A stretch of DNA of 64,000 bases from an uncultured Magnetospirillum sp. (lineage in GTDB: Bacteria; Pseudomonadota; Alphaproteobacteria; Rhodospirillales; Magnetospirillaceae). The notes under the pieces are model-generated. The model saw nothing but the letters and a program-made list of their open reading frames with translations, did not search any database and had not been told where the DNA came from. Both the position numbers and the translations under genes were made by a program. Location of the stretch: the NCBI RefSeq assembly GCF_903853455.1, contig NZ_CAINTR010000057.1, positions 1-64,000 on the forward strand. Direction: 5' to 3'. Position 1 is the first letter of the stretch, and the number at the start of each line of letters is the position of its first letter. Shown in pieces: positions 1-64,000 of this stretch.

Positions 1-144
1 CCGAACCGCCTCTTCCACCGCGATCTCGTCGAACGGGTTCATGCTGAACTTCACGTTCTGGGTCTCGACCCCACTCTGGTCGGCCTTAACCCGGATCTTA
101 ACGTTGTAATCGACGACCCGCTTGACCGCGACGAGAACTTTCAT
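1..144 (-). CDS. etfB: Electron transfer flavoprotein beta subunit, N-terminal part
   Basis: The first 48 codons of EtfB read leftward out of the window. The start [20 protein letters not shown] and the later [16 protein letters not shown] are the standard opening of the beta subunit of ETF. That protein binds AMP/FAD together with EtfA and passes electrons from acyl-CoA dehydrogenases to ETF:ubiquinone oxidoreductase. The gene is truncated by the window edge, so its partner etfA cannot be seen. The cobalamin adenosyltransferase lies 120 bp upstream on the same strand and may be cotranscribed. The 145-264 gap holds no recognisable gene or terminator. Confidence 0.93.
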
Positions 145-264
145 TTGGCTTTCAACCCTCTGATCCGGCCCACGATAACTAAATCGGTATTGCCAGGCGG
201 AATTAGGTGCTGCATCGCACCATATGACGGTGACAGGCCGATGTCAACGACACCGGCCCCGCGT

Positions 265-831
265 TCAGCGGTTGGCTCCCGGCGCCCAAAGCACGTCCGC
301 CGCCCCGTTCCCGTTGGCGGCGCGGGCCAGGACGAACAGCAGGTCGGACAGGCGATTGACATAGATGATCGCCTCGGGCGTGACCGGCTCGGCGACGGCC
401 AGCGCCACCATCAGCCGCTCGGCGCGGCGGACCACGGTGCGGGCATGATGGAGATGGGCTGCCAGGGGGGTTCCGGCCGGCAGGATGAAGGAGTTGAGCG
501 GCGCCAGCGCGGCGTTGGCGGCGTCGATCTCCTGTTCCAGATAATCGACCTGGGCCTGGACCACCCGCAGCCGCGCTCCCGCCGCCTCGGACTCCGCCGC
601 CGGCGTGCACAGATCGGCCCCCAGGTCGAACAGATCGTTCTGGATGCGGGCCAGCAGCGCCTGGACCGGCCCCTCGGCGTGGAGGCGGGCCAGGCCCAGC
701 ACCGCATTGGCCTCGTCGACGGCACCATAGGCCTCGACGCGGACGGCATGCTTGTCCACGCGGGTTCCGTCCCCCAGGGAAGTCTTGCCCTTGTCGCCCG
801 TCCGGGTATAGATGCGCGTCAGCCTGACCAT
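265..831 (-). CDS. pduO: PduO-type corrinoid adenosyltransferase
   Basis: This 188-residue protein is the usual size for the PduO class of ATP:cob(I)alamin adenosyltransferases, which attach the 5'-deoxyadenosyl group to cobalt in the cytoplasm. The ATP-binding stretch TRTGDKGKTSLGDG lies at residues 9-22. The conserved VEAYGAVDEANAVLGL (about 32-47) and RRAERLMVAL (about 135) segments follow. It is not the CobA/BtuR family, which has a P-loop. The gene precedes etfB on the minus strand and diverges from the permease gene starting at 933, leaving about 100 bp for two promoters. Confidence 0.93.
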   Translation of the reverse strand: MVRLTRIYTRTGDKGKTSLGDGTRVDKHAVRVEAYGAVDEANAVLGLARLHAEGPVQALLARIQNDLFDLGADLCTPAAESEAAGARLRVVQAQVDYLEQEIDAANAALAPLNSFILPAGTPLAAHLHHARTVVRRAERLMVALAVAEPVTPEAIIYVNRLSDLLFVLARAANGNGAADVLWAPGANR

Positions 832-932
832 GTTGTCTCCCTCCTTGGCGACAACAAGGTTTATGACACGAGCGGCGGGGAAAGCTCTATACTCACCTTC
901 GATGCCCCAGGGTCTTGCCGGAACAGCACCTC

Positions 933-2036
933 ATGCGTCTTTCTCCTCTCCTCAGCGCCTATATCGCGCGGCAGTTCGCGGCGGCCTTCGCCACCGTCCT
1001 GACGGTCATCCTGGGGATCATCCTGCTGTTCGACCTGATCGAGCTGATTCGCCGGGCGGCCGGGCGGCCGGAACTGGGCATGGGGCTGATCCTGGTCATG
1101 GCCCTGCTGAAGCTGCCGCAGATGCTGCACACCGTCCTGCCCTTCGCGGTGATGATCGGCGCCATGGTCAGCTTCTGGCGCCTGACCCGCAGCCACGAAC
1201 TGGTGGTGGCGCGTTCGGCGGGAATTTCCGCCTGGCAGTTCATCGCGCCGGTGCTGGCGGTGGCCATGCTGTTCGGGGTGTTCGAAGTGACCGCCTTCAA
1301 CCCGGTGGCGGCGGCCATGTACGCCCGCTACGAGCGGCTTCAGGACGAGATGATCAACAGCCGCACCACCGCCTTCGACCTGTCCGAGGTGGGGCTGTGG
1401 CTGCGCGAGCCCCATGACGACGGCGAGATGGTGGTCCATTCGCAGGATGTGCGCCAGGAAGGCCTGACCCTCTTCCTCAAGGACGCGCAGTTCTTCGTCT
1501 ACGACCGGCCCGACCACTTTTTTCGCCGCATCAGCGCCGAGACCGCCACCCTGATCGACGGCGTGTTCGACGTGCGCCGCGCCTGGGTGATGGAGGGCGG
1601 CAAGCCGTCCGTCTTCGTCGAGACCATGCGCATCCCCACCCAGTTGACGCTGGAACGCATCCACGACAACTTCTCGTCGCCCGAGACCCTGTCGTTCTGG
1701 CAGTTGCCGGGCTTCATCCACTTCTTCGAGCGGGCCGGCTTCACCGCCAGCAAGCACCGGCTGTACCTTCAGTCGCTGCTGGCCTCGCCGCTGTTGTATT
1801 GCGGCATGGTGCTGCTGGCCTCGGTGTTCTCGCTCAAGCCCAACAACCGCTCGGGTGGCCTGACCTCGCGGGTGGCCGGCGGCGTCGCCACCGGCTTCAC
1901 CGTCTACTTCTTCTCCAAGGTGGTCTACGCCCTGGGCCTGTCCGCCACCCTGCCGCAGTCCCTGGCGGCCTGGACGCCGGCGGTGTTCGCCAGCCTGATC
2001 GGCGTGGGCGGCCTGTTCCACCTGGAAGACGGCTGA
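933..2036 (+). CDS. LptF/LptG family permease (YjgP/YjgQ)
   Basis: The 367-residue protein is an inner-membrane permease of the YjgP/YjgQ family. It has two or three N-terminal membrane helices, a large periplasmic beta-jellyroll-like middle (about 120-260) and three C-terminal helices, the layout of LptF and LptG of the lipopolysaccharide transport ABC exporter. Sequences such as VLPFAVMIGAMVSFWRLTRS and the ELVVARSAG segment are typical. A TTG at 915 also opens the frame, but ATG 933 gives the conventional N terminus. LptF and LptG normally occur as an adjacent pair. Here only one is present and it is followed 2 bp later by a PAP2 phosphatase, so this may be a specialised paralogue. Confidence 0.85.
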   Translation: MRLSPLLSAYIARQFAAAFATVLTVILGIILLFDLIELIRRAAGRPELGMGLILVMALLKLPQMLHTVLPFAVMIGAMVSFWRLTRSHELVVARSAGISAWQFIAPVLAVAMLFGVFEVTAFNPVAAAMYARYERLQDEMINSRTTAFDLSEVGLWLREPHDDGEMVVHSQDVRQEGLTLFLKDAQFFVYDRPDHFFRRISAETATLIDGVFDVRRAWVMEGGKPSVFVETMRIPTQLTLERIHDNFSSPETLSFWQLPGFIHFFERAGFTASKHRLYLQSLLASPLLYCGMVLLASVFSLKPNNRSGGLTSRVAGGVATGFTVYFFSKVVYALGLSATLPQSLAAWTPAVFASLIGVGGLFHLEDG

Positions 2037-2038
2037 CC

Positions 2039-2749
2039 GTGCTGGGGGTCGTCCTCCGGCATCCCTGGGCCTGGACCCTGGCGGTCCTGGCGCCGCTGGT
2101 GCTGTTTCCCCAGATCGACGTGGCCACCTCGGCGCTGTTCTTCGAGCCCGAGCACCATGTCTTCGTGTTGCGCAGCCATCCCCTGGGCGAGTTCGTGCGC
2201 AAGACCCTGCCCATCCTCCTGTTCACCCTGGCCGGCGTGACGGCGGTGCTGGGGGCAACGGCCAAGTGGCGCGGCCAGTCCGTCGCCGGAATCACCCCCC
2301 GAATCGCCGCCTTCGTGGTGGCGTCGCTGGCCCTGGGGCCGGGGCTGATGGTCAACACCCTGCTCAAGGACAATTGGGGCCGGCCACGCCCTTCGACCAT
2401 CGACGCGTTCTTTGGGCCGAACCACTATGTCCCGCCCCTGCTGCCGTCAAATCAGTGTTCGGACAACTGTTCGTTCCCATCCGGCCACGCGGCGCTGGGC
2501 TTCTGGCTGGTGGCCTTCGCCTTCCTCGCCCCCCCCCGCTGGCGCCGCCAAGCCGTTCTGGCGGCCCTGGCTTTCGGCGCCCTCGTCGGGCTGGTCAGAA
2601 TCGCGCAGGGCGGGCATTTCCTGTCGGACGTTGCCTTCTCTGGAGTAATCGTGGTCGGCGTGACCCGCTGGCTGTATGTTCGGATGGTCGCGCCATACGA
2701 GATATTGACACAGAAAAATAATCGCGCGGATTCGGCTGAAGCCCTGTAA
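2039..2749 (+). CDS. PAP2-superfamily lipid phosphatase
   Basis: The gene opens at a GTG two bases after the permease stop, so the two are probably translationally coupled. The 236-residue membrane protein carries all three PAP2 phosphatase motifs: KDNWGRPRP at 110-118 (K-x6-RP), PSGH at 147-150, and R187...H193...D197 in RIAQGGHFLSD. These build the vanadium-haloperoxidase-type active site that dephosphorylates lipid phosphates on the periplasmic face. The substrate cannot be read from sequence. The coupling to an Lpt-type permease makes lipid A or another envelope lipid more likely than phosphatidylglycerol phosphate. A longer frame upstream exists, but it overlaps the permease. Confidence 0.85.
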   Translation: MLGVVLRHPWAWTLAVLAPLVLFPQIDVATSALFFEPEHHVFVLRSHPLGEFVRKTLPILLFTLAGVTAVLGATAKWRGQSVAGITPRIAAFVVASLALGPGLMVNTLLKDNWGRPRPSTIDAFFGPNHYVPPLLPSNQCSDNCSFPSGHAALGFWLVAFAFLAPPRWRRQAVLAALAFGALVGLVRIAQGGHFLSDVAFSGVIVVGVTRWLYVRMVAPYEILTQKNNRADSAEAL

Positions 2750-2879
2750 GGCCCTAGCGGCAGAGCCTTTCTTCGGGTAATGATATTAGCTCAGACTGAC
2801 CTTAGGCGGACGTGGCCGGGGCGGCATGCCTCCGCGTGGGTGCGGGGGAGTTTAGTTTACTTATCGACGAGAACGACAC

Positions 2880-3491
2880 ATGGCATGGAACCGAGATAAT
2901 CATGGCAGCCGCTCACGGGATCGCGGGCGGCGAGACGACTTCGGCGAGCCGGCGTACGAGCCGCCGCGCAGCACCACTCGCACCGTCGTCCCCAGCTCCT
3001 TCGACCGTCAGATGGTCAGTCAGGCTAACGTCAGCGCCACTGTGAAGTGGTTCAATGCCGCCAAGGGCTTCGGGTTCGTCGCCCCGGCCGATGGCTCGCC
3101 GGACGCTTTCCTGCACATCTCGGCGCTGGAGCGTGCCGGGCTGACCCAGGTTGCCGAGGGGACCACCCTCCTCGTCGACCTTGGCGCCGGCCAGCGCGGC
3201 CCGCAGGTCGTGATGGTGCACGAAGTCGATGCCTCGACCGCCGCCCCCAAGGCGCCGCGGCGCGAGGAGCGCGGCCCGACCCAGACCGTCGAAGGCGTGG
3301 TCAAGTTCTTCTCTGCCGAGAAGGGCTTTGGCTTCGTCGCCTGCGACGAGGGCGGCAAGGACGTGTTCGTGCACGTGAAGGCCCTGGAGCGCTCGGGTCT
3401 GAGCGTTCTCGAATCCGGCCAGCGCGTGCGCGTGACCACCACGCAGGGCCTCAAGGGCCCGCAGGCGGACACGGTCGCGATCATCGCCTGA
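2880..3491 (+). CDS. Cold-shock protein with two cold-shock domains
   Basis: The 203-residue protein has a charged, Arg-rich N-terminal tail (1-50) and two OB-fold cold-shock domains at about 52-118 and 138-203. Each has the RNP1 core: KWFNAAKGFGFV in the first and KFFSAEKGFGFV in the second, with RNP2-like FLHISAL and VFVHVKAL. Double-CSD proteins are common in alphaproteobacteria and bind single-stranded nucleic acid, probably acting as RNA chaperones. The 130-bp region upstream may carry a structured leader, as many csp genes do, but no defined element could be identified. A strong intrinsic terminator follows 8 bp after the stop. Confidence 0.93.
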   Translation: MAWNRDNHGSRSRDRGRRDDFGEPAYEPPRSTTRTVVPSSFDRQMVSQANVSATVKWFNAAKGFGFVAPADGSPDAFLHISALERAGLTQVAEGTTLLVDLGAGQRGPQVVMVHEVDASTAAPKAPRREERGPTQTVEGVVKFFSAEKGFGFVACDEGGKDVFVHVKALERSGLSVLESGQRVRVTTTQGLKGPQADTVAIIA

Positions 3492-3498
3492 TTGGGTT

Positions 3499-3534
3499 GG
3501 CCGGCCTTCTGACAGCAGAAGGCCGGCCTTTCCT
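3499..3534 (+). terminator. Intrinsic terminator of the cold-shock gene
   Basis: A perfect 13-bp stem (GGCCGGCCTTCTG at 3499-3511 with its complement at 3516-3528) closes a 4-base loop. It is followed by TTTCCTTTT on the plus strand. Confidence 0.9.
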
Positions 3535-3696
3535 TTTGGGGTCGGACTTTCGAGCCTTCGAAAGCCGATGGCTTTGTCCTTAGGGATGCGCCCGCCGATA
3601 CCGGAGGGCGTGGTTTTGCTCGCGCAAACGCCCGGGAGGCAATCCTCCCAAATTCCCCCTCTCCTCCCCCCTTCTACCGCGTCGCATCATTTTCGC

Positions 3697-3796
3697 TTGA
3701 CCCCATACTGGCATTCTGGTACCACAATACACATTACTGCTTTGTCTCCCTGAGATTGGGCGGGACGCGGTGCAAACCACGTCCCGCCACTTTTTT
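3697..3796 (+). ncRNA. Candidate small RNA with its own promoter and terminator
   Basis: The 410-bp gap between the cold-shock gene and the next small ORF contains a good -35 (TTGACC, 3697-3702). A weak -10 (TACCAC, 3720-3725) lies 17 bp downstream. Further on is a terminator-like hairpin (GGCGGGACG at 3759-3767 with CGTCCCGCC at 3780-3788) running into TTTTTT at 3791-3796. A transcript of about 65-70 nt would start near 3732. The cold-shock gene already has its own terminator, and no protein-coding gene explains this second hairpin. This is inference only, and the -10 is poor. Confidence 0.35.
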
Positions 3797-3950
3797 GCCC
3801 GCCGTCCGAGACCGCCCCGTCAGAGTGGTTTTCGACGAAATGTTGCAGTGCACAAAATCCTGTCGCTTCTCCCCCGCCTTTTAGGGCACACTGTCGTCAT
3901 GAGGTGTGGGGCAGCCCCGCCGCAGACCAGGACGAAAGACCGAGGCCGGC

Positions 3951-4148
3951 ATGTTGGGACCAGCGGAATTACGGGAAATCTACGACGCCCTCCACGGAAT
4001 GGGACTGGAGCCCGTGCGCATGCCCGAGGGTCGCAGCCCCTATCTGTCCCCGGCCTTTGCCGCCAGCATGGCGGTGACCCGCGCCCTGAGCGGCAAGGCG
4101 GTCACGCCAGCCAAGGACGACGAAAAGCCGGCCTCCGACAAGGAATAA
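3951..4148 (+). CDS. Small hypothetical protein
   Basis: This is a 65-residue soluble protein with a structured-looking first half (GPAELREIYDALHGMGLEPV) and a charged Lys/Asp/Glu tail. ATG 3951 is preceded by GAGG at suitable spacing. A longer frame from a GTG at 3906 is possible. Composition and codon use fit the neighbours. No family was recognised and there is no signal peptide. The repeat element at 4152 begins three bases after its stop. Confidence 0.5.
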   Translation: MLGPAELREIYDALHGMGLEPVRMPEGRSPYLSPAFAASMAVTRALSGKAVTPAKDDEKPASDKE

Positions 4149-4151
4149 TTA

Positions 4152-4292
4152 CCAAATCCCGCTGAGAGCAACTCATCGGGATTTGGTTAGGAGCAACGCG
4201 ACGCGCGGCCCATGCCGCGGAAGGCAAGGGCGCTCGCGCCCGCCCGCCGCTGAGGGCGCCGCTGATCGGTTCCGATCAGCGGGATACGGTAT
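4152..4292. repeat. Modular hairpin repeat, copy C (inverted orientation)
   Basis: This is a copy of the window's dispersed intergenic repeat, oriented opposite to copies A and B. It contains the terminal hairpin CCAAATCCCGCTGAG/CTCATCGGGATTTGG (4152-4186), the CGCGGC-CATGCCGCG hairpin, a GGGCGC/GCGCCC hairpin, the GCCCGCCGCTGAGGGCG segment, and GCTGATCGG/CCGATCAGC. About 85 bases are almost identical to the reverse complement of copy B at 28100-28192. It lies between the small ORF and the toxin gene. Confidence 0.8.
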
Positions 4293-4307
4293 AAGTCGCC
4301 GGAACGG

Positions 4308-4565
4308 CTATCCCGCTAACACGCGCAGGATGGTCACCCCGCCGCCCTCGGTCACGCCGTAGACCAGCCGCCACGGTAAGCCGGGCAGCGGCAATTCGCG
4401 GGTTCCCGCCGCGCTTCCCGGACGGCCGCGCTCGGGAAACTCCATCAGGCAATCCACCGCATCGACGACGATCCGCCCCACCCGCTTGGCGGATTCGGGG
4501 GCGAGGCCGGCCCGGATGGCGGCGAGGTCGTCGAGGGCGGCGTCGGACCACCGCAGGACGGTCAT
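4308..4565 (-). CDS. ParE/RelE-family toxin
   Basis: The 85-residue protein has the ParE/RelE fold signature: an N-terminal helix pair (LRWSDAALDDLAAIRAGL), a central FPERGRPG turn, RELPLPGLPWRLVYGV, and a final VTILRVLAG strand. ParE-type toxins poison DNA gyrase and RelE-type toxins cleave mRNA at the ribosome; sequence alone does not decide which. It starts 3 bp after the upstream antitoxin gene stop, the usual antitoxin-first arrangement. Confidence 0.85.
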   Translation of the reverse strand: MTVLRWSDAALDDLAAIRAGLAPESAKRVGRIVVDAVDCLMEFPERGRPGSAAGTRELPLPGLPWRLVYGVTEGGGVTILRVLAG

Positions 4566-4568
4566 CGC

Positions 4569-4853
4569 TCAGCAGCTCCGAGGCCGCTTGCGTTCGTCCT
4601 CGGCCCCCCAACTGAGCAGCCAAAGCCGCATCTCCTCATCGCCCAGGGCCATGCCCGGCGCGGCGGCGGCCTGCCCCTGGCGGGCGGCGGACATCACCGC
4701 CTCGGCGGCCAGACGCGCCCGATCCTCGGCGTCGAGAAACGACCGCACCGCGTGATCCATGGCTCCAGCCGCGTCGAAGCCCTTTTCGGCGGCGAAACGC
4801 TCCAAGCGCTCGGCCAAAGCGTCGTCGAGAACCAGGGTTACGGTCTTCGGCAT
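4569..4853 (-). CDS. Ribbon-helix-helix antitoxin of the ParE-like pair
   Basis: The 94-residue protein begins with a ribbon-helix-helix DNA-binding motif: a beta strand in MPKTVTLVLDDALAERLERF, then helices to about residue 45. A C-terminal extension rich in Ala/Glu/Trp (residues 60-94) would wrap the toxin. This is the antitoxin layout for parDE modules, which usually bind their own promoter. The promoter should lie in 4854-4983, the gap shared with the divergent pap gene. Confidence 0.8.
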   Translation of the reverse strand: MPKTVTLVLDDALAERLERFAAEKGFDAAGAMDHAVRSFLDAEDRARLAAEAVMSAARQGQAAAAPGMALGDEEMRLWLLSWGAEDERKRPRSC

Positions 4854-4983
4854 GGATCTTCCCCTTCAAACCACGAGAAATGTAGGCGATTCTACCGATT
4901 AAGGCCAGTCCCTCCCCTTGCCGCCCCCTCGCATTCGGCCTAGGCTTATTGTCAGGGATATCCGGGACAAGGGGGATGGGACC

Positions 4984-6519
4984 ATGTTTGAAGCGGCGGA
5001 ACTGGGGCGCAAGATTTCGCGCGAGGACTTCGACGCCATGGCGCCGGGGCTGCGCACCGAGTTGCTGGCCTTGCAGCAGCAACTGCGGCTGGCCGATTTT
5101 CCCGTCATCGTGCTGTTCGCCGGCGTGGACGGGGCCGGCAAGAACGAGACCGTCAACCTGATCAATGAATGGATGGACCCGCGCTGGATCGTCACCCGCG
5201 CCTACGGCAAGTCCTCGGACGAGGAAAGCGAGCGGCCGGAATACTGGCGCTATTGGCGCGACTTGCCGCCCAAGGGCAAGGTCGGGCTGTTCCTGTCGTC
5301 ATGGTACCACCACCCCTTGATCGACCGCGTTTCCGGCCACACCACCGTGGCCGAACTGGATGAGAACCTGGAACGCATCGTCCATTTCGAGAAGACCCTG
5401 GCCGACGAAGGCGCGCTGATCCTGAAATTCTGGATGCATTTGTCGGAAAAGGCCCAGAAGAAGCGCCTGAAAGCGCTGGAGAAAGACCCGCTGACCGCCT
5501 GGCAGGTGACCTCCCAGGATTGGGAACACTGGGAGATGTACGACAAATTCGTCTCGGCGGCCGAGCGGATGATCCGGCATACCAGCAAGGGCCACGCCCC
5601 CTGGCAGATCGTCGAGGGCGCCGATTCCCGCTATCGCTCGGCGGTGGTGCTGCAGACCATCAAGGACGCCATCACCAAGCATCTGTCCAACCGCGAGGCG
5701 GTCAAGAAGATCAACGCCGAGATCAAGGGCAAGGCCGCCAAGGTCAAGAAGGCCGGGCCGACGGCGCTGACCGCCCAGCCCTCGATCCTGTCCTCGCTGG
5801 ACATGACCCAGACCCTGGAAGGCGCCGAGTACAACCAAGCCCTCCAGGAGCAGCGCGCCCGGCTGGCCGACCTCTATCACCGCGCCAAGGAGCAGGGCGT
5901 CTCCACCGCCCTGGTGTTCGAAGGCTGGGACGCCGCCGGCAAGGGCGGCACCATCCGCCGCCTCACCAACGCCCTCAACGCGCGGGACTATCAGGTGATC
6001 CCCATCGCCGCTCCCACCGAGGAGGAGCGAGCCCAGCACTATCTGTGGCGGTTCTGGCGCCACGTCGCCCGCGCCGGCCGCGTCACCGTGTTCGACCGCT
6101 CGTGGTACGGCCGCGTCCTGGTGGAGCGGGTGGAAGGCTTCTGCACCGAGGAGGCCTGGCGCCGCGCCTATGGCGAGATCAACGACTTCGAGGAGCAGTT
6201 GACCGAGCACGGCATCGTCATGTGCAAGTTCTGGCTCCACATCACCTCGGAGGAGCAACTGGCCCGCTTCACCGCCCGCGGCGAGATCGAGTACAAGAAG
6301 TGGAAGCTGACCGACGAGGATTGGCGAAATCGCGAGCAGTGGGACGTCTACGAGCAGGCGGTCAACGACATGGTCGAGCGGACCTCCACCAGCAACGCCC
6401 CCTGGACCCTGATCGAGGCCAATTCCAAATCCCTCGCCCGGGTCAAGGTCATGCGGACCGTGGCCGACGCGCTGGAAGCCGCCCTGGGCAAAGCCAAGAA
6501 GTCCAAGAAGAGGAAATAG
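4984..6519 (+). CDS. pap: Polyphosphate:AMP phosphotransferase (two-domain PPK2)
   Basis: The 511-residue protein contains two PPK2 kinase domains in tandem, the class II arrangement that phosphorylates AMP to ADP using polyphosphate. Walker A motifs are GVDGAGKNET (47-56) and GWDAAGKGGT (about 313-322). The second domain also has the lid-type FDRSWYGRVLVER motif, while the first has FLSSWYHHPLIDRV. Catalysis is expected mainly in the C-terminal domain, as in the characterised Acinetobacter and Pseudomonas enzymes. The Lys-rich tail (AKKSKKRK) is ordinary. The start at 4984 follows a purine-rich AAGGGGGATGGG. The gene is monocistronic and convergent with the kinase-like gene at 6691. Confidence 0.93.
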   Translation: MFEAAELGRKISREDFDAMAPGLRTELLALQQQLRLADFPVIVLFAGVDGAGKNETVNLINEWMDPRWIVTRAYGKSSDEESERPEYWRYWRDLPPKGKVGLFLSSWYHHPLIDRVSGHTTVAELDENLERIVHFEKTLADEGALILKFWMHLSEKAQKKRLKALEKDPLTAWQVTSQDWEHWEMYDKFVSAAERMIRHTSKGHAPWQIVEGADSRYRSAVVLQTIKDAITKHLSNREAVKKINAEIKGKAAKVKKAGPTALTAQPSILSSLDMTQTLEGAEYNQALQEQRARLADLYHRAKEQGVSTALVFEGWDAAGKGGTIRRLTNALNARDYQVIPIAAPTEEERAQHYLWRFWRHVARAGRVTVFDRSWYGRVLVERVEGFCTEEAWRRAYGEINDFEEQLTEHGIVMCKFWLHITSEEQLARFTARGEIEYKKWKLTDEDWRNREQWDVYEQAVNDMVERTSTSNAPWTLIEANSKSLARVKVMRTVADALEAALGKAKKSKKRK

Positions 6520-6554
6520 CGCCCCTCCCGCCACGCAACGGCGGATGATCGAAT

Positions 6555-6589
6555 ATCGCCGTGCCCGGACTTGTTCCGGGCACGGCGAT
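6555..6589. repeat. Long perfect inverted repeat between convergent genes
   Basis: ATCGCCGTGCCCGGA at 6555-6569 is perfectly complementary to 6575-6589 across a 5-base loop. No T-run follows on either strand. It may still act as a bidirectional terminator or 3'-end stabiliser for pap and the opposing gene. Confidence 0.7.
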
Positions 6590-6690
6590 GTTACGGCAGA
6601 TATGGGGAAAGCCCCGGCGGGGCCTCTCGCCAAGCAGACGACGGCATCAACGCCCCCCGTAGAGACGAGGGGCGTTGGCACACCAGACCG

Positions 6691-7395
6691 CTATACGACC
6701 TTCTTCAGGTCGCCGCGCAGGACACGGCCGCTGTGGACCGCCTTGGCCAGGACGACGATCATGTCGACCACATCCTCGAAATCGTCCATGCGGTCGGTGT
6801 TGACGGTCAGGTCGAATTCGTTGGCGTCGGACAGGCGGGAATGGAACACGTCCCATACGAACTTGCCGCGGCGGTGGTTGGTCTCCTTGGCCTTGACCAG
6901 ATTCTCCGCCTCGCTGCCATGACCGCTGCCGGCCATGCGCTTGGCGCATATTTCCGGCGACCCGGCGATGCGCACGCGCAGGGCGCATTCCTCGGCCAGG
7001 ATGACATGGGCGCCACGGCCGACGATCACGCCGCCCAGACGGCCCAGGCTCATCACCACCTTGACCAGGGTGTCGCGATAGGCGTCGGGGCTGATGTCCT
7101 TGCCCGAGAACATGCGGTACAGCCACATGTCCTTGGCGCGGCCGAAGCCTTCGTCCAGCAGCCGGATGATGGCCGGATCGTCCTGCAGCCGCCCCGCCAC
7201 TTCGCGCAGCAGATCCTCGTCATAAAGGGGGAGATCGAGGCGCTGACAGAGGCGGGTGGCGATGACGTCGCCGCCGGAGCCGAAATCACGCGACAAGGTG
7301 ATGACCGGTTGTCGCGGTCGAGCATGTTCACCCTGACGAGGTACCGTCGCCACCTCGGCCATTGCGGAGATCACGGTAAGGATATTGGTCGTCAT
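6691..7395 (-). CDS. Cytidylate-kinase-like family protein
   Basis: The 234-residue protein belongs to the cytidylate-kinase-like group. It has ITLSRDFGSGGDVIATRLCQ near residues 33-53 in place of a classic P-loop, then GRLGGVIVGRGAHVIL and the lid-like NEFDLTVNTDRM segments. Members of this group are predicted nucleotide kinases of unknown substrate, often near sensory genes. The start at 7395 is chosen because AGGAGG lies five bases upstream; the frame extends further but without support. A chemoreceptor gene lies immediately upstream on the same strand. Confidence 0.8.
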   Translation of the reverse strand: MTTNILTVISAMAEVATVPRQGEHARPRQPVITLSRDFGSGGDVIATRLCQRLDLPLYDEDLLREVAGRLQDDPAIIRLLDEGFGRAKDMWLYRMFSGKDISPDAYRDTLVKVVMSLGRLGGVIVGRGAHVILAEECALRVRIAGSPEICAKRMAGSGHGSEAENLVKAKETNHRRGKFVWDVFHSRLSDANEFDLTVNTDRMDDFEDVVDMIVVLAKAVHSGRVLRGDLKKVV

Positions 7396-7524
7396 GGCGC
7401 CCTCCTGCCGGAATGCGTACCCATCATACCGCCATGATACCCCCGCCGGAGCCGCCCCACCATCCCCAAGGAAGGCGGCCCAAGCCATGCAAAAATGACG
7501 CTGGGGCAACCTCAGGTTGGGTGG

Positions 7525-8937
7525 CTAGATGCGGTAGCCGAAGCGGACGCCGCCCCAGTGACGGCCTTGGACGGTGATGGGGGCCGAGACGTCCTTCATC
7601 ATGATGAACTTGCCGCCGCCCATGTCGCGCCGATAGGTCTGGAGCAGGAAGGGCTTGGTGTTGCGGCCGGCGGCGAGGCCGGTGCGGTCGTTGAAGATCC
7701 TGCGGTTGCGGCAATTGGCGTTGTTCCACACCGGGTCCGGTCCCTGTGGCTGCGACACCTTCTTGATATGGGTGGCGATGTAGCCGTTGCGGTCGCAGGT
7801 GACGCAGAAGGCCACCCGCTCGTCGAAGGTCAGGTTGGCCTCCTGGAACTGGGGCAGCACCGAATCGGTGAAGGCGGCGAAGCGGGTGCTGTGCTGCTGC
7901 GGATTGGTGTTGGCGATGGGCTGGTAGGCCTCGTCGAACAGATCCGCCAGGGAGATACGGCCCTTGGCTACCGCGTCCTCGAACGCGGCACTGATCGCCT
8001 TGGCGGTGGCCTGGATGGTCTCGATGAACGGCGTGTCGGCGGTGCGGAACCCCGAGGCGGCGATATAGCTCATCAGCTCTTCCGAATTGCCCAGCAGCGA
8101 GGCGATGCGCTCGTCGGCCTTGATCAGGCTGTCGCTGGTCATGGCGATGCCTTCGAAGAACTTGTCGATCTCGCCGATGACCCCGTTGCATTGGGCCAGG
8201 GATTCCGACGCCGCCTGCGAAATGTTGGAGACCTTGCCTTCGACGGTGCCGATAGCGGCGCCGAACACCGAAACCGCCTGATTGATGACGCCGACGCCCG
8301 ACCCGACCGAATCGGCCATCCTCAGGGTGTCGGTGGAGGTCTCGATCAGTTCGGTGACCGAGCCCGACAGCCGGTGCACGGTGTCGTCGATACCGCTGGT
8401 GACGTCGCCGGTCTGACGCGCCAGGGTCTTCACCTCGTTGGCCACCACGGCGAAGCCCTTGCCGGCCTCTCCCGCCCGGGCGGCTTCGATGGTGGCGTTC
8501 AGCGCCAGCAGGTTGGTCTGACGCGCGATCTTCTGGATGCTGCGCGACATGGTGGAGACCTCGCCCAGCGCGCCCTCCAGCCCTTCCAACTGTTGTTCGA
8601 TGCCCTGGACCGCGCCGACCAGACGATTGACCCCCGACAGGGCCGCGTCGATGGTCCGCAGCGATTCCGTGGATTGTCGGCCGGCCTCGATGGTCACGGT
8701 CCGGGTCTCCTGCCCGGCGACGTCGATCTGGCCGATGGCCACGGCCATGGCGTGGGCGACGGATTTCAGGTGGGAGAACAACTCCTCCTGATGCTTCACG
8801 AAACGCGTCAGCCCGTCCATGGTGCCGGCGATGTCCGCAACCTCCAGACTGAGGCTGTCGATCTTCTTCAGAACCTCGGTCGCAAAGGAATCAGCCCCCG
8901 CCATCGCCGGGGAAACCCCGCCGCCTTGACCTGCCAT
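7525..8937 (-). CDS. Soluble methyl-accepting chemotaxis protein
   Basis: The 470-residue chemoreceptor has no membrane segment. A short N-terminal coiled coil leads into the signalling hairpin, whose tip is seen in [20 protein letters not shown] and [15 protein letters not shown]. The protein ends in an unusual sensory region of about 150 residues after the signalling domain. It contains [32 protein letters not shown] and a final [14 protein letters not shown] sensory region placed after the signalling domain, with a CxxC pair, suggests cytoplasmic sensing, perhaps of redox or a bound cofactor. Start 8937 follows GGGAGA at good spacing; an upstream extension of 34 codons lacks this. Confidence 0.88.
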
Positions 8938-9067
8938 AGTTGTCTCCCCGATGGCCTTATCGCCAATCGCGGCGCTTCTTTTCGAGCGCCTTTCTTGATC
9001 CCAGGATTCAATAAACCCTATCGTCCGGGCGGACGTCAATGGGAATGAGATGCCTATGGTATAAGGT

Positions 9068-9277
9068 CTAACTTACCGTTTCGGGTAGGGTATCCGCCTG
9101 CCCGTCCCCACCCGGCTCACCTGCCGGTTTAGCCGCCTTAATGTCACGATTTTTCGCCGGATTGGAGAACCGGAAGCGACCGGCGAGCACGCATCCCTTC
9201 ATACCGGGATCGCAGGGGCGATTGGCGACCTTGGTGCAGAGGCCCCCTTGATCATGGACGCAACTCCAGCCGCTCAT
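9068..9277 (-). CDS. Small four-cysteine protein of unknown function
   Basis: The 69-residue protein opens [20 protein letters not shown] and continues with a [16 protein letters not shown] segment. The four regularly spaced cysteines (C-x7-C-x6-C-x6-C) followed by a basic/aromatic GRFRF stretch look like a small metal-binding or redox fold. The tail is hydrophilic. GGGAGG lies seven bases upstream of the ATG. It is unassigned, but the cysteine pattern and ribosome site make it a likely real gene. Copy A of the hairpin repeat lies upstream, between it and the aldehyde oxidoreductase operon. Confidence 0.6.
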
Positions 9278-9310
9278 GGCTCGGCCTCCCATGGCTGTTC
9301 ATACCAACAT

Positions 9311-9446
9311 GCGTTGATCGAACCCGATCAACGCCGCCCTCAAGCGGCGGGCGGGCCACCTCCGTGGCCCTTGCCTCCCGCGCCACGAGGCGCGCGGCCC
9401 CTTGGGCCCAACCAAGCCGCCATGAGTCCCACTCATCGCGGCTTGG
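9311..9446. repeat. Modular hairpin repeat, copy A
   Basis: In order it holds GCGTTGATCG/CGATCAACGC, CCGCCCTCAAGCGGCGG, GGGCCAC/GTGGCCC, the linker TTGCCTCC, CGCGCC-ACGA-GGCGCG, and a terminal 15-bp hairpin (9412-9446) with one mismatch and a 5-base loop. It has the same architecture as copies B and C, but most paired positions differ in a compensating way. It lies between the last gene of the aldehyde oxidoreductase operon and the small cysteine protein. Confidence 0.8.
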
Positions 9447-9499
9447 TATCAGCCTTAGAATAAGCATTTCCGACGCGAAAACCTACGACATCCATTCGG

Positions 9500-9790
9500 C
9501 TAGCCCCCGCCGCGCTGAAAAGCTCGGTCGTAGGCCGCCAGAAACGCCGCCTGCTCCGCCGCCGTGCCGCCGCTGAAGGCGAAGCTCACCCGCAGTCGTG
9601 GCAGGCTGAGCACGCCGGACAGGGCCAGCGGCGCCAAGGCTTCCACCGTGATGGTGACGGTGCCGCCCGCCGCCGCCACGACGACGTGCTCGCCGATCCA
9701 GCGGTAGTCCAGGCCGCGCAGGGCATAGGGCAAATGGCGGCGGAACTCGTCCAGCCCCAGCGAGGCGACACGCTCGGTCGTCGGGATCAT
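9500..9790 (-). CDS. Conserved unknown protein of the aldehyde oxidoreductase operon
   Basis: The 96-residue protein is the last gene of the operon. Its ATG overlaps the stop of the MoaD-like gene by four bases, so it is probably translationally coupled. It has no cysteines, signal or membrane helix. The readable core is DEFRRHLPYALRGLDYRWIG followed by alternating strands (VTITVEALAPLALSG, LPRLRVSFAF). No family was recognised. Its position suggests a role in assembly or cofactor insertion for the tungsten enzyme, but this is inference from context only. Confidence 0.75.
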   Translation of the reverse strand: MIPTTERVASLGLDEFRRHLPYALRGLDYRWIGEHVVVAAAGGTVTITVEALAPLALSGVLSLPRLRVSFAFSGGTAAEQAAFLAAYDRAFQRGGG

Positions 9791-10041
9791 CCGCCGCCGA
9801 TCGGCGGCCAGATGCTGACCACGTCGCCCTCGGCCACCGGCGTGGCGGCGCGGGAATCCACGGGGATGAAGGCGCCGTTCACCAGCACCAGATGGCAATC
9901 CTTGTCGGGCAGGCCGAACCCGGCGATCAGCGTGGCCACGGTGGCACCCTCTCCGACCGCGACGCTGGTGGCGTTGGCGACCGAGCCGGGCGGCAGACGC
10001 GCCCCCAGCAGGGCGAACAGCTTGAGAGTGACCGTCGCCAT
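9787..10041 (-). CDS. MoaD/ThiS-family sulfur carrier protein
   Basis: The 84-residue ubiquitin-like protein ends in the diagnostic di-glycine (WPPIGGG), the C-terminal tail that is adenylated and thiocarboxylated in MoaD and ThiS. The beta-grasp core reads VTLKLFALLGARLP...VAEGDVVSIWPP. Within an AOR operon it is expected to supply sulfur for tungstopterin assembly dedicated to this enzyme. It overlaps the next gene by four bases and lies 3 bp after the FAD subunit gene. Confidence 0.88.
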   Translation of the reverse strand: MATVTLKLFALLGARLPPGSVANATSVAVGEGATVATLIAGFGLPDKDCHLVLVNGAFIPVDSRAATPVAEGDVVSIWPPIGGG

Positions 10042-10044
10042 GAG

Positions 10045-11307
10045 CTACTCCGCAGCCACACCCTGGGTGCAGGCGACATAGGCCTCGGCCAGACGGCTGG
10101 GGTCCCGGCGCAGCCGCTCCAGCCAGGAGCCCAGCTTGACCTTGGTCTGGATCAGGCCGCGAATGACGCCGATCTCGTTGGTCATGCCCACCGTGTTGGC
10201 TCCCACCAGCCGTTCGTCGAAAATTTCCAGCCGCAGATAGCGGAACCGCGCCTCGTCCACCACGCGGATCTGCTCGCCGCCCGCCTTGCCGGCCCACAGG
10301 CCGAACGAGCACGAGATCAGGCCCAGCGTCTCCAGGGTGTTCATGGACAGGCTGCCCATGTATGGCGTCGGCTTGCCCGCCATGTTGAGCGCCGCGACGC
10401 GGCCATGCTCCACCGCCGTGGGCTGGATGGCGTGGACCTCGGTCAGGCCGGTGCACTGGTTCAGCCCCTGGGCCACGTCGCCGGCGGCGTAGATGCCGGC
10501 CACGTTGGTTTGCAGGAAGGGATCGACCACGACGCCCTCGTCGACGGCGACGCCGCTGCCGGCCAGGAAGCCGGTGTTGGTCCTCACCCCGGTGCCGACG
10601 ATCACCAGATCCGCCTCGGCGCTCTCGCCCGAATCCAGGGTGACCCGCAGCCCCGACGCTTCCTGCGTGATCAACTTGGGCCGGCCGGCGGTCAGCACCC
10701 GCACGCCCTTGGCGCGGCACCAGCGCATGATCATGCCGCCGGCGGTTTCGTCCATCATGGACCGCACCATGCGCCCGGACGAGCCGCAACTGACGGTGAG
10801 CTGGGCGCCGCGCTGCACCAGCGACTGCAAGATGATGCAGGAGATGAAACCGGCCCCCAGCAACAGCACTCGCGTCCCCGGCTTGAGCTGGGCGCTGACC
10901 TCGCGCATGTCCTCCAGGGTCCAGCAGGCGTGCACGCCGGGCAGATCGAGGCCGGGCACGTCGGGCCGGGCCGGCGACGAGCCGGTGGCGATCAGCAGGC
11001 GGTCGTAGGACAGGGCGCCGCCCTCGGCCAGGGACAGCGTCCGGGTGGCGGGATCGACCGCCTTCACCCGGTCATGGAGCAGATCGACGCCCAGCGAGTC
11101 GTAATAGCCGTCGCGCTGGCGCAACCAGGTTCCCGGCTCCTGGATCTTGCCGGCCATGGCGTAGGGAATGGCCATGCGGGCATAGGGCGGCCCGGCCTCG
11201 CCGCAGATCAGGGTGACCCGCGCGGCGGGATCGTGTTGGCGCAAGGTCTCGGCCGCCACCACTCCCGCCGGTCCCGCTCCGATGATGACGTGACGCATGG
11301 CGGTCAC
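10045..11307 (-). CDS. FAD-dependent pyridine nucleotide oxidoreductase, AOR electron-transfer subunit
   Basis: The 420-residue flavoprotein has a Rossmann FAD motif at its N terminus (HVIIGAGPAGVVAAE, 6-20). A second dinucleotide fold near 145 (VLLLGAGFISCI) binds NAD(P)H, and the VAGIYAAGDVAQ segment is the usual second FAD contact. In the AOR of Aromatoleum-type bacteria a homologous FAD subunit (AorC) links the iron-sulfur subunit to NAD+. The same three-part set is encoded here. Its start overlaps the stop of the tungstopterin subunit gene by four bases. Confidence 0.88.
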   Translation of the reverse strand: MTAMRHVIIGAGPAGVVAAETLRQHDPAARVTLICGEAGPPYARMAIPYAMAGKIQEPGTWLRQRDGYYDSLGVDLLHDRVKAVDPATRTLSLAEGGALSYDRLLIATGSSPARPDVPGLDLPGVHACWTLEDMREVSAQLKPGTRVLLLGAGFISCIILQSLVQRGAQLTVSCGSSGRMVRSMMDETAGGMIMRWCRAKGVRVLTAGRPKLITQEASGLRVTLDSGESAEADLVIVGTGVRTNTGFLAGSGVAVDEGVVVDPFLQTNVAGIYAAGDVAQGLNQCTGLTEVHAIQPTAVEHGRVAALNMAGKPTPYMGSLSMNTLETLGLISCSFGLWAGKAGGEQIRVVDEARFRYLRLEIFDERLVGANTVGMTNEIGVIRGLIQTKVKLGSWLERLRRDPSRLAEAYVACTQGVAAE

Positions 11308-13154
11308 GCCAGCTCAAGCCGCTTCAGCGTCTCCGCCGTCGGCACGCCATCGGGGGTCCAGCCGCGCAGCTGGTAGTATTCCGGCAGCATCTTGTCCAGG
11401 CCGGAGGTCAAGCCCTTGGCGGGGCCGGTCTTGGCCGCGTCCTTGAGCAGACGCTTGGGCAGGGTGTCGTCCTGGGCGGTCATGCCGGCGGCGAGGTTGA
11501 ACTGCCGCTCGATGGTCCAGATGCGTTCGCCCACCTCCAGCAGATGTTCCGGCGTCCATTCGCCCTCGCAGGCGGCATCCAGCTGCGGCGCCAGATTCTC
11601 CAGCCCCCAGGCGAAGGTGGTGAAGATGCACAGGCCGGAGGCGTCGAAGGCGGCGGTGGCGTCCTGGAAGGCCTTGACCAGAGCCGCCTTGCCATCGGTG
11701 ACCAGGGGATCGGTCTTGAACGGGATGCCCAGCACCTCGGAGGCCACGGTGTAGGAGCGCAGATGGCAGGCGCCGCGGTTGGAGGTGGCGTAGGTCAGGC
11801 CCATGCCCTGGATGCCGCGCGGGTCGTAGGCGGGGAATTCCTGGCCCTTGACCGTCATGGACAGTTCGGGATGGCCGTATTTGGCGCAGAAGCGCCGCGA
11901 GCCCTGGCCCAGTTCCAGGCCGAAGCCCTCGCCCTTACCGACCAGCTCGGCCATCTTGACCAGCGCCTCGGCCGAGCCGAACTTGAGTTCGACGCCGCCG
12001 GTCTGTTCCTTGGTCAACGCCCCCATCTCGTACAGCTCCATGGCCGCCGCCAGGGTCGAGCCGAACGAGATCGGGTCGAAGCCATGCTCGTTGCACATGA
12101 AGTTGGCGAAGGTGCAGGCCTCCAGGTCGTCCACCCCGCAATCGGAGCCCATGGCCCAGGCGGCCTCGTACTCGACGCCGCCGGAAGCGTCGCGGTATTG
12201 CGGCCGCGACGCGATGGAGAAGTGGCCGGGATCCATGCGGGAAATGCGGCCGCAGGCGATGGTGCAGCCGAAACAGGCGCCGTTGGTGACGAGGTTGGCC
12301 TTGCCGTCGGTGGCGCGCGGCTCGTGCATGGCCTCGCCCGAGATCTTGTGGGCGCCCTCGAACTCCACCGCGCTGAAGTTACGGGTGGGCATGGCCCCCA
12401 TCTCGTTGATGACGTTCATCAGCACCTGGGTGCCGTATTTGGGCAGGCCCTGGCCGGTAACGGCGTTGTCGGCCAGCACCTGCTTCTGGGCGATGGTGGC
12501 GGCGATGAAGCGCTCGGGGTCCTTGACCCGCACCCCTCGGGTGCCACGCACCGTCACCGCCTTGAGGTTCTTGGAGCCCATCACCGCGCCCACGCCGGAA
12601 CGGCCGGCGGCACGGTGCAGGTCGTTGATGATGCCGGCATACAGCACGCCCCGCTCGCCGGCGGCGCCGATGGACGCCACCCGCAGCAGGGGATCCTGGT
12701 GCAGGGCCTTGAGGCCGTGCTCGGTCTCCCACACCGACTTGCCCCAGTAGTCCGAGGCGTCGCGAATCTCCACCGTCTCGTTCTCGATGGACAGATAGAC
12801 CGGCTTGGGCGACTTGCCTTCGACGATGACCATGTCCCAGCCGGCGTTCTTCAACTCGTTGCCGAAGAAACCGCCGCTGTTGGAACAGGCGATGCAGTTG
12901 GTCAGCGGCCCCTTGGTCACCACCGAATAGCGCCCGCCGGTGGAGGCGGCGGTGCCGGTCAGCGGACCGGTGGTGAAGATCATCTTGTTGGCGGGCGACA
13001 GCGGATCGACCTTGGGATCGACCTCGGCGACGTAGTATTTGGTGGCCAGCCCGCGCTGTCCCAGGTACTGGCGCGCCCAGTCGCGGTTGAGGTCCTCGAC
13101 CTTGACGGTTCCGGCGCTGAGGTCGACGCGGAGAAACTTGCCTGTCCAGCCCAT
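11304..13154 (-). CDS. Aldehyde:ferredoxin oxidoreductase, tungstopterin subunit
   Basis: The 616-residue protein is a full-length AOR-family oxidoreductase that converts aldehydes to carboxylic acids, or the reverse. The N terminus MGWTGKFLRVDLSAGTVKVE starts the beta-barrel domain. GRYSVVTKGPLTN and SGGFFGNELKNAGWD contact the bis-pterin. The [4Fe-4S] cluster cysteines are in ACFGCTIACG (about 290-300), with a fourth in RGACHLRSY. Start 13154 follows GGGAGG; an upstream frame extension runs into the spacer. It follows the Fe-S subunit gene by 16 bp and overlaps the FAD subunit gene. Confidence 0.93.
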   Translation of the reverse strand: MGWTGKFLRVDLSAGTVKVEDLNRDWARQYLGQRGLATKYYVAEVDPKVDPLSPANKMIFTTGPLTGTAASTGGRYSVVTKGPLTNCIACSNSGGFFGNELKNAGWDMVIVEGKSPKPVYLSIENETVEIRDASDYWGKSVWETEHGLKALHQDPLLRVASIGAAGERGVLYAGIINDLHRAAGRSGVGAVMGSKNLKAVTVRGTRGVRVKDPERFIAATIAQKQVLADNAVTGQGLPKYGTQVLMNVINEMGAMPTRNFSAVEFEGAHKISGEAMHEPRATDGKANLVTNGACFGCTIACGRISRMDPGHFSIASRPQYRDASGGVEYEAAWAMGSDCGVDDLEACTFANFMCNEHGFDPISFGSTLAAAMELYEMGALTKEQTGGVELKFGSAEALVKMAELVGKGEGFGLELGQGSRRFCAKYGHPELSMTVKGQEFPAYDPRGIQGMGLTYATSNRGACHLRSYTVASEVLGIPFKTDPLVTDGKAALVKAFQDATAAFDASGLCIFTTFAWGLENLAPQLDAACEGEWTPEHLLEVGERIWTIERQFNLAAGMTAQDDTLPKRLLKDAAKTGPAKGLTSGLDKMLPEYYQLRGWTPDGVPTAETLKRLELA

Positions 13155-13170
13155 GTCCCGGTCCTCCCGT

Positions 13171-13650
13171 TCAGGCTTGCGCGTGCGGCTGGGTGTCGGT
13201 CTTGACCGCCCAAAGCCGCATCTTGTCATAGCCGGTCTGCTCGGCATCCACGTAGGTGATGGCCCCGGTGGGACAGGACCGGGCGCAGGCCGGATCGCCG
13301 CCGCACAGGTCGCACTTGTCCACCTTGCCGCTGTCGGCGTTGTAGTTCACGGTGCCGAACGGGCAGGCGATGGTGCAGACCTTGCACCCGACGCATAGAT
13401 TGGCGTGCACCACCTTGGCGCCGGTGCCGGCATCAAGCTGGATGGCATCGACCGGACAGGCGTGCAGGCACCAGGCCTCGGCGCACTGGGTACAGGTATA
13501 GGGCACGAAACGGCCCTGGGAATGGAGGTCGAAAATACGGATGCGCGACCGGGCCGGGTTGAAACTGCGCTCCTTCTCGAAGGAGCAGGCCATCTCGCAT
13601 TGACGACAGCCGGTACACTTCTCCGGCTTCAAAAGCAAAGATCGTTGCAT
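13171..13650 (-). CDS. Polyferredoxin electron-transfer subunit of aldehyde oxidoreductase
   Basis: The 159-residue protein holds sixteen cysteines in four clusters: CTGCRQCEMAC, CTQCAEAWCLHACP, CVGCKVCTIACP and CDLCGGDPACARSCP. This is the DMSO-reductase-beta/HycB type of four-[4Fe-4S] ferredoxin. It is the first gene of the AOR operon and would carry electrons between the tungstopterin and FAD subunits. Start 13650 has a GGAGGGGAGG ribosome site. There is no signal peptide, so the complex is cytoplasmic. Confidence 0.92.
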   Translation of the reverse strand: MQRSLLLKPEKCTGCRQCEMACSFEKERSFNPARSRIRIFDLHSQGRFVPYTCTQCAEAWCLHACPVDAIQLDAGTGAKVVHANLCVGCKVCTIACPFGTVNYNADSGKVDKCDLCGGDPACARSCPTGAITYVDAEQTGYDKMRLWAVKTDTQPHAQA

Positions 13651-13761
13651 CCGCTTCCTCCCCTCCGGCGCGTGCGCTTCGGACGGCACGCAACGTGATC
13701 CGCGTGAGCGGAGAATCGGCGCGGACGACACGGGGCGTCCGGTCTCCGGTCACGCTGGCCT

Positions 13762-13775
13762 TGACGTTTTCGTCA
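13762..13775. promoter_or_regulatory. Candidate operator upstream of the aldehyde oxidoreductase operon
   Basis: TGACG-TTTT-CGTCA is a perfect inverted repeat in the 323-bp gap (13651-13973) between the AOR operon and a divergent small gene. It sits about 115 bp upstream of the first AOR start. It resembles half-sites of Crp/Fnr-type regulators, but the spacing does not fit the usual FNR box. The rest of this gap holds no gene or clear core promoter that could be identified. Confidence 0.3.
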
Positions 13776-13973
13776 GAGATACAGAGTAGCACAGGCACCA
13801 ACTGATCGGATATCGTAGAAAGGTACAATGCAATTACAGGTTTATTTTACAAGGGCCGGAGAAAGACGCATAAAAACGACAATCCGTCGTTTCCGAGCCA
13901 AGGCCCTGGTGGATCGGGACGCCGCTTCCCATGTGGAGGATGACACATCTCCCCATGGAGGTTCCGCCATGAA

Positions 13974-14252
13974 ATGAAAAGCCTGATTTCCGCCCTCGCC
14001 TTCGCCGCCTGCGTCGCCGCCACGCCCGCCGGGGCCGCCGATGCGGGACAAAGCCCGTCCGGCGACGATACCTACGCCCCCATGTTCGCCTATGTGCAGG
14101 CCAACCCCCATGCCCGGCAGGTGCCGAGCGCGGTGGAACAGGCCGCCGAGACGAAGGCGGCCGAGACCGACCGCGCCGAATTGGCGGCATGGAGTTCGGT
14201 CATGGGACACGGCGACATCCCGCAGGAATACCTGGACAAGGCCCATAATTAG
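13974..14252 (+). CDS. Small exported protein of unknown function
   Basis: The 92-residue protein has a clear Sec signal peptide (MKSLISALAFAACVAATPAG followed by AADA). The mature part of about 70 residues is rich in Ala and Glu (YAPMFAYVQANPHARQVPS, ETKAAETDRAELAAW) and has no cysteine. It is probably periplasmic. It lies divergent from the AOR operon and convergent with nirN. No family was recognised. Confidence 0.6.
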   Translation: MKSLISALAFAACVAATPAGAADAGQSPSGDDTYAPMFAYVQANPHARQVPSAVEQAAETKAAETDRAELAAWSSVMGHGDIPQEYLDKAHN

Positions 14253-14262
14253 GATTGGGGGC

Positions 14263-14290
14263 TCCCCTCGCCCGCTTGCGGGCGAGGGGA
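14263..14290. repeat. GC-rich palindrome between convergent genes
   Basis: TCCCCTCGCCCGC at 14263-14275 pairs perfectly with 14278-14290 across only two bases. It sits just before the nirN stop and just after the small exported gene. It is one of several REP-like CCCCTC/GAGGGG palindromes in the window, and no T-run follows. Confidence 0.65.
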
Positions 14291-14296
14291 AGCACG

Positions 14297-15844
14297 TCAG
14301 TGGCTGGTGCCGCTGGAATAATTGATCTTGTTGAAGACGTTGTACTTGCCGACCGGGCGGCGCATGGGCAGACGCTTGATTTCCTCGAAGCTGGCGGTGT
14401 CGAACACGATCAACTCGCCCTCGTCCTCCATCACCGAGACCAGCACCGTCTTGCCCCAGCGGTCGAACTCGGCGTGGGCGGTGGTCTTGCCTGGCGCCGG
14501 CCGCATGGTCTTGACGATCTCCAGCGTGCGCAAGTCGATGATCTGGATGGCGTCCTTGTCCTTGCCCATGGAGACGTCGATCCAGGCATAGGGCGAGGCC
14601 TCGTGGCCGCGCATGAAGAAGCCCGGCCCCAGGGTGGGAATCCGCTTGACCGTCTTCCAGGTGGTCATGTCGATGACGCTGACCACCGCCTCCTTGAGAT
14701 GCGGCGTCGCCATGACGTCGTGGCCATCCTTGGCGAAGATGATGCCCGAGCCCAGATGGGGCATGCCCGCCAGGTCGATCTGGGCGATTTCGGTTCCGCT
14801 CACCAGATTGATGACCAGCCCCTTGCCGCCGTCGCGGCTGGCGCCCATCAGGTTGCGGTTGTCGCGGTCGAAGAAGAAGTCGTCGAGATAGTCGCTGGTC
14901 TTGATCCGGCGCATGGGGAACGGCCCCTTCTCGGCGAAGCCCTCGGCCATGCCCGGCTCGCGGTTATGGACGAAGCCGTTGTAGATGGGCTCGTGATCCT
15001 CGGCATAAGGTAGCTCCCACAGTTCCTTGATGTCCTTCAGCGCCGCCACGAAGGACCGGCGCTGGGGCACGGTGTAGACCGCCGAAACCCGCGACGAATG
15101 CCCCTGGCCGTCATTGACCTCGATCACCCGGATCGGCGTCAGGTCCCGCGCATCCAGCGCCACCAGGGTGTGGGGCAGCATGTTGCCGACCATGAGGAAA
15201 CGGCCGTCATGGGAGACCGCCACGTTGCGGGTGTTCACGCCGGCCCGGATCTCGGCAACGGTCTGAAGGCTGTAGAGGTCGTATTTGGTGATCCAGCCGT
15301 CGCGGGAGGCGAAATAGACGAAGCGGCCGTCGGGCGAGTACTTGGCGCCGCCATGCAGGGCGAAGCGGCTCTGGAAGCGGGCCAGGGGAACGAGGCTGTC
15401 GCCATCCAGGATGGTGACGTGATGGTCGCCGGTTTCCACCACCGTGAACAGGTTAAGCGGATCGGCCGTCCATTGCGGCGCCGCCGGCAGGCTGGCGGGG
15501 TCCACCGACAGGACGCGCGACGCCCGGATCTCCGCCATCCCCCATTGGGGAACGGCGGGCAGCGGCGTGAAGACGTAATCGGCCAGCAGCTTGATCTGCT
15601 CGGGGCTCAGCGTGGCGGCATGGGCCGGCATCTGGGTGGCGGGGCGGCCCTCGGCGATGACCTTCTCCGCCTCGCTGCGCTTGAGACGCCCCAGATTCTC
15701 CGGCAGCAAGGCCGGCCCGATGGCGCCCAGCCGGTCGCCGCCATGGCATTTGGCGCAATGCTCGGTGAACAGGGCGGCGGCATCCTCCGCCCAGGCGGGA
15801 ACAGCGGCGGCAAGCAGGGCCAGGGCAAGCAGGACGGCGTTCAT
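14297..15844 (-). CDS. nirN: NirN-type c-heme/d1-domain protein of heme d1 maturation
   Basis: The 515-residue periplasmic protein has a signal peptide (cleavage after about residue 19) and a cytochrome c domain with one CAKCH heme site (30-34). An eight-bladed propeller domain like that of cytochrome cd1 follows. It is too divergent from NirS to be the reductase itself. NirF normally lacks a c-heme, so NirN is the best call. NirN dehydrogenates the heme d1 precursor in the last step of d1 synthesis and interacts with NirS. The gene starts one base before the nirE stop region, so nirE-nirN are coupled. Confidence 0.82.
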   Translation of the reverse strand: MNAVLLALALLAAAVPAWAEDAAALFTEHCAKCHGGDRLGAIGPALLPENLGRLKRSEAEKVIAEGRPATQMPAHAATLSPEQIKLLADYVFTPLPAVPQWGMAEIRASRVLSVDPASLPAAPQWTADPLNLFTVVETGDHHVTILDGDSLVPLARFQSRFALHGGAKYSPDGRFVYFASRDGWITKYDLYSLQTVAEIRAGVNTRNVAVSHDGRFLMVGNMLPHTLVALDARDLTPIRVIEVNDGQGHSSRVSAVYTVPQRRSFVAALKDIKELWELPYAEDHEPIYNGFVHNREPGMAEGFAEKGPFPMRRIKTSDYLDDFFFDRDNRNLMGASRDGGKGLVINLVSGTEIAQIDLAGMPHLGSGIIFAKDGHDVMATPHLKEAVVSVIDMTTWKTVKRIPTLGPGFFMRGHEASPYAWIDVSMGKDKDAIQIIDLRTLEIVKTMRPAPGKTTAHAEFDRWGKTVLVSVMEDEGELIVFDTASFEEIKRLPMRRPVGKYNVFNKINYSSGTSH

Positions 15845-16621
15845 CTATTCCCCCGGAACGGCCGCGAGACGGCAAGGATCGGCGGCGAACCGGTCCGCCG
15901 CCAGGGCGACCACCTTGCCGATGATGATCAGGGCGGGCGGCCGGACGTCCCAGGCGCGGACATCCGCCGCCATGGAGGCCAGGACACCGTGGAGGTTGCG
16001 CTGGGTGCCGGTGGTGCCGCGCTCGACCACCGCCACCGGCGTGTCCGGCGACAGGCCGGCAGTCATCAAGCCGTCGGCCATGCGGTCCACCGAGCCGAGG
16101 CCCATATAGACCACTAGGGTGCAGGCGGGATCGGCCAGCTTGGCCCAATCCAGATCCAGGTCGCGGTCGCCCTGCATATGGCCGGTGACCAGCCGCACGC
16201 TGTGGGCCAGGTCGCGATGGGTGAGCGGAATGCCGGCGCTCGCGGCGCAGCCCGAAGCGGCGGTGATGCCGGGCACCACCTCGACCGCGATGCCGTGGGC
16301 GACGAGATGAAGAGCCTCCTCCCCGCCCCGGCCGAACACGAACGGATCGCCGCCCTTCAGGCGAACCACCCGGCGCGTCGGGGTGGCCAGCTTGACCAGA
16401 AGGTCGTTGATCTCGTCCTGGGGCAGCAGATGGTGACCGCTTTCCTTGCCGACGCAGATCCGGGTGATGCCGGTGGGAATGAGATCGAGAATTCCTTGAC
16501 TGACCAGTCGGTCATAGACCACCACGTCGGCGGTCTGGAGCAGGCGCAGCGCCTTGACGGTCAGGAGATCGGGATCCCCGGGACCGGCGCCGACCAGGTG
16601 AACACAGCCCTGAACGTTCAT
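15845..16621 (-). CDS. nirE: Uroporphyrinogen-III C-methyltransferase
   Basis: The 258-residue SUMT uses S-adenosylmethionine to make precorrin-2, the entry point to heme d1, siroheme and cobalamin. Motifs are VHLVGAGPGDPDLLTVKAL near the N terminus, VVRLKGGDPFVFGRGGEE (about 87-104) and VVPGITAASGCAASAGIPLTHR. Placement between nirS and nirN makes the dedicated d1 enzyme NirE more likely than the cobalamin enzyme CobA. It is separated from nirS by an intrinsic terminator, and GGAGG lies seven bases upstream of the start. Confidence 0.88.
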   Translation of the reverse strand: MNVQGCVHLVGAGPGDPDLLTVKALRLLQTADVVVYDRLVSQGILDLIPTGITRICVGKESGHHLLPQDEINDLLVKLATPTRRVVRLKGGDPFVFGRGGEEALHLVAHGIAVEVVPGITAASGCAASAGIPLTHRDLAHSVRLVTGHMQGDRDLDLDWAKLADPACTLVVYMGLGSVDRMADGLMTAGLSPDTPVAVVERGTTGTQRNLHGVLASMAADVRAWDVRPPALIIIGKVVALAADRFAADPCRLAAVPGE

Positions 16622-16645
16622 GACCGGCCTCCACCTTAACGTTTG

Positions 16646-16676
16646 AAAAAGGTGGGCGGGACTTTGGGTCCCGCCC
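16646..16676 (-). terminator. Terminator between nirS and nirE
   Basis: Read on the minus strand, GGGCGGGAC (16668-16676) pairs with GTCCCGCCC (16654-16662) around a 5-base loop. Then come ACC and TTTTT. It lies in the 71-bp gap after nirS, so transcription into nirE-nirN would be partial read-through unless a second promoter exists. Confidence 0.85.
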
Positions 16677-16692
16677 AGTCAGGTCAAAGGGG

Positions 16693-18411
<1,719 letters not shown>

Positions 18412-18419
18412 TCAATTCT

Positions 18420-18433
18420 GTGACGTTTATCAA
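18420..18433 (-). promoter_or_regulatory. FNR/NnrR-type binding site upstream of nirS
   Basis: On the minus strand the sequence TTGAT-AAAC-GTCAC matches nine of ten positions of the FNR/DNR/NnrR consensus (TTGAY-N4-RTCAA). It is centred about 72 bp before the nirS start. Low-oxygen or NO control by a Crp/Fnr protein is expected. The rest of the 18355-18673 gap holds only a palindrome at 18639. Confidence 0.7.
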
Positions 18434-18638
18434 GTCGGCGGCGCGAATTCCGTCAGCCCTGATTTTGGCCTATATCCATTTACAGGGGGATACTTAGCCG
18501 AGCGGAGGGATTTCACGCTTCCCCCGCCCGGCATGGCATCCCCCCGAGGGTATCGCGCCGCTATGGGGGGACCGCCAAGCCCGAGAATACCAACGCATAG
18601 ATGGATATCAAATACATGTTACTGCGGGAGGGTCGCGG

Positions 18639-18668
18639 TTTCCCCTCTCCCTCGAGGGAGAGGGGAAA
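18639..18668. repeat. Perfect 30-bp palindrome at the clpB 3' end
   Basis: TTTCCCCTCTCCCTC is followed directly by its exact complement, with no loop bases. It begins six bases past the clpB stop and has T/A ends, so it probably serves as the clpB terminator. The CCCTCTCCC core recurs at 26700 and 26791. Confidence 0.75.
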
Positions 18669-18673
18669 TGGGA

Positions 18674-21265
<2,592 letters not shown>

Positions 21266-21344
21266 GTCTGCCCTCGATGAGTGAGCGGCAGGAAGCCGGG
21301 CGCCGTCACGGCCGCCCCCTCCCCCGTCTTGGTGTCGCAAATTG

Positions 21345-21372
21345 ATATGGCGTGAAAATACCGTCCCGCAAG
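21345..21372 (-). promoter_or_regulatory. Sigma-32-like heat-shock promoter of clpB
   Basis: On the minus strand CTTGCG (21367-21372) and CCATAT (21345-21350) are separated by 16 bp. This fits the alphaproteobacterial RpoH pattern CTTG-N17-18-CYTAT, about 80 bp before clpB. The rest of the 410-bp gap up to 21675 shows no gene. Confidence 0.5.
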
Positions 21373-21675
21373 CCGATCCCCCGCCGGCAAACGCACCCCG
21401 CCCATGCGACGATGGCAGATCCGCCAGGACCAATACTTGTTCTAAGTGTAATCCAGAATGTCATACCGGAAGCACGGCTCCAGTCATAGACTTCGCGCAT
21501 TCAGATTCTCGCCGCCAAATACGCAGAATCGGTTAAATAGGGCAGACAGACTGCACCACTTTTGTATTGAGTAGATACCGCATCTTTCTGTATCCTCTGT
21601 TTCGCCATAGACTTCCCCCATCGTCAGAAGCTCCTCAGATACCTGCCCGTCAGCTACCAATAGGGGACATAAAGC

Positions 21676-22380
21676 ATGGCCAGCTCTAGCAATTGCCGTG
21701 ATTGCAGCCCATGGCCATCGCGCCCCCGTCAGCCTGCCGGCAAGGGACCGGGAGCGGACGGCCCGTTCCCCCAGTTCGCCAATCGCTTCACCATCGCCAG
21801 GGGGCAGCATCTCTATCATCAGGGCGATCCGGTCAGCGGCGGCTTCAGCACGGCCGGCGGCATGGTGGCCCTGGAACGGGTGGACGAGAACGGCGTCCTG
21901 GTCATCCTCAAGATTCTTCAGCCGGGGGCCTTCTTTCCCTGCTCCAACCTGCTGGGAGACGTCCCGCACGAGACCTCCGCCCGCGCCCTGACCGATGTGA
22001 GCGGGAGCTTCGTTCCGATCGGGCGCCTGACCGCTGCGCTGCGTGAGGATCCCAGCGTCGGCATGACGCTGCTTCGGCTGAGCTCCGCCGAAATCCGCGA
22101 GAACGAGGAGACCATCTTCCGCCTGTACAGTTCCGACCTGCCCGACCGGGTTCTGGCGGCGCTGATGACCCTGGCCGACGAGACGGGAGACAAGGACGCC
22201 AACGGCGACGTCACCCTGACCCTGCCCATTTCCTGGCGGGACATGGCCGCCATGGTCGGCACCGGCCCGGAAGTGATCTCGCGGCTGTTGCGGCGGCTCG
22301 CCAATGCGGGGCGGCTGTCCTTCCACGGGCGCAGGGTGACCCTGCACCACGCCACCGCCAACACGCCCTTGTCGAGCTAG
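21676..22380 (+). CDS. Crp/Fnr-family transcription regulator
   Basis: The 234-residue regulator has a cNMP-binding-like beta-roll (about 38-150, with GDPVSGGFSTAGGMVALERV) and a winged helix (ISWRDMAAMVGTGPEVISRL, about 185-215). An N-terminal CRDC pair (Cys7, Cys10) and a Cys in FFPCSNLLGD recall the cysteine set of FNR-type [4Fe-4S] sensors. Three rather than four conserved cysteines are in obvious positions. The recognition helix lacks the classic E-xxSR pattern of FNR and has EVISR instead. It may regulate nirS, but clpB lies between them. Its stop lies inside repeat copy D. Confidence 0.85.
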   Translation: MASSSNCRDCSPWPSRPRQPAGKGPGADGPFPQFANRFTIARGQHLYHQGDPVSGGFSTAGGMVALERVDENGVLVILKILQPGAFFPCSNLLGDVPHETSARALTDVSGSFVPIGRLTAALREDPSVGMTLLRLSSAEIRENEETIFRLYSSDLPDRVLAALMTLADETGDKDANGDVTLTLPISWRDMAAMVGTGPEVISRLLRRLANAGRLSFHGRRVTLHHATANTPLSS

Positions 22381-22500
22381 ACCGATTCCCGACCATGTCG
22401 GATCGGTCTAGCCTTGTTCGCCCCTCGCCGGGCGCTCGCTCCGCGAGCTTGGCCGCCGCCTCAATGGCGGCTGAGCATAATCCGAATTGATCGGATCATG
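22377..22500. repeat. Hairpin repeat, divergent copy D
   Basis: A terminal hairpin CTAGACCGAT/ATCGGTCTAG with an inner CCGAC-CAT-GTCGG stem (22377-22411) includes the stop codon of the regulator. GCTCGC-TCC-GCGAGC, the linker TTGG, a GCCGCC-TCAAT-GGCGGC hairpin and ATCCGA/TCGGAT follow. The architecture matches the dispersed repeat family, but the sequence is the most diverged copy. It separates two convergent genes. Confidence 0.55.
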
Positions 22501-22502
22501 CC

Positions 22503-24581
22503 CTAATCCACCGCCGGCAGGGTGACGTGGAAGGCGGAGCCCTCTCCCGGGGTTGATTCCAGCCAGATCCGACCCCCGTGGTGCTCGGCGATCTTCTTGC
22601 AGATGGCCAGCCCGATGCCGGTGCCTTCGTAATCGCCGCGCTTGTGCAGGCGCTGGAAGATCAGGAAGACGCGGTCGAAATACTGGGAATCGATACCGAT
22701 GCCGTTGTCGGCGACGGCAAGGTCCCAGAACGGACCGCACCGCGTGGCGGTCACGGTGACCATGGGCGACCGCGCCTCGGCCCGATACTTGACGGCGTTG
22801 GCGATCAGATTCTGGAACAGCCGCACCAGTTCGTCGCCGTCGCCCAGCACGGCGGGCAAGGGAGACGACGACGTTTCCACCACCGCCCCGCTCTCGGCGA
22901 TCTTGGCCTGCAAGGCCCGCACGACGCGCGCGAAGACGGTGTCGAGTTCCACCACCACCATGGGCCGGCTGATCCGGCCGATCCGCGAATATTCCAGCAG
23001 GTCCAGCACCAGGCGATCCATGCGGGTGGCGCCGTCCTTGGCGAAGGCGATGAACTCCCGGGCATCCTCGTCGAGCTTGTCGCCATAGCGGCGCCCCAGC
23101 AGGTCCACGTAGGAGCTGACCATGCGCAGCGGCTCGCGCAGGTCGTGGGAGGCGACATAGGCGAACTGCTCCAACTCGGTGTTGGAGCGGCTCAGTTCCT
23201 CCGCCTTCTCGCGCAGGTCCTGCTCGGCCTTCTTGCGTTCGGTGATGTCCTGGATGGTCCCCACCAGCCGGATCGGCTTGCCGTCGCCATCCCGCTCGAC
23301 CCCGCCCAGCCCGTTGACCCAGCGACATTGGCCGTCGCGGGGACGGATGATCTGGTACTCCCGGTCGAAGTCATGGTCGCCGTCGCCAATTTCCCGCAAA
23401 TACTGCGTCATCTCCGCCAGCATGGACGGCGCCACCAGATCCAGCCACCCCACCGCATTGCGTTGATAGGAGGAATCGATGCCGAAGATGTCGTCGAGGA
23501 CGGGGGAACTGACCCACCGATCCGCGACCATGTCGTAGACGTAGTAGCCCAGCTTGGCGACCGCCTGGGCGTGGCGAAGGTTTTCCTCGCTGGTCCGCAG
23601 GCGGTCCTGCACCGCGACCTCGGCATGGCGGCGCTGGAGCAGCAGGATCAGCAAGGCGGTCAGCACCACCAGGCCAATTCCGAGCACCGCCGCCATCCGC
23701 AGGGTCTGCCGCCACCACGGCGCCAGCACCTGGTCGAGGGGCAGGCCGGCGACCATCGCCAGGTCGTAGCGGTCGATCCGCTTGAAGGCGACGATGCGCC
23801 GGATCCCGTCCACCGGCGAAACCGCGACGGTGACGCCGTCCGGGCGCCGCTCGACCAGGGCGGGAAAGGCTCGGCTGTTGTCCACCGTGGTGCCGACCAC
23901 GCCGTCGAGGGCGGGATAGCGGACCAGAAGGGTGCCGTCGCCGCGCATCAGCGCGAGGAAGCCGCCGTCCTCGGCCCGCATGGACGCGAACAGGTCCAGG
24001 AAGGACTGGGGCTGAAGGGTGGCCATCTCCACCCCGGCGAAGGAGCCGTCGGATCGCGACAGCCTGCGGCTACAGGGCAGCAGCGGTTTCTTGGTGAAGC
24101 GGCCGCGGATAGGCACTCCCATATAGGGCGCCAATGACGGGTCGTCGCGGTGATGAGTGAAATAGTCGCGATCAGCCACCGAAACCGGGGCGATGTCGAA
24201 GGTGTCGCCATGAACGCGGACCATGCCGTCCTGGTCGATGGCAAGCAGCCGAGGCACGGCAGCCAGCGACGCGCCCATCTCGTGCATGGCCTGCCACAGG
24301 CCAAGATCCCGCGACAGACCATTCCAGTCCGGGTTGTGGCCGATCATGATGGAAAGGGCGATCAGCGCGGTGTCGGCGCCTTCGATCAGGCGATGGACAT
24401 TCTCCACCGCCACCTCCGCCAGGGAAACGGCCCGAATCTCCGCATCGCGCAACGCCCTGTCGCGTTCGGCCAGGGCGCTGGTCACGAACCAGACGACGAC
24501 CACCACGGCCAAGCCCAGCCATGCGGCCAACGGCCACCACTGACGCCATGCTATGGAATGCGACCGCTCGGAAGCCGTCAC
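22503..24581 (-). CDS. Membrane sensor histidine kinase with dCache and PAS domains
   Basis: The 692-residue kinase starts with a membrane helix (about 18-35). A periplasmic double-Cache-type domain follows (about 40-270, including VSVADRDYFTHHRDD and SFAGVEMATLQPQSF), then a second helix (AVLGIGLVVLTALLILLL). Next come a PAS/PAC region, a HisKA domain with the phosphoacceptor in VASHDLREPLRM (about H479), and an ATPase domain with DNGIGID and GTGIGLAICKKIAEHHGG. It resembles phytochrome-like orphan kinases. No response regulator is adjacent. GTG 24581 follows GGAGGGG; an in-frame TTG at 24626 has no ribosome site. Confidence 0.88.
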   Translation of the reverse strand: MTASERSHSIAWRQWWPLAAWLGLAVVVVVWFVTSALAERDRALRDAEIRAVSLAEVAVENVHRLIEGADTALIALSIMIGHNPDWNGLSRDLGLWQAMHEMGASLAAVPRLLAIDQDGMVRVHGDTFDIAPVSVADRDYFTHHRDDPSLAPYMGVPIRGRFTKKPLLPCSRRLSRSDGSFAGVEMATLQPQSFLDLFASMRAEDGGFLALMRGDGTLLVRYPALDGVVGTTVDNSRAFPALVERRPDGVTVAVSPVDGIRRIVAFKRIDRYDLAMVAGLPLDQVLAPWWRQTLRMAAVLGIGLVVLTALLILLLQRRHAEVAVQDRLRTSEENLRHAQAVAKLGYYVYDMVADRWVSSPVLDDIFGIDSSYQRNAVGWLDLVAPSMLAEMTQYLREIGDGDHDFDREYQIIRPRDGQCRWVNGLGGVERDGDGKPIRLVGTIQDITERKKAEQDLREKAEELSRSNTELEQFAYVASHDLREPLRMVSSYVDLLGRRYGDKLDEDAREFIAFAKDGATRMDRLVLDLLEYSRIGRISRPMVVVELDTVFARVVRALQAKIAESGAVVETSSSPLPAVLGDGDELVRLFQNLIANAVKYRAEARSPMVTVTATRCGPFWDLAVADNGIGIDSQYFDRVFLIFQRLHKRGDYEGTGIGLAICKKIAEHHGGRIWLESTPGEGSAFHVTLPAVD

Positions 24582-24690
24582 CGGACCCCCCTCCCCACTG
24601 TCGCGCGAGGGTGTTCCCTCAGGCAATACTTAACCTATGGTATTAGCGCTCACCTACCCCGTAAAGCGAATATCCGGCATACCCCACATG

Positions 24691-24718
24691 AAAAGGGCCC
24701 CGCCGAAGCGGAGCCCTT
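24691..24718 (-). terminator. Intrinsic terminator of argG
   Basis: On the minus strand AAGGGCTCCGC and GCGGGGCCCTT form an 11-bp stem with one G-T pair around a TTCG loop, ending in TTTT. It lies 24 bp past the argG stop. Confidence 0.9.
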
Positions 24719-24741
24719 GACGGCGGATATGGATTGAAATG

Positions 24742-25956
<1,215 letters not shown>

Positions 25957-26085
25957 GGCAGACGCCTTTCCGTGATGGGGGGAGAATTTGGCGGCGCAGT
26001 ATAGGCTAAGCCGCGTTGGGGGCAAGTATCTCTTCCCTGGACGCCAAGACCGAGTCACTCTATGCCGTCCGGAGGGGGGGAGCGT

Positions 26086-26688
26086 ATGAACGAAAGCCAA
26101 TCCCATCTCAAGGAAGCGGCGGCCAGGGCCGAACGCCTGTTCGAGGTCACCGGCGCCAAGGGCGGCGCCACGCCCCCGACCCGCGACCTGGAGGAACGGG
26201 TCGAGGCCGTCAAACGCGGCCTGGGCTACTGGCTGTGGCGACTGTCGGGACGGCCCGCCGCCAAACCCGAATTCCCGTTAGGCGGCAGCGGTGCCACCGC
26301 CCGCATGGCGCGAAGCCTCGACAATTACGCCCAGGACCTGGAGCGGGCGCGCGAACGCATCGAGTCGCTGGAAGCCCGGCTGGCGGAAAAGGATCGCAGC
26401 GCCGATCTGGTCGCCGCCGCCGAAGCCCGCGCCCAGGAGGCCGAAGCCCGCGCCGCCGAGGCCGCGCGGGCTCTGGGACTGGCCAATTCCCGCATCGAAA
26501 TCCAGAAGGACGCCCTGGAGGTCACCAAGGCCGCCGCCAAGACCGGCACCGCCGCCGACCTCAAATTCCGCGAGGCCAAGCGCGCCTTCGCCCGCATGTA
26601 CCACCCCGACAGCGAATCCGACCCGGCCAAGCAGCGGCTGTTCTCGGAATTCTGGCCGGTGCTGGAGCGGATCGACCGGGAGACGTGA
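26086..26688 (+). CDS. Coiled-coil protein with a C-terminal J-like domain
   Basis: The 200-residue protein has a basic N-terminal third, a long Ala/Glu/Arg coiled coil (about 75-155, e.g. [19 protein letters not shown]), and a C-terminal segment [20 protein letters not shown]. The HPD tripeptide after a basic helix is the signature of DnaJ-type domains that stimulate DnaK. The domain is short and lacks the usual preceding Tyr-x-x-Leu helix I, so real co-chaperone activity is uncertain. Start 26086 follows a strong GGAGGGGGGAG. It is divergent from argG and convergent with rlmN. Confidence 0.65.
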
Positions 26689-26699
26689 CCCCTGCCGCC

Positions 26700-26811
26700 C
26701 CCTCTCCCTGAGGGAGAGGGTCGGGGTGAGGGGGAATTGCCGGCCGAAGATTCCTACGGCATCAACTCTCCCTCACCCAGCCTTCGGCCACCCTCTCCCG
26801 CTGGGAGAGGG
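26700..26811. repeat. Composite CCCTCTCCC palindromic element
   Basis: Two hairpins, CCCTCTCCCT/AGGGAGAGGG (26700-26720) and CCCTCTCCC/GGGAGAGGG (26791-26811), flank about 70 bp that also contains GGGGTGAGGG and its near complement CCCTCACCC. The whole is therefore a nested inverted repeat. It ends exactly at the rlmN stop and fills the gap between two convergent genes, like a BIME. Confidence 0.75.
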
Positions 26812-27948
26812 CTATCCTCCGTGGTGTTCGTCCTCGATCCCGGCGGCGGCGCGGGCCTTGGCGCGGGTCGCCTTTTCCCGGAGCGAGTCCGAGCGCAGTT
26901 GGCCGCAGGCGGCCAGGATGTCGCGGCCCCTGGGCATGCGGATGGGCGCCGCATAGCCGGCATCCTGGAGAATGTCGGAAAAGGCCTTGACCGACTTCAT
27001 GTCGGAGGTCTCGAACTCCGAGCCCGGCCAGGGATTGAACGGAATCAGGTTGAACTTGGCCGGCAGGCCCTTGACCAGCTTCAGCAGGGCGTGGGCGTCG
27101 GCGGCGGAATCGTTGACGCCCTTCAGCATGATGTATTCGAAGGTGATCCGCCTGGCGTTGGAGGCGCCGGGATACTCCCGGCAGGCCTGCATCAGCTCCT
27201 TCAGCGGATACTTCTTGTTGATGGGCATGATGCGGTCGCGGATCTCGTCGGTGACCGCATGCAGGCTGACGGCCAGATTGACCCCCAGCCGCTCGCCGCA
27301 CAGCTTCATCATGGGCACCACCCCGGAGGTGGAGAGCGTGATGCGGCGGCGCGATATGCCGATCCCCTCGCCGTCCATCAGGATTTCCAGGGCGGTGGCG
27401 ACGTTCTCGAAATTATAGAGCGGCTCGCCCATGCCCATGACCACCACGTTGGACAGCATGCGCCCGGTGTCGTCGGGGGTGGGCCACTCGCCATAGGCGT
27501 CGCGCCCGGCCATGAACTGGCCGACGATCTCGGCGGCGGTGAGGTTGCGCACCAGCAACTGGGTGCCGGTATGGCAGAACTTGCAGGTCAGGGTGCAGCC
27601 CACCTGGGTCGAGATGCAGACCGAGCCGCGATCTTCGTCCAGGTCGGGGATGAAGACGGTTTCGGCCTCGTTGCCGTCATCGAACTTCAACAGCCATTTG
27701 CGGGTGCCGTCGGCGGAGATCATCTCGCGCTCGACCTTGGGGCGGCGCACCACGAAATGCTCGGCCAGCTTGGCCTGCATCACCTTGGAGATGGAGGACA
27801 TGGCGGCGAAATCGGTTTCACCGCGATTGTACATCCAATGCCACAGCTGCTTGGCGCGGAACGGCTTTTCCCCGATAGCGGCCATTTCGGCGGTCAACTC
27901 GGCGCGCGACAGTCCGATCAGGGTCTTCTTGGCGGGGATCGTATCCAT
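26812..27948 (-). CDS. rlmN: Dual-specificity 23S rRNA/tRNA adenine-C2 methyltransferase
   Basis: This 378-residue radical SAM enzyme methylates A2503 of 23S rRNA and A37 of some tRNAs. The iron-sulfur cluster motif is CTLTCKFC (about 115-122). The two catalytic cysteines are expected in the [15 protein letters not shown] segment near the C terminus and in the conserved 350s region. [20 protein letters not shown] and [15 protein letters not shown] are family hallmarks. The ATG at 27948 gives [18 protein letters not shown]; a TTG ten codons upstream is a weaker alternative. Confidence 0.95.
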
Positions 27949-28019
27949 GATGCGAACAGATAAGGATGCCGGAGCCAAGAAGCAATGATAACTCGCGGCG
28001 GCGCCCCCTTATACAAAAC

Positions 28020-28192
28020 GCGTTGATCGAAACCGACCAACGCCGCCCTCAAGCGGCGGGCACGCGTAGGCGTGCAATCATATGCTTGCCAGCGAAGCTG
28101 GCGGGCACGAGTGCCCTTGCCTTCCGCGGCATGGGCCGCGCGTCGCGTTGCTCCTAACCAAATCCCGATGAGTTGCTCTCATCGGGATTTGG
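28020..28192. repeat. Modular hairpin repeat, copy B (longest)
   Basis: It runs from GCGTTGATCG/CGACCAACGC through CCGCC-CTCAA-GCGGCGG to two extra hairpins absent from copy C (GCACGC/GCGTGC and GCCAGC/GCTGGC). Then follow GGGCAC-GA-GTGCCC, the linker CTTGCCTTC, CGCGGC-ATGG-GCCGCG, and a perfect 15-bp terminal hairpin (28158-28192). It lies between the EF-hand gene 3' end and the rlmN start. Confidence 0.85.
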
Positions 28193-28203
28193 CATCACAT
28201 GAC

Positions 28204-29427
28204 TCAGGCGGCGACCGAGCTGGTCAGAAACGACGAATTGTCCAAGGACGCCGAACTGAACCGGCTCTGATAAGCCGTGTTCTGGTAGCTGCCCACCGCC
28301 CGGATGAACTGGTCGAGCAGTTGGGCCGCGTCGGTCTGCGCCGTGGTCAGGCCATCGGTCGCGGTTGTGGAGGCGGTTGCGGTGGTCGCGGCGGTCGACG
28401 AGCTCGCGGTCGCGGCGGCCGTGGTGGTCGAGCTGGCGGTGGACTGGCCCAGCGAAGCCAGCAATTGATCGAGCAACTGGCCCGGATCGGAGCTTGCCGT
28501 GGCCGTGGTCCCAGACGAACCGGGCGGCCCGGCGTTCTGGAGACCGCTGACGAACTGGTCCTTGCTCAGGCTGTCGCCGTTGCCGTTGCTGATCTTGTCG
28601 AAGAAGGCACTGGCCTGGTCGGAGCTGACGCCCTTGGGCGCTCCGGCGACGAATTCGGCCTTGGTCACGGTGCCGTCGCCGTTGCTGTCGAGCGAGGCGA
28701 ACATCTGGCTGGGATCGGGGGGCGAGGAACCTGCGGCACCGGACTGGGCACCGCCCTGAAGCGTGGCCAGCAACTGGTCCAGCAACGCCCCTGGATCGGC
28801 GGACGAGTTGGCCGTCGTCGACGCGGTCGATGCGGTCGAGGTGGCGGCGTCGTCCTGATCGGTCGATGCCACGCTCTTGAAGCCGCTGACGAACTGGTCC
28901 TTGGTCAGGCTGTCGCCGTTGCCGTTGCTGATCTTGTCGAACAGGCCGCCGGCCTGGTCGGCGGTGACGCCCTGAGGCGCTCCGGCGACGAATTCGTCCT
29001 TGCTGACGGTGCCGTCGCCGTTGGTGTCGAGCGCGTCGAACATCTTGGCGGCGCCATGGCCGCCATGGCCGTGATGATGCCCACCCTGCACCGTCCCGGT
29101 GGCGGAACCGTCCGCCGACGCCGTCGTGGCGTCAGTGCTGGTGCTGGTGGCGGAATTGTCCGACTGCGCCTGGATCAGCGCCGATTGCATGGCGCTGCCC
29201 ATCTGCTGGAACGCCGTCGCCATGTCGCTGGCGCTCATGGAGCCGGATTTGCTGGTGTCGAGGGTGTCGAACAGCGTCCCGGCGTCGTTGGCGCTGACAT
29301 CGGTCGGTTTCCCGGCGACGAATTCGGCGCGATTGATGGTTCCGTCGTTATTCGTATCAAGTTTTGACAGCATCTGACTCAGGCGAGTCGCGCTGCTGGA
29401 GCTATAGCTCCCAATACCTTGTAGCAT
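28204..29427 (-). CDS. Six-EF-hand repeat protein
   Basis: The 407-residue Ser/Thr/Ala-rich protein has three canonical EF-hand loops (DTNNDGTINRAEF near 24, DTNGDGTVSKDEF near 133, DSNGDGTVTKAEF near 243). Each pairs with a degenerate partner (DTSKSGSMSASDM; two copies of NGNGDSL[TS]KDQF). The pairs sit in three tandem units joined by low-complexity Ala/Ser/Thr linkers and a repeated DP-x-LLDQLLA helix. A His-rich GGHHHGHGGHG precedes the second unit. No signal peptide or RTX nonapeptide is present. It is likely a calcium-binding protein; location and role are unknown. Confidence 0.85.
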   Translation of the reverse strand: MLQGIGSYSSSSATRLSQMLSKLDTNNDGTINRAEFVAGKPTDVSANDAGTLFDTLDTSKSGSMSASDMATAFQQMGSAMQSALIQAQSDNSATSTSTDATTASADGSATGTVQGGHHHGHGGHGAAKMFDALDTNGDGTVSKDEFVAGAPQGVTADQAGGLFDKISNGNGDSLTKDQFVSGFKSVASTDQDDAATSTASTASTTANSSADPGALLDQLLATLQGGAQSGAAGSSPPDPSQMFASLDSNGDGTVTKAEFVAGAPKGVSSDQASAFFDKISNGNGDSLSKDQFVSGLQNAGPPGSSGTTATASSDPGQLLDQLLASLGQSTASSTTTAAATASSSTAATTATASTTATDGLTTAQTDAAQLLDQFIRAVGSYQNTAYQSRFSSASLDNSSFLTSSVAA

Positions 29428-29800
29428 TGTTGTCCTCCATCCGCTGCACGAAGCTCGCTATAATGCCTCGTATACCGTATCACTCCCGATACGAGCGACA
29501 CATGCGAAAATATTTTCTTTCTCTTGCTTCTATTTTTTAAAGTTTTTACTTTGAAATGCGCTCCAGCCGCCGTAGCATTACTACGTCGGGATGGATCTGG
29601 CGGCCGTACTCACCAAGCAAGGACCGGGCCACCCCTCAAGACCGTCGGCACCGCGCTGAAACGACACGCCGAATCCGGAATGCCCGGATCGACGGTTCCT
29701 CCCCCTCAGGGAGATTCGTGCCGGTCGTCTCGGCAGAATTTGCCGAGTTCGGGTCAATTTTGCCGCATGGATCACACCGGCCCGGACGTGGAAGGAACAG
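29428..29800. other. Divergent intergenic region
   Basis: This 373-bp gap separates the EF-hand gene from the ECF sigma operon. It has an AT-rich patch (29500-29550), unusual for this genome, and a short CTCGTAT/ATACGAG inverted repeat near 29467-29495. The patch likely holds the promoter of the EF-hand gene. Small open frames here have no ribosome site or coding character. Confidence 0.5.
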
Positions 29801-30424
29801 ATGTTAGGATCGACCAAGGCAAAGCGTTTGGCCCGGAGCCGTCATGGAGAGTCAGGCGATGAGCGCTCGGACGACGACGACCTTCTGCGCGCTGTCGCCG
29901 GCGGGGATCGCGGGGCCTTCGCCCGGCTGATGGAGCGCCATGCGCGATCGATGCTGGCCCTGGCGACCCGAGTCACCCGGAATCCCGACGACGCGGATGA
30001 AATCGTGCAAGAGGCGTTTTTGAAAGTCTGGGTGACGGCTCCCAAATGGCAAGCGAACGGGGACGCCAAATTCGCCACCTGGCTCTATCGGGTGGTGCTG
30101 AACGCCTGTCTCGACCGCGGCCGCCGGGCTCCGTTCAGCCCGCTGGAGGATGCCGGCGATCCGCCCGACCCAAGCCCGGCCGGACTGGACCGCGCCATGG
30201 CGGCCCAGCGCGACAGCATTTTGTCCGCCGCCATGGCCGATATGCCCACCAGACAGCGCGAGGCACTGACGCTATACTATTACAGCGACCTGAGCGCCCC
30301 CCAAGCCGCCGAGATCCTCGACCTGTCCGTCTCGGCCCTGGAAGCGCTGCTGGTGCGGGGCAAACGCTCGCTCAAGGCCATGCTGCAACGCCAAGGCATC
30401 GGTGGAATCGGAGATTTGACATGA
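29801..30424 (+). CDS. ECF-family RNA polymerase sigma factor (CnrH-like position)
   Basis: The 207-residue protein has sigma region 2 (about 35-100: FARLMERHARSMLALATRVT, NPDDADEIVQEAFLKVW, KFATWLYRVVLNACLD) and region 4 (about 145-200: MPTRQREALTLYYYSDLSAP, AAEILDLSVSALEALLVRG). It lacks region 3, as ECF factors do. AAGGA precedes ATG 29801. It overlaps the next gene by four bases, forming a three-gene operon with a single-span membrane protein and a periplasmic metal-binding-type protein. Confidence 0.9.
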   Translation: MLGSTKAKRLARSRHGESGDERSDDDDLLRAVAGGDRGAFARLMERHARSMLALATRVTRNPDDADEIVQEAFLKVWVTAPKWQANGDAKFATWLYRVVLNACLDRGRRAPFSPLEDAGDPPDPSPAGLDRAMAAQRDSILSAAMADMPTRQREALTLYYYSDLSAPQAAEILDLSVSALEALLVRGKRSLKAMLQRQGIGGIGDLT

Positions 30425-30738
30425 CCTGGAACAGCCCAGACCGCCACTCCCTCGACACCCCATCCATGGCAATCCCCCCGGAGCGGGTGGAGCGCCTGAT
30501 CGGCGCGGTCCTCGCCCGGCTGGACGAGTTCCCCGGCCCGGTGGCGGCGCGCGCCCATGGCACCGGCAGTCTCGTCCGATGGCTGGCCGGCATGATCCCG
30601 GAGCCCCGCTTCGCCATGCCCATGGCGGCGGCGGCGGCACTCGGAATCGTGGTCGGCCAGCACCTCCAAGCCGCCGAGGCGGCGGTCCAGTTCGCCGACC
30701 TGTTCAGCTACACCTCCCTCTACGCCCTGGGCTTCTGA
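30421..30738 (+). CDS. Small single-span membrane protein, probable anti-sigma factor
   Basis: The 105-residue protein is coupled (ATGA) to the sigma gene. A cytoplasmic half with helix IPPERVERLIGAVLARLDEF precedes one membrane helix (FAMPMAAAAALGIVVGQHLQ). This matches the layout of CnrY-type mini anti-sigma factors, which hold their ECF sigma at the membrane. No zinc-finger anti-sigma domain is present. The function is inferred from gene order and topology. Confidence 0.65.
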   Translation: MTWNSPDRHSLDTPSMAIPPERVERLIGAVLARLDEFPGPVAARAHGTGSLVRWLAGMIPEPRFAMPMAAAAALGIVVGQHLQAAEAAVQFADLFSYTSLYALGF

Positions 30739-31196
30739 TGATCTCCAAACTCCCTTTTCGCCGCTGGATCCTGCCGCTGTCCCTGGCGCTCAACGTCTTC
30801 CTGGCAACGGTGATTCTCATCCACGAGCCGCATCATCGGCGCGAGCCGCCGCCGCCGTCTCGGATCGCGGCCGAGATCGCCGCGACCCTGCCGCCGGCCG
30901 ACGGCGCTATCCTGCAGGAGGTCTTCGCCGCCCACGCCGCCGAGTTCGAACGCAGCCACCAGATGCGGCACTCGGTGCCCGGGCGGATCCGGGCGGTGCT
31001 GGCGCTGCCGAAGCTCGATCTCGACGCCCTGCGGACGGTGTTCGACGACAACCGCGCCGCCAGCATCATGATGGACGACGCCCTGGCCGCCATCATCATC
31101 GAGACCGCCAGCCGCATCTCGGAGGAAGGCCGCGCCAAGCTGGCGCAGTGGGAACCGCCGCACCCTCCCGGCGCCCCTCCCGGTCCCCGGCCGTGA
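30738..31196 (+). CDS. Periplasmic heavy-metal-sensor-like protein (CnrX/ZraP type)
   Basis: The 152-residue protein has one N-terminal membrane anchor (WILPLSLALNVFLATVILIH), a HEPHHRREPPPP linker rich in possible metal ligands, and a helical periplasmic domain (IAAEIAATLPPADGAILQEV to ARKLAQ-like tail). This is the metal-resistance sensor fold of CnrX, NccX and ZraP. It ends in a Pro-rich tail. Its ATG shares a base with the preceding stop. With the sigma and membrane protein it resembles CnrH-Y-X, but no efflux genes are adjacent. Confidence 0.7.
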   Translation: MISKLPFRRWILPLSLALNVFLATVILIHEPHHRREPPPPSRIAAEIAATLPPADGAILQEVFAAHAAEFERSHQMRHSVPGRIRAVLALPKLDLDALRTVFDDNRAASIMMDDALAAIIIETASRISEEGRAKLAQWEPPHPPGAPPGPRP

Positions 31197-31197
31197 G

Positions 31198-32409
31198 TTA
31201 ACCCCGCTTGGAGGCGCCGCCGCGATTGAGTTCGCGCATGGCGCCGTCGAGTCCCTCCAGGGTCAGCGGATACATGCGGCCACCCATGGCCTGAGCCAGG
31301 ATGCCGGTGGAATGGGTCCACTGCCAGCGTCCCTGCGGCGCCGGGTTGAGCCAGGCGGCGCTGGGCCAGTGGTCGGTGAGGCGCTTCATCCACACATGTC
31401 CGGCCTCTTCGTTCCACTCCTCGACCGCGCCGCCGAGAGTGGTGATCTCGTACGGGCTCATGGCGGCGTCGCCGACGATGATCAGCTTCCAGTCGGACGG
31501 ATAGGTGTGGATGACGTCCCAGGTGGCGGTGACGTCCTGATGGCGGCGGCGATTGTCCTTCCACAGGCCGGAATAAGGGCAGTTGTGGAAGTAGAAGTGC
31601 TCCAGGTGCTTGAACTCGGAGCGCACCGCCGAGAACAGCTCCTCGCAGGTGCGCACATGCTCGTCCATGGAGCCGCCGATATCGAGCAGCAGCAGCACCT
31701 TCACCTTGTTATGACGCTCGGGCACCATCTGGAGATCGAGCATGCCGCCCGACCGCGCGGTGGAGCGGATGGTGCCGGGCAGGTCCAACTCGGTGGCGGC
31801 GCCCTCACGGGCGAAGCGGCGCAGCCGGCGCAGCGCCATGCGGAAGTTGCGGGTGCCCAGTTCGATGCCGTCGTCCAGATTCTTGTAGGCGCGCTCGTCC
31901 CACACCTTGACGGCGCGGCGGTGGCGCGATTCCTTCTGGCCGATGCGCACGCCCTCGGGATTGTAGCCATAGGCGCCGAACGGCGAGGTGCCGGCGGTGC
32001 CGATCCATTTCGAGCCGCCCTGGTGGCGCTCGTTCTGCTCCTCCAGCCGCTTGCGCAGGGTCTCCATCAGCTTCTCGAAGCCGCCCTGGGACTGGATCTC
32101 GGCCATCTCCTCCGGCGACAGGTGCTTTTCCGCCAGCTTGCGCAGCCATTCCTCGGGAATGGCCGCCTTGATGGCCTCGGCCAGGGCGTCGCCCTCGCCC
32201 AGCACGCCCTTGAACACCCGGCCGAACACCTGGTCGAACTTGTCGAGATTACGCTCGTCCTTCACCAGGCAGGAGCGCGACAGATAGTAGAAGGTGTCCA
32301 CCGACAGATCGGCCACGCCCCCCACCAGCGCCTCCAGCAGGGTGAGGTACTCCTTCAAGGTGACCGGCACCTTGGCGTCGCGCAGTTCGAGGAACAGGGT
32401 CAGGAACAT
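31198..32409 (-). CDS. VWA-domain protein, CoxE family
   Basis: The 403-residue protein has an N-terminal CoxE-type helical region and a C-terminal von Willebrand A domain. The metal-ion site reads DIGGSMD (about 243), the Gly-substituted form normal for CoxE proteins. Such proteins work with a MoxR AAA+ ATPase as metal-insertion or assembly chaperones. The MoxR partner is present 1 kb upstream at 33426, but a GNAT and a hemerythrin gene are inserted between. The stop is one base from the convergent metal-sensor gene. Confidence 0.88.
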   Translation of the reverse strand: MFLTLFLELRDAKVPVTLKEYLTLLEALVGGVADLSVDTFYYLSRSCLVKDERNLDKFDQVFGRVFKGVLGEGDALAEAIKAAIPEEWLRKLAEKHLSPEEMAEIQSQGGFEKLMETLRKRLEEQNERHQGGSKWIGTAGTSPFGAYGYNPEGVRIGQKESRHRRAVKVWDERAYKNLDDGIELGTRNFRMALRRLRRFAREGAATELDLPGTIRSTARSGGMLDLQMVPERHNKVKVLLLLDIGGSMDEHVRTCEELFSAVRSEFKHLEHFYFHNCPYSGLWKDNRRRHQDVTATWDVIHTYPSDWKLIIVGDAAMSPYEITTLGGAVEEWNEEAGHVWMKRLTDHWPSAAWLNPAPQGRWQWTHSTGILAQAMGGRMYPLTLEGLDGAMRELNRGGASKRG

Positions 32410-32419
32410 CCGGCTTTTC

Positions 32420-32812
32420 CTAAAGCGTGTGCCGCGCCTTGGTCCAGGCGGCGTATTTCAGGTCCTCGATCAGGATATGGCCCTTCAACCAGGTCCACAG
32501 GAAGTCGCTGACCCGCTGGTCGGTCTCGGCGAAGCCCTCCTCGCGGTACTGCTTCAGCATGACCCCCACCTGGTCGGCGAAGACGTCGTGCTGGGCGCGG
32601 TGCTTCTCGATGCCGGGATAGCCGACGGCCTCCAGATGGGCTTCCTCGCGGTCGAAATGGGTGCCGATATAGTCCAGCAGGTCGTTGAACAGCTCGATGA
32701 AGCTTTCATCGGAATAATGCAGCCCGTTGATCAGGTGGATCAGGTGCTTGTGGTCGTTGTCGAGCGCCTCGTCGCCGACGCTCATGGCTTCCGTCCACTG
32801 GATGGTGGTCAT
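32420..32812 (-). CDS. Bacteriohemerythrin
   Basis: The 130-residue single-domain hemerythrin binds O2 at a diiron site. All seven ligands are visible: H21, H52, E56, H71, H75, H112 and D117, in the DNDHKHL, HFDREEAHL, EKHRAQHD and GHILIED motifs. The start at 32812 overlaps the GNAT stop as ATGA. It may deliver or buffer oxygen for microaerophilic respiration. It sits 10 bp before the VWA gene in the same direction. Confidence 0.93.
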   Translation of the reverse strand: MTTIQWTEAMSVGDEALDNDHKHLIHLINGLHYSDESFIELFNDLLDYIGTHFDREEAHLEAVGYPGIEKHRAQHDVFADQVGVMLKQYREEGFAETDQRVSDFLWTWLKGHILIEDLKYAAWTKARHTL

Positions 32813-33288
32813 AAGGAACGTTCCTTTCCGTGGTCCGCGATCGCCAGGCGATGGAGCACCCAATCGGGCTGCGGCGTGAAACCCTGCTTTTCATAGAAGG
32901 TGCGGGCGCTGTTCCAGTTCAACACATTGACGTCGACGCGGCCGCAGTCGCGCTCCTCGGCCAAGCGCTTGGCCGCCACCACCAGGGCGGTGGCCACGCC
33001 CCGGCCCCGGGCCGCCTCGCGCACGAACAAGTCGTGGATCACCAGCCCCGGCCGGGCCAGCCAACTGGAATAGCTGGGCAGCAGGGTGACGAAGCCCACC
33101 ACCCCTCCGTCCACCTCGGCGAACAGGCATTCGAAGCGGCGCTGGGAGCCGAAGCCGTCGCGGCGGAACGCCGCCTCGTCACAGCGCAGCGAACCGGCCG
33201 GAGCCTGCTCGAACGCCGCCAGCTCCCGCAGCATGGCCAGCAGCTCGGCCATGTCGTCCGGAACGGTGGGCCTAACGAGAAGGGTCAT
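32809..33288 (-). CDS. GNAT-family N-acetyltransferase
   Basis: The 159-residue protein has the GNAT fold with the acetyl-CoA pyrophosphate loop REAARGRGVATALVVAAKRL (about 91-110) and the C-terminal NWNSARTFYEKQGF segment. It resembles diamine/spermidine acetyltransferase-type members (HDLFVREAARGRG), but the substrate cannot be assigned. It is translationally coupled to the hemerythrin gene downstream. Repeat copy E lies just upstream. Confidence 0.88.
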   Translation of the reverse strand: MTLLVRPTVPDDMAELLAMLRELAAFEQAPAGSLRCDEAAFRRDGFGSQRRFECLFAEVDGGVVGFVTLLPSYSSWLARPGLVIHDLFVREAARGRGVATALVVAAKRLAEERDCGRVDVNVLNWNSARTFYEKQGFTPQPDWVLHRLAIADHGKERSL

Positions 33289-33296
33289 TGTTTATG

Positions 33297-33356
33297 CCCC
33301 TCAAACGCCGGGCGGGATGCGTCCCGCATCCCTTGGCTTTCGCCGCACGAGCGGCG
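33297..33356. repeat. Modular hairpin repeat, copy E
   Basis: CCCCTCAAACGCCGGGC is followed by the GGGATGCG-TCC-CGCATCCC hairpin, the linker TTGGCTTT, and CGCCGC-ACGA-GCGGCG. More short palindromes continue to about 33410. It is closest to copy F. It fills the gap between moxR and the GNAT gene. Confidence 0.75.
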
Positions 33357-33425
33357 CCGGCCCTTGGCCGCAACTCCTCGCCTTCGGCTCGTCGGAGCAT
33401 CCTGTCCCCCCGGGCTCCGCGCGCA

Positions 33426-34271
<846 letters not shown>

Positions 34272-34346
34272 GACACACTCCTCCTCCCGCCCAAGGTAAT
34301 GGGTGGATCACGTCAGGGCAAGGTGCGGCAGGTCATACAAAAGGCG

Positions 34347-34376
34347 AACCCCGGCCATGGGAGGATGGCCGGGGTT
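34347..34376 (-). terminator. Hairpin downstream of the phasin gene
   Basis: AACCCCGGCCAT at 34347-34358 pairs perfectly with 34365-34376. On the minus strand it is followed by CGCCTTTTG. It probably terminates transcripts arriving from the phasin gene before moxR. The U-run is short. Confidence 0.55.
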
Positions 34377-34505
34377 CATGTCCGTCGTCGCGAATGTCCG
34401 AAACGCGGGATGGGGGGGAGAGTCCCGGACACCCAATGCGACGGCGGCGAACTTCGAGAGGCCCCGGAGGGAGGGCTGCGGAACCCCTCGAAATCTCTAG
34501 TCCTG

Positions 34506-34611
34506 TCCCTCAAGCGCCGGGCGGGTGGCTCCGCCACCCTTGGCTTTCGCGGCACGTGCCGCGGCGGCCTTCGGCCTTGCCTCCGTGCGAATGACCGATG
34601 TCATTCGCACG
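34506..34611. repeat. Modular hairpin repeat, copy F
   Basis: TCCCTCAAGCGCCGGGC is followed by GGGTGGC-TCC-GCCACCC, TTGGCTTT, CGCGGC-ACGT-GCCGCG, GGCC-TTC-GGCC, and a perfect 12-bp terminal hairpin CGTGCGAATGAC/GTCATTCGCACG (34584-34611). It ends 12 bp before the phasin stop. Confidence 0.8.
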
Positions 34612-34623
34612 TCGGACTTAAAG

Positions 34624-34983
34624 TCAGGCGGCGTGCTTGGTCAGCGCCTGGAACGCGGCGAAGCGAGCGCTGATGGGCTCGAAGGCGGCGGTGAAGGCGG
34701 CGGTGGTCAGCTCGGCCAGCTTGCGGCTGTCGGCGATGGCGGCCTCGATGGACTCGCGGGCCAGCTTGCCCTGGAGATCGGCGAACTCGGCCGGGCTCTT
34801 CACGGCGAAGATCGCCTTGACGACGGCGTCGGCCTTCTCGACATTCTTGGCGACCACGGCCTGCTGGGCCTTGGAGATCTCCTCGAACGCCTTGACGGTG
34901 GCGGCGCCGCTCTTGGCGATGGCGTCGGCGTTGTCCTTGCCGAGGGCGACGAACTTCTCAAAACCTTCAATCTTGATGCTCAT
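34624..34983 (-). CDS. Phasin-family protein
   Basis: The 119-residue all-helical, Ala/Lys/Glu-rich protein has the phasin signature: IEGFEKFVALGKDNADAIAK, ISKAQQAVVAKNVEKADAVV, SPAEFADLQGKLARESIEAA. Phasins coat polyhydroxyalkanoate granules. In Magnetospirillum a different phasin (ApdA/Mms16) was also reported with magnetosome preparations. Start 34983 (MSIKIEGF) follows GGAAAGGG. The upstream region carries a cluster of TTGCA/CTGCAA motifs resembling PhaR sites. Confidence 0.88.
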   Translation of the reverse strand: MSIKIEGFEKFVALGKDNADAIAKSGAATVKAFEEISKAQQAVVAKNVEKADAVVKAIFAVKSPAEFADLQGKLARESIEAAIADSRKLAELTTAAFTAAFEPISARFAAFQALTKHAA

Positions 34984-35020
34984 GGGAGAACCCTTTCCGA
35001 AATGGGGGACGCACATTTTT

Positions 35021-35127
35021 GTGCGCTGCAACATAATGCCAATCTACCCCATTTCTACCGCACTGCAACATGGAATTTTGCAGTGCAACAAAACGGTCTT
35101 GCAGAGCAGGTCTGCAAAAATGCAAAC
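35021..35127 (-). promoter_or_regulatory. Cluster of PhaR-like TGCA motifs upstream of the phasin gene
   Basis: CTGCAACA occurs at 35026-35033 and near 35063-35070. TTTTGCAGTGCAACA lies at 35076-35090, and GCAGAGCAGGTCTGCA plus a second TGCAAA lie to 35127. TGC-rich sites of this type are bound by PhaR, the repressor of phasin genes in Ralstonia and Paracoccus. The first motif lies within 45 bp of the phasin start, placing it over the probable promoter. Confidence 0.55.
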
Positions 35128-35156
35128 ACCCCCGGAGCGGTTGCCGCTCCGGGGGT
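35121..35156 (-). terminator. Intrinsic terminator of the CBS gene
   Basis: A perfect 13-bp stem (ACCCCCGGAGCGG at 35128-35140 with 35144-35156) closes a 3-base loop. On the minus strand it is followed by GTTTGCATTTTTG. It lies 17 bp past the CBS gene stop. Confidence 0.85.
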
Positions 35157-35173
35157 ATCGCAGAAGTCGCGGA

Positions 35174-35605
35174 TCAGCGGGTGGCGGCGAAGTCGCGCAG
35201 CACGCTCATCTCCAACTGGGCTTCGTGCAGGCGGAAATTGACCGCGTCGCCGATGGAGACGATACCCAGCAGGTCGTCCTTCTCCACCACCGGCAGGTGA
35301 CGGATGCGGCGCTCGGTCATCACTTCCATCACCGATTTCACCGAATCGGCGGGCGCGCAGGTGACCACCGGGCTCGACATGATGTTGCGCACCGGCATTT
35401 CCAGCGCCGCCTTGCCGTACTGGGACAGGCCCTTGACGATGTCGCGTTCCGACAGCACGCCAATCAGCTTGCCCTTGGCGTCGCACACCACCGCCACACC
35501 CACCTTCTTGGTGGTCAGCAACGCGGCGGCGTCAGCCACCGAGTGCTCCGGCCGGACGGTGAAGACGTTGCTGCCCTTGGTCTTGAGAATGGCTTCAACG
35601 GACAT
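35174..35605 (-). CDS. Two-CBS-domain protein
   Basis: The 143-residue protein is essentially two CBS motifs forming one Bateman module (residues about 8-60 and 75-130), with GVAVVCDAKGKLIGVLSERD and IRHLPVVEKDDLLGIVSIGD. Such stand-alone modules bind adenosyl ligands (AMP, ATP, NADH) and act as small energy sensors. No enzyme domain is attached. It has its own terminator and lies between the phasin and phosphomannomutase genes. Confidence 0.92.
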   Translation of the reverse strand: MSVEAILKTKGSNVFTVRPEHSVADAAALLTTKKVGVAVVCDAKGKLIGVLSERDIVKGLSQYGKAALEMPVRNIMSSPVVTCAPADSVKSVMEVMTERRIRHLPVVEKDDLLGIVSIGDAVNFRLHEAQLEMSVLRDFAATR

Positions 35606-35712
35606 CTATGGTCCCCCTTTGGACTTGTTTTTGATCAGTTTCGCAATTGCTCACAGAATGAGACCCACGGCGGAGAATTTCAACGCCCAACTGCCCCGCC
35701 GCCATGCGGAAA

Positions 35713-37095
35713 TCAATGACCTGCCCCCAGCGTCACCCCGCTTTGCGACAATTGCTCGGCGAGGGTGGCCCGCAGAGCCTTGAGTCCCTCGGCCGTCGCC
35801 GCCTCGCAGCGGGCCACCAGCACCGCCTGGGTGTTCGACGCGCGCAGCAGCCACCAGCCGTCCTTGGTATCGACCCGGACGCCGTCGATGGCGGAGAAGG
35901 TGCCCCCCGCCGCCTCCAGCCGGTCGCGCACCTCGGCGACCACGGCGAATTTACGCTCGTCGGCGCAGTCGAAGCGCATTTCCGGGGTGTTGACCATATG
36001 GGGCAGGCGGTCGCGGCGATGGGCCAGGGTCTCGTGATCCCAGCGCGCCACGATGCCCAGCAGCCGCACCGCCGCGTACAGGGCGTCGTCGAAGCCGTAA
36101 TAACGGTCGGCGAAGAAGATGTGGCCGCTCATCTCGCCGGCCAGCGGCGCCCCGATCTCGGCCATCTGGGTCTTGATCAGCGAGTGGCCGGTGCGGCCCA
36201 TCACCGCGTGGCCGCCCATGCGCGTCACCTCGTCGAAGAACACCTTGGACGCCTTGACGTCGGCGATGATGGTGGCGCCGGGCCGGGTCTTCAGCAGGTC
36301 CTCGGCCAGGATCACCAGGATCTGGTCGCCCCACAGGATGCGGCCCTCGCCGTCCACCACCCCCAGGCGGTCGCCGTCGCCGTCGAAGGCGATACCCAGC
36401 GCCGCGCCCTCGGCCAGCACCCGGTCTTGCAGCGCCACCAGATTGTGCGGCTCGGTGGGATCGGGGTGGTGATTGGGGAAGCGCCCGTCGATTTCGCCGA
36501 ACAGCACGGTATGGGTTCCCGGCAGACGCCTGACCAAGGCGCCCAGCACCTCGCCGGTGGCGCCGTTGCCGCAGTCCCACACCACCTTCAGGTCGCGGGC
36601 GCCGTCCCAGTCGGCCGCCAGCCGGGTGACGTATTCGTCGAACACCGCGTCGTCCACCGCCTCGCCCGGACCGGTGGCGAAGTCGCCGGCGCTGGCGATC
36701 ACTCCCAGGTCCGAGATGTCGGCGCCGAAGAACGGCTTGCCCGCCAGGACCATCTTGAAGCCGTTGTGGTTGGGCGGGTTATGGCTGCCGGTGACCATGA
36801 TGCCGCCATCGGCTTCCCGCGCCTTGGCGGCGTAGTACAGCATGGGGGTGGGACCGCGCCCGACCCGGCGCACCAGACAGCCGGCGGCTTTCAGCCCCTC
36901 GGCCAGGGCCTCGGCCAGCTCCGGCGACGACAACCGCCCGTCCCAGCCGAGACAGACCACCTTGCCGCCGTTGCGGCGCACCCTGGTGCCGAAGGCTTGG
37001 CCGATGGCCTGGGCGTCGGCGGCGAACAGGGTCTCGCCGACGATGCCGCGGATGTCGTATTCGCGCAGGATGGTGGGGTGGAAGGTGTGGGTCAT
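35713..37095 (-). CDS. Phosphomannomutase/phosphoglucomutase
   Basis: The 460-residue protein is an AlgC/ManB-type alpha-D-phosphohexomutase, interconverting hexose 6- and 1-phosphates for sugar-nucleotide and polysaccharide synthesis. The phosphoserine loop is VTGSHNPPNHNGFKM (about 101-115). The Mg2+ loop is AFDGDGDRLGVVD (about 239-251). GEMSGHIFFADRYYGFDDA recognises the sugar, and RASNTQAVLVARCEA is the phosphate-binding loop. Length and motif order are typical. Confidence 0.94.
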   Translation of the reverse strand: MTHTFHPTILREYDIRGIVGETLFAADAQAIGQAFGTRVRRNGGKVVCLGWDGRLSSPELAEALAEGLKAAGCLVRRVGRGPTPMLYYAAKAREADGGIMVTGSHNPPNHNGFKMVLAGKPFFGADISDLGVIASAGDFATGPGEAVDDAVFDEYVTRLAADWDGARDLKVVWDCGNGATGEVLGALVRRLPGTHTVLFGEIDGRFPNHHPDPTEPHNLVALQDRVLAEGAALGIAFDGDGDRLGVVDGEGRILWGDQILVILAEDLLKTRPGATIIADVKASKVFFDEVTRMGGHAVMGRTGHSLIKTQMAEIGAPLAGEMSGHIFFADRYYGFDDALYAAVRLLGIVARWDHETLAHRRDRLPHMVNTPEMRFDCADERKFAVVAEVRDRLEAAGGTFSAIDGVRVDTKDGWWLLRASNTQAVLVARCEAATAEGLKALRATLAEQLSQSGVTLGAGH

Positions 37096-37292
37096 TTGAA
37101 GCCCTAGCCCTTTTCAAGAAAGCGGATGGTCAGGTCAATGTCAGGGGGTGACCGCAACCATAGCCAATGGCGGGACCAGATTATGAACCACGGAGACACG
37201 GAGGCACAGAGATGACGTTCAGCGCGCGTCCCTTTTCCGTCATGGCCGGACGTGCGGCAAGCACAGGAAGGTCGCCGCGACCGTGCGACAGT

Positions 37293-38567
37293 TCACGCGT
37301 CGAGCGGATAGACCAGCCGTTCCGGCGGCTGATGGAAGCCGAAATTGTTCTTGCCCGCGCCTTTGACTCCATACATGGCCCGGTCGGCCAGCCGGACCAG
37401 TTCCGCCGCGTCGTCGGCGTCGTCGGGGAAGACGGCGATGCCGATGCTGGCCTTGACATTGGCCTGATGGCCGTCGAGGTCGAATCCCTCCGCCAGCCGG
37501 GTGACCATCTTGGAGGCGACCACGCCGACTTCGTCGCGGCCCTCGATGTCGTGCAGGATGACGGTGAATTCGTCGCCGGACAGCCGCGCCACCGTGTCCG
37601 ACGACCGCACCGCCAGCAGCAGCCGCGCCGCCGCTTCCTGCAACAGCAGGTCGCCGATGGCGTGACCGAAGCTGTCGTTGACCGACTTGAAGCCGTCCAG
37701 ATCGATGAACAGCAGGGCGAAGCGGGTGCGGTCGCGCCGCGACGCCTTCACCGCCTGGCTGAGACGGTCGAGGAACAGCGAGCGGTTGGGCAAGCCGGTC
37801 AGGGCGTCGAAATTGGCCTGACGCCAGACCTGCTCCTCGTCCTCCTTACGCGCGGTGATGTCGGAGAAGACCCCCAGCATGTGGGAAACATGGCCGGAGG
37901 CGTCCCGCACCGAGGCGATGGACAGCCACTCGATGAACACCTCGCCCGACTTGCGCCGGTTCCAGACCTCGCCCTGCCATTGGCCGGTCTCGTTGAGGGT
38001 CCGCCACATGTCGCGGTAGAACTCGGCATCGTGACGGCCGGACTTGAGGATGCCCGGCCGGCGGCCGATGACCTCGTCCGGGCTGAAGCCGGTGATCCGG
38101 GTGAAGGCGGTGTTGATCGCCTCGATGGTGCCGTCGGCGCTGGTGATCATGATGCCTTCGTTGGCGGTCTCCACCACCTTGGCCGCCAGTTGCAGCCGTT
38201 CCTCGGCAGTCTTGCGCTCGGTGATGTCGTAGACCCAGGCGAGGTTGACCGGCTCGCCGGCATAGACCGATTCGCGGATGGTGAGCAGGGTCCAGAACGG
38301 CGTGCCGTCGGCGCGACGAAACTGAACCTCGGCATGATCGACGCTGCCGTTGCGCACCAGATGCTTGATCACCGCGGCGCGCTGCTGGTCATCGACGTAA
38401 TAGCTGCGCGCGGTCGAGCCGCGCACCCGTTGGCGCGGCACCCCGATCAGTTCGGCGAAGGTATGATTGGCGAACACGATCACACCATCGCGGCGGCGCG
38501 AAATGGACACCCCGATGGGGCTGTCCTCAAGAACGCTGGCCAAGCCGCTGAGATCGAGCTCGGTCAT
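37293..38567 (-). CDS. PAS-PAS diguanylate cyclase
   Basis: The 424-residue cytoplasmic protein has two PAS/PAC units (about 8-125 and 128-250, each ending in a DITERK/DITARK-type PAC tail) and a GGDEF domain (about 255-415). The active-site loop reads LSGDEF rather than GGDEF; the SGDEF form is usually active. FDALTGLPNRSLFLDRL opens the domain, and IDLDGFKSVNDSFGHAIGD binds metal and GTP. The RxxD inhibitory site is RSSD-like at the expected place. It is not in an operon. Confidence 0.92.
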   Translation of the reverse strand: MTELDLSGLASVLEDSPIGVSISRRRDGVIVFANHTFAELIGVPRQRVRGSTARSYYVDDQQRAAVIKHLVRNGSVDHAEVQFRRADGTPFWTLLTIRESVYAGEPVNLAWVYDITERKTAEERLQLAAKVVETANEGIMITSADGTIEAINTAFTRITGFSPDEVIGRRPGILKSGRHDAEFYRDMWRTLNETGQWQGEVWNRRKSGEVFIEWLSIASVRDASGHVSHMLGVFSDITARKEDEEQVWRQANFDALTGLPNRSLFLDRLSQAVKASRRDRTRFALLFIDLDGFKSVNDSFGHAIGDLLLQEAAARLLLAVRSSDTVARLSGDEFTVILHDIEGRDEVGVVASKMVTRLAEGFDLDGHQANVKASIGIAVFPDDADDAAELVRLADRAMYGVKGAGKNNFGFHQPPERLVYPLDA

Positions 38568-38686
38568 GCAGCAAGGCTCGTATATTCGAGGTTCATGCCT
38601 GCCCCCCTAGGTGGCTCCCTGCCGAAGCACTTACCTATACCAGAAGTGGCGGAGCCTGCGCAATCATACCCCCGGCTAATTCCCGG

Positions 38687-38714
38687 TTGACCCGACCGTA
38701 TCAAGGAGCATAGT
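38687..38714 (+). promoter_or_regulatory. Probable promoter of crcB
   Basis: TTGACC (38687-38692) and CATAGT (38709-38714) are separated by 16 bp, ending 31 bp before the crcB ATG. No fluoride-riboswitch signature was found in the 177-bp leader. Confidence 0.45.
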
Positions 38715-38744
38715 CGGCGAAGAGATCACGAGAGAGCGGGCTGA

Positions 38745-39131
38745 ATGTTTACCTACGCACTGGTCGCCCTGGGCAGCGCCATCGGCGGAACCCTGCGCTA
38801 TTGGCTGTCGGGCCTGATCGCCAACAGCGTCGGCGCCACCTTTCCCTGGGGCACCATCGTCATCAACGTCACCGGGTCCTTCACCATCGGCTTCTTCGCC
38901 ACCCTGACCGCCACCGACGGTCGAGTGTTCGTGCCGAGCGAATGGCGGACCTTCTTCATGATCGGGATCTGCGGCGGCTACACCACCTTCTCGTCCTTCA
39001 GCCTGCAAACCCTGACCCTGGTCCAGGACGGCGAATGGCTGCCGGCCGGGCTCAACATCGTCGTGTCGGTGGTCGCCTGCCTGGTGGCGGTCTGGCTCGG
39101 CCATGCCGGCGCCATGGTGCTGAACAAGTAG
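38745..39131 (+). CDS. crcB: Fluoride exporter FluC/CrcB
   Basis: The 128-residue protein has four membrane helices and works as an antiparallel dimer passing fluoride out of the cell. Family motifs are GGTLRYWLSGLI, TIVINVTGSFTIGFF (the conserved Asn lines the pore) and ICGGYTTFSSFSLQTL (Phe box and central Na+ site). It is followed 9 bp later by a DUF190 gene, a common pairing. The start at 38745 gives the standard N terminus MFTYALVALGSAIGG. Confidence 0.95.
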   Translation: MFTYALVALGSAIGGTLRYWLSGLIANSVGATFPWGTIVINVTGSFTIGFFATLTATDGRVFVPSEWRTFFMIGICGGYTTFSSFSLQTLTLVQDGEWLPAGLNIVVSVVACLVAVWLGHAGAMVLNK

Positions 39132-39140
39132 GAGTAGACA

Positions 39141-39482
39141 ATGCGAATCCCCAAGGACTCCGTCTTGCTGCGCATCTTCTTGGGCGAAAGCGACAAGCTC
39201 GCCGGCAAGCCGCTTTACGAAGCCATCGTCATGGCGGCGCGCGAACACCATCTGGCCGGCGCCACCGTGCTGCGCGGTCCGCTCGGTTTCGGGCATTCCT
39301 CCCGGGTGCATACCGCCAAGATCCTGCGGCTGTCCGACGACCTGCCGGTGGTGATCGAGATCGTCGATGGTCCCGAACGGATCCAAGCCTTCCTGCCGGT
39401 GCTCGAACCGATGATCGGCGCCAACGGCATGATCACCCTGGAGAAGGTCCAGGTCCTGCGCTATGGCCCGGAGACGAGTTAG
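39141..39482 (+). CDS. DUF190 (PII-like) protein
   Basis: The 113-residue protein has the ferredoxin-like fold of DUF190, related to PII signal proteins: VLLRIFLGESDKLAGKPLYE, GATVLRGPLGFGHSSRVHTA, DLPVVIEIVDGPERIQAFLP. It is cotranscribed with crcB. The repeated association suggests it senses a ligand and tunes the fluoride channel, but this is unproven. The 39483-39678 spacer after it shows no gene. Confidence 0.9.
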   Translation: MRIPKDSVLLRIFLGESDKLAGKPLYEAIVMAAREHHLAGATVLRGPLGFGHSSRVHTAKILRLSDDLPVVIEIVDGPERIQAFLPVLEPMIGANGMITLEKVQVLRYGPETS

Positions 39483-39678
39483 GCTGGAGCGCCCCTAGGG
39501 TCGAACCCTTAGGCGCAAATGCTTATCCACCAGAATGTCACACGGTGTTTCCGAATGATTCCATCCTGTGACTGGACCAAATGCCTGTTCCGGTATAGGC
39601 TGTTAACCATACGTTAAGGATACGGAGACGCCCGCCCTCGGCGACGTCTCTTTTGTCGTCAGCGGGGGCGCGCGGCGC

Positions 39679-39906
39679 ATGAAAAAGATCGTGGTCACGG
39701 GGACGGTGCTGGTTGGCGCCCTGGTCGCGCTGTCGGTGCCGGTGGCGGCCGAGCGGATCAAGACCGACGTGGCGGCCGGCGTCACGTCCGCCACCAACCG
39801 CGACCTCCCCCCTGAAATTACCGCTGCTGGGCGGCAACAGCATCAGCCCCATGACGCTGTCGGGCTGTTGAACGTGACTTTTCTCTTCCATCCACTGTGT
39901 GCTTAA
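39679..39906 (+). pseudogene. Small exported protein with a possible frameshift
   Basis: The frame opens with a good signal peptide (MKKIVVTGTVLVGALVALSV then PVAAERIKTD). After a run of six C (about 39807-39812) it drifts into a non-protein-like sequence that overlaps the next ribosome site. Removing one C gives instead LPLKLPLLGGNSISPMTLSG and an early stop, a more plausible end of about 63 residues. This could be a sequencing error, a natural frameshift, or phase variation. No family was recognised. Confidence 0.4.
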
Positions 39907-39919
39907 GGAGATGCATCTG

Positions 39920-40774
39920 ATGAGACTGACCCACCTCGCCGCCGCCATCGGCATGACCGCGCTGTTGGCCGCCTGCGCCACTCCGTGGGAAGTGGCCGAC
40001 GTCAACACCATCCTGGCGGCCCCCGCCCCCACCGTCGGCACCGCCTTCACCAAGGCGCTGTTCTCCGAGTACCAGGCCGCCGCCAAGTACGAGGCCCAGG
40101 TCGAGTACGAATGGGACGACGCCGCCATCTTCGCCCGCAAGGGCCTGCGCGCCGCCGACGGCGAAGTGGTCGCCCCCGAGCAGTCGGGCGAGAACTGGAC
40201 GGTTCCCGCGGCTCGCGCCAAGGAAGTGGCCGACGCCCGCGCCCGCCTGATCGGCTATTTCGGCAACGGCTCGCGCGAGCGTGTCCCCGCCGCCTCCGCC
40301 AAGGCCCAGGTGAACTTCGACTGCTGGGTCGAGGAAGAGGCCGAGGGCGACACCAACTCCGATTGCCGCGCCGTGTTCCTGAAGACCGAGCCGGAATTGC
40401 AGGTCAAGCCGGCCGTCGCCGCCGCTCCGGCCGCGCCGAAGATCGTCAAGACCTTCATCGTCTACTTCGACTTCAACAAGGCGACCCTCACCAAGGCCGC
40501 CCAGAAGACCCTGAAGGACGTGGCCGTCGCCCAGGGCGAAATCAAGCCGACCAGCATCTACGTGTCCGGCCACACAGACACGGTCGGCAAGAGCGCCTAT
40601 AACGACGCCCTGTCGGCCAAGCGCGCCACCGCCGTCGCCGCCGCCCTGTCCAAGCTGGGTGTGACCTCCAAGGTCGACCAGAAGTCGTTCGGCAAGACCA
40701 AGCTGGCCGTGCCCACCAAGGACAACGTCAAGGAAGGCAAGAACCGCCGCGTCGAGATCTACTTCGAGAAGTAG
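39920..40774 (+). CDS. OmpA-family outer-membrane lipoprotein
   Basis: The 284-residue protein starts with a lipoprotein signal ending in the lipobox LLAAC. An N-terminal domain of unknown type contains a pair of cysteines (FDCWVEEEAEGDTNSDC). A C-terminal OmpA peptidoglycan-binding domain follows (about 178-284: TFIVYFDFNKATLTKAAQKT, SIYVSGHTDTVGKSAYNDAL, KNRRVEIYFEK). It would anchor the outer membrane to the wall. ATG 39920 is nine bases after AAGGAG; ATG 39911 abuts it and is less likely. A strong terminator follows. Confidence 0.9.
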   Translation: MRLTHLAAAIGMTALLAACATPWEVADVNTILAAPAPTVGTAFTKALFSEYQAAAKYEAQVEYEWDDAAIFARKGLRAADGEVVAPEQSGENWTVPAARAKEVADARARLIGYFGNGSRERVPAASAKAQVNFDCWVEEEAEGDTNSDCRAVFLKTEPELQVKPAVAAAPAAPKIVKTFIVYFDFNKATLTKAAQKTLKDVAVAQGEIKPTSIYVSGHTDTVGKSAYNDALSAKRATAVAAALSKLGVTSKVDQKSFGKTKLAVPTKDNVKEGKNRRVEIYFEK

Positions 40775-40796
40775 TCCCCGACCGGTGCACGAGATC

Positions 40797-40827
40797 GGCC
40801 CGCGTTCGACAGGACGCGGGCCTTTTT
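40797..40827 (+). terminator. Intrinsic terminator of the OmpA lipoprotein gene
   Basis: GGCCCGCGT (40797-40805) pairs with ACGCGGGCC (40814-40822), followed at once by TTTTT. It lies five bases from the stop of the convergent kdpD paralogue. Confidence 0.92.
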
Positions 40828-40831
40828 CTTG

Positions 40832-43510
40832 CTATACGCCGGGCGGCAGGGTGAGCTCGGGCGGCAGCGGCAGGTGGATGACGATGCAGGTGCCGGCGCC
40901 GTGCAGGCCCGGCTCGGCATGGATGCTGCCGCCATGGGCCTCGACGATGCCCCGGCAGATGGCCAGCCCCAGGCCGGTGCCCGCCGCCTGGGAATCAGAC
41001 TGCCCCACCCGATAGAACATGTCGAACACCTTCTCGCGGTCGTCCTGGGGGATGCCCGGCCCCTGGTCGGCGACCTCGATGGCGATGTGGTCGGGAGTGT
41101 GGATCGCCCAGACCTTGATGGTGGTCCCGGCGGGAGCGTATTTGCAGGCATTGTCGATCAGGTTGAAGAACACCTGCTCCATCAGCACCGCGTCGACGCA
41201 GAGCAGCGGCAGGTCGGGCGCGATTTCCACCTTGATGGCGTGGGAGCGGGCGAGGCGCCGCGACCGCTGCACCGCCGCGCCGACGATATCGCGCAGATCG
41301 GCCCAATCCACCCGCGGCTTCATGGCCCCCGCCCCCAGCCTGGTCATGTCCAGCAGGTTCTGGACGAAACGGTTCAGCCGCTCGGCCTCGTCCTGGATGG
41401 TCTGGGCGAGGTCGCGGCGCGACGACGGGTCGAGCACCTCGTCATAGCTGATGATGCTCGACGCCGCCCCCATGATGGAGACCAGCGGCGTGCGCAGATC
41501 GTGGGACAGCGACGACAGCAGGGCCGAGCGTAGGCGTTCCCGCTCGGTGGCGACCCGCGCCGTTTCGATGTCGGCCACCAGGGTGGTGCGCTCGATGGCC
41601 ACCGCCGCCTGGTCGGCCAGGGTCTCCAGCAGGCGCATCTGCTCCGGGCTGGGCATGTCGGCGTCCTCCATCATCTGGACGCCGAGGATGCCGACCGCGC
41701 TACGCACCGTCCGCAGCGGCAGGAACAGCCACAGCGACGCCGGCAGGGTGGTGGTGCCCCGCCCGGCCGGCTTGGCGTGGCCCCAGGCCCAGTCGGCGGC
41801 GGCGTTGGACTTGTCGTCCAACTGGTCCTCGGGCGGATAGCCCGCCGCAATGGCCAGGCCGTTGTCGCCCGGCAGCAGCACCAGCGAGCGGCCCTGGATG
41901 GTATTGGCCACGTGGTGGACCACCGCCCACAGCACGTCGTCCTGGCTCGCCGCCGCCGTGACCTTGCGGCTGAAATCATAGAGATTGTCGGTGCGCCGGG
42001 CGCTCTTGCGGGAGGCCTGGATCTGGGCGCGCAGGCGGCTGGCCATGTTGGAGACGATGACGGCGGCGATCAGGAAGAACACCAGGGTCAGGACGTTCTG
42101 GGTGTCGGAGACCGCGAAGCTCCAGCGCGGCTCGGTGAAGAAGAAGTTGAAGGCGAAGAAGCTGGCGAGCGAGGTCAGGATGGCCGGCCGCAGGCCCGCC
42201 CGCATGGCCACCACCATCACCGCCAGCAGATAGGCCACCGAGATGCTGGCCACCGGCAGCCACATGTCGATGGCGAAGCCCAGGCCGGTGGCGGTCGCCG
42301 TCGCCAGCGCGGCGACCAGGGTTCCCAGCCAGTCGGCCGGCACCGCCTCCCGGCGCCAGACCGGATGGTGCGGCCTGCCGTCGCCCTCGCCGCCCACCAC
42401 CAGCACGTTGACATCGCCGGCCCGCCGGATCAGCCGGTCGGTGACCGAGGCGCCCAGGCGGAAGCGCGACCGCCGCGCCCGGCCGACCACGATCTGGGTG
42501 GCGTTGCGCTCGCGGGCATAGTCCAGGATGGCGGCGACCACGTCGTCGCCCTGCAAGGCGGCGGTCTCGCCGCCCAGCAGGGTGGTCTGACGCATGGCCT
42601 CGGCGATGCGGTCCTTGTCGGCCTCGGACAGGGCGTCGGCGTCCGCCGCCTCCACCGTCACCGCCACCCAGGCGGCGCCCCGCCGCTCGGCGGCGCGCTT
42701 GGTCACCCGAATCAGGCGGTCGGCATCCACCGTCGCGTCGATGCACACCAGCAGCCGCTCGCGCGCCGGCCAGGGGCCGGCGATGGCGTGGGCCCGCATG
42801 TAGTCCACCATCTGGCGGTCGACCCGCTCGGCGGCGTGGCGCAACGCCATCTCGCGCAACGCCGTCAGGTTGCCGGGCGAAAAGAAGCTGTTGACGGCCC
42901 GCCGCGCCTGTTCCGGCACATAGACCTTGCCCTCGTGCAGGCGCTTGATCAGGTCCTCGGGCGGCAAGTCGATCAGCTCGATCTCGTCGGCGGCGGCCAG
43001 CACGCTGTCGGGCAGGGTTTCGCGCACCTTGACGCCGGAGATCTGCTCGACCACGTCGTTCAGCGAGTCGAGATGCTGGATGTTGAGGGTGGTGTAGACG
43101 TCGATGCCGGCGGCAAGCAACTCCTCCACGTCCTGCCAGCGCTTGACGTGGCGCGAGCCGGGCACGTTGGTATGGGCCAACTCGTCCACCAGGGCCAAGC
43201 CTGGGCGGCGAGCCAGCAAGCCGTCCAGGTCCATCTCGGCGAAGGCCCGGCCGCGATACTCCATGGGCCGGGACGGCAACACCTCCAGCCCCTCGACCAG
43301 CGCCACGGTCTCGCTCCGCCCGTGGGTCTCGATCACCCCGGCCGCCACGTCGACGCCGTCGCGCAGACGGCCGTGCGCCGCCCCCAGCATGGCGTAGGTC
43401 TTGCCCACGCCGGGAGCGGCGCCGAGAAAGATCTTCAGGCGCCCCCGCCCCTCCCGCCTTGCCTCGGCGAGAAGGGCGTCGGGCGACGGGCGTTGGTCGT
43501 CGTCGGTCAT
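40832..43510 (-). CDS. KdpD-type sensor kinase, orphan paralogue
   Basis: The 892-residue protein is a full KdpD: an N-terminal KdpD domain with Walker A GAAPGVGKT (30-38), a universal-stress-like domain (about 250-370), four membrane helices (about 400-500), a GAF-like region, HisKA with SLSHDLRTPLVSIMGAASS (about H670) and a HATPase (DNACKYAP, GTGLGLAICRGIVEAHGGSI). It is strikingly similar to the kdpD at 48641, but no kdpE follows. It probably signals through the shared KdpE or has gained another input. The ATG at 43510 lacks a strong ribosome site. Confidence 0.92.
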   Translation of the reverse strand: MTDDDQRPSPDALLAEARREGRGRLKIFLGAAPGVGKTYAMLGAAHGRLRDGVDVAAGVIETHGRSETVALVEGLEVLPSRPMEYRGRAFAEMDLDGLLARRPGLALVDELAHTNVPGSRHVKRWQDVEELLAAGIDVYTTLNIQHLDSLNDVVEQISGVKVRETLPDSVLAAADEIELIDLPPEDLIKRLHEGKVYVPEQARRAVNSFFSPGNLTALREMALRHAAERVDRQMVDYMRAHAIAGPWPARERLLVCIDATVDADRLIRVTKRAAERRGAAWVAVTVEAADADALSEADKDRIAEAMRQTTLLGGETAALQGDDVVAAILDYARERNATQIVVGRARRSRFRLGASVTDRLIRRAGDVNVLVVGGEGDGRPHHPVWRREAVPADWLGTLVAALATATATGLGFAIDMWLPVASISVAYLLAVMVVAMRAGLRPAILTSLASFFAFNFFFTEPRWSFAVSDTQNVLTLVFFLIAAVIVSNMASRLRAQIQASRKSARRTDNLYDFSRKVTAAASQDDVLWAVVHHVANTIQGRSLVLLPGDNGLAIAAGYPPEDQLDDKSNAAADWAWGHAKPAGRGTTTLPASLWLFLPLRTVRSAVGILGVQMMEDADMPSPEQMRLLETLADQAAVAIERTTLVADIETARVATERERLRSALLSSLSHDLRTPLVSIMGAASSIISYDEVLDPSSRRDLAQTIQDEAERLNRFVQNLLDMTRLGAGAMKPRVDWADLRDIVGAAVQRSRRLARSHAIKVEIAPDLPLLCVDAVLMEQVFFNLIDNACKYAPAGTTIKVWAIHTPDHIAIEVADQGPGIPQDDREKVFDMFYRVGQSDSQAAGTGLGLAICRGIVEAHGGSIHAEPGLHGAGTCIVIHLPLPPELTLPPGV

Positions 43511-43569
43511 GACCAACAGCTTCGGGTCATGACCGGATTTCGTCCAGCGTCTTGTTGGGGTTTGCCCCC

Positions 43570-43917
43570 CTAATCCTCGACCACGATCTTGGCCGCCATG
43601 GTCTCGTGGCCGCTGCCGCAGAAATTGTCGCAGTGGAACTCGTAGGTTCCGGCCTTGGCCGGGGTGAGGCGCACCTCCGTGACCTGCCCCGGCAGGATGT
43701 CGGCGCGGATATGCAGTTCGGGGATGTCGAAGCCGTGCAGGCGGTCGAGCGCCGTCAGCTCCAGCACCACCGGCTGGCCGGTCTTCAGCACGATCCGGGC
43801 GGGGCTGTAGAAAAAGCGGGTGGCCTTGATGGCCACATGGCGCTCCGGCGGGATCGCCGCCGAGGCGGCGACCCCCAGCAGGCAGAGCAAGGCGGCGGCG
43901 ATGATGGCCGGCTTCAT
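43570..43917 (-). CDS. Exported single-domain protein with a complete CuA site
   Basis: The 115-residue protein has a signal peptide (1-20) and a cupredoxin fold. Its copper site is the binuclear CuA type: H61 in DRLHGFDIPEL, then FHCDNFCGSGHETM with C96, C100, H104 and M107 in the C-x3-C-x3-H-x2-M pattern of cytochrome oxidase subunit II. There is no membrane hairpin and no oxidase gene nearby. It is cotranscribed with, and overlaps by four bases, the upstream Tat phosphoesterase gene. It could be a periplasmic electron carrier or a copper store/chaperone. Confidence 0.85.
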   Translation of the reverse strand: MKPAIIAAALLCLLGVAASAAIPPERHVAIKATRFFYSPARIVLKTGQPVVLELTALDRLHGFDIPELHIRADILPGQVTEVRLTPAKAGTYEFHCDNFCGSGHETMAAKIVVED

Positions 43918-44798
43918 GCCTTGATCCCCACTTCGGTCAGCTCGTACGCGGCCGTCTTGGGATCGGCCTCGATGGAGCGGTAGCCCAGTCCCCGGAACGG
44001 CTCCGCCGGATCCCAGGCCACCGGAGTGCGCTTGGGGGTCGAGCCCGGAGCCGGCAGGGCGAAGATCAGCGACTTGGCGGAATGATGGGCGATAGGCCCG
44101 GTCATGAAGTGGTTCTCCTGGTGGATATGGCCGTAGAACACGGTGACCTTGGGATGGGTCAGCAGGATTTCGATGGCCGCCGCGCCGTCGCGGGTCGCCC
44201 AGTCCCACTGCGGATAGAGGTCGAACAGCGGCCGATGGGTCAGCACCACCACCGGCTTGGCCTTGGGCTGGCGGGCGAGGTCGGCGGCCAGCCAGTCCAA
44301 CTGCTCCTGGCCGATCTTGCCGCCGGGATCGGAGACGTTGTCGAGGGCGATGAAATGGACGCCCTTGTGGTCGAAGGTGTAGTGGGTGGCGCCGAAATAC
44401 TCCTTGAAGGCGGCGCCCCAATCCAGCGAGGCGTCGTGCTCCCCGGCCAGGAACTTGACGTCCTTGACATTGAGGTCGGCGATGATGGCCTTGACCTCGG
44501 CCATGCGCCGCCGCCGCTCGGCATCGTCGTCGGTGGTGTGGGTGAGGTCGCCGGTGAAGACGACGAAATCCGGCGGCGAGGCCATGGCGTTGACCGCCGC
44601 GATGGCGCGCCGCAGCGTGGTCTTGGCCTCGGGATTGGGCGGCCCCTCGAAGCCCCAATGCAGGTCGGAGAGCTGGACGAAATAGAATTCCTCGGCCGGC
44701 GTGGCGGCTTCGGCCCCCCGCCAGAGTCCCGAAGCGAACACGGCGCCTCCGAAGGCGGAGAGGCGGGCGAAGTCGCGGCGGCTGATTGTCGGTCCCAT
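43914..44798 (-). CDS. Tat-exported metallophosphoesterase
   Basis: The 294-residue protein has a twin-arginine signal (ISRRDFARLSAFGG) and a calcineurin-like phosphoesterase domain with the full metal set: QLSDLHWG, VFTGDLTH, AGEHDAS (Glu where Asn of GNHD usually stands), VVLTHRPLF and FYGHIHQEN. Export through Tat suggests it folds with metals in the cytoplasm. The GNHD-to-GEHD change is notable. Start 44798 follows GGGAGA. It is divergent from an ECF sigma gene and has a matching ECF-type promoter. Confidence 0.85.
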   Translation of the reverse strand: MGPTISRRDFARLSAFGGAVFASGLWRGAEAATPAEEFYFVQLSDLHWGFEGPPNPEAKTTLRRAIAAVNAMASPPDFVVFTGDLTHTTDDDAERRRRMAEVKAIIADLNVKDVKFLAGEHDASLDWGAAFKEYFGATHYTFDHKGVHFIALDNVSDPGGKIGQEQLDWLAADLARQPKAKPVVVLTHRPLFDLYPQWDWATRDGAAAIEILLTHPKVTVFYGHIHQENHFMTGPIAHHSAKSLIFALPAPGSTPKRTPVAWDPAEPFRGLGYRSIEADPKTAAYELTEVGIKA

Positions 44799-44828
44799 GA
44801 TGGTCTCCCGATGTGGCGTTGCGTGAAG

Positions 44829-44860
44829 AGAAGACCGCATCGGCGTCGCGAATATTCCCG
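44829..44860 (-). promoter_or_regulatory. ECF-type promoter for the phosphoesterase-CuA operon
   Basis: On the minus strand CGGGAATA (44853-44860), a 17-bp spacer, and GTCTTCT (44829-44835) lie 31 bp before the phosphoesterase start. The -35 and spacing equal those of the divergent promoter at 44879. Confidence 0.65.
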
Positions 44861-44878
44861 CCTGCCAAAAAATATTTT

Positions 44879-44910
44879 CGGGAATAGACTGGCGGGCGCG
44901 GCGGTATGAC
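44879..44910 (+). promoter_or_regulatory. ECF-type promoter for the sigma/anti-sigma operon
   Basis: CGGGAATA (44879-44886), a 17-bp spacer, and GTATGAC (44904-44910) lie 48 bp before the sigma start. The match with the promoter on the opposite strand indicates autoregulation. Confidence 0.65.
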
Positions 44911-44957
44911 AGGGGAGAGACCCTAAATCGTTCCCGCCCCGAGGAGGGTGATCGGCC

Positions 44958-45491
44958 TTGACCGACAGCACCGCCATCCAACGGTTCGAACGGCTGGTCA
45001 TGCCGCATCTGGACGCGGCCCATAACCTTGCGCGTTGGCTGACCCGCGACGCCGCCGACGCCGCCGACGTGACCCAGGAGGCGATCTTGCGAGCCCTGCG
45101 ATTCTTCCCCGGCTTCGACGGCGGCGACGACGCGCGGCCCTGGCTGCTGGCCATCGTGCGCAACGCCGGCCTCGACTGGCTGCGGCGCAACCGGCCGGCG
45201 GCCATGGTGGGCGACGGCGAGGCCATGCTGGACCGCTTGGCGTCGGAGGACGACGACCCCGAGCGGGCGGCGTCGCGCCACGACGAGGCCAACCGGGTCG
45301 ACCGGGCGGTGGCGGCCCTGCCGGTGGAGTTCCGCGAGGTGATCGTGCTGCGTGAATTCGAGGATCTGTCCTACAAGGACATCGCCGCCATCGTCGGCAT
45401 TCCCATGGGAACGGTGATGTCGCGTCTGGCCCGCGCGCGGGCGATGCTGCGCGACTCCTTGACCCCCTCGGCGCGGGAGGCCCGGTCATGA
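44958..45491 (+). CDS. ECF-family sigma factor
   Basis: The 177-residue sigma factor has region 2 (about 10-80: HLDAAHNLARWLTRDAADAA, DVTQEAILRALRFFPGF, ARPWLLAIVRNAGLDWLRR) and region 4 (about 115-170: LPVEFREVIVLREFEDLSYK, DIAAIVGIPMGTVMSRLARA). It starts at a TTG eight bases after GAGGAGGG. It overlaps its anti-sigma gene by four bases. Two candidate promoters with the same -35 and spacing lie in the divergent gap, pointing to control of itself and the phosphoesterase-CuA operon. Confidence 0.92.
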   Translation: MTDSTAIQRFERLVMPHLDAAHNLARWLTRDAADAADVTQEAILRALRFFPGFDGGDDARPWLLAIVRNAGLDWLRRNRPAAMVGDGEAMLDRLASEDDDPERAASRHDEANRVDRAVAALPVEFREVIVLREFEDLSYKDIAAIVGIPMGTVMSRLARARAMLRDSLTPSAREARS

Positions 45492-46252
45492 CCTGCGACA
45501 AGGCCGCAGAACAGATCGGGGCATGGCTCGACGGTGAGTTGGACCAAACCGCCGCCGCCGAGCTGGAACGGCATCTGGAGGGATGCGCCGCCTGCCGCCG
45601 GCGGATCGACGAGCAGCGCGCCCTCGGCCGGCTGCTGACCGGAGCCAGCCGCTTCGCCGCGTCGCCGGCCTTGCGGAGCCGCCTCGACGAGGCCCTGCGC
45701 CGGGAGAAGGAGGCGGCGGCAAAGCCGGTTCCGCTGCGGCCGAAGCCGTGGCGGCGCTTCGCCCTGCCCGCCGCCTCGCTGGCCGGCCTGGCCGCCAGCC
45801 TGGTGCTGTTCCTGTCGATCCCCTCGGCCCAGGACCGGCTGGCCGACGAGGTGGTCAGCGACCATCTGCGCTCGCTGCTGATGCCGGAGCATCTGGTGGA
45901 CGTGCCGTCCTCGGACCAGCACACGATCAAGCCCTGGTTCAACGGCAAGCTGGAGGTGGCGCCGCCGACCCCGGACCTCAGCGCCCACGGCTTCGAGCTG
46001 ATCGGAGGGCGGCTGGACTATCTCGACCATCAGCGCAGCGCGGTGGTGGTCTACAAGCATCGTCAGCACGTCATCAACCTGTTCGTCCTGCCGCAACCCG
46101 CCGGCACCGACCGGGAGCTGACCCTGGTGCAGGATCGCGGCTATTCCGTGGTGGCCTGGACCCGCAAGGGCATCGGCCATTGGGCGGTCTCCGATCTCAA
46201 CGCCGCCGATCTGCGCGACTTCGCCGAACTGGTGGCGGCACCGGGAAAATGA
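45488..46252 (+). CDS. Zinc-finger anti-sigma factor
   Basis: The 254-residue protein has an N-terminal putative zinc-finger anti-sigma domain (C3, then RHLEGCAACR with His and the CxxC pair at about 28-35), one membrane helix (LAGLAASLVLFLSIPSA, about 95-111) and a periplasmic domain of about 140 residues. It should hold the coupled ECF sigma at the membrane until a periplasmic signal is sensed. The outer domain has no obvious metal-binding cysteine, so the signal is unknown. Confidence 0.88.
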   Translation: MTCDKAAEQIGAWLDGELDQTAAAELERHLEGCAACRRRIDEQRALGRLLTGASRFAASPALRSRLDEALRREKEAAAKPVPLRPKPWRRFALPAASLAGLAASLVLFLSIPSAQDRLADEVVSDHLRSLLMPEHLVDVPSSDQHTIKPWFNGKLEVAPPTPDLSAHGFELIGGRLDYLDHQRSAVVVYKHRQHVINLFVLPQPAGTDRELTLVQDRGYSVVAWTRKGIGHWAVSDLNAADLRDFAELVAAPGK

Positions 46253-46358
46253 CACCGCCCGAGCCCGCTTAAATCGCCGGGCGGCCCCGCCGTCATCGCC
46301 ATTGCATCTTCCCGGGAAGAGGATCAACCTGAGGTGTAATTTCGTCAGCAGGCATATC

Positions 46359-47120
46359 ATGAGCACTGTGACGGCCTTGTCCGGTTCCAACCTTCCCATC
46401 AGCATCGGCAACACGCTGAATATCGGCGTGCGCCCTTCCGCCTCCGGCTCCACCGGCACGACGGCGTACGGAACCACCGCCCTGACCGCTCAGCAGGGAG
46501 CGTCCGCCGTCAGCAAGGCCTTGACCAACGCCACCTCCATCTTCACCGCCCTGACCACGCTGCAGAACCAGATCCAGCAGGCGGGCGCATCGCCGGACAA
46601 GGCGACCGCCGCCGCCCTGACCGCCAATATCGGCAAGCTGAAAACCCAAATCGACCAGTTGGCCGCCGGGGCCAAGGTGGGCAACGCCAATCTGCTGGCC
46701 AACACGCAAGGCAGCGTGTCGGTCGCCACCACCTCCGGCGTGCGGGTCAACATCGCCACCCAGGCGCTGGACAGCACGTCGCTGGGGCTGGGCAGCCTCT
46801 CCGTCACCGACGCGGCGTCGCTGCGGGCCGCCGCCGGCAAGGTCGCCCGGGCGGTGGGCCAGAGCCAGTTGGCGGTCTATCGCCTCCAGACCGCCGACGG
46901 CGCCGTCGGCACCGCGCCTGCCGCCTCGGCGGCGGCCACCGCCTATGGCACGGCCATCGGCAACCAGGTGGCGGGCACCTCCGCCAACACGGCTTCGGCG
47001 GCGGTGGAAAAGGCCCTGACCAACCAGGACACCGCCCTCAACGCCACCGGCTACAGCAATTCCGGTTCCGCCACCAACAACTTGGCGCAACTTCAGAGCT
47101 TCTTCAGCCTGTTCGCGTGA
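46359..47120 (+). CDS. Flagellin-like helical protein
   Basis: The 253-residue Ala/Thr/Ser-rich protein resembles the coiled core of flagellins: FTALTTLQNQIQQAGASPDK, LKTQIDQLAAGAKVGNANLL and TQALDSTSLGLGSLSVTDAA. It lacks the conserved flagellin N terminus and LLxxS C terminus, so it is unlikely to be a filament subunit. It has no signal peptide, as expected for type III export substrates. ATG 46359 is preferred over an in-frame start at 46302. No flagellar genes are adjacent. Confidence 0.5.
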   Translation: MSTVTALSGSNLPISIGNTLNIGVRPSASGSTGTTAYGTTALTAQQGASAVSKALTNATSIFTALTTLQNQIQQAGASPDKATAAALTANIGKLKTQIDQLAAGAKVGNANLLANTQGSVSVATTSGVRVNIATQALDSTSLGLGSLSVTDAASLRAAAGKVARAVGQSQLAVYRLQTADGAVGTAPAASAAATAYGTAIGNQVAGTSANTASAAVEKALTNQDTALNATGYSNSGSATNNLAQLQSFFSLFA

Positions 47121-47246
47121 AGGCGGTGGGCCTCCTTACCTTTATGACTTTTTAACGCCGGCTTTACACGACGACGCGAAAGCCCGTCTGGAAGCCTTAT
47201 CGGCGGCGGACCTATGATTTCGAGGTAGACACGGGTTCTCACCGGG

Positions 47247-47507
47247 ATGCCTCCCATGGTCGCCACGCACCTCCCCAGCCGCCTTTGCGTTCGCCGCTGC
47301 CCCATTTGTGGCCACGACACCCGGCAGCGCGTCGTCGAAATGAGCCGGAGCACCATCACCTATTGGTGCATGGAGTGCATCATCCCCCATGACGCCGAAC
47401 GCGGGGACACGGACGTCGCCCGGCTTGACGCCTGCCGCGACTGGAGCGAGAGCGCGGCGGCACTGCGAGACTATGGCGGGAGTCCAACATGGAAATGCAT
47501 GACCTGA
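47247..47507 (+). CDS. Small zinc-ribbon protein
   Basis: The 86-residue protein has two CxxC knuckles (RRCPICGHDTRQR and TYWCMECIIPHD) about 22 residues apart, the spacing of a zinc ribbon. The remainder is charged. It overlaps the ptsN-like gene by 19 bases in another frame, suggesting coupling. A second ATG at 47256 is possible. No family was recognised. Confidence 0.55.
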   Translation: MPPMVATHLPSRLCVRRCPICGHDTRQRVVEMSRSTITYWCMECIIPHDAERGDTDVARLDACRDWSESAAALRDYGGSPTWKCMT

Positions 47508-47956
47508 TCCATCCGCGCGCCGTGCTGGCGGGCGTGCGGGTCGCCTCCAAGGCCGAGGCGCTGACGCTGCTGGCGCGGGAATCGGCGGACCGCACCGGCT
47601 TGGCCCAACGGATGATTTTCGACGCCCTGCTGGAGCGCGAGCGCCTGGGAAGCACCGGAGTGGGATCGGGAATCGCCATTCCGCACGCCCGTCTGGCCGG
47701 CCTCGCCAAACCCTGCGCCGTCTTCCTTCGCCTGGACCGGCCCATCGACTTCGAGTCCATCGACGAGCGGCCGGTGGACCTGCTCTTCCTCCTGCTGTCC
47801 CCCAGCGCCACGGTCGGCATGGATCATTTGAAGGCGCTCAGCCGGGTGTCGCGGCTGCTGCGCGACGGCGACGTCTGCCGGGCCTTGCGCCGCTGTGCCG
47901 ACGCGGCCGAATTGCATGCGCGGCTGATCGGGCAGTTCGCCCCGGTCGCCGCCTGA
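47489..47956 (+). CDS. PTS EIIA(Ntr)-like regulatory protein
   Basis: The 155-residue protein is a PtsN-type EIIA domain. The phosphorylated histidine is in GSGIAIPHARLAGLAKP (about H66), with RLGSTGVGSG before and RPIDFESIDERPVDLLFLLL after. In E. coli EIIA(Ntr) binds KdpD and TrkA and so controls potassium uptake. Here the gene meets kdpE tail to tail with a 4-bp gap. It may be a paralogue of the housekeeping ptsN usually found near rpoN. Confidence 0.88.
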   Translation: MEMHDLIHPRAVLAGVRVASKAEALTLLARESADRTGLAQRMIFDALLERERLGSTGVGSGIAIPHARLAGLAKPCAVFLRLDRPIDFESIDERPVDLLFLLLSPSATVGMDHLKALSRVSRLLRDGDVCRALRRCADAAELHARLIGQFAPVAA

Positions 47957-47960
47957 TCAT

Positions 47961-48644
47961 CTACTCCCCCCGTTTGAGACGGTAGCCGACCCCGGCATCG
48001 GTGACGATCAGGGTCGGCACCGACGGATCGGCCTCCAGCTTCTGACGGAGCTGGTTGACGTAGACCCGCAGATAGGCGGTGTCCTCGGCATGGGCCGGCC
48101 CCCAGACCTCCTTGAGAATCTGCTTGTGGGTCAGGACGTGGTCGGGATGGCGGGCCATGAAGGCCAGCAGCCCCCATTCCCGCTTGGACAGGTGCACCTC
48201 CTCGCCGCCCCGGGTGACGATGCGCCGGGCCAGGTCGATCTGCACCGATCCGGCCTCGACCACGTCGTCGGAGCCCTTGGCGGCATGCGGACGCAGCACG
48301 GCGCGGACCCGGGCCATCAGCTCGGCGACGCCGAACGGCTTGACGATGTAGTCGTTGGCGCCCCGGTCCAGGGCCTCCACCTTGTCCAATTCCTGCGCCC
48401 GCACCGACAGCACGACGATGGGAACGTCCGACATCTCGCGCACGGCGCTGATGACCTCCTGGCCGTCCAGGTCGGGCAGGCCGAGATCGAGGATCAGCAG
48501 GTCCGGCTGCTGGCTGCGCGCCGCTTCGATCCCCTGGGCGGCGTTCTCGGCTTCGACCACCTCGTAGCCGTTGGCGGCCAGCGAAATGCGCATGAACTTG
48601 CGGATCTGCGGTTCGTCGTCGATCACCAGGATACGGGGACTCAT
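47961..48644 (-). CDS. kdpE: Response regulator KdpE
   Basis: The 227-residue OmpR-family regulator has a receiver domain with phosphoacceptor D in LLILDLGLPDLDG (about D53) and a C-terminal winged helix (about 130-227: VHLSKREWGLLAFMARHPDH, AYLRVYVNQLRQKLEADPS). It activates kdpFABC at low potassium. Its start overlaps the kdpD stop by four bases. It is the last gene of the kdp cluster. Confidence 0.96.
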   Translation of the reverse strand: MSPRILVIDDEPQIRKFMRISLAANGYEVVEAENAAQGIEAARSQQPDLLILDLGLPDLDGQEVISAVREMSDVPIVVLSVRAQELDKVEALDRGANDYIVKPFGVAELMARVRAVLRPHAAKGSDDVVEAGSVQIDLARRIVTRGGEEVHLSKREWGLLAFMARHPDHVLTHKQILKEVWGPAHAEDTAYLRVYVNQLRQKLEADPSVPTLIVTDAGVGYRLKRGE

Positions 48645-51349
48645 GTCATGACCCTTTGTTCACTGTCGGCATTGATCGAAGCCGTCAGACCGTCGATGTC
48701 GCGTCGCTGCGGCAGGTGGATGATGATGGCGGTGCCGGCGCCGTTCAGCCCCGGTTCGGCCTTGATGGTGCCGCCATGGGCCTCGACGATACCCCGGCAG
48801 ATGGCCAGCCCCAACCCGGTTCCCGCCGTCTGGGAATCACCCCTGTCGACCCGGTAGAACATGTCGAATACCTTCTCGCACGCTTCGGGCGGAATGCCCA
48901 CCCCCTGGTCCACCACCTCGATGGTGACATAGTCGGGGGTCTGGCGCGCCCAGACCTTCACGACGGTCCCCGGCGGCGCATACTTGCAGGAATTGTCGAG
49001 CAGGTTGAAGAACACCTGCTCCATCAGCACCGGGTCGACGCAGAGCAGCGGCACGCCGGCGTCGATGTCCACCTTGATGGTGTGGGCGCGGGCCAGCCGG
49101 CGGGTCCGCTCCACCGCCGCGCCGACGATGTCGCGCAGATCGGCCCAATCGGCGCGCGGCTTCAAGGCTCCCGCCCCCAGCTTGGTCATGTCGAGCAGGT
49201 TCTGGACGAAGCGGTTCAGCCGCTCGGCCTCGTCCTGGATAGTCTGGGTCAGGTCGTGGCGCGAGGCCGGGTCCATCATCTCGTCGTAGTTCTGCAACGA
49301 GGACGCCGCCCCCATGATCGACACCAGCGGCGTGCGCAGGTCGTGGGACAGCGACGACAGCAAGGCCGAGCGCAAGCGTTCCCGCTCGGTGGCGACGCGG
49401 GCCGTTTCGATGTCGGCCACCAGCGAGGTGCGCTCCACCGCCACCGCCGCCTGATCGGCCAGGGTCTCCAGCAGCCGCATCTGCTCCGGCGACGGCATGT
49501 CGGCGTCCTCCATCATCTGGACGCCCAGCACCCCGAACGGTCCCCGCGCCGTCTTCAGCGGCAGGAACAGCCACAGCGACGCCGGCAGGGTGGCCGAACC
49601 CCGCCCGGCGAGCTTGCCATGGGTCCAGGCCCAGTCGGCGGCGGCGTTGGACTTGTCGTCCAACTGGTCCTCGGGCGGATAGCCCGCCGCGATGGCCAGC
49701 CCCGCCTCGCCCGGCAGCAACACCAGCGACTTGCCGTGGATGGTGGCGGCCACATGGTGGACCACCGCCCACAGCACGTCGTCCAGCGTCACCGCCGCCG
49801 TGACCTTGCGGCCGAAGTCATAGAGGTTGCCGGTCCGGCGCGCGCTTTCGCGGGTGGCCAGGATCTGGGCGCGCAGGCGGCTGGCCATGTTGGAAACGAT
49901 GACGGCGGCGATCAGGAAGAACACCAGGGTCAGGACGTTCTGGGTGTCGGTGACGGCGAAGGTCCAGCGCGGCTCGGTGAAGAAGAAGTTGAAGGCGAAG
50001 AAGCTGGTCACCGAGGTCAGGATGGCCGGGCGCAGGCCCGCCCGCATGGCCACCACCATCACCGCCAGCAGGAAGGCCACCGAGATGCTGGCCACCGGCA
50101 GCCACATGTCGATGACGAAGCCCAGGCCGGTGGCCGCTCCGGTGCACAGCAGGGCGAAGGCGAGATGAAGCCAGTCGGGCGGCAGTTTCGCCTTGTGCGG
50201 CCGGACCAGCGGCACCGGCTTGTCCTCGTCCTCGCCACCAACCACGAAGACGTTGAAGTCGCCGCTTTCGGTAAGCAACCGTTCGGTCACCGACTTGCCC
50301 AGCCGCCAGCGCCGCGCCCGCGCCCGCCCGACCACGATCTGGGTGGCGTTACGCTCGCGGGCGAAGTCCAGCACGGTGGCGACCACGTCGTCGCCCTGCA
50401 ACAGCACGGTTTCGCCGCCCAATTGCTGGGCCAGACGCAAGGCGGCGGCGAGGCGGTCCTTGTCGGCCTCGGTCAGAGCGTAGGAGCGCGACGTCTCCAC
50501 CGTCACCACCACCCAGGCGGCGCCGCGCCGTTCGGCGGCGCGCTTGGCCACCCGCACCAGCCGGGCGGCATCGACCCGCTCGTCGACGCAGACCACGATC
50601 CGCTCGCGCGCCGGCCAGGGGCCGGGGATGGCATGGGCGCGCATATAGTCGACCATCTGGGCATCGACCCGCTCCGCCACGTGGCGGAGCGCCATCTCGC
50701 GCAGCGCAGTCAAGTTGCCGGGCGAGAAGAAGTTACCCACCGCCCGCTGGGCCTGTTCGGGGACGTAGACCTTGCCCTCGTGCAGCCGCTTGATCAGCTC
50801 CTGCGGCGGCAAGTCGATCAGTTCGATCTCGTCGGCCGAGGACAACACGCTGTCGGGCAGGGTTTCACGTACCTTGACGCCGGAAATCTGCTCGACGACG
50901 TCGTTGATGCTTTCCAGATGCTGGATGTTGAGCGTGCTGTAGACGTCGATGCCGGCGGCGAGCAACTCCTCCACGTCCTGCCAGCGCTTGACGTGGCGCG
51001 AGCCCGGCACGTTGGTATGGGCCAGCTCGTCCACCAGCACCAATTGAGGACGGCGGGCCAGGATGGCGTCGAGGTCCATCTCGCGGAAGGTCTTGCCGCG
51101 ATACTCCATGGGACGCGGGGGCAGGACGTCGGTCCCCTTCAACTGCGCCTCGGTCTCGCGCCGTCCGTGGGTCTCCACCACCCCGGCCACCAGATCAATC
51201 CCCTCGCGCCGGCGCTCACGCGCCGCCTGCAGCATGGCGTAGGTCTTGCCCACGCCGGGAGCGGCGCCGAGAAAGATTTTCAGCCGCCCGCGCGATTCGC
51301 GCTGGGCGGCTGCCAACAGGGCATCCGGTGACGGGCGGTCGTCGGTCAT
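48641..51349 (-). CDS. kdpD: Sensor kinase KdpD
   Basis: The 902-residue kinase senses potassium and turgor. The N-terminal domain has GAAPGVGKT (28-36) and DELAHTNVPGSRHVKRWQDV. A USP-like domain, four membrane helices, a GAF-like region, HisKA with SLSHDLRTPL (about H668) and HATPase with GTGLGLAICRGIVEAHGGTI follow. It differs from the copy at 40832 mainly in the USP region and a 16-residue C-terminal extension. It is coupled to kdpE and preceded 10 bp upstream by a small KdpC-like membrane protein gene. Confidence 0.97.
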   Translation of the reverse strand: MTDDRPSPDALLAAAQRESRGRLKIFLGAAPGVGKTYAMLQAARERRREGIDLVAGVVETHGRRETEAQLKGTDVLPPRPMEYRGKTFREMDLDAILARRPQLVLVDELAHTNVPGSRHVKRWQDVEELLAAGIDVYSTLNIQHLESINDVVEQISGVKVRETLPDSVLSSADEIELIDLPPQELIKRLHEGKVYVPEQAQRAVGNFFSPGNLTALREMALRHVAERVDAQMVDYMRAHAIPGPWPARERIVVCVDERVDAARLVRVAKRAAERRGAAWVVVTVETSRSYALTEADKDRLAAALRLAQQLGGETVLLQGDDVVATVLDFARERNATQIVVGRARARRWRLGKSVTERLLTESGDFNVFVVGGEDEDKPVPLVRPHKAKLPPDWLHLAFALLCTGAATGLGFVIDMWLPVASISVAFLLAVMVVAMRAGLRPAILTSVTSFFAFNFFFTEPRWTFAVTDTQNVLTLVFFLIAAVIVSNMASRLRAQILATRESARRTGNLYDFGRKVTAAVTLDDVLWAVVHHVAATIHGKSLVLLPGEAGLAIAAGYPPEDQLDDKSNAAADWAWTHGKLAGRGSATLPASLWLFLPLKTARGPFGVLGVQMMEDADMPSPEQMRLLETLADQAAVAVERTSLVADIETARVATERERLRSALLSSLSHDLRTPLVSIMGAASSLQNYDEMMDPASRHDLTQTIQDEAERLNRFVQNLLDMTKLGAGALKPRADWADLRDIVGAAVERTRRLARAHTIKVDIDAGVPLLCVDPVLMEQVFFNLLDNSCKYAPPGTVVKVWARQTPDYVTIEVVDQGVGIPPEACEKVFDMFYRVDRGDSQTAGTGLGLAICRGIVEAHGGTIKAEPGLNGAGTAIIIHLPQRRDIDGLTASINADSEQRVMT

Positions 51350-51359
51350 GGTCGGCGGT

Positions 51360-51695
51360 TCATTTCGTGGAACATGGGGTATCCAGCGCCTGGTTGAGGG
51401 TTCGAAGATCCAGGTCCGGGGCTTTCGCCTCCAGAGCCGTTACCAGCTGCCGCACCGAATCGACGGGAAGGCCGCGTGCCGCCGCGATGCGCTTGACCTG
51501 AACTGTCGCGTCCTCGGGCCGGATCATGCCGGACCGTCCCTGGAAGTAGCGGGCGTCGTCCGACTCCGGTTCGGCCAATTGTGGCGCGACTTCGCGAATC
51601 AGGAACATGGCGGCGACGGCGAGGACCACCAGAACCGACACCCGCGAGGCGGAATGCAGCAGATCGGCCATGCCTTGATCGGTTTGCTTGTCCAT
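51360..51695 (-). CDS. Small membrane protein with a KdpC-like tail
   Basis: The 111-residue protein has one N-terminal membrane helix (VSVLVVLAVAAMFLIREVAP, 19-38). A C-terminal region VKRIAAARGLPVDSVRQLV (67-85) plus LRTLNQALD (97-105) aligns by eye with the end of KdpC in this operon (PRVAKARAIPEADLRAVV and VLKLNLALD). The KdpC middle is missing. It lies between kdpC and kdpD in the same direction. It may derive from a kdpC duplication and could link the pump to the sensor. Confidence 0.7.
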   Translation of the reverse strand: MDKQTDQGMADLLHSASRVSVLVVLAVAAMFLIREVAPQLAEPESDDARYFQGRSGMIRPEDATVQVKRIAAARGLPVDSVRQLVTALEAKAPDLDLRTLNQALDTPCSTK

Positions 51696-51738
51696 GGCGA
51701 CCGGCGGGCGGCGCTGGAGGCGCCACCCGCCCTCTCTC

Positions 51739-52356
51739 CTATTTCGCCTGCGGCCACTGGCCGTCGAGGGCGAGGTTGAGTTTCAGCACGTTGACCGAGG
51801 CTTCGCCGAGGATGCCGAAGCTGCGTCCCTCGGTGAGGCGGGCGACCACCGCCCGCAGGTCGGCCTCGGGGATGGCGCGGGCCTTGGCGACGCGCGGCAG
51901 CTGGTATTCGGCCGCCTGGGGCGAGATGTGCGGGTCGAGGCCGGAGGCCGAGGCGGTGACCAGATCGATGGGCAGAGCCACCCTTGCGTCGGGATTCTCG
52001 GCCTTGACCTGCTCGATCAGGGCCTGGGTGCCCTCGATGTAGGACTTGGAGGTGGGCGCCGCGTTGGAGGCCCCCGAATTGGCCGCGTTGTAGGGCGCCG
52101 GCACCGTCTTGGTGGGGTCGGCGGGATCGGTGTCGGTGGTGGCCGAGGGCCGGGGGTGGAAGTATTCCGGCTTGGCGAAGCCCTGGGCGATCAGCGTCGA
52201 GCCGACCACCTTGCCATCCTTCTCGATCAGGCTGCCATGGGCCTGGTGCGGGAACAGGGCGCCCGCCGCGCCGGTCATGGCCAGGGGATAGGCCAGCCCC
52301 AGCAGCACGGTGAGCAGCAGGGTCAGAAGAGTCGCGGGAAGAAGTTGCTTGATCAT
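51739..52356 (-). CDS. kdpC: Potassium-transporting ATPase subunit KdpC
   Basis: The 205-residue subunit has one membrane helix (LLPATLLTLLLTVLLGLAYP) and an external domain with the conserved GSTLIAQGFAKPEYFHPRPS, DLVTASASGLDPHISPQAAE and FGILGEASVNVLKLNLALD motifs. It stabilises the KdpAB complex. ATG 52356 is eight bases from GGAG; a GTG at 52365 would overlap the ribosome site. It lies 16 bp after kdpB. Confidence 0.96.
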   Translation of the reverse strand: MIKQLLPATLLTLLLTVLLGLAYPLAMTGAAGALFPHQAHGSLIEKDGKVVGSTLIAQGFAKPEYFHPRPSATTDTDPADPTKTVPAPYNAANSGASNAAPTSKSYIEGTQALIEQVKAENPDARVALPIDLVTASASGLDPHISPQAAEYQLPRVAKARAIPEADLRAVVARLTEGRSFGILGEASVNVLKLNLALDGQWPQAK

Positions 52357-52372
52357 ATCTGTCACTCCGGGA

Positions 52373-54463
<2,091 letters not shown>

Positions 54464-54475
54464 GAAAGGATCCCT

Positions 54476-56209
54476 CTAGAACAGGGTGCCGGCGGCGAGC
54501 GCGAAATGCTCGACGATCGGACCCAGGGCGAGAACGGGGAAGAAGGTCAGGCCGCCGATCACCACGATGACGGCGATCAGCAGGCCGATGAACAGCGACC
54601 CATGGGTGGGGAAGGTGCCGGCCGAGGGCGGCACGATCTTCTTGGCCGCCAGCGAGCCGGCGATGGCCAGGGTCGGCACGATGATCAGGAAGCGCCCGAT
54701 CAGCATGGCCGCGGCCAGGGTGGTGTTGTAGAACAAGGTGTTGCCCGACAACCCGCCGAAGGCCGAACCGTTGTTGCCGGTGGCCGAGGTATAGGCGTAC
54801 AGCACCTCGCTCAATCCGTGCGGTCCGGCGGCGGACATGCCCGCCAGCCCGGCCGGCAGCACCATGGCCACCGCGCCGAAGCCCAGGATCGACAGCGGGA
54901 AGATCAGGATGCACAACACCGCCAGCTTGACCTCGCGGGATTCCATCTTCTTGCCCAGGTATTCCGGGGTGCGCCCCACCATCAACCCGGCGATGAACAC
55001 GGTGACGATGACGAAGACGATCATGCCGTGCAGACCGCAGCCGACGCCGCCGAAGATCACCTCGCCCAGCATGATGTTGACCATGGGCACCATGCCGCCG
55101 ATGGGGGTGAAGCTGTCATGCATGGCATTGACCGCGCCGGTGGAGGTGCCGGTGGTGGCTGCGGCGAAGATGGCGGAATTGGCGATGCCGAACCGCACCT
55201 CCTTGCCCTCCATGTTGCCGCCGGGAGCCAAATCGGAGGATGCGACGTCCACGCCCATGGCCTGGACCAGCGGATTGCCGGCGGCCTCGGCCCAGTAGCA
55301 GACGCCGATGCCGATCACCAGCATGACCGACATGGCGACGTACAGCGCCCGGCCCTGCCGTTTGTCGCCGATCATGCGGGCGAAGGCGAAGACCAGACCG
55401 GCCGAGATCAGCAGTTCACCCGCCATCTCGATCAGATTGGACAGCGCCGTCGGATTCTCGAACGGATGGGCCGAGTTGGCGTTGAAGAAGCCGCCGCCAT
55501 TGGTGCCGAGATGCTTGATCGCCACCTGGCTGGCCACCGGCCCCTGGGCGATCACCTGCTTGGCGCCTTCCAGCGTCGTCGCCTCGGTATAGGCGTCGAA
55601 GCTCTGCGGCATGCCCTGCCAGACCAGCGCCAGGGTCACCACCACCGCCAGCGGCAGCAGGATGTAGAGGATGGAACGCACCGCATCGACGTAGAAATTT
55701 CCCACCGTCTTGGATTGCCGGCGGGCGAAGCCGCGCACCAACGCCACCAGGATGGCCATGCCGGTGGCGGCCGAGGTGAAGTTCTTCACCGTCATGCCCA
55801 GCATCTGGGTCAGATAGGCCATGGTGCTTTCGCCGCCATAGTTCTGCCAGTTGGTGTTGGTGGTGAAGCTGACGGCGGTGTTGAAGGCGAGGTCGGGAGC
55901 GACCGCCGCCTGACCGGCCGGGTTGAACTGAACCGGCGTCAACGCCTGCAGCCGCATGATGGCGTACATCACCAGCAGCCCGACCACGCTGAACATTAGG
56001 GCCGAGAAGGCGTAGACCGTCCAATGTTGCTCCTGGTCCTGCTTGACGAAGCAGACCTTGTAGATGACCCGTTCGATGGGACCCAGAACCGGATCAAGCC
56101 AAGTGCGTTCACCGGAATAGACCCGGGCCATGTAGGCCCCAAGGGGGATGGCGCCTGCCGTCAGCACGGCGAAGTAGACGACGATTTGCAGAATGCCTGC
56201 GGCGTTCAC
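54476..56209 (-). CDS. kdpA: Potassium-transporting ATPase subunit KdpA
   Basis: The 577-residue, ten-helix subunit carries the K+ selectivity filter loops: [52 protein letters not shown] and [13 protein letters not shown]. These are the four P-loop repeats of the SKT superfamily. Length and ends are typical. It starts 10 bp after the kdpF stop. Confidence 0.97.
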
Positions 56210-56219
56210 GGCCGTTCTC

Positions 56220-56309
56220 CTAGAAGCGTTCGGGACGGATGAGGGCGTAAACCAGGTAGACCGTCAGGCCCACCGCGGTGATACCGCCGAGGATCAAGTC
56301 GAGAGTCAT
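56220..56309 (-). CDS. kdpF: KdpF, 29-residue membrane peptide
   Basis: This tiny gene reads [20 protein letters not shown] and ends YALIRPERF, the KdpF pattern of one helix followed by xLxRPExF. KdpF stabilises the KdpABC pump. AAGGAA precedes the ATG. It is immediately upstream of kdpA and is often missed by gene callers. Confidence 0.93.
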
Positions 56310-56322
56310 GGATCAGGTTCCT

Positions 56323-56406
56323 TCAGATGCGCTCGCAGGCGTGGACGAACAGGGCGCCCAGGGCGAAAAAGGCAAGCGCGGCGACGACGAACACGATGTC
56401 GAGCAT
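56323..56406 (-). CDS. 27-residue membrane peptide preceding kdpF
   Basis: A second tiny gene, MLDIVFVVAALAFFALGALF ending VHACERI, has GGAGAG five bases upstream of its ATG and lies 13 bp before kdpF. A single hydrophobic helix ending in a C-x-R-[IL] tail is a recurring small ORF at the head of alphaproteobacterial kdp operons. Its role is unknown; it may be a further pump subunit or leader peptide. Confidence 0.75.
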   Translation of the reverse strand: MLDIVFVVAALAFFALGALFVHACERI

Positions 56407-56458
56407 CGGTGCTCTCCGATTGAAATTTCAGACCTAATAACCCTACGCCCTCTACGCA

Positions 56459-56665
56459 TTAAGGATCCAAGCGGGAGTGCATAAAGGAAGCGTAAGCGTG
56501 GTCTCGTTTTCCCAGCGCGGCACGGCCGCGTTCGATGGCGATCCGCAGGTCGCCCTCGGACAGGCGGTCGCAGCGCATCAGCGTGTGAAGGGTGGGATCG
56601 GCCAGCAGGTCCGCCAGCATCGGCTCGTCGCCGGCCCTGGCGAACGGGGCGGGGTTCGCCGTCAT
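56459..56665 (-). CDS. Small hypothetical protein coupled to the RlpA-like gene
   Basis: The 68-residue soluble protein (LADPTLHTLMRCDRLSEGDL then RIAIERGRAALG) starts inside the stop of the RlpA-like gene (ATGA overlap). It looks like a short helical protein with no signal. No family was recognised. The stop lies 53 bp from the start of the kdp operon. Confidence 0.6.
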   Translation of the reverse strand: MTANPAPFARAGDEPMLADLLADPTLHTLMRCDRLSEGDLRIAIERGRAALGKRDHAYASFMHSRLDP

Positions 56666-57096
56666 CGCGACGCCACGGCCCATGCGCGCTCCTTGGGTGT
56701 AACGAGGGCGATGGATACCGGGGCGAGGCCGGTGGTGAATATGCCGAGGTCGCGGGCGGCGCGCTCGGACAGGTCGATGACACGGCCTTTGACATAGGGG
56801 CCGCGGTCGTTGATGCGGACCACCACCACCGATCCGGTGGCGCGGTTGGTCACCTTGACCATGGAGCCGAAGGGCAGCCGCAGATGGGCGGCGGTGGCCA
56901 CGTTCGAATCGTGGATCTCGCCGTTGGCGGTGCGGCGGCCGTTGTGCTCGAAGCCGTACCACGACGCGATCCCGGTCTCTTCGGCCCTGGCGGCGACGCA
57001 GCGCACCAGGCTGAAGGCGATGATGAACGCCACCGCCGCGCAGAGATGGGGGAAGGCAAGCCGCCCCGGCGAGAGGAAAGAAAGAACGGGGGGCAT
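56662..57096 (-). CDS. RlpA-like septal/peptidoglycan protein
   Basis: The 144-residue protein has a signal anchor (about 15-37) and a double-psi beta-barrel RlpA domain: GIASWYGFEHNGRRTANGEI, HLRLPFGSMVKVTNRATGSV, VVVRINDRGPYVKGRVIDLS. The catalytic-type His and Asp are in NGEIHD and INDRGP. RlpA cleaves denuded glycan strands. This copy lacks the SPOR domain and the lipobox of classical RlpA, so it may be secreted. Start 57096 follows GAGGAG. Confidence 0.88.
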   Translation of the reverse strand: MPPVLSFLSPGRLAFPHLCAAVAFIIAFSLVRCVAARAEETGIASWYGFEHNGRRTANGEIHDSNVATAAHLRLPFGSMVKVTNRATGSVVVVRINDRGPYVKGRVIDLSERAARDLGIFTTGLAPVSIALVTPKERAWAVASR

Positions 57097-57280
57097 GGGA
57101 TCTCCTCGGCAGTGCCCGGGAGCCAAACCCTACCCGCCTTGCCGATAAGGCCTCGATACGGTTGTCGAGTCGGTCGGCATAAGCACTCCGTAATGATCCG
57201 CTTACGACAATCCGCGTGGAACCATGATCGGCGTCGCGGATAGGCTTGCCCCATCGTCAACAGGCTTGGACTTGTCTCCC

Positions 57281-57739
57281 ATGTCGACCGCCTTGAAACT
57301 GCCCGCTTCCCCGTCCCACCCCGCGACGCCCAGCCGCACCCAGGTCCTGATCGCCGCCACCGCCATCCGCCCCCATGACCGGGTGGTGGCGATCGGCGAG
57401 GGCTCGCTTGACCACCTGCTCGGCCTAGCCGGGACCGGCTGCCGCAACGCCGCCGCGTTCCGCTCCCTGAGCCATTGCCGGGGCGAGGAGGAAGCGGCGG
57501 ACGTGGTCTGGCTGACCGGAATCGCCGCCATCGACGCCGACGTCGCCGCCGTCGTCGATCATCTCGACACCCCCCGTGTCGTCGCCATCGAGCTGACCCG
57601 CGACTGCGCCAAGGCCCGCCTTCCCGCCATGCTGGCGCAACTGCGCGCCAAGGGTCTGGTCGACCAGGCGGTCAGCCATGCCGGCGAGCGAACCCTGGTG
57701 GTGGCGTCCCGCCCCGCCTGGCTGCGGCGGGTCATCTGA
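57281..57739 (+). CDS. Unknown protein coupled to dapA
   Basis: The 152-residue protein has a Rossmann-like alternation (TQVLIAATAIRPHDRVVAIG, EEAADVVWLTGIAAIDADVA, TPRVVAIELTRDCAKARLPA, ERTLVVASRPAWLRRVI). It resembles a shortened methyltransferase-like fold without a clear SAM motif. Its last base is shared with the dapA ATG. Start 57281 follows a weak site. The function is unknown; coupling suggests coexpression with dapA. Confidence 0.6.
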   Translation: MSTALKLPASPSHPATPSRTQVLIAATAIRPHDRVVAIGEGSLDHLLGLAGTGCRNAAAFRSLSHCRGEEEAADVVWLTGIAAIDADVAAVVDHLDTPRVVAIELTRDCAKARLPAMLAQLRAKGLVDQAVSHAGERTLVVASRPAWLRRVI

Positions 57740-58677
57740 TGACCCCGCGTCGCCTCGACGGACTGCGCGGCTCCATGGTCGCGCTGGTCACCCCCTTCGC
57801 CGACGGCCACATCGACGAGGACGCCTTCGTCCAGCTCTGCGAGCGCCAGATCCGCGCCGGCAGCAGCGCCCTGGTGCCCTGCGGCACCACCGGCGAGGCG
57901 CCGACCCTGTCCCACGCCGAGCAAACCCACCTCATCGGCCTGACGGTGCGAGTCGCCAAGGGCCGGGTTCCGGTCATCGCCGGGGCCGGGTCCAACTGCA
58001 CCGCCACCACCATCGAGATGGTCCGCCACGCCACGGCGGTGGGAGCGGATGCGGCGCTGTGCATCACGCCCTACTACAACCGCCCGTCCCAGGAGGGGCT
58101 GTACCGCCATTTCGAGGCGGTCCAGGCCAGCACCCACCTGCCGATCCTGCTTTACGACGTGCCCAAGCGCACCGGCACCACCCTCGACCTCGACACCATC
58201 GTCCGGCTGTCGCACCTGCCCAATATCGTCGGCCTCAAGGACGCCTCCGGCGACATGGCGCGGGCCAGCCGGTTGCGCTATTCCGTCGCCCCGGACTTCC
58301 TGCGGCTGTGCGGCGACGACAGCCTGCTGGCCGACCATCTGGCCCTGGGCAGCCACGGCTGCATCTCGGTCGCCGCCAATGTCGCCCCCGCCCTGTGCGC
58401 CGCCATGCACGAATCCTGGGCAACCCACGACTACCACCGCTTCGCCCAGCTCAACGAACACCTCGCCGAGCTGAACACCGCGTTGTCCCTGGAGAGCAAT
58501 CCCATTCCGGTCAAATGGGCGCTGGCCCGTCTCGGCCTGATGGGCGGAGAGCTGCGGCTGCCGCTGTCGCCCTTGCAGGAGCGCCACGAGCGCCAGCTAC
58601 AGCAAGCGCTTCAGGACATCCTTCCGGCGGAGGCGCAAGCCTCGCGCCAGCAGCGCCGCCTCGCCGCCGTGGCGTAG
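57739..58677 (+). CDS. dapA: 4-hydroxy-tetrahydrodipicolinate synthase
   Basis: The 312-residue aldolase condenses pyruvate and aspartate semialdehyde in lysine/diaminopimelate synthesis. The pyruvate loop is VPCGTTGEAPTLS (about 43-55), the tyrosine ITPYYNRPSQEG (about 108-119), the catalytic arginine follows LYDVPKRTG, and the Schiff-base lysine is in VGLKDASGDM (about K166). It is a little longer than the usual 292 residues because of a charged Gln/Ala tail. N-acetylneuraminate-lyase relatives cannot be excluded, but DapA fits best. Confidence 0.88.
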   Translation: MTPRRLDGLRGSMVALVTPFADGHIDEDAFVQLCERQIRAGSSALVPCGTTGEAPTLSHAEQTHLIGLTVRVAKGRVPVIAGAGSNCTATTIEMVRHATAVGADAALCITPYYNRPSQEGLYRHFEAVQASTHLPILLYDVPKRTGTTLDLDTIVRLSHLPNIVGLKDASGDMARASRLRYSVAPDFLRLCGDDSLLADHLALGSHGCISVAANVAPALCAAMHESWATHDYHRFAQLNEHLAELNTALSLESNPIPVKWALARLGLMGGELRLPLSPLQERHERQLQQALQDILPAEAQASRQQRRLAAVA

Positions 58678-58678
58678 G

Positions 58679-59350
58679 TCACCGCGACAGGATGCCGCGC
58701 AGGCGGTCGGCCTGAGGGGTGTCGTTGAGGCGCTTGAACAAGATGTCCTCGGGGGTGGGATTGCCGCCGTAGAAGGCGGCGTTCCAGGAGTGGCGGGGCA
58801 GAATGGCGGCCCCGTCCAGCGCCGCGCCGCCATACAGCCCCGCCGCCTTGGAGAAGGCGTAGATGTCGCCCCCCATGTTGGTGGTGGTGTTGGCCTCGGC
58901 ACCGGCGCCCAGGGTGGCCACCGCGATGCCGGCCTCGGCGCCGCCCTTGAACTTGTTGTCCACCACCGCGCTCAGGCCGCCGTCGCTCATGATGACATAG
59001 ACCGTCTCGGCATCCTGGAGCCCGATCTGAAGCCCGAAGCTGCCTGCCGCTACCGAATAGAAGGCGGGGCCGCTCCAGCGGCCGTCCTTGTCCTTGGCCA
59101 GCAGCACGCCGGTGCCGTACTGGGCCCCAAAGAAAAAGCCGGCCTTGACCAGATCGGGAACGATCAGCACCGCGCGGGCGCGTCCCAGCAGATCGGTCAT
59201 GGTCTGGCTGAAATTGGGGTCGGATCTCAGCCGCTCCACCGTGGTCACCGCCCGCCCGATCATCATGGTCTGGTCGGTCACCTGCTGGGCACGGACAGGG
59301 CCGCCCCAGACCGCCAGAACCATCAGCACCGCCGCCATCAGTCTTTGCAT
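58679..59350 (-). CDS. SYLF-domain (YSC84-type) lipid-binding protein
   Basis: The 223-residue protein has a signal peptide (1-22, ending PVRAQ) and a SYLF domain: RARAVLIVPDLVKAGFFFGA, GVLLAKDKDGRWSGPAFYSV, GSFGLQIGLQDAETVYVIMS. The family binds phosphoinositides in eukaryotes; bacterial members are exported and of unknown role. GGAGG precedes the ATG. It is convergent with dapA, one base apart. Confidence 0.9.
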   Translation of the reverse strand: MQRLMAAVLMVLAVWGGPVRAQQVTDQTMMIGRAVTTVERLRSDPNFSQTMTDLLGRARAVLIVPDLVKAGFFFGAQYGTGVLLAKDKDGRWSGPAFYSVAAGSFGLQIGLQDAETVYVIMSDGGLSAVVDNKFKGGAEAGIAVATLGAGAEANTTTNMGGDIYAFSKAAGLYGGAALDGAAILPRHSWNAAFYGGNPTPEDILFKRLNDTPQADRLRGILSR

Positions 59351-59528
59351 GGTTGGACCTCCTGTTCCCCCCAACAGCAAGCACGAGCCTGGTTAGCAAT
59401 GGGTTAAGCCGGGGTTTGTGACAGCGCGGTGAATTTCCCCACCCCATCCCCCTGGCGCGTTGACTCATGCCCGGCCTCCGACGCTCAATCCGGGTCGCGG
59501 GATGGATCTTCGGAGCGGAGTGAGCGGG

Positions 59529-61454
59529 ATGGTTCCCACGGCCAATGCGACCTCGGACAAGGTCTCGGCGCCGCAGTCCCAGCACCGGGGCGAGCGGACG
59601 ACCTTACGCGACCACCGCCGGCCGTTTTCGCCGCCGGGCCAGCCGGAACCGTCGGACGATCACTGGAACCAGATCGTCGCCACCCTCGACATCGCCTTCC
59701 AGCCCATCGTCAACATCCATTCCGGCGCCTGCTATGGCTACGAGGCGCTGCTGCGCAACACCGCCGAGGCGGGTTTCGCCTCCATCGCCGACGTCTTCGA
59801 CAGCTGCCACGCGCTGGGTCTCCTGCCCCAGATCGAGATGGAGCTGCGCGAGAAGGCGGTGGCCAAGTTCGTCACCCTGCCCCATCACCGCACCGCCAAG
59901 CTGTTCATCAACCTGGACAACCGCGCCCTGGACTCCGAGGGCGAGCTTGCCCGGCGCACGCGGATCCTGCTGGACCGCTACGGCGTGGCGGCCTCGGCGG
60001 TGGCCTTCGAAATCTCCGAACGCCACTCCCTGGGCCAGCCCGACGACGCCGTCGCTTCCATCCTGCACTACAAGCGCCAGGGCTTTCGTCTCGCCATCGA
60101 CGATTTCGGCACCGGCTTTTCCGGGCTGCAACTGCTGTACTTCTCCGAGCCCGACGTCCTCAAGATCGACCGCTTCTTCGTGTCCGACATCGCCGAGGAC
60201 GCCAAGAAGAAGGTCTTCCTGGCCCATATCGTCAACATCGCCCATCTGCTGGGCGTGGTGGTGGTGGCCGAAGGGATCGAGAACGAGCGCGAGTTCTTCG
60301 CCTGCAAGGAGATCGGCTGCGACCTGATCCAGGGCGGATTGGCGCAGCGCCCCACCCTGGACACCGCCCAGTTGCGGCCCCAATACGACGCCATCGCCGG
60401 ACTGGCCCGCCGCGAACGCCGCAGCGCCGTCACCGACCAGCGCATCATCGCCGACCAGGTGGCGCGGCTGCAGCCGATCCCCCTCAGCTCGCCCATGGAG
60501 CAGGTGTTCGAGCGCTTCCGCTCCAACAAGTCCGCCACCTTCTTCCCGGTGGTGGACGATTCCGGCCAGCCGGTCGGCCTCGTGCGCGAGAAAGAGTTGA
60601 AGGACTACACCTACTCGCCCTTCGGCAAGGAACTGATCGCCAATAAGAGCTTTGGCCGCACGCTGAAGGATTTCGTCATCCGCTGCCCCATGGCCGACCT
60701 CAACAGCAAGGCCGAGCACATCCTGGAGGCCTATGCCACCGTCGAGGGCTCGGACGGCATCATGATCGTCGACGGCACCACCTATGTGGGCTTCCTGTCG
60801 GCCCATTCCCTGCTGCGGGTGATCAACGAGAAGAACCTGGCGGCGGCCCGCGACCAGAACCCGCTCAGCCGGCTGCCCGGCAACACCGTCATCGCCGAAT
60901 GGGTGTCGGCGGCGCTGGAGCGGCTGGATCAGGGCTACGCGCTGGTCTATTTCGACTTCGACAACTTCAAGCCGTTCAACGACAAATACGGCTTCCGCCT
61001 GGGCGACCGCGCCATCTTGCTGTTCACCGACCTGCTGTCGCGGACCATGAACCGCGAGGGCGGCTTCGCCGGCCATATCGGCGGCGACGACTTCTTCGCC
61101 GGTTTCGCCGCAATCGACGCCGCCGAGGTCATGACCGCCTGCCGCGACCTGGTCGAAGCCTTCCGCCATGACGTGGAAAGCTTCTACGACGACGAGACCC
61201 GCCGGCTCGGCCACATCGCCGGCCGCGACCGCCTGGGCAACCTCGCCGAGTTCCCGCTGATGACGGTCAGCGCCGTGGTGGTGCATCTGCCGTGCTGCCG
61301 CGACCTCCATTCCATCGACGAGGTCAGCGGCTTGATCGCTTCGCTGAAAAAAAGCGCCAAGCACTCCCCCGACCATATCTGCGCCGCCACCATGATCAAG
61401 GCCGGACCGGAGCGTCAACCCAAGCGGGACTGCGCCGGGGATTTGCCCGGCTGA
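59529..61454 (+). CDS. EAL-CBS-GGDEF cyclic-di-GMP protein
   Basis: The 641-residue cytoplasmic protein has an EAL domain (about 45-290) with all key residues: GYEALLRNT, KLFINLDN, VAFEISERHS, LAIDDFGTGFSG, LKIDRFFV and VVAEGIENE. A CBS pair (about 320-440) and a GGDEF domain (about 460-620) with loop IGGDDFFAG follow. The GGDDF change (Glu to Asp) and the complete EAL suggest phosphodiesterase activity, with a regulatory or altered cyclase. Starts at 59460 and 59502 are possible; 59529 has a GGAG upstream. Confidence 0.9.
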   Translation: MVPTANATSDKVSAPQSQHRGERTTLRDHRRPFSPPGQPEPSDDHWNQIVATLDIAFQPIVNIHSGACYGYEALLRNTAEAGFASIADVFDSCHALGLLPQIEMELREKAVAKFVTLPHHRTAKLFINLDNRALDSEGELARRTRILLDRYGVAASAVAFEISERHSLGQPDDAVASILHYKRQGFRLAIDDFGTGFSGLQLLYFSEPDVLKIDRFFVSDIAEDAKKKVFLAHIVNIAHLLGVVVVAEGIENEREFFACKEIGCDLIQGGLAQRPTLDTAQLRPQYDAIAGLARRERRSAVTDQRIIADQVARLQPIPLSSPMEQVFERFRSNKSATFFPVVDDSGQPVGLVREKELKDYTYSPFGKELIANKSFGRTLKDFVIRCPMADLNSKAEHILEAYATVEGSDGIMIVDGTTYVGFLSAHSLLRVINEKNLAAARDQNPLSRLPGNTVIAEWVSAALERLDQGYALVYFDFDNFKPFNDKYGFRLGDRAILLFTDLLSRTMNREGGFAGHIGGDDFFAGFAAIDAAEVMTACRDLVEAFRHDVESFYDDETRRLGHIAGRDRLGNLAEFPLMTVSAVVVHLPCCRDLHSIDEVSGLIASLKKSAKHSPDHICAATMIKAGPERQPKRDCAGDLPG

Positions 61455-61516
61455 CAACCGGCTGGAGACGGCATACCATGGTCGAATGACCTATGGCGAG
61501 GTAGGGAGCCTTGACC

Positions 61517-61942
61517 GTGCCGCGACTTCGGAACCTGATGGCGTTCAAGACCGGGCATCCCGAGATCGACGACGACCATGCCAAGCTGGCGGCGATCATC
61601 GACGCCATCGCCGATTCCATTGGCAGCGACGACGACACCGACATCTGCCGGCGGTTGCTGGGCTCGTTCATCGAGGCGGCACGGCAGCATTTCGTCCGCG
61701 AGGAGCAGATCCTGCTGGACATCAGCTTTCCCGGCCTCAAACGGCACTGCATCTATCATGACGAGCTGCTGAAGCAGGCGGTCCAGGTCAAGCGGAACTG
61801 CGAGGACATGCTGGAGCGGCACCAGTTGCAGGCCTGCTTCGAGGACATGGCGCGCTTCTTCGTCGACGACGTCATTCGCGGCGACATGGAATTCGTGTCG
61901 TTCCTGCAAGAGCGGGGAGCCGTTCCGGCGCCCCGCTCTTGA
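61517..61942 (+). CDS. Hemerythrin-family protein with an altered ligand
   Basis: The 141-residue protein keeps most diiron ligands: H21 (DDDHAKL), H58 and E62 (HFVREEQ), H77 and H81 (KRHCIYHDE) and D123. The last histidine of the H-x4-D pair is Asp118 (VDDVIRGDME). Oxygen binding may be changed. GTG 61517 lies eight bases after GGGAG; TTG 61511 is closer to the site than usual. It lies 62 bp after the EAL-GGDEF gene. Confidence 0.85.
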   Translation: MPRLRNLMAFKTGHPEIDDDHAKLAAIIDAIADSIGSDDDTDICRRLLGSFIEAARQHFVREEQILLDISFPGLKRHCIYHDELLKQAVQVKRNCEDMLERHQLQACFEDMARFFVDDVIRGDMEFVSFLQERGAVPAPRS

Positions 61943-61948
61943 TGGTGC

Positions 61949-64000
61949 CTACCGCTTCATCTGGGCTTCCACCGCCGCCAGGGCGGAGATGTTGACGATG
62001 TTGCGCACCGTCGCCGAGGGGGTGAGGATGTGGGCCGGTTGGGCCACCCCCATCAGGATCGGCCCCACCGACAGGGCGTCGCCCGCCACCTTCAGCAGGT
62101 TGAACGAGATGTTGGCGGCGTCGAGGCTGGGCATGATCAGCAGATTGGCGGCGCCCTTCAGCTTGGAGTGGGGGAAGATGCGCTCGCGGATGGTCTGGTC
62201 CAGGGCGGCGTCGCCGTGCATCTCGCCCTCGGCCTCCAGATAGGGGGCCTTCTCCCGCAGCAGGGCCAGGGCTTCGCGCTGGCGCGCCGCCGAAACCGAA
62301 GTCCGGTTGCCGAAATTGGCGTGCGACAGGAAGGCCACCTTGGGCTCGATGCCGAAGCGCCGCACCTCCTCCGACGCCAGCAGCGCCATGTCGCAGACCT
62401 GCTCCGGGGTCGGCTCCGGGGTGACATAGGTGTCGCAGATGAAGAAGGTGCCGGCCGGCATGATCAACAGGTTCATCGCCGCCGGCACCTTGACCCCGTC
62501 ACGGGTGCCGATGACGTTGAGGATGTGGCTGAGATGCTTGTCGTAGCGGCCGATGGTGCCGCAGATCAGGGCGTCGGCCTCCTTGCGCTTCACCATCAGG
62601 GTGGCGATCACGGTGTTGCGGGTGCGCACCACGGTGCGGGCGTATTCCGGGCTGACGCCGTTGCGCTCCATCAGCGAGTGGTAAAGCCGCCAATATTCGT
62701 TGAAGCGAGGATCGTCTTCCGGGTCGCACAGGTCGAAGTGCTCGCCGATCTTGATGCGCAGGTCCAGGTCTTTGATGCGCTTGGCCACCACGTCCCGCCG
62801 GCCGATCAGGATGGGGCGCGCCAGCCCCTCGTCCACCACGGTCTGCACCGCGTGCAGCACCCGGCGGCCCTCGCCCTCGCTGTAGACGATGCGGCGCATG
62901 TCCTGGCGGGCGCGGTCGAACACCGGCTTCATCACCAGGCCGGAGCGGAAGACGAACTGAGTCAACTGGTCGAGATAGGCGTCGAAATCGATGATCGGGC
63001 GGCGCGCCACCCCCGATTCCATGGCGGCCTTGGCCACCGCCGGCGCGATTTTCAGGATCAGGCGCGAATCGAACGGCTTGGGAATCAGGTATTCCGGGCC
63101 GAAGGTCAGCGGCGCGGTGCCGTAGGCGGCCCGCACCCGCTCGTCGGATTCGGCCATGGCCAGACCGGCCAGGGCGTAAACGCAGGCCAGCTTCATCTCG
63201 TCGTTGATCTGGGTGGCGCGCACGTCCAGCGCGCCGCGGAAGATATAGGGGAACACCAGGACGTTGTTGACCTGATTGGGATAGTCCGAGCGGCCGGTGG
63301 CGATGATGGCGTCGGGACGCACCGCCTTGACCTCGTCGGGCAGGATCTCGGGGGTGGGATTGGCCAGGGCGAAGACGATGGGCTTTTTCGCCATCTTGTC
63401 CACCATCTCGCCGGTCAGCACCCGGGGCGCCGACAGGCCGAGGAAGATGTCGGCCCCGTCCATGACCTCGGCCAGGACGCGCTTGTCGGTGTCCTGGGCG
63501 TAGATCTCCTTGTAGGGGTCCATCAGCTCGTTGCGGCCCTTGTAGACCACGCCCTTGATGTCGGTGACCCAGACGTTCTCGCGCTTGATCCCCAGCTTGA
63601 CCAGCAGGCCGATACAGGCCAGGGCGGCGGCACCGGCACCGGACGCCACCAGCTTGACCTGTCCGATCTCCTTGCCGGCCACCCGCAGCGCGTTGACCAT
63701 GGCGGCGCCCACCACGATGGCGGTGCCGTGCTGGTCGTCGTGCATGACCGGGATCTTGACCCGCTCCTGCAGCTTGCGCTCGACCTCGAAACACTCGGGG
63801 GCCTTGATGTCTTCCAGGTTGATGGCGCCGAAGGTCGGCTCCATGGCGGCGATGATGTCCACCAGCTTGTCGGGGTCCAGCTCGGCCAGTTCCATGTCGA
63901 ACACGTCGATGCCGGCGAACTTCTTGAACAGGACGCCCTTGCCCTCCATCACCGGCTTGGCCGCCAGCGGCCCGATGGCGCCGAGGCCCAGCACGGCGGT
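61949..64000 (-). CDS. maeB: Malic enzyme with phosphotransacetylase-like domain, 5' end missing
   Basis: About 683 C-terminal residues are present; the start lies beyond the window. The malic enzyme domain shows [60 protein letters not shown] and [22 protein letters not shown]-terminal phosphotransacetylase-like domain of about 330 residues follows ([60 protein letters not shown]). This fused MaeB type decarboxylates malate to pyruvate, usually with NADP, and is regulated by acetyl-CoA through the PTA part. Confidence 0.95.

Follow-up and report, generated by a model that had tools for sequence, protein, structure and literature searches.

The ECF26 sigma factors RpoE1 and RpoE4 of S. meliloti respond to sulfite and drive an operon encoding a sulfite oxidase (sorT), a cytochrome and a pseudoazurin (PMC3511301). 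Promoters of the ECF26 group share a cross-species consensus, with GGAATA at -35 and GT at -10 (PMC6180224). Free-standing periplasmic CuA proteins have also been described, an example being PmoD (PMC6189053). The locus analyzed here, which lies in a 64-kb window (the whole stretch of DNA under study), places genes for an ECF sigma factor and its anti-sigma factor back to back with genes for a metallophosphoesterase-fold protein (MPE) and a CuA cupredoxin. No paper describing this module was found in the open-access literature, and the 2021 ECF reclassification may list it as genomic context. New in the present analysis are the binuclear CuA partner of one MPE clade against type-1 copper in the other, the replacement of GNHD by GEHD in every aligned MPE member, and an anti-sigma factor that pairs an RsiW-like zinc domain with a periplasmic domain like the RseB/MucB C-terminal domain.

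Table 1 Features of the locus (window coordinates)
Feature	Coordinates	Strand	Description
CuA cupredoxin gene	43570-43917	-	PF13473 + PF00116; signal peptide; free-standing, periplasmic
MPE gene	43914-44798	-	PF00149; twin-arginine signal; GEHD motif
Intergenic gap, sigma/MPE	44799-44957		159 bp
Predicted ECF promoter, MPE-CuA operon	44832-44860	-	CGGGAATA-N17-GTCT; full site CGGGAATATTCGCGACGCCGATGCGGTCT
Predicted ECF promoter, sigma/anti-sigma operon	44879-44907	+	CGGGAATA-N17-GTAT; full site CGGGAATAGACTGGCGGGCGCGGCGGTAT
ECF sigma factor gene	44958-45491	+	TTG start, 177 aa; sigma70 regions 2 + 4
Anti-sigma gene	45488-46252	+	zf-HC2 (PF13490), one TM helix, periplasmic domain

Predicted promoter pair and local regulon

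Both gene pairs, sigma/anti-sigma and MPE/CuA, overlap by ATGA, which suggests that each pair is translationally coupled. The gap between the operons is unremarkable in RNA structure (z -0.98). Several features were observed around the four genes. Two kdpD paralogues with 80% identity flank the ECF locus on either side (40832-43516 and 48641-51349, both on the minus strand), a full kdpA-B-C-D-E cluster occupies 47961-56209 of the window, and more than one kdpD was found in no other genome of the genus at an equal threshold. Downstream of the anti-sigma gene, an Ala/Thr-rich, flagellin-like ORF (46362-47120, +) is without a Pfam or NCBIfam match.

A sequence-only reading of this DNA had located two divergent motif copies in the gap, and their coordinates proved right. 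The copies share the same eight-base -35 element and the same N17 spacing, and one is directed toward each operon. Across the whole window, CGGGAATA-N17-GT[AC]T was observed twice against 0.01 expected by chance. The genome was scanned by pattern search, and the context of the remaining matches was judged by eye. CGGGAATA-N16-18-GTNT gave five matches genome-wide versus one for the reversed control, while GGGAATA-N17-GTMT gave four matches in the 5.2-Mb genome (two of them at the locus) versus one for its control. The other three matches to the former pattern fall within long ORFs, and the other two to the latter have no clear position upstream of a gene. Therefore the regulon of this motif in this genome seemingly consists of the two local operons, and a wider one was rejected. 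For the same reason, the objection that the motif might occur at random throughout coding DNA fails.

The same pattern is seen in homologous loci, whose genes were called by a simple script. GGGAATA-N14-18-GT occurs there at 0.60 per kb near the MPE start and at 0.0063 per kb elsewhere, an enrichment of about 96-fold, and the spacing is exactly N17 in all but one in-region match. An exact facing pair of GGGAATA-N17-GT is present in 11 of the 20 loci classed as divergent by the script, with single copies in some other homologous loci and none in some; these loci are partly non-independent, five being close relatives, and the pattern still covers several phyla. Both local copies and the cross-species footprint fit the ECF26 -35/-10 consensus. 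The footprint is the strongest evidence for reading the motifs as predicted promoters. Together with the kept neighborhood and the consensus match, it strongly supports the earlier proposal that one ECF factor would drive both itself and the divergent MPE-CuA operon. There is thus good support for a predicted ECF switch that regulates itself and has a local output of two genes (MPE and cupredoxin).

Regions 2 and 4 of the sigma factor are of the ECF type. Comparison of the sigma family profile with RpoE6 gave 122 bits, with other ECFs at comparable E-values. An ECF26 trait is present in the downstream anti-sigma factor, which has an N-terminal anti-sigma domain, a TM helix and a periplasmic domain. 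A second ECF-like sigma factor in the window (29801-30424, +) has 31% identity to that of the locus and is the genome's only other match to it at that threshold.

Putative sensor domain, phosphoesterase-fold protein and copper protein

The anti-sigma factor combines an RsiW-like zinc domain (zf-HC2), a TM helix and a periplasmic domain. A fold search with its structure model (mean pLDDT 75.6) matched the N-terminus to RsiW/RslA and the C-terminal domain to MucB/RseB. The first six matches had Z values of 8.4-9.1, and the fold match alone is no proof because models that lack a clear match often reach a best Z of 7-8. Foldseek returned MucB/RseB targets at an E-value of about 0.003. By hhalign, the profile of 28 periplasmic domains aligned with that of 18 RseB/MucB C-domains over 83 columns, with a probability of 66% and an E-value of 5.8e-5, versus 0.73 for the reversed profile and 0.003 or worse for eight column-shuffled profiles. 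No Pfam match of the periplasmic domain to the RseB/MucB C-terminal domain (PF17188) was found at E 5, and we therefore count the likeness as a resemblance rather than as membership. Judged from the model and the profile-profile comparison, the domain appears to resemble the RseB/MucB C-terminal domain. Four of its histidines are kept in 29-30 of 31 sequences and W150 in all 31; these residues may possibly form a ligand or metal site.

The MPE carries a Metallophos domain behind a twin-arginine signal, SRRDFARL, and a Tat signal occurs across its relatives as well, so the export signal proposed by the sequence-only reading is retained as a prediction. That reading also termed it a calcineurin-type phosphatase. 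The protein has PF00149 and, measured against the calcineurin-type pattern (D-x-H, GD, GNH[DE], H, GHxH), every motif except the Asn of GNHD. Residues D45, H47, D84, H121, H188, H224 and H226 are conserved, whereas all aligned members of the family have Glu (E120) at the position of that Asn. The resulting GEHD aligns with the GNHD of Rv0805, and the other metal-binding motifs are retained. The term is therefore a fold assignment only, as predicted from sequence. A structure model of the MPE (pLDDT 62) was too poor and was set aside.

The copper protein is a COX2-like cupredoxin of 115 aa with a signal peptide, and the solved structures most closely related to it are Thermus CuA domains. Its His, Cys-x3-Cys, His and Met residues align with those of Thermus CuA, so the ligand set is complete, and we take these five residues to be the CuA ligands from general knowledge of CuA. 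The free-standing CuA domain proposed earlier is accordingly upheld as a predicted binuclear CuA site. Of the traits of cytochrome c oxidase subunit II, the N-terminal TM hairpin is absent, and no oxidase genes lie beside the CuA gene. In three CuA proteins that follow an MPE in other loci (L050, L063, L098), the position of the first His ligand is occupied by Met (LMGF or MMGF for LHGF).

Distribution of the module and copper type

MPE homologues were collected from a class sample (385 genomes), a phylum sample (398 genomes), genome contigs and plasmids. The MPE locus is present in 14 of the 385 class genomes and 18 of the 398 phylum genomes, and homologous loci occur in other Alpha- and Betaproteobacteria, delta-type lineages, Acidobacteria, Gemmatimonadota and Actinobacteria. 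Sigma and anti-sigma homologues adjoin the MPE in most loci, the majority divergent and the others co-directional, and a cupredoxin lies beside the MPE in most of them. The four-gene neighborhood, whose conservation had been put forward as a check, is kept in this sense across several phyla. Pairwise distances of the MPE correlate with those of the sigma and anti-sigma factors, and shared ancestry accounts for part of this correlation. The locus was not found in 16 other genomes of the genus. Its absence from these congeners and its presence in unrelated phyla and on plasmids make it look like a mobile accessory module. Base composition gave no argument for a recent arrival, as GC ranges from 63 to 73% over the region and forms no island; transfer is therefore argued solely from the absence in congeners and the patchy spread.

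The MPE tree resolves into two deep clades, and the branch that separates them has a support of 100/99. All 13 CuA entries fall in one clade and all 26 type-1 entries in the other; the type-1 label was assigned by exclusion and then checked at each locus, where a C-x2-H-x2-M cupredoxin adjoins the MPE in every case. Placed on the MPE tree, CuA requires one change, and none of 500 shuffles gave so low a count. At fourteen MPE positions the residue switches with the clade, among these F81 (to H) and Y222 (to N), which adjoin metal-binding motifs. The match between copper-site type and MPE clade is well supported, and functional matching need not be its cause, since a single ancient split followed by inheritance that was vertical or as a unit could also have produced it. 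Three MPE loci (L055, L071, L064) are without a cupredoxin, which indicates that the MPE can do without such a partner; in L055 and L071, both of the CuA clade, a TPR protein takes the place of the copper protein. Beside the sigma/anti-sigma genes of two Myxococcota-type genomes we observed a second, weakly cupredoxin-like gene (L053, 3125-3505, -; L054, 3147-3536, +).

Other carriers near the MPE are single cases. An acidobacterial locus has a cytochrome c gene after CuA, a Mycobacteroides plasmid carries sigma, Rieske, cupredoxin and MPE genes consecutively, and L066 includes a Rieske protein and a molybdopterin oxidoreductase. L110 has arsenic-type genes and a molybdopterin oxidoreductase, and L064 adjoins chromate-resistance genes.

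Proposed function and comparison with known systems

Gene content, promoters, local regulon, conservation and the agreement of copper type with MPE clade are well supported. On this basis we propose an autoregulated ECF module with a redox-coupled MPE-cupredoxin pair and an inducer akin to an oxidant or to sulfite, and put this reading at about even. The zinc-type anti-sigma factor would keep the sigma factor at the membrane until its RseB/MucB-C-like domain receives a signal from the periplasm and the sigma factor is released. The freed sigma factor would then read the two back-to-back CGGGAATA-N17-GT promoters and raise both sigma/anti-sigma and MPE-CuA. The MPE would leave the cytoplasm folded, with its metals loaded, via Tat, and act as a pair with the CuA protein outside the cytoplasm. 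There the CuA protein could pass electrons to or from the MPE, or to or from chemistry that the MPE joins, for instance if it controlled the oxidation state of a dinuclear metal centre. We infer both the reception of the signal by the periplasmic domain and the exchange of electrons between the copper protein and the MPE or its substrate; an oxidant- or sulfite-like inducer is suggested by analogy with RpoE1/RpoE4 (PMC3511301).

The copper or oxidative envelope stress system suggested by the sequence-only reading is possible. If the module served copper stress or supply, the anti-sigma factor would sense periplasmic copper, the CuA protein would buffer or deliver it and the MPE would repair or remodel the envelope. 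The complete CuA site, the four near-invariant periplasmic histidines, which could bind metal, and the existence of proteins such as PmoD (PMC6189053) are in keeping with such a role. Nevertheless, neighborhoods read by eye contained no recurring gene for copper efflux, an oxidase or a copper chaperone, the three CuA proteins above have Met for the first His, and MPEs of the other clade are paired with a type-1 electron-transfer cupredoxin, an indication of electron transfer rather than of copper handling. We consider this role unlikely, and redox coupling is preferred over it because the recurrent neighbor of the MPE is an electron carrier. The cytochrome c, Rieske or molybdopterin oxidoreductase neighbors in a few loci were counted for the redox reading.

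A general envelope-stress regulon, in which co-regulation would be the sole link between the MPE and the CuA protein and the sensor would, like RseB, respond to envelope molecules that are misfolded or mislocalised, would agree with the RseB/MucB-like sensor fold and with the loci that are missing a cupredoxin. It is also improbable, as the copper-site type tracks the MPE clade across phyla, the MPE and CuA genes are usually adjacent (with the ATGA overlap here) and no recurring protease or chaperone gene was seen beside the module. That the motif pair is due to chance or non-functional, and no promoter, is very improbable in the face of the genome counts and the cross-species enrichment.

A broader version of the redox reading, which we offer tentatively and regard as rather unlikely, is that of a widespread, horizontally moving periplasmic redox system. 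Its MPE, altered to GEHD at the dinuclear metal site, would be no simple phosphatase and would be driven or switched by a dedicated copper electron carrier. The type-1 or CuA carrier would have been exchanged (in either direction) along with the enzyme, with a one-chain RseB-like sigma switch in control. The homologous operons with mononuclear type-1 or binuclear CuA proteins, matched to the two MPE clades, provide a natural pairing test, through which the role of a free-standing CuA protein can be tested directly.

Compared with Rv0805 and the class III cyclic nucleotide phosphodiesterases, the MPE shares a calcineurin-like fold by sequence but differs in its GEHD motif, Tat export and copper-protein partner. 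The copper protein resembles the CuA of cytochrome c oxidase subunit II, nitrous-oxide reductase and PmoD (PMC6189053) in its full ligand set and periplasmic cupredoxin fold. In contrast to those systems, it is a small soluble protein with no oxidase anchor or nearby oxidase genes, it is paired with an MPE, and some of its relatives have Met for the first His. As in the RseA/RseB and MucA/MucB control of sigma-E, a membrane anti-sigma factor and an RseB/MucB-C-like periplasmic domain are present. Here, however, they form a single chain rather than two proteins, the N-terminal domain is of the zinc type and the LolA-like large domain is missing, which suggests that an RseB-like domain, fused directly to the anti-sigma factor, could serve as the sensor of a sigma factor. 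The anti-sigma family is only weakly similar to the anti-sigma factor beside RpoE6, the one with which it was compared. The locus as a whole resembles RpoE4-EcfR4 with sorT-sorU-azu2 of S. meliloti (PMC3511301, PMC6180224) in its GGAATA/GT consensus, its predicted autoregulation, a membrane anti-sigma gene that follows the sigma gene and a periplasmic redox output, which in S. meliloti includes a blue copper protein. The two systems differ in that output, which is a phosphoesterase-fold protein with CuA here and a sulfite oxidase there.
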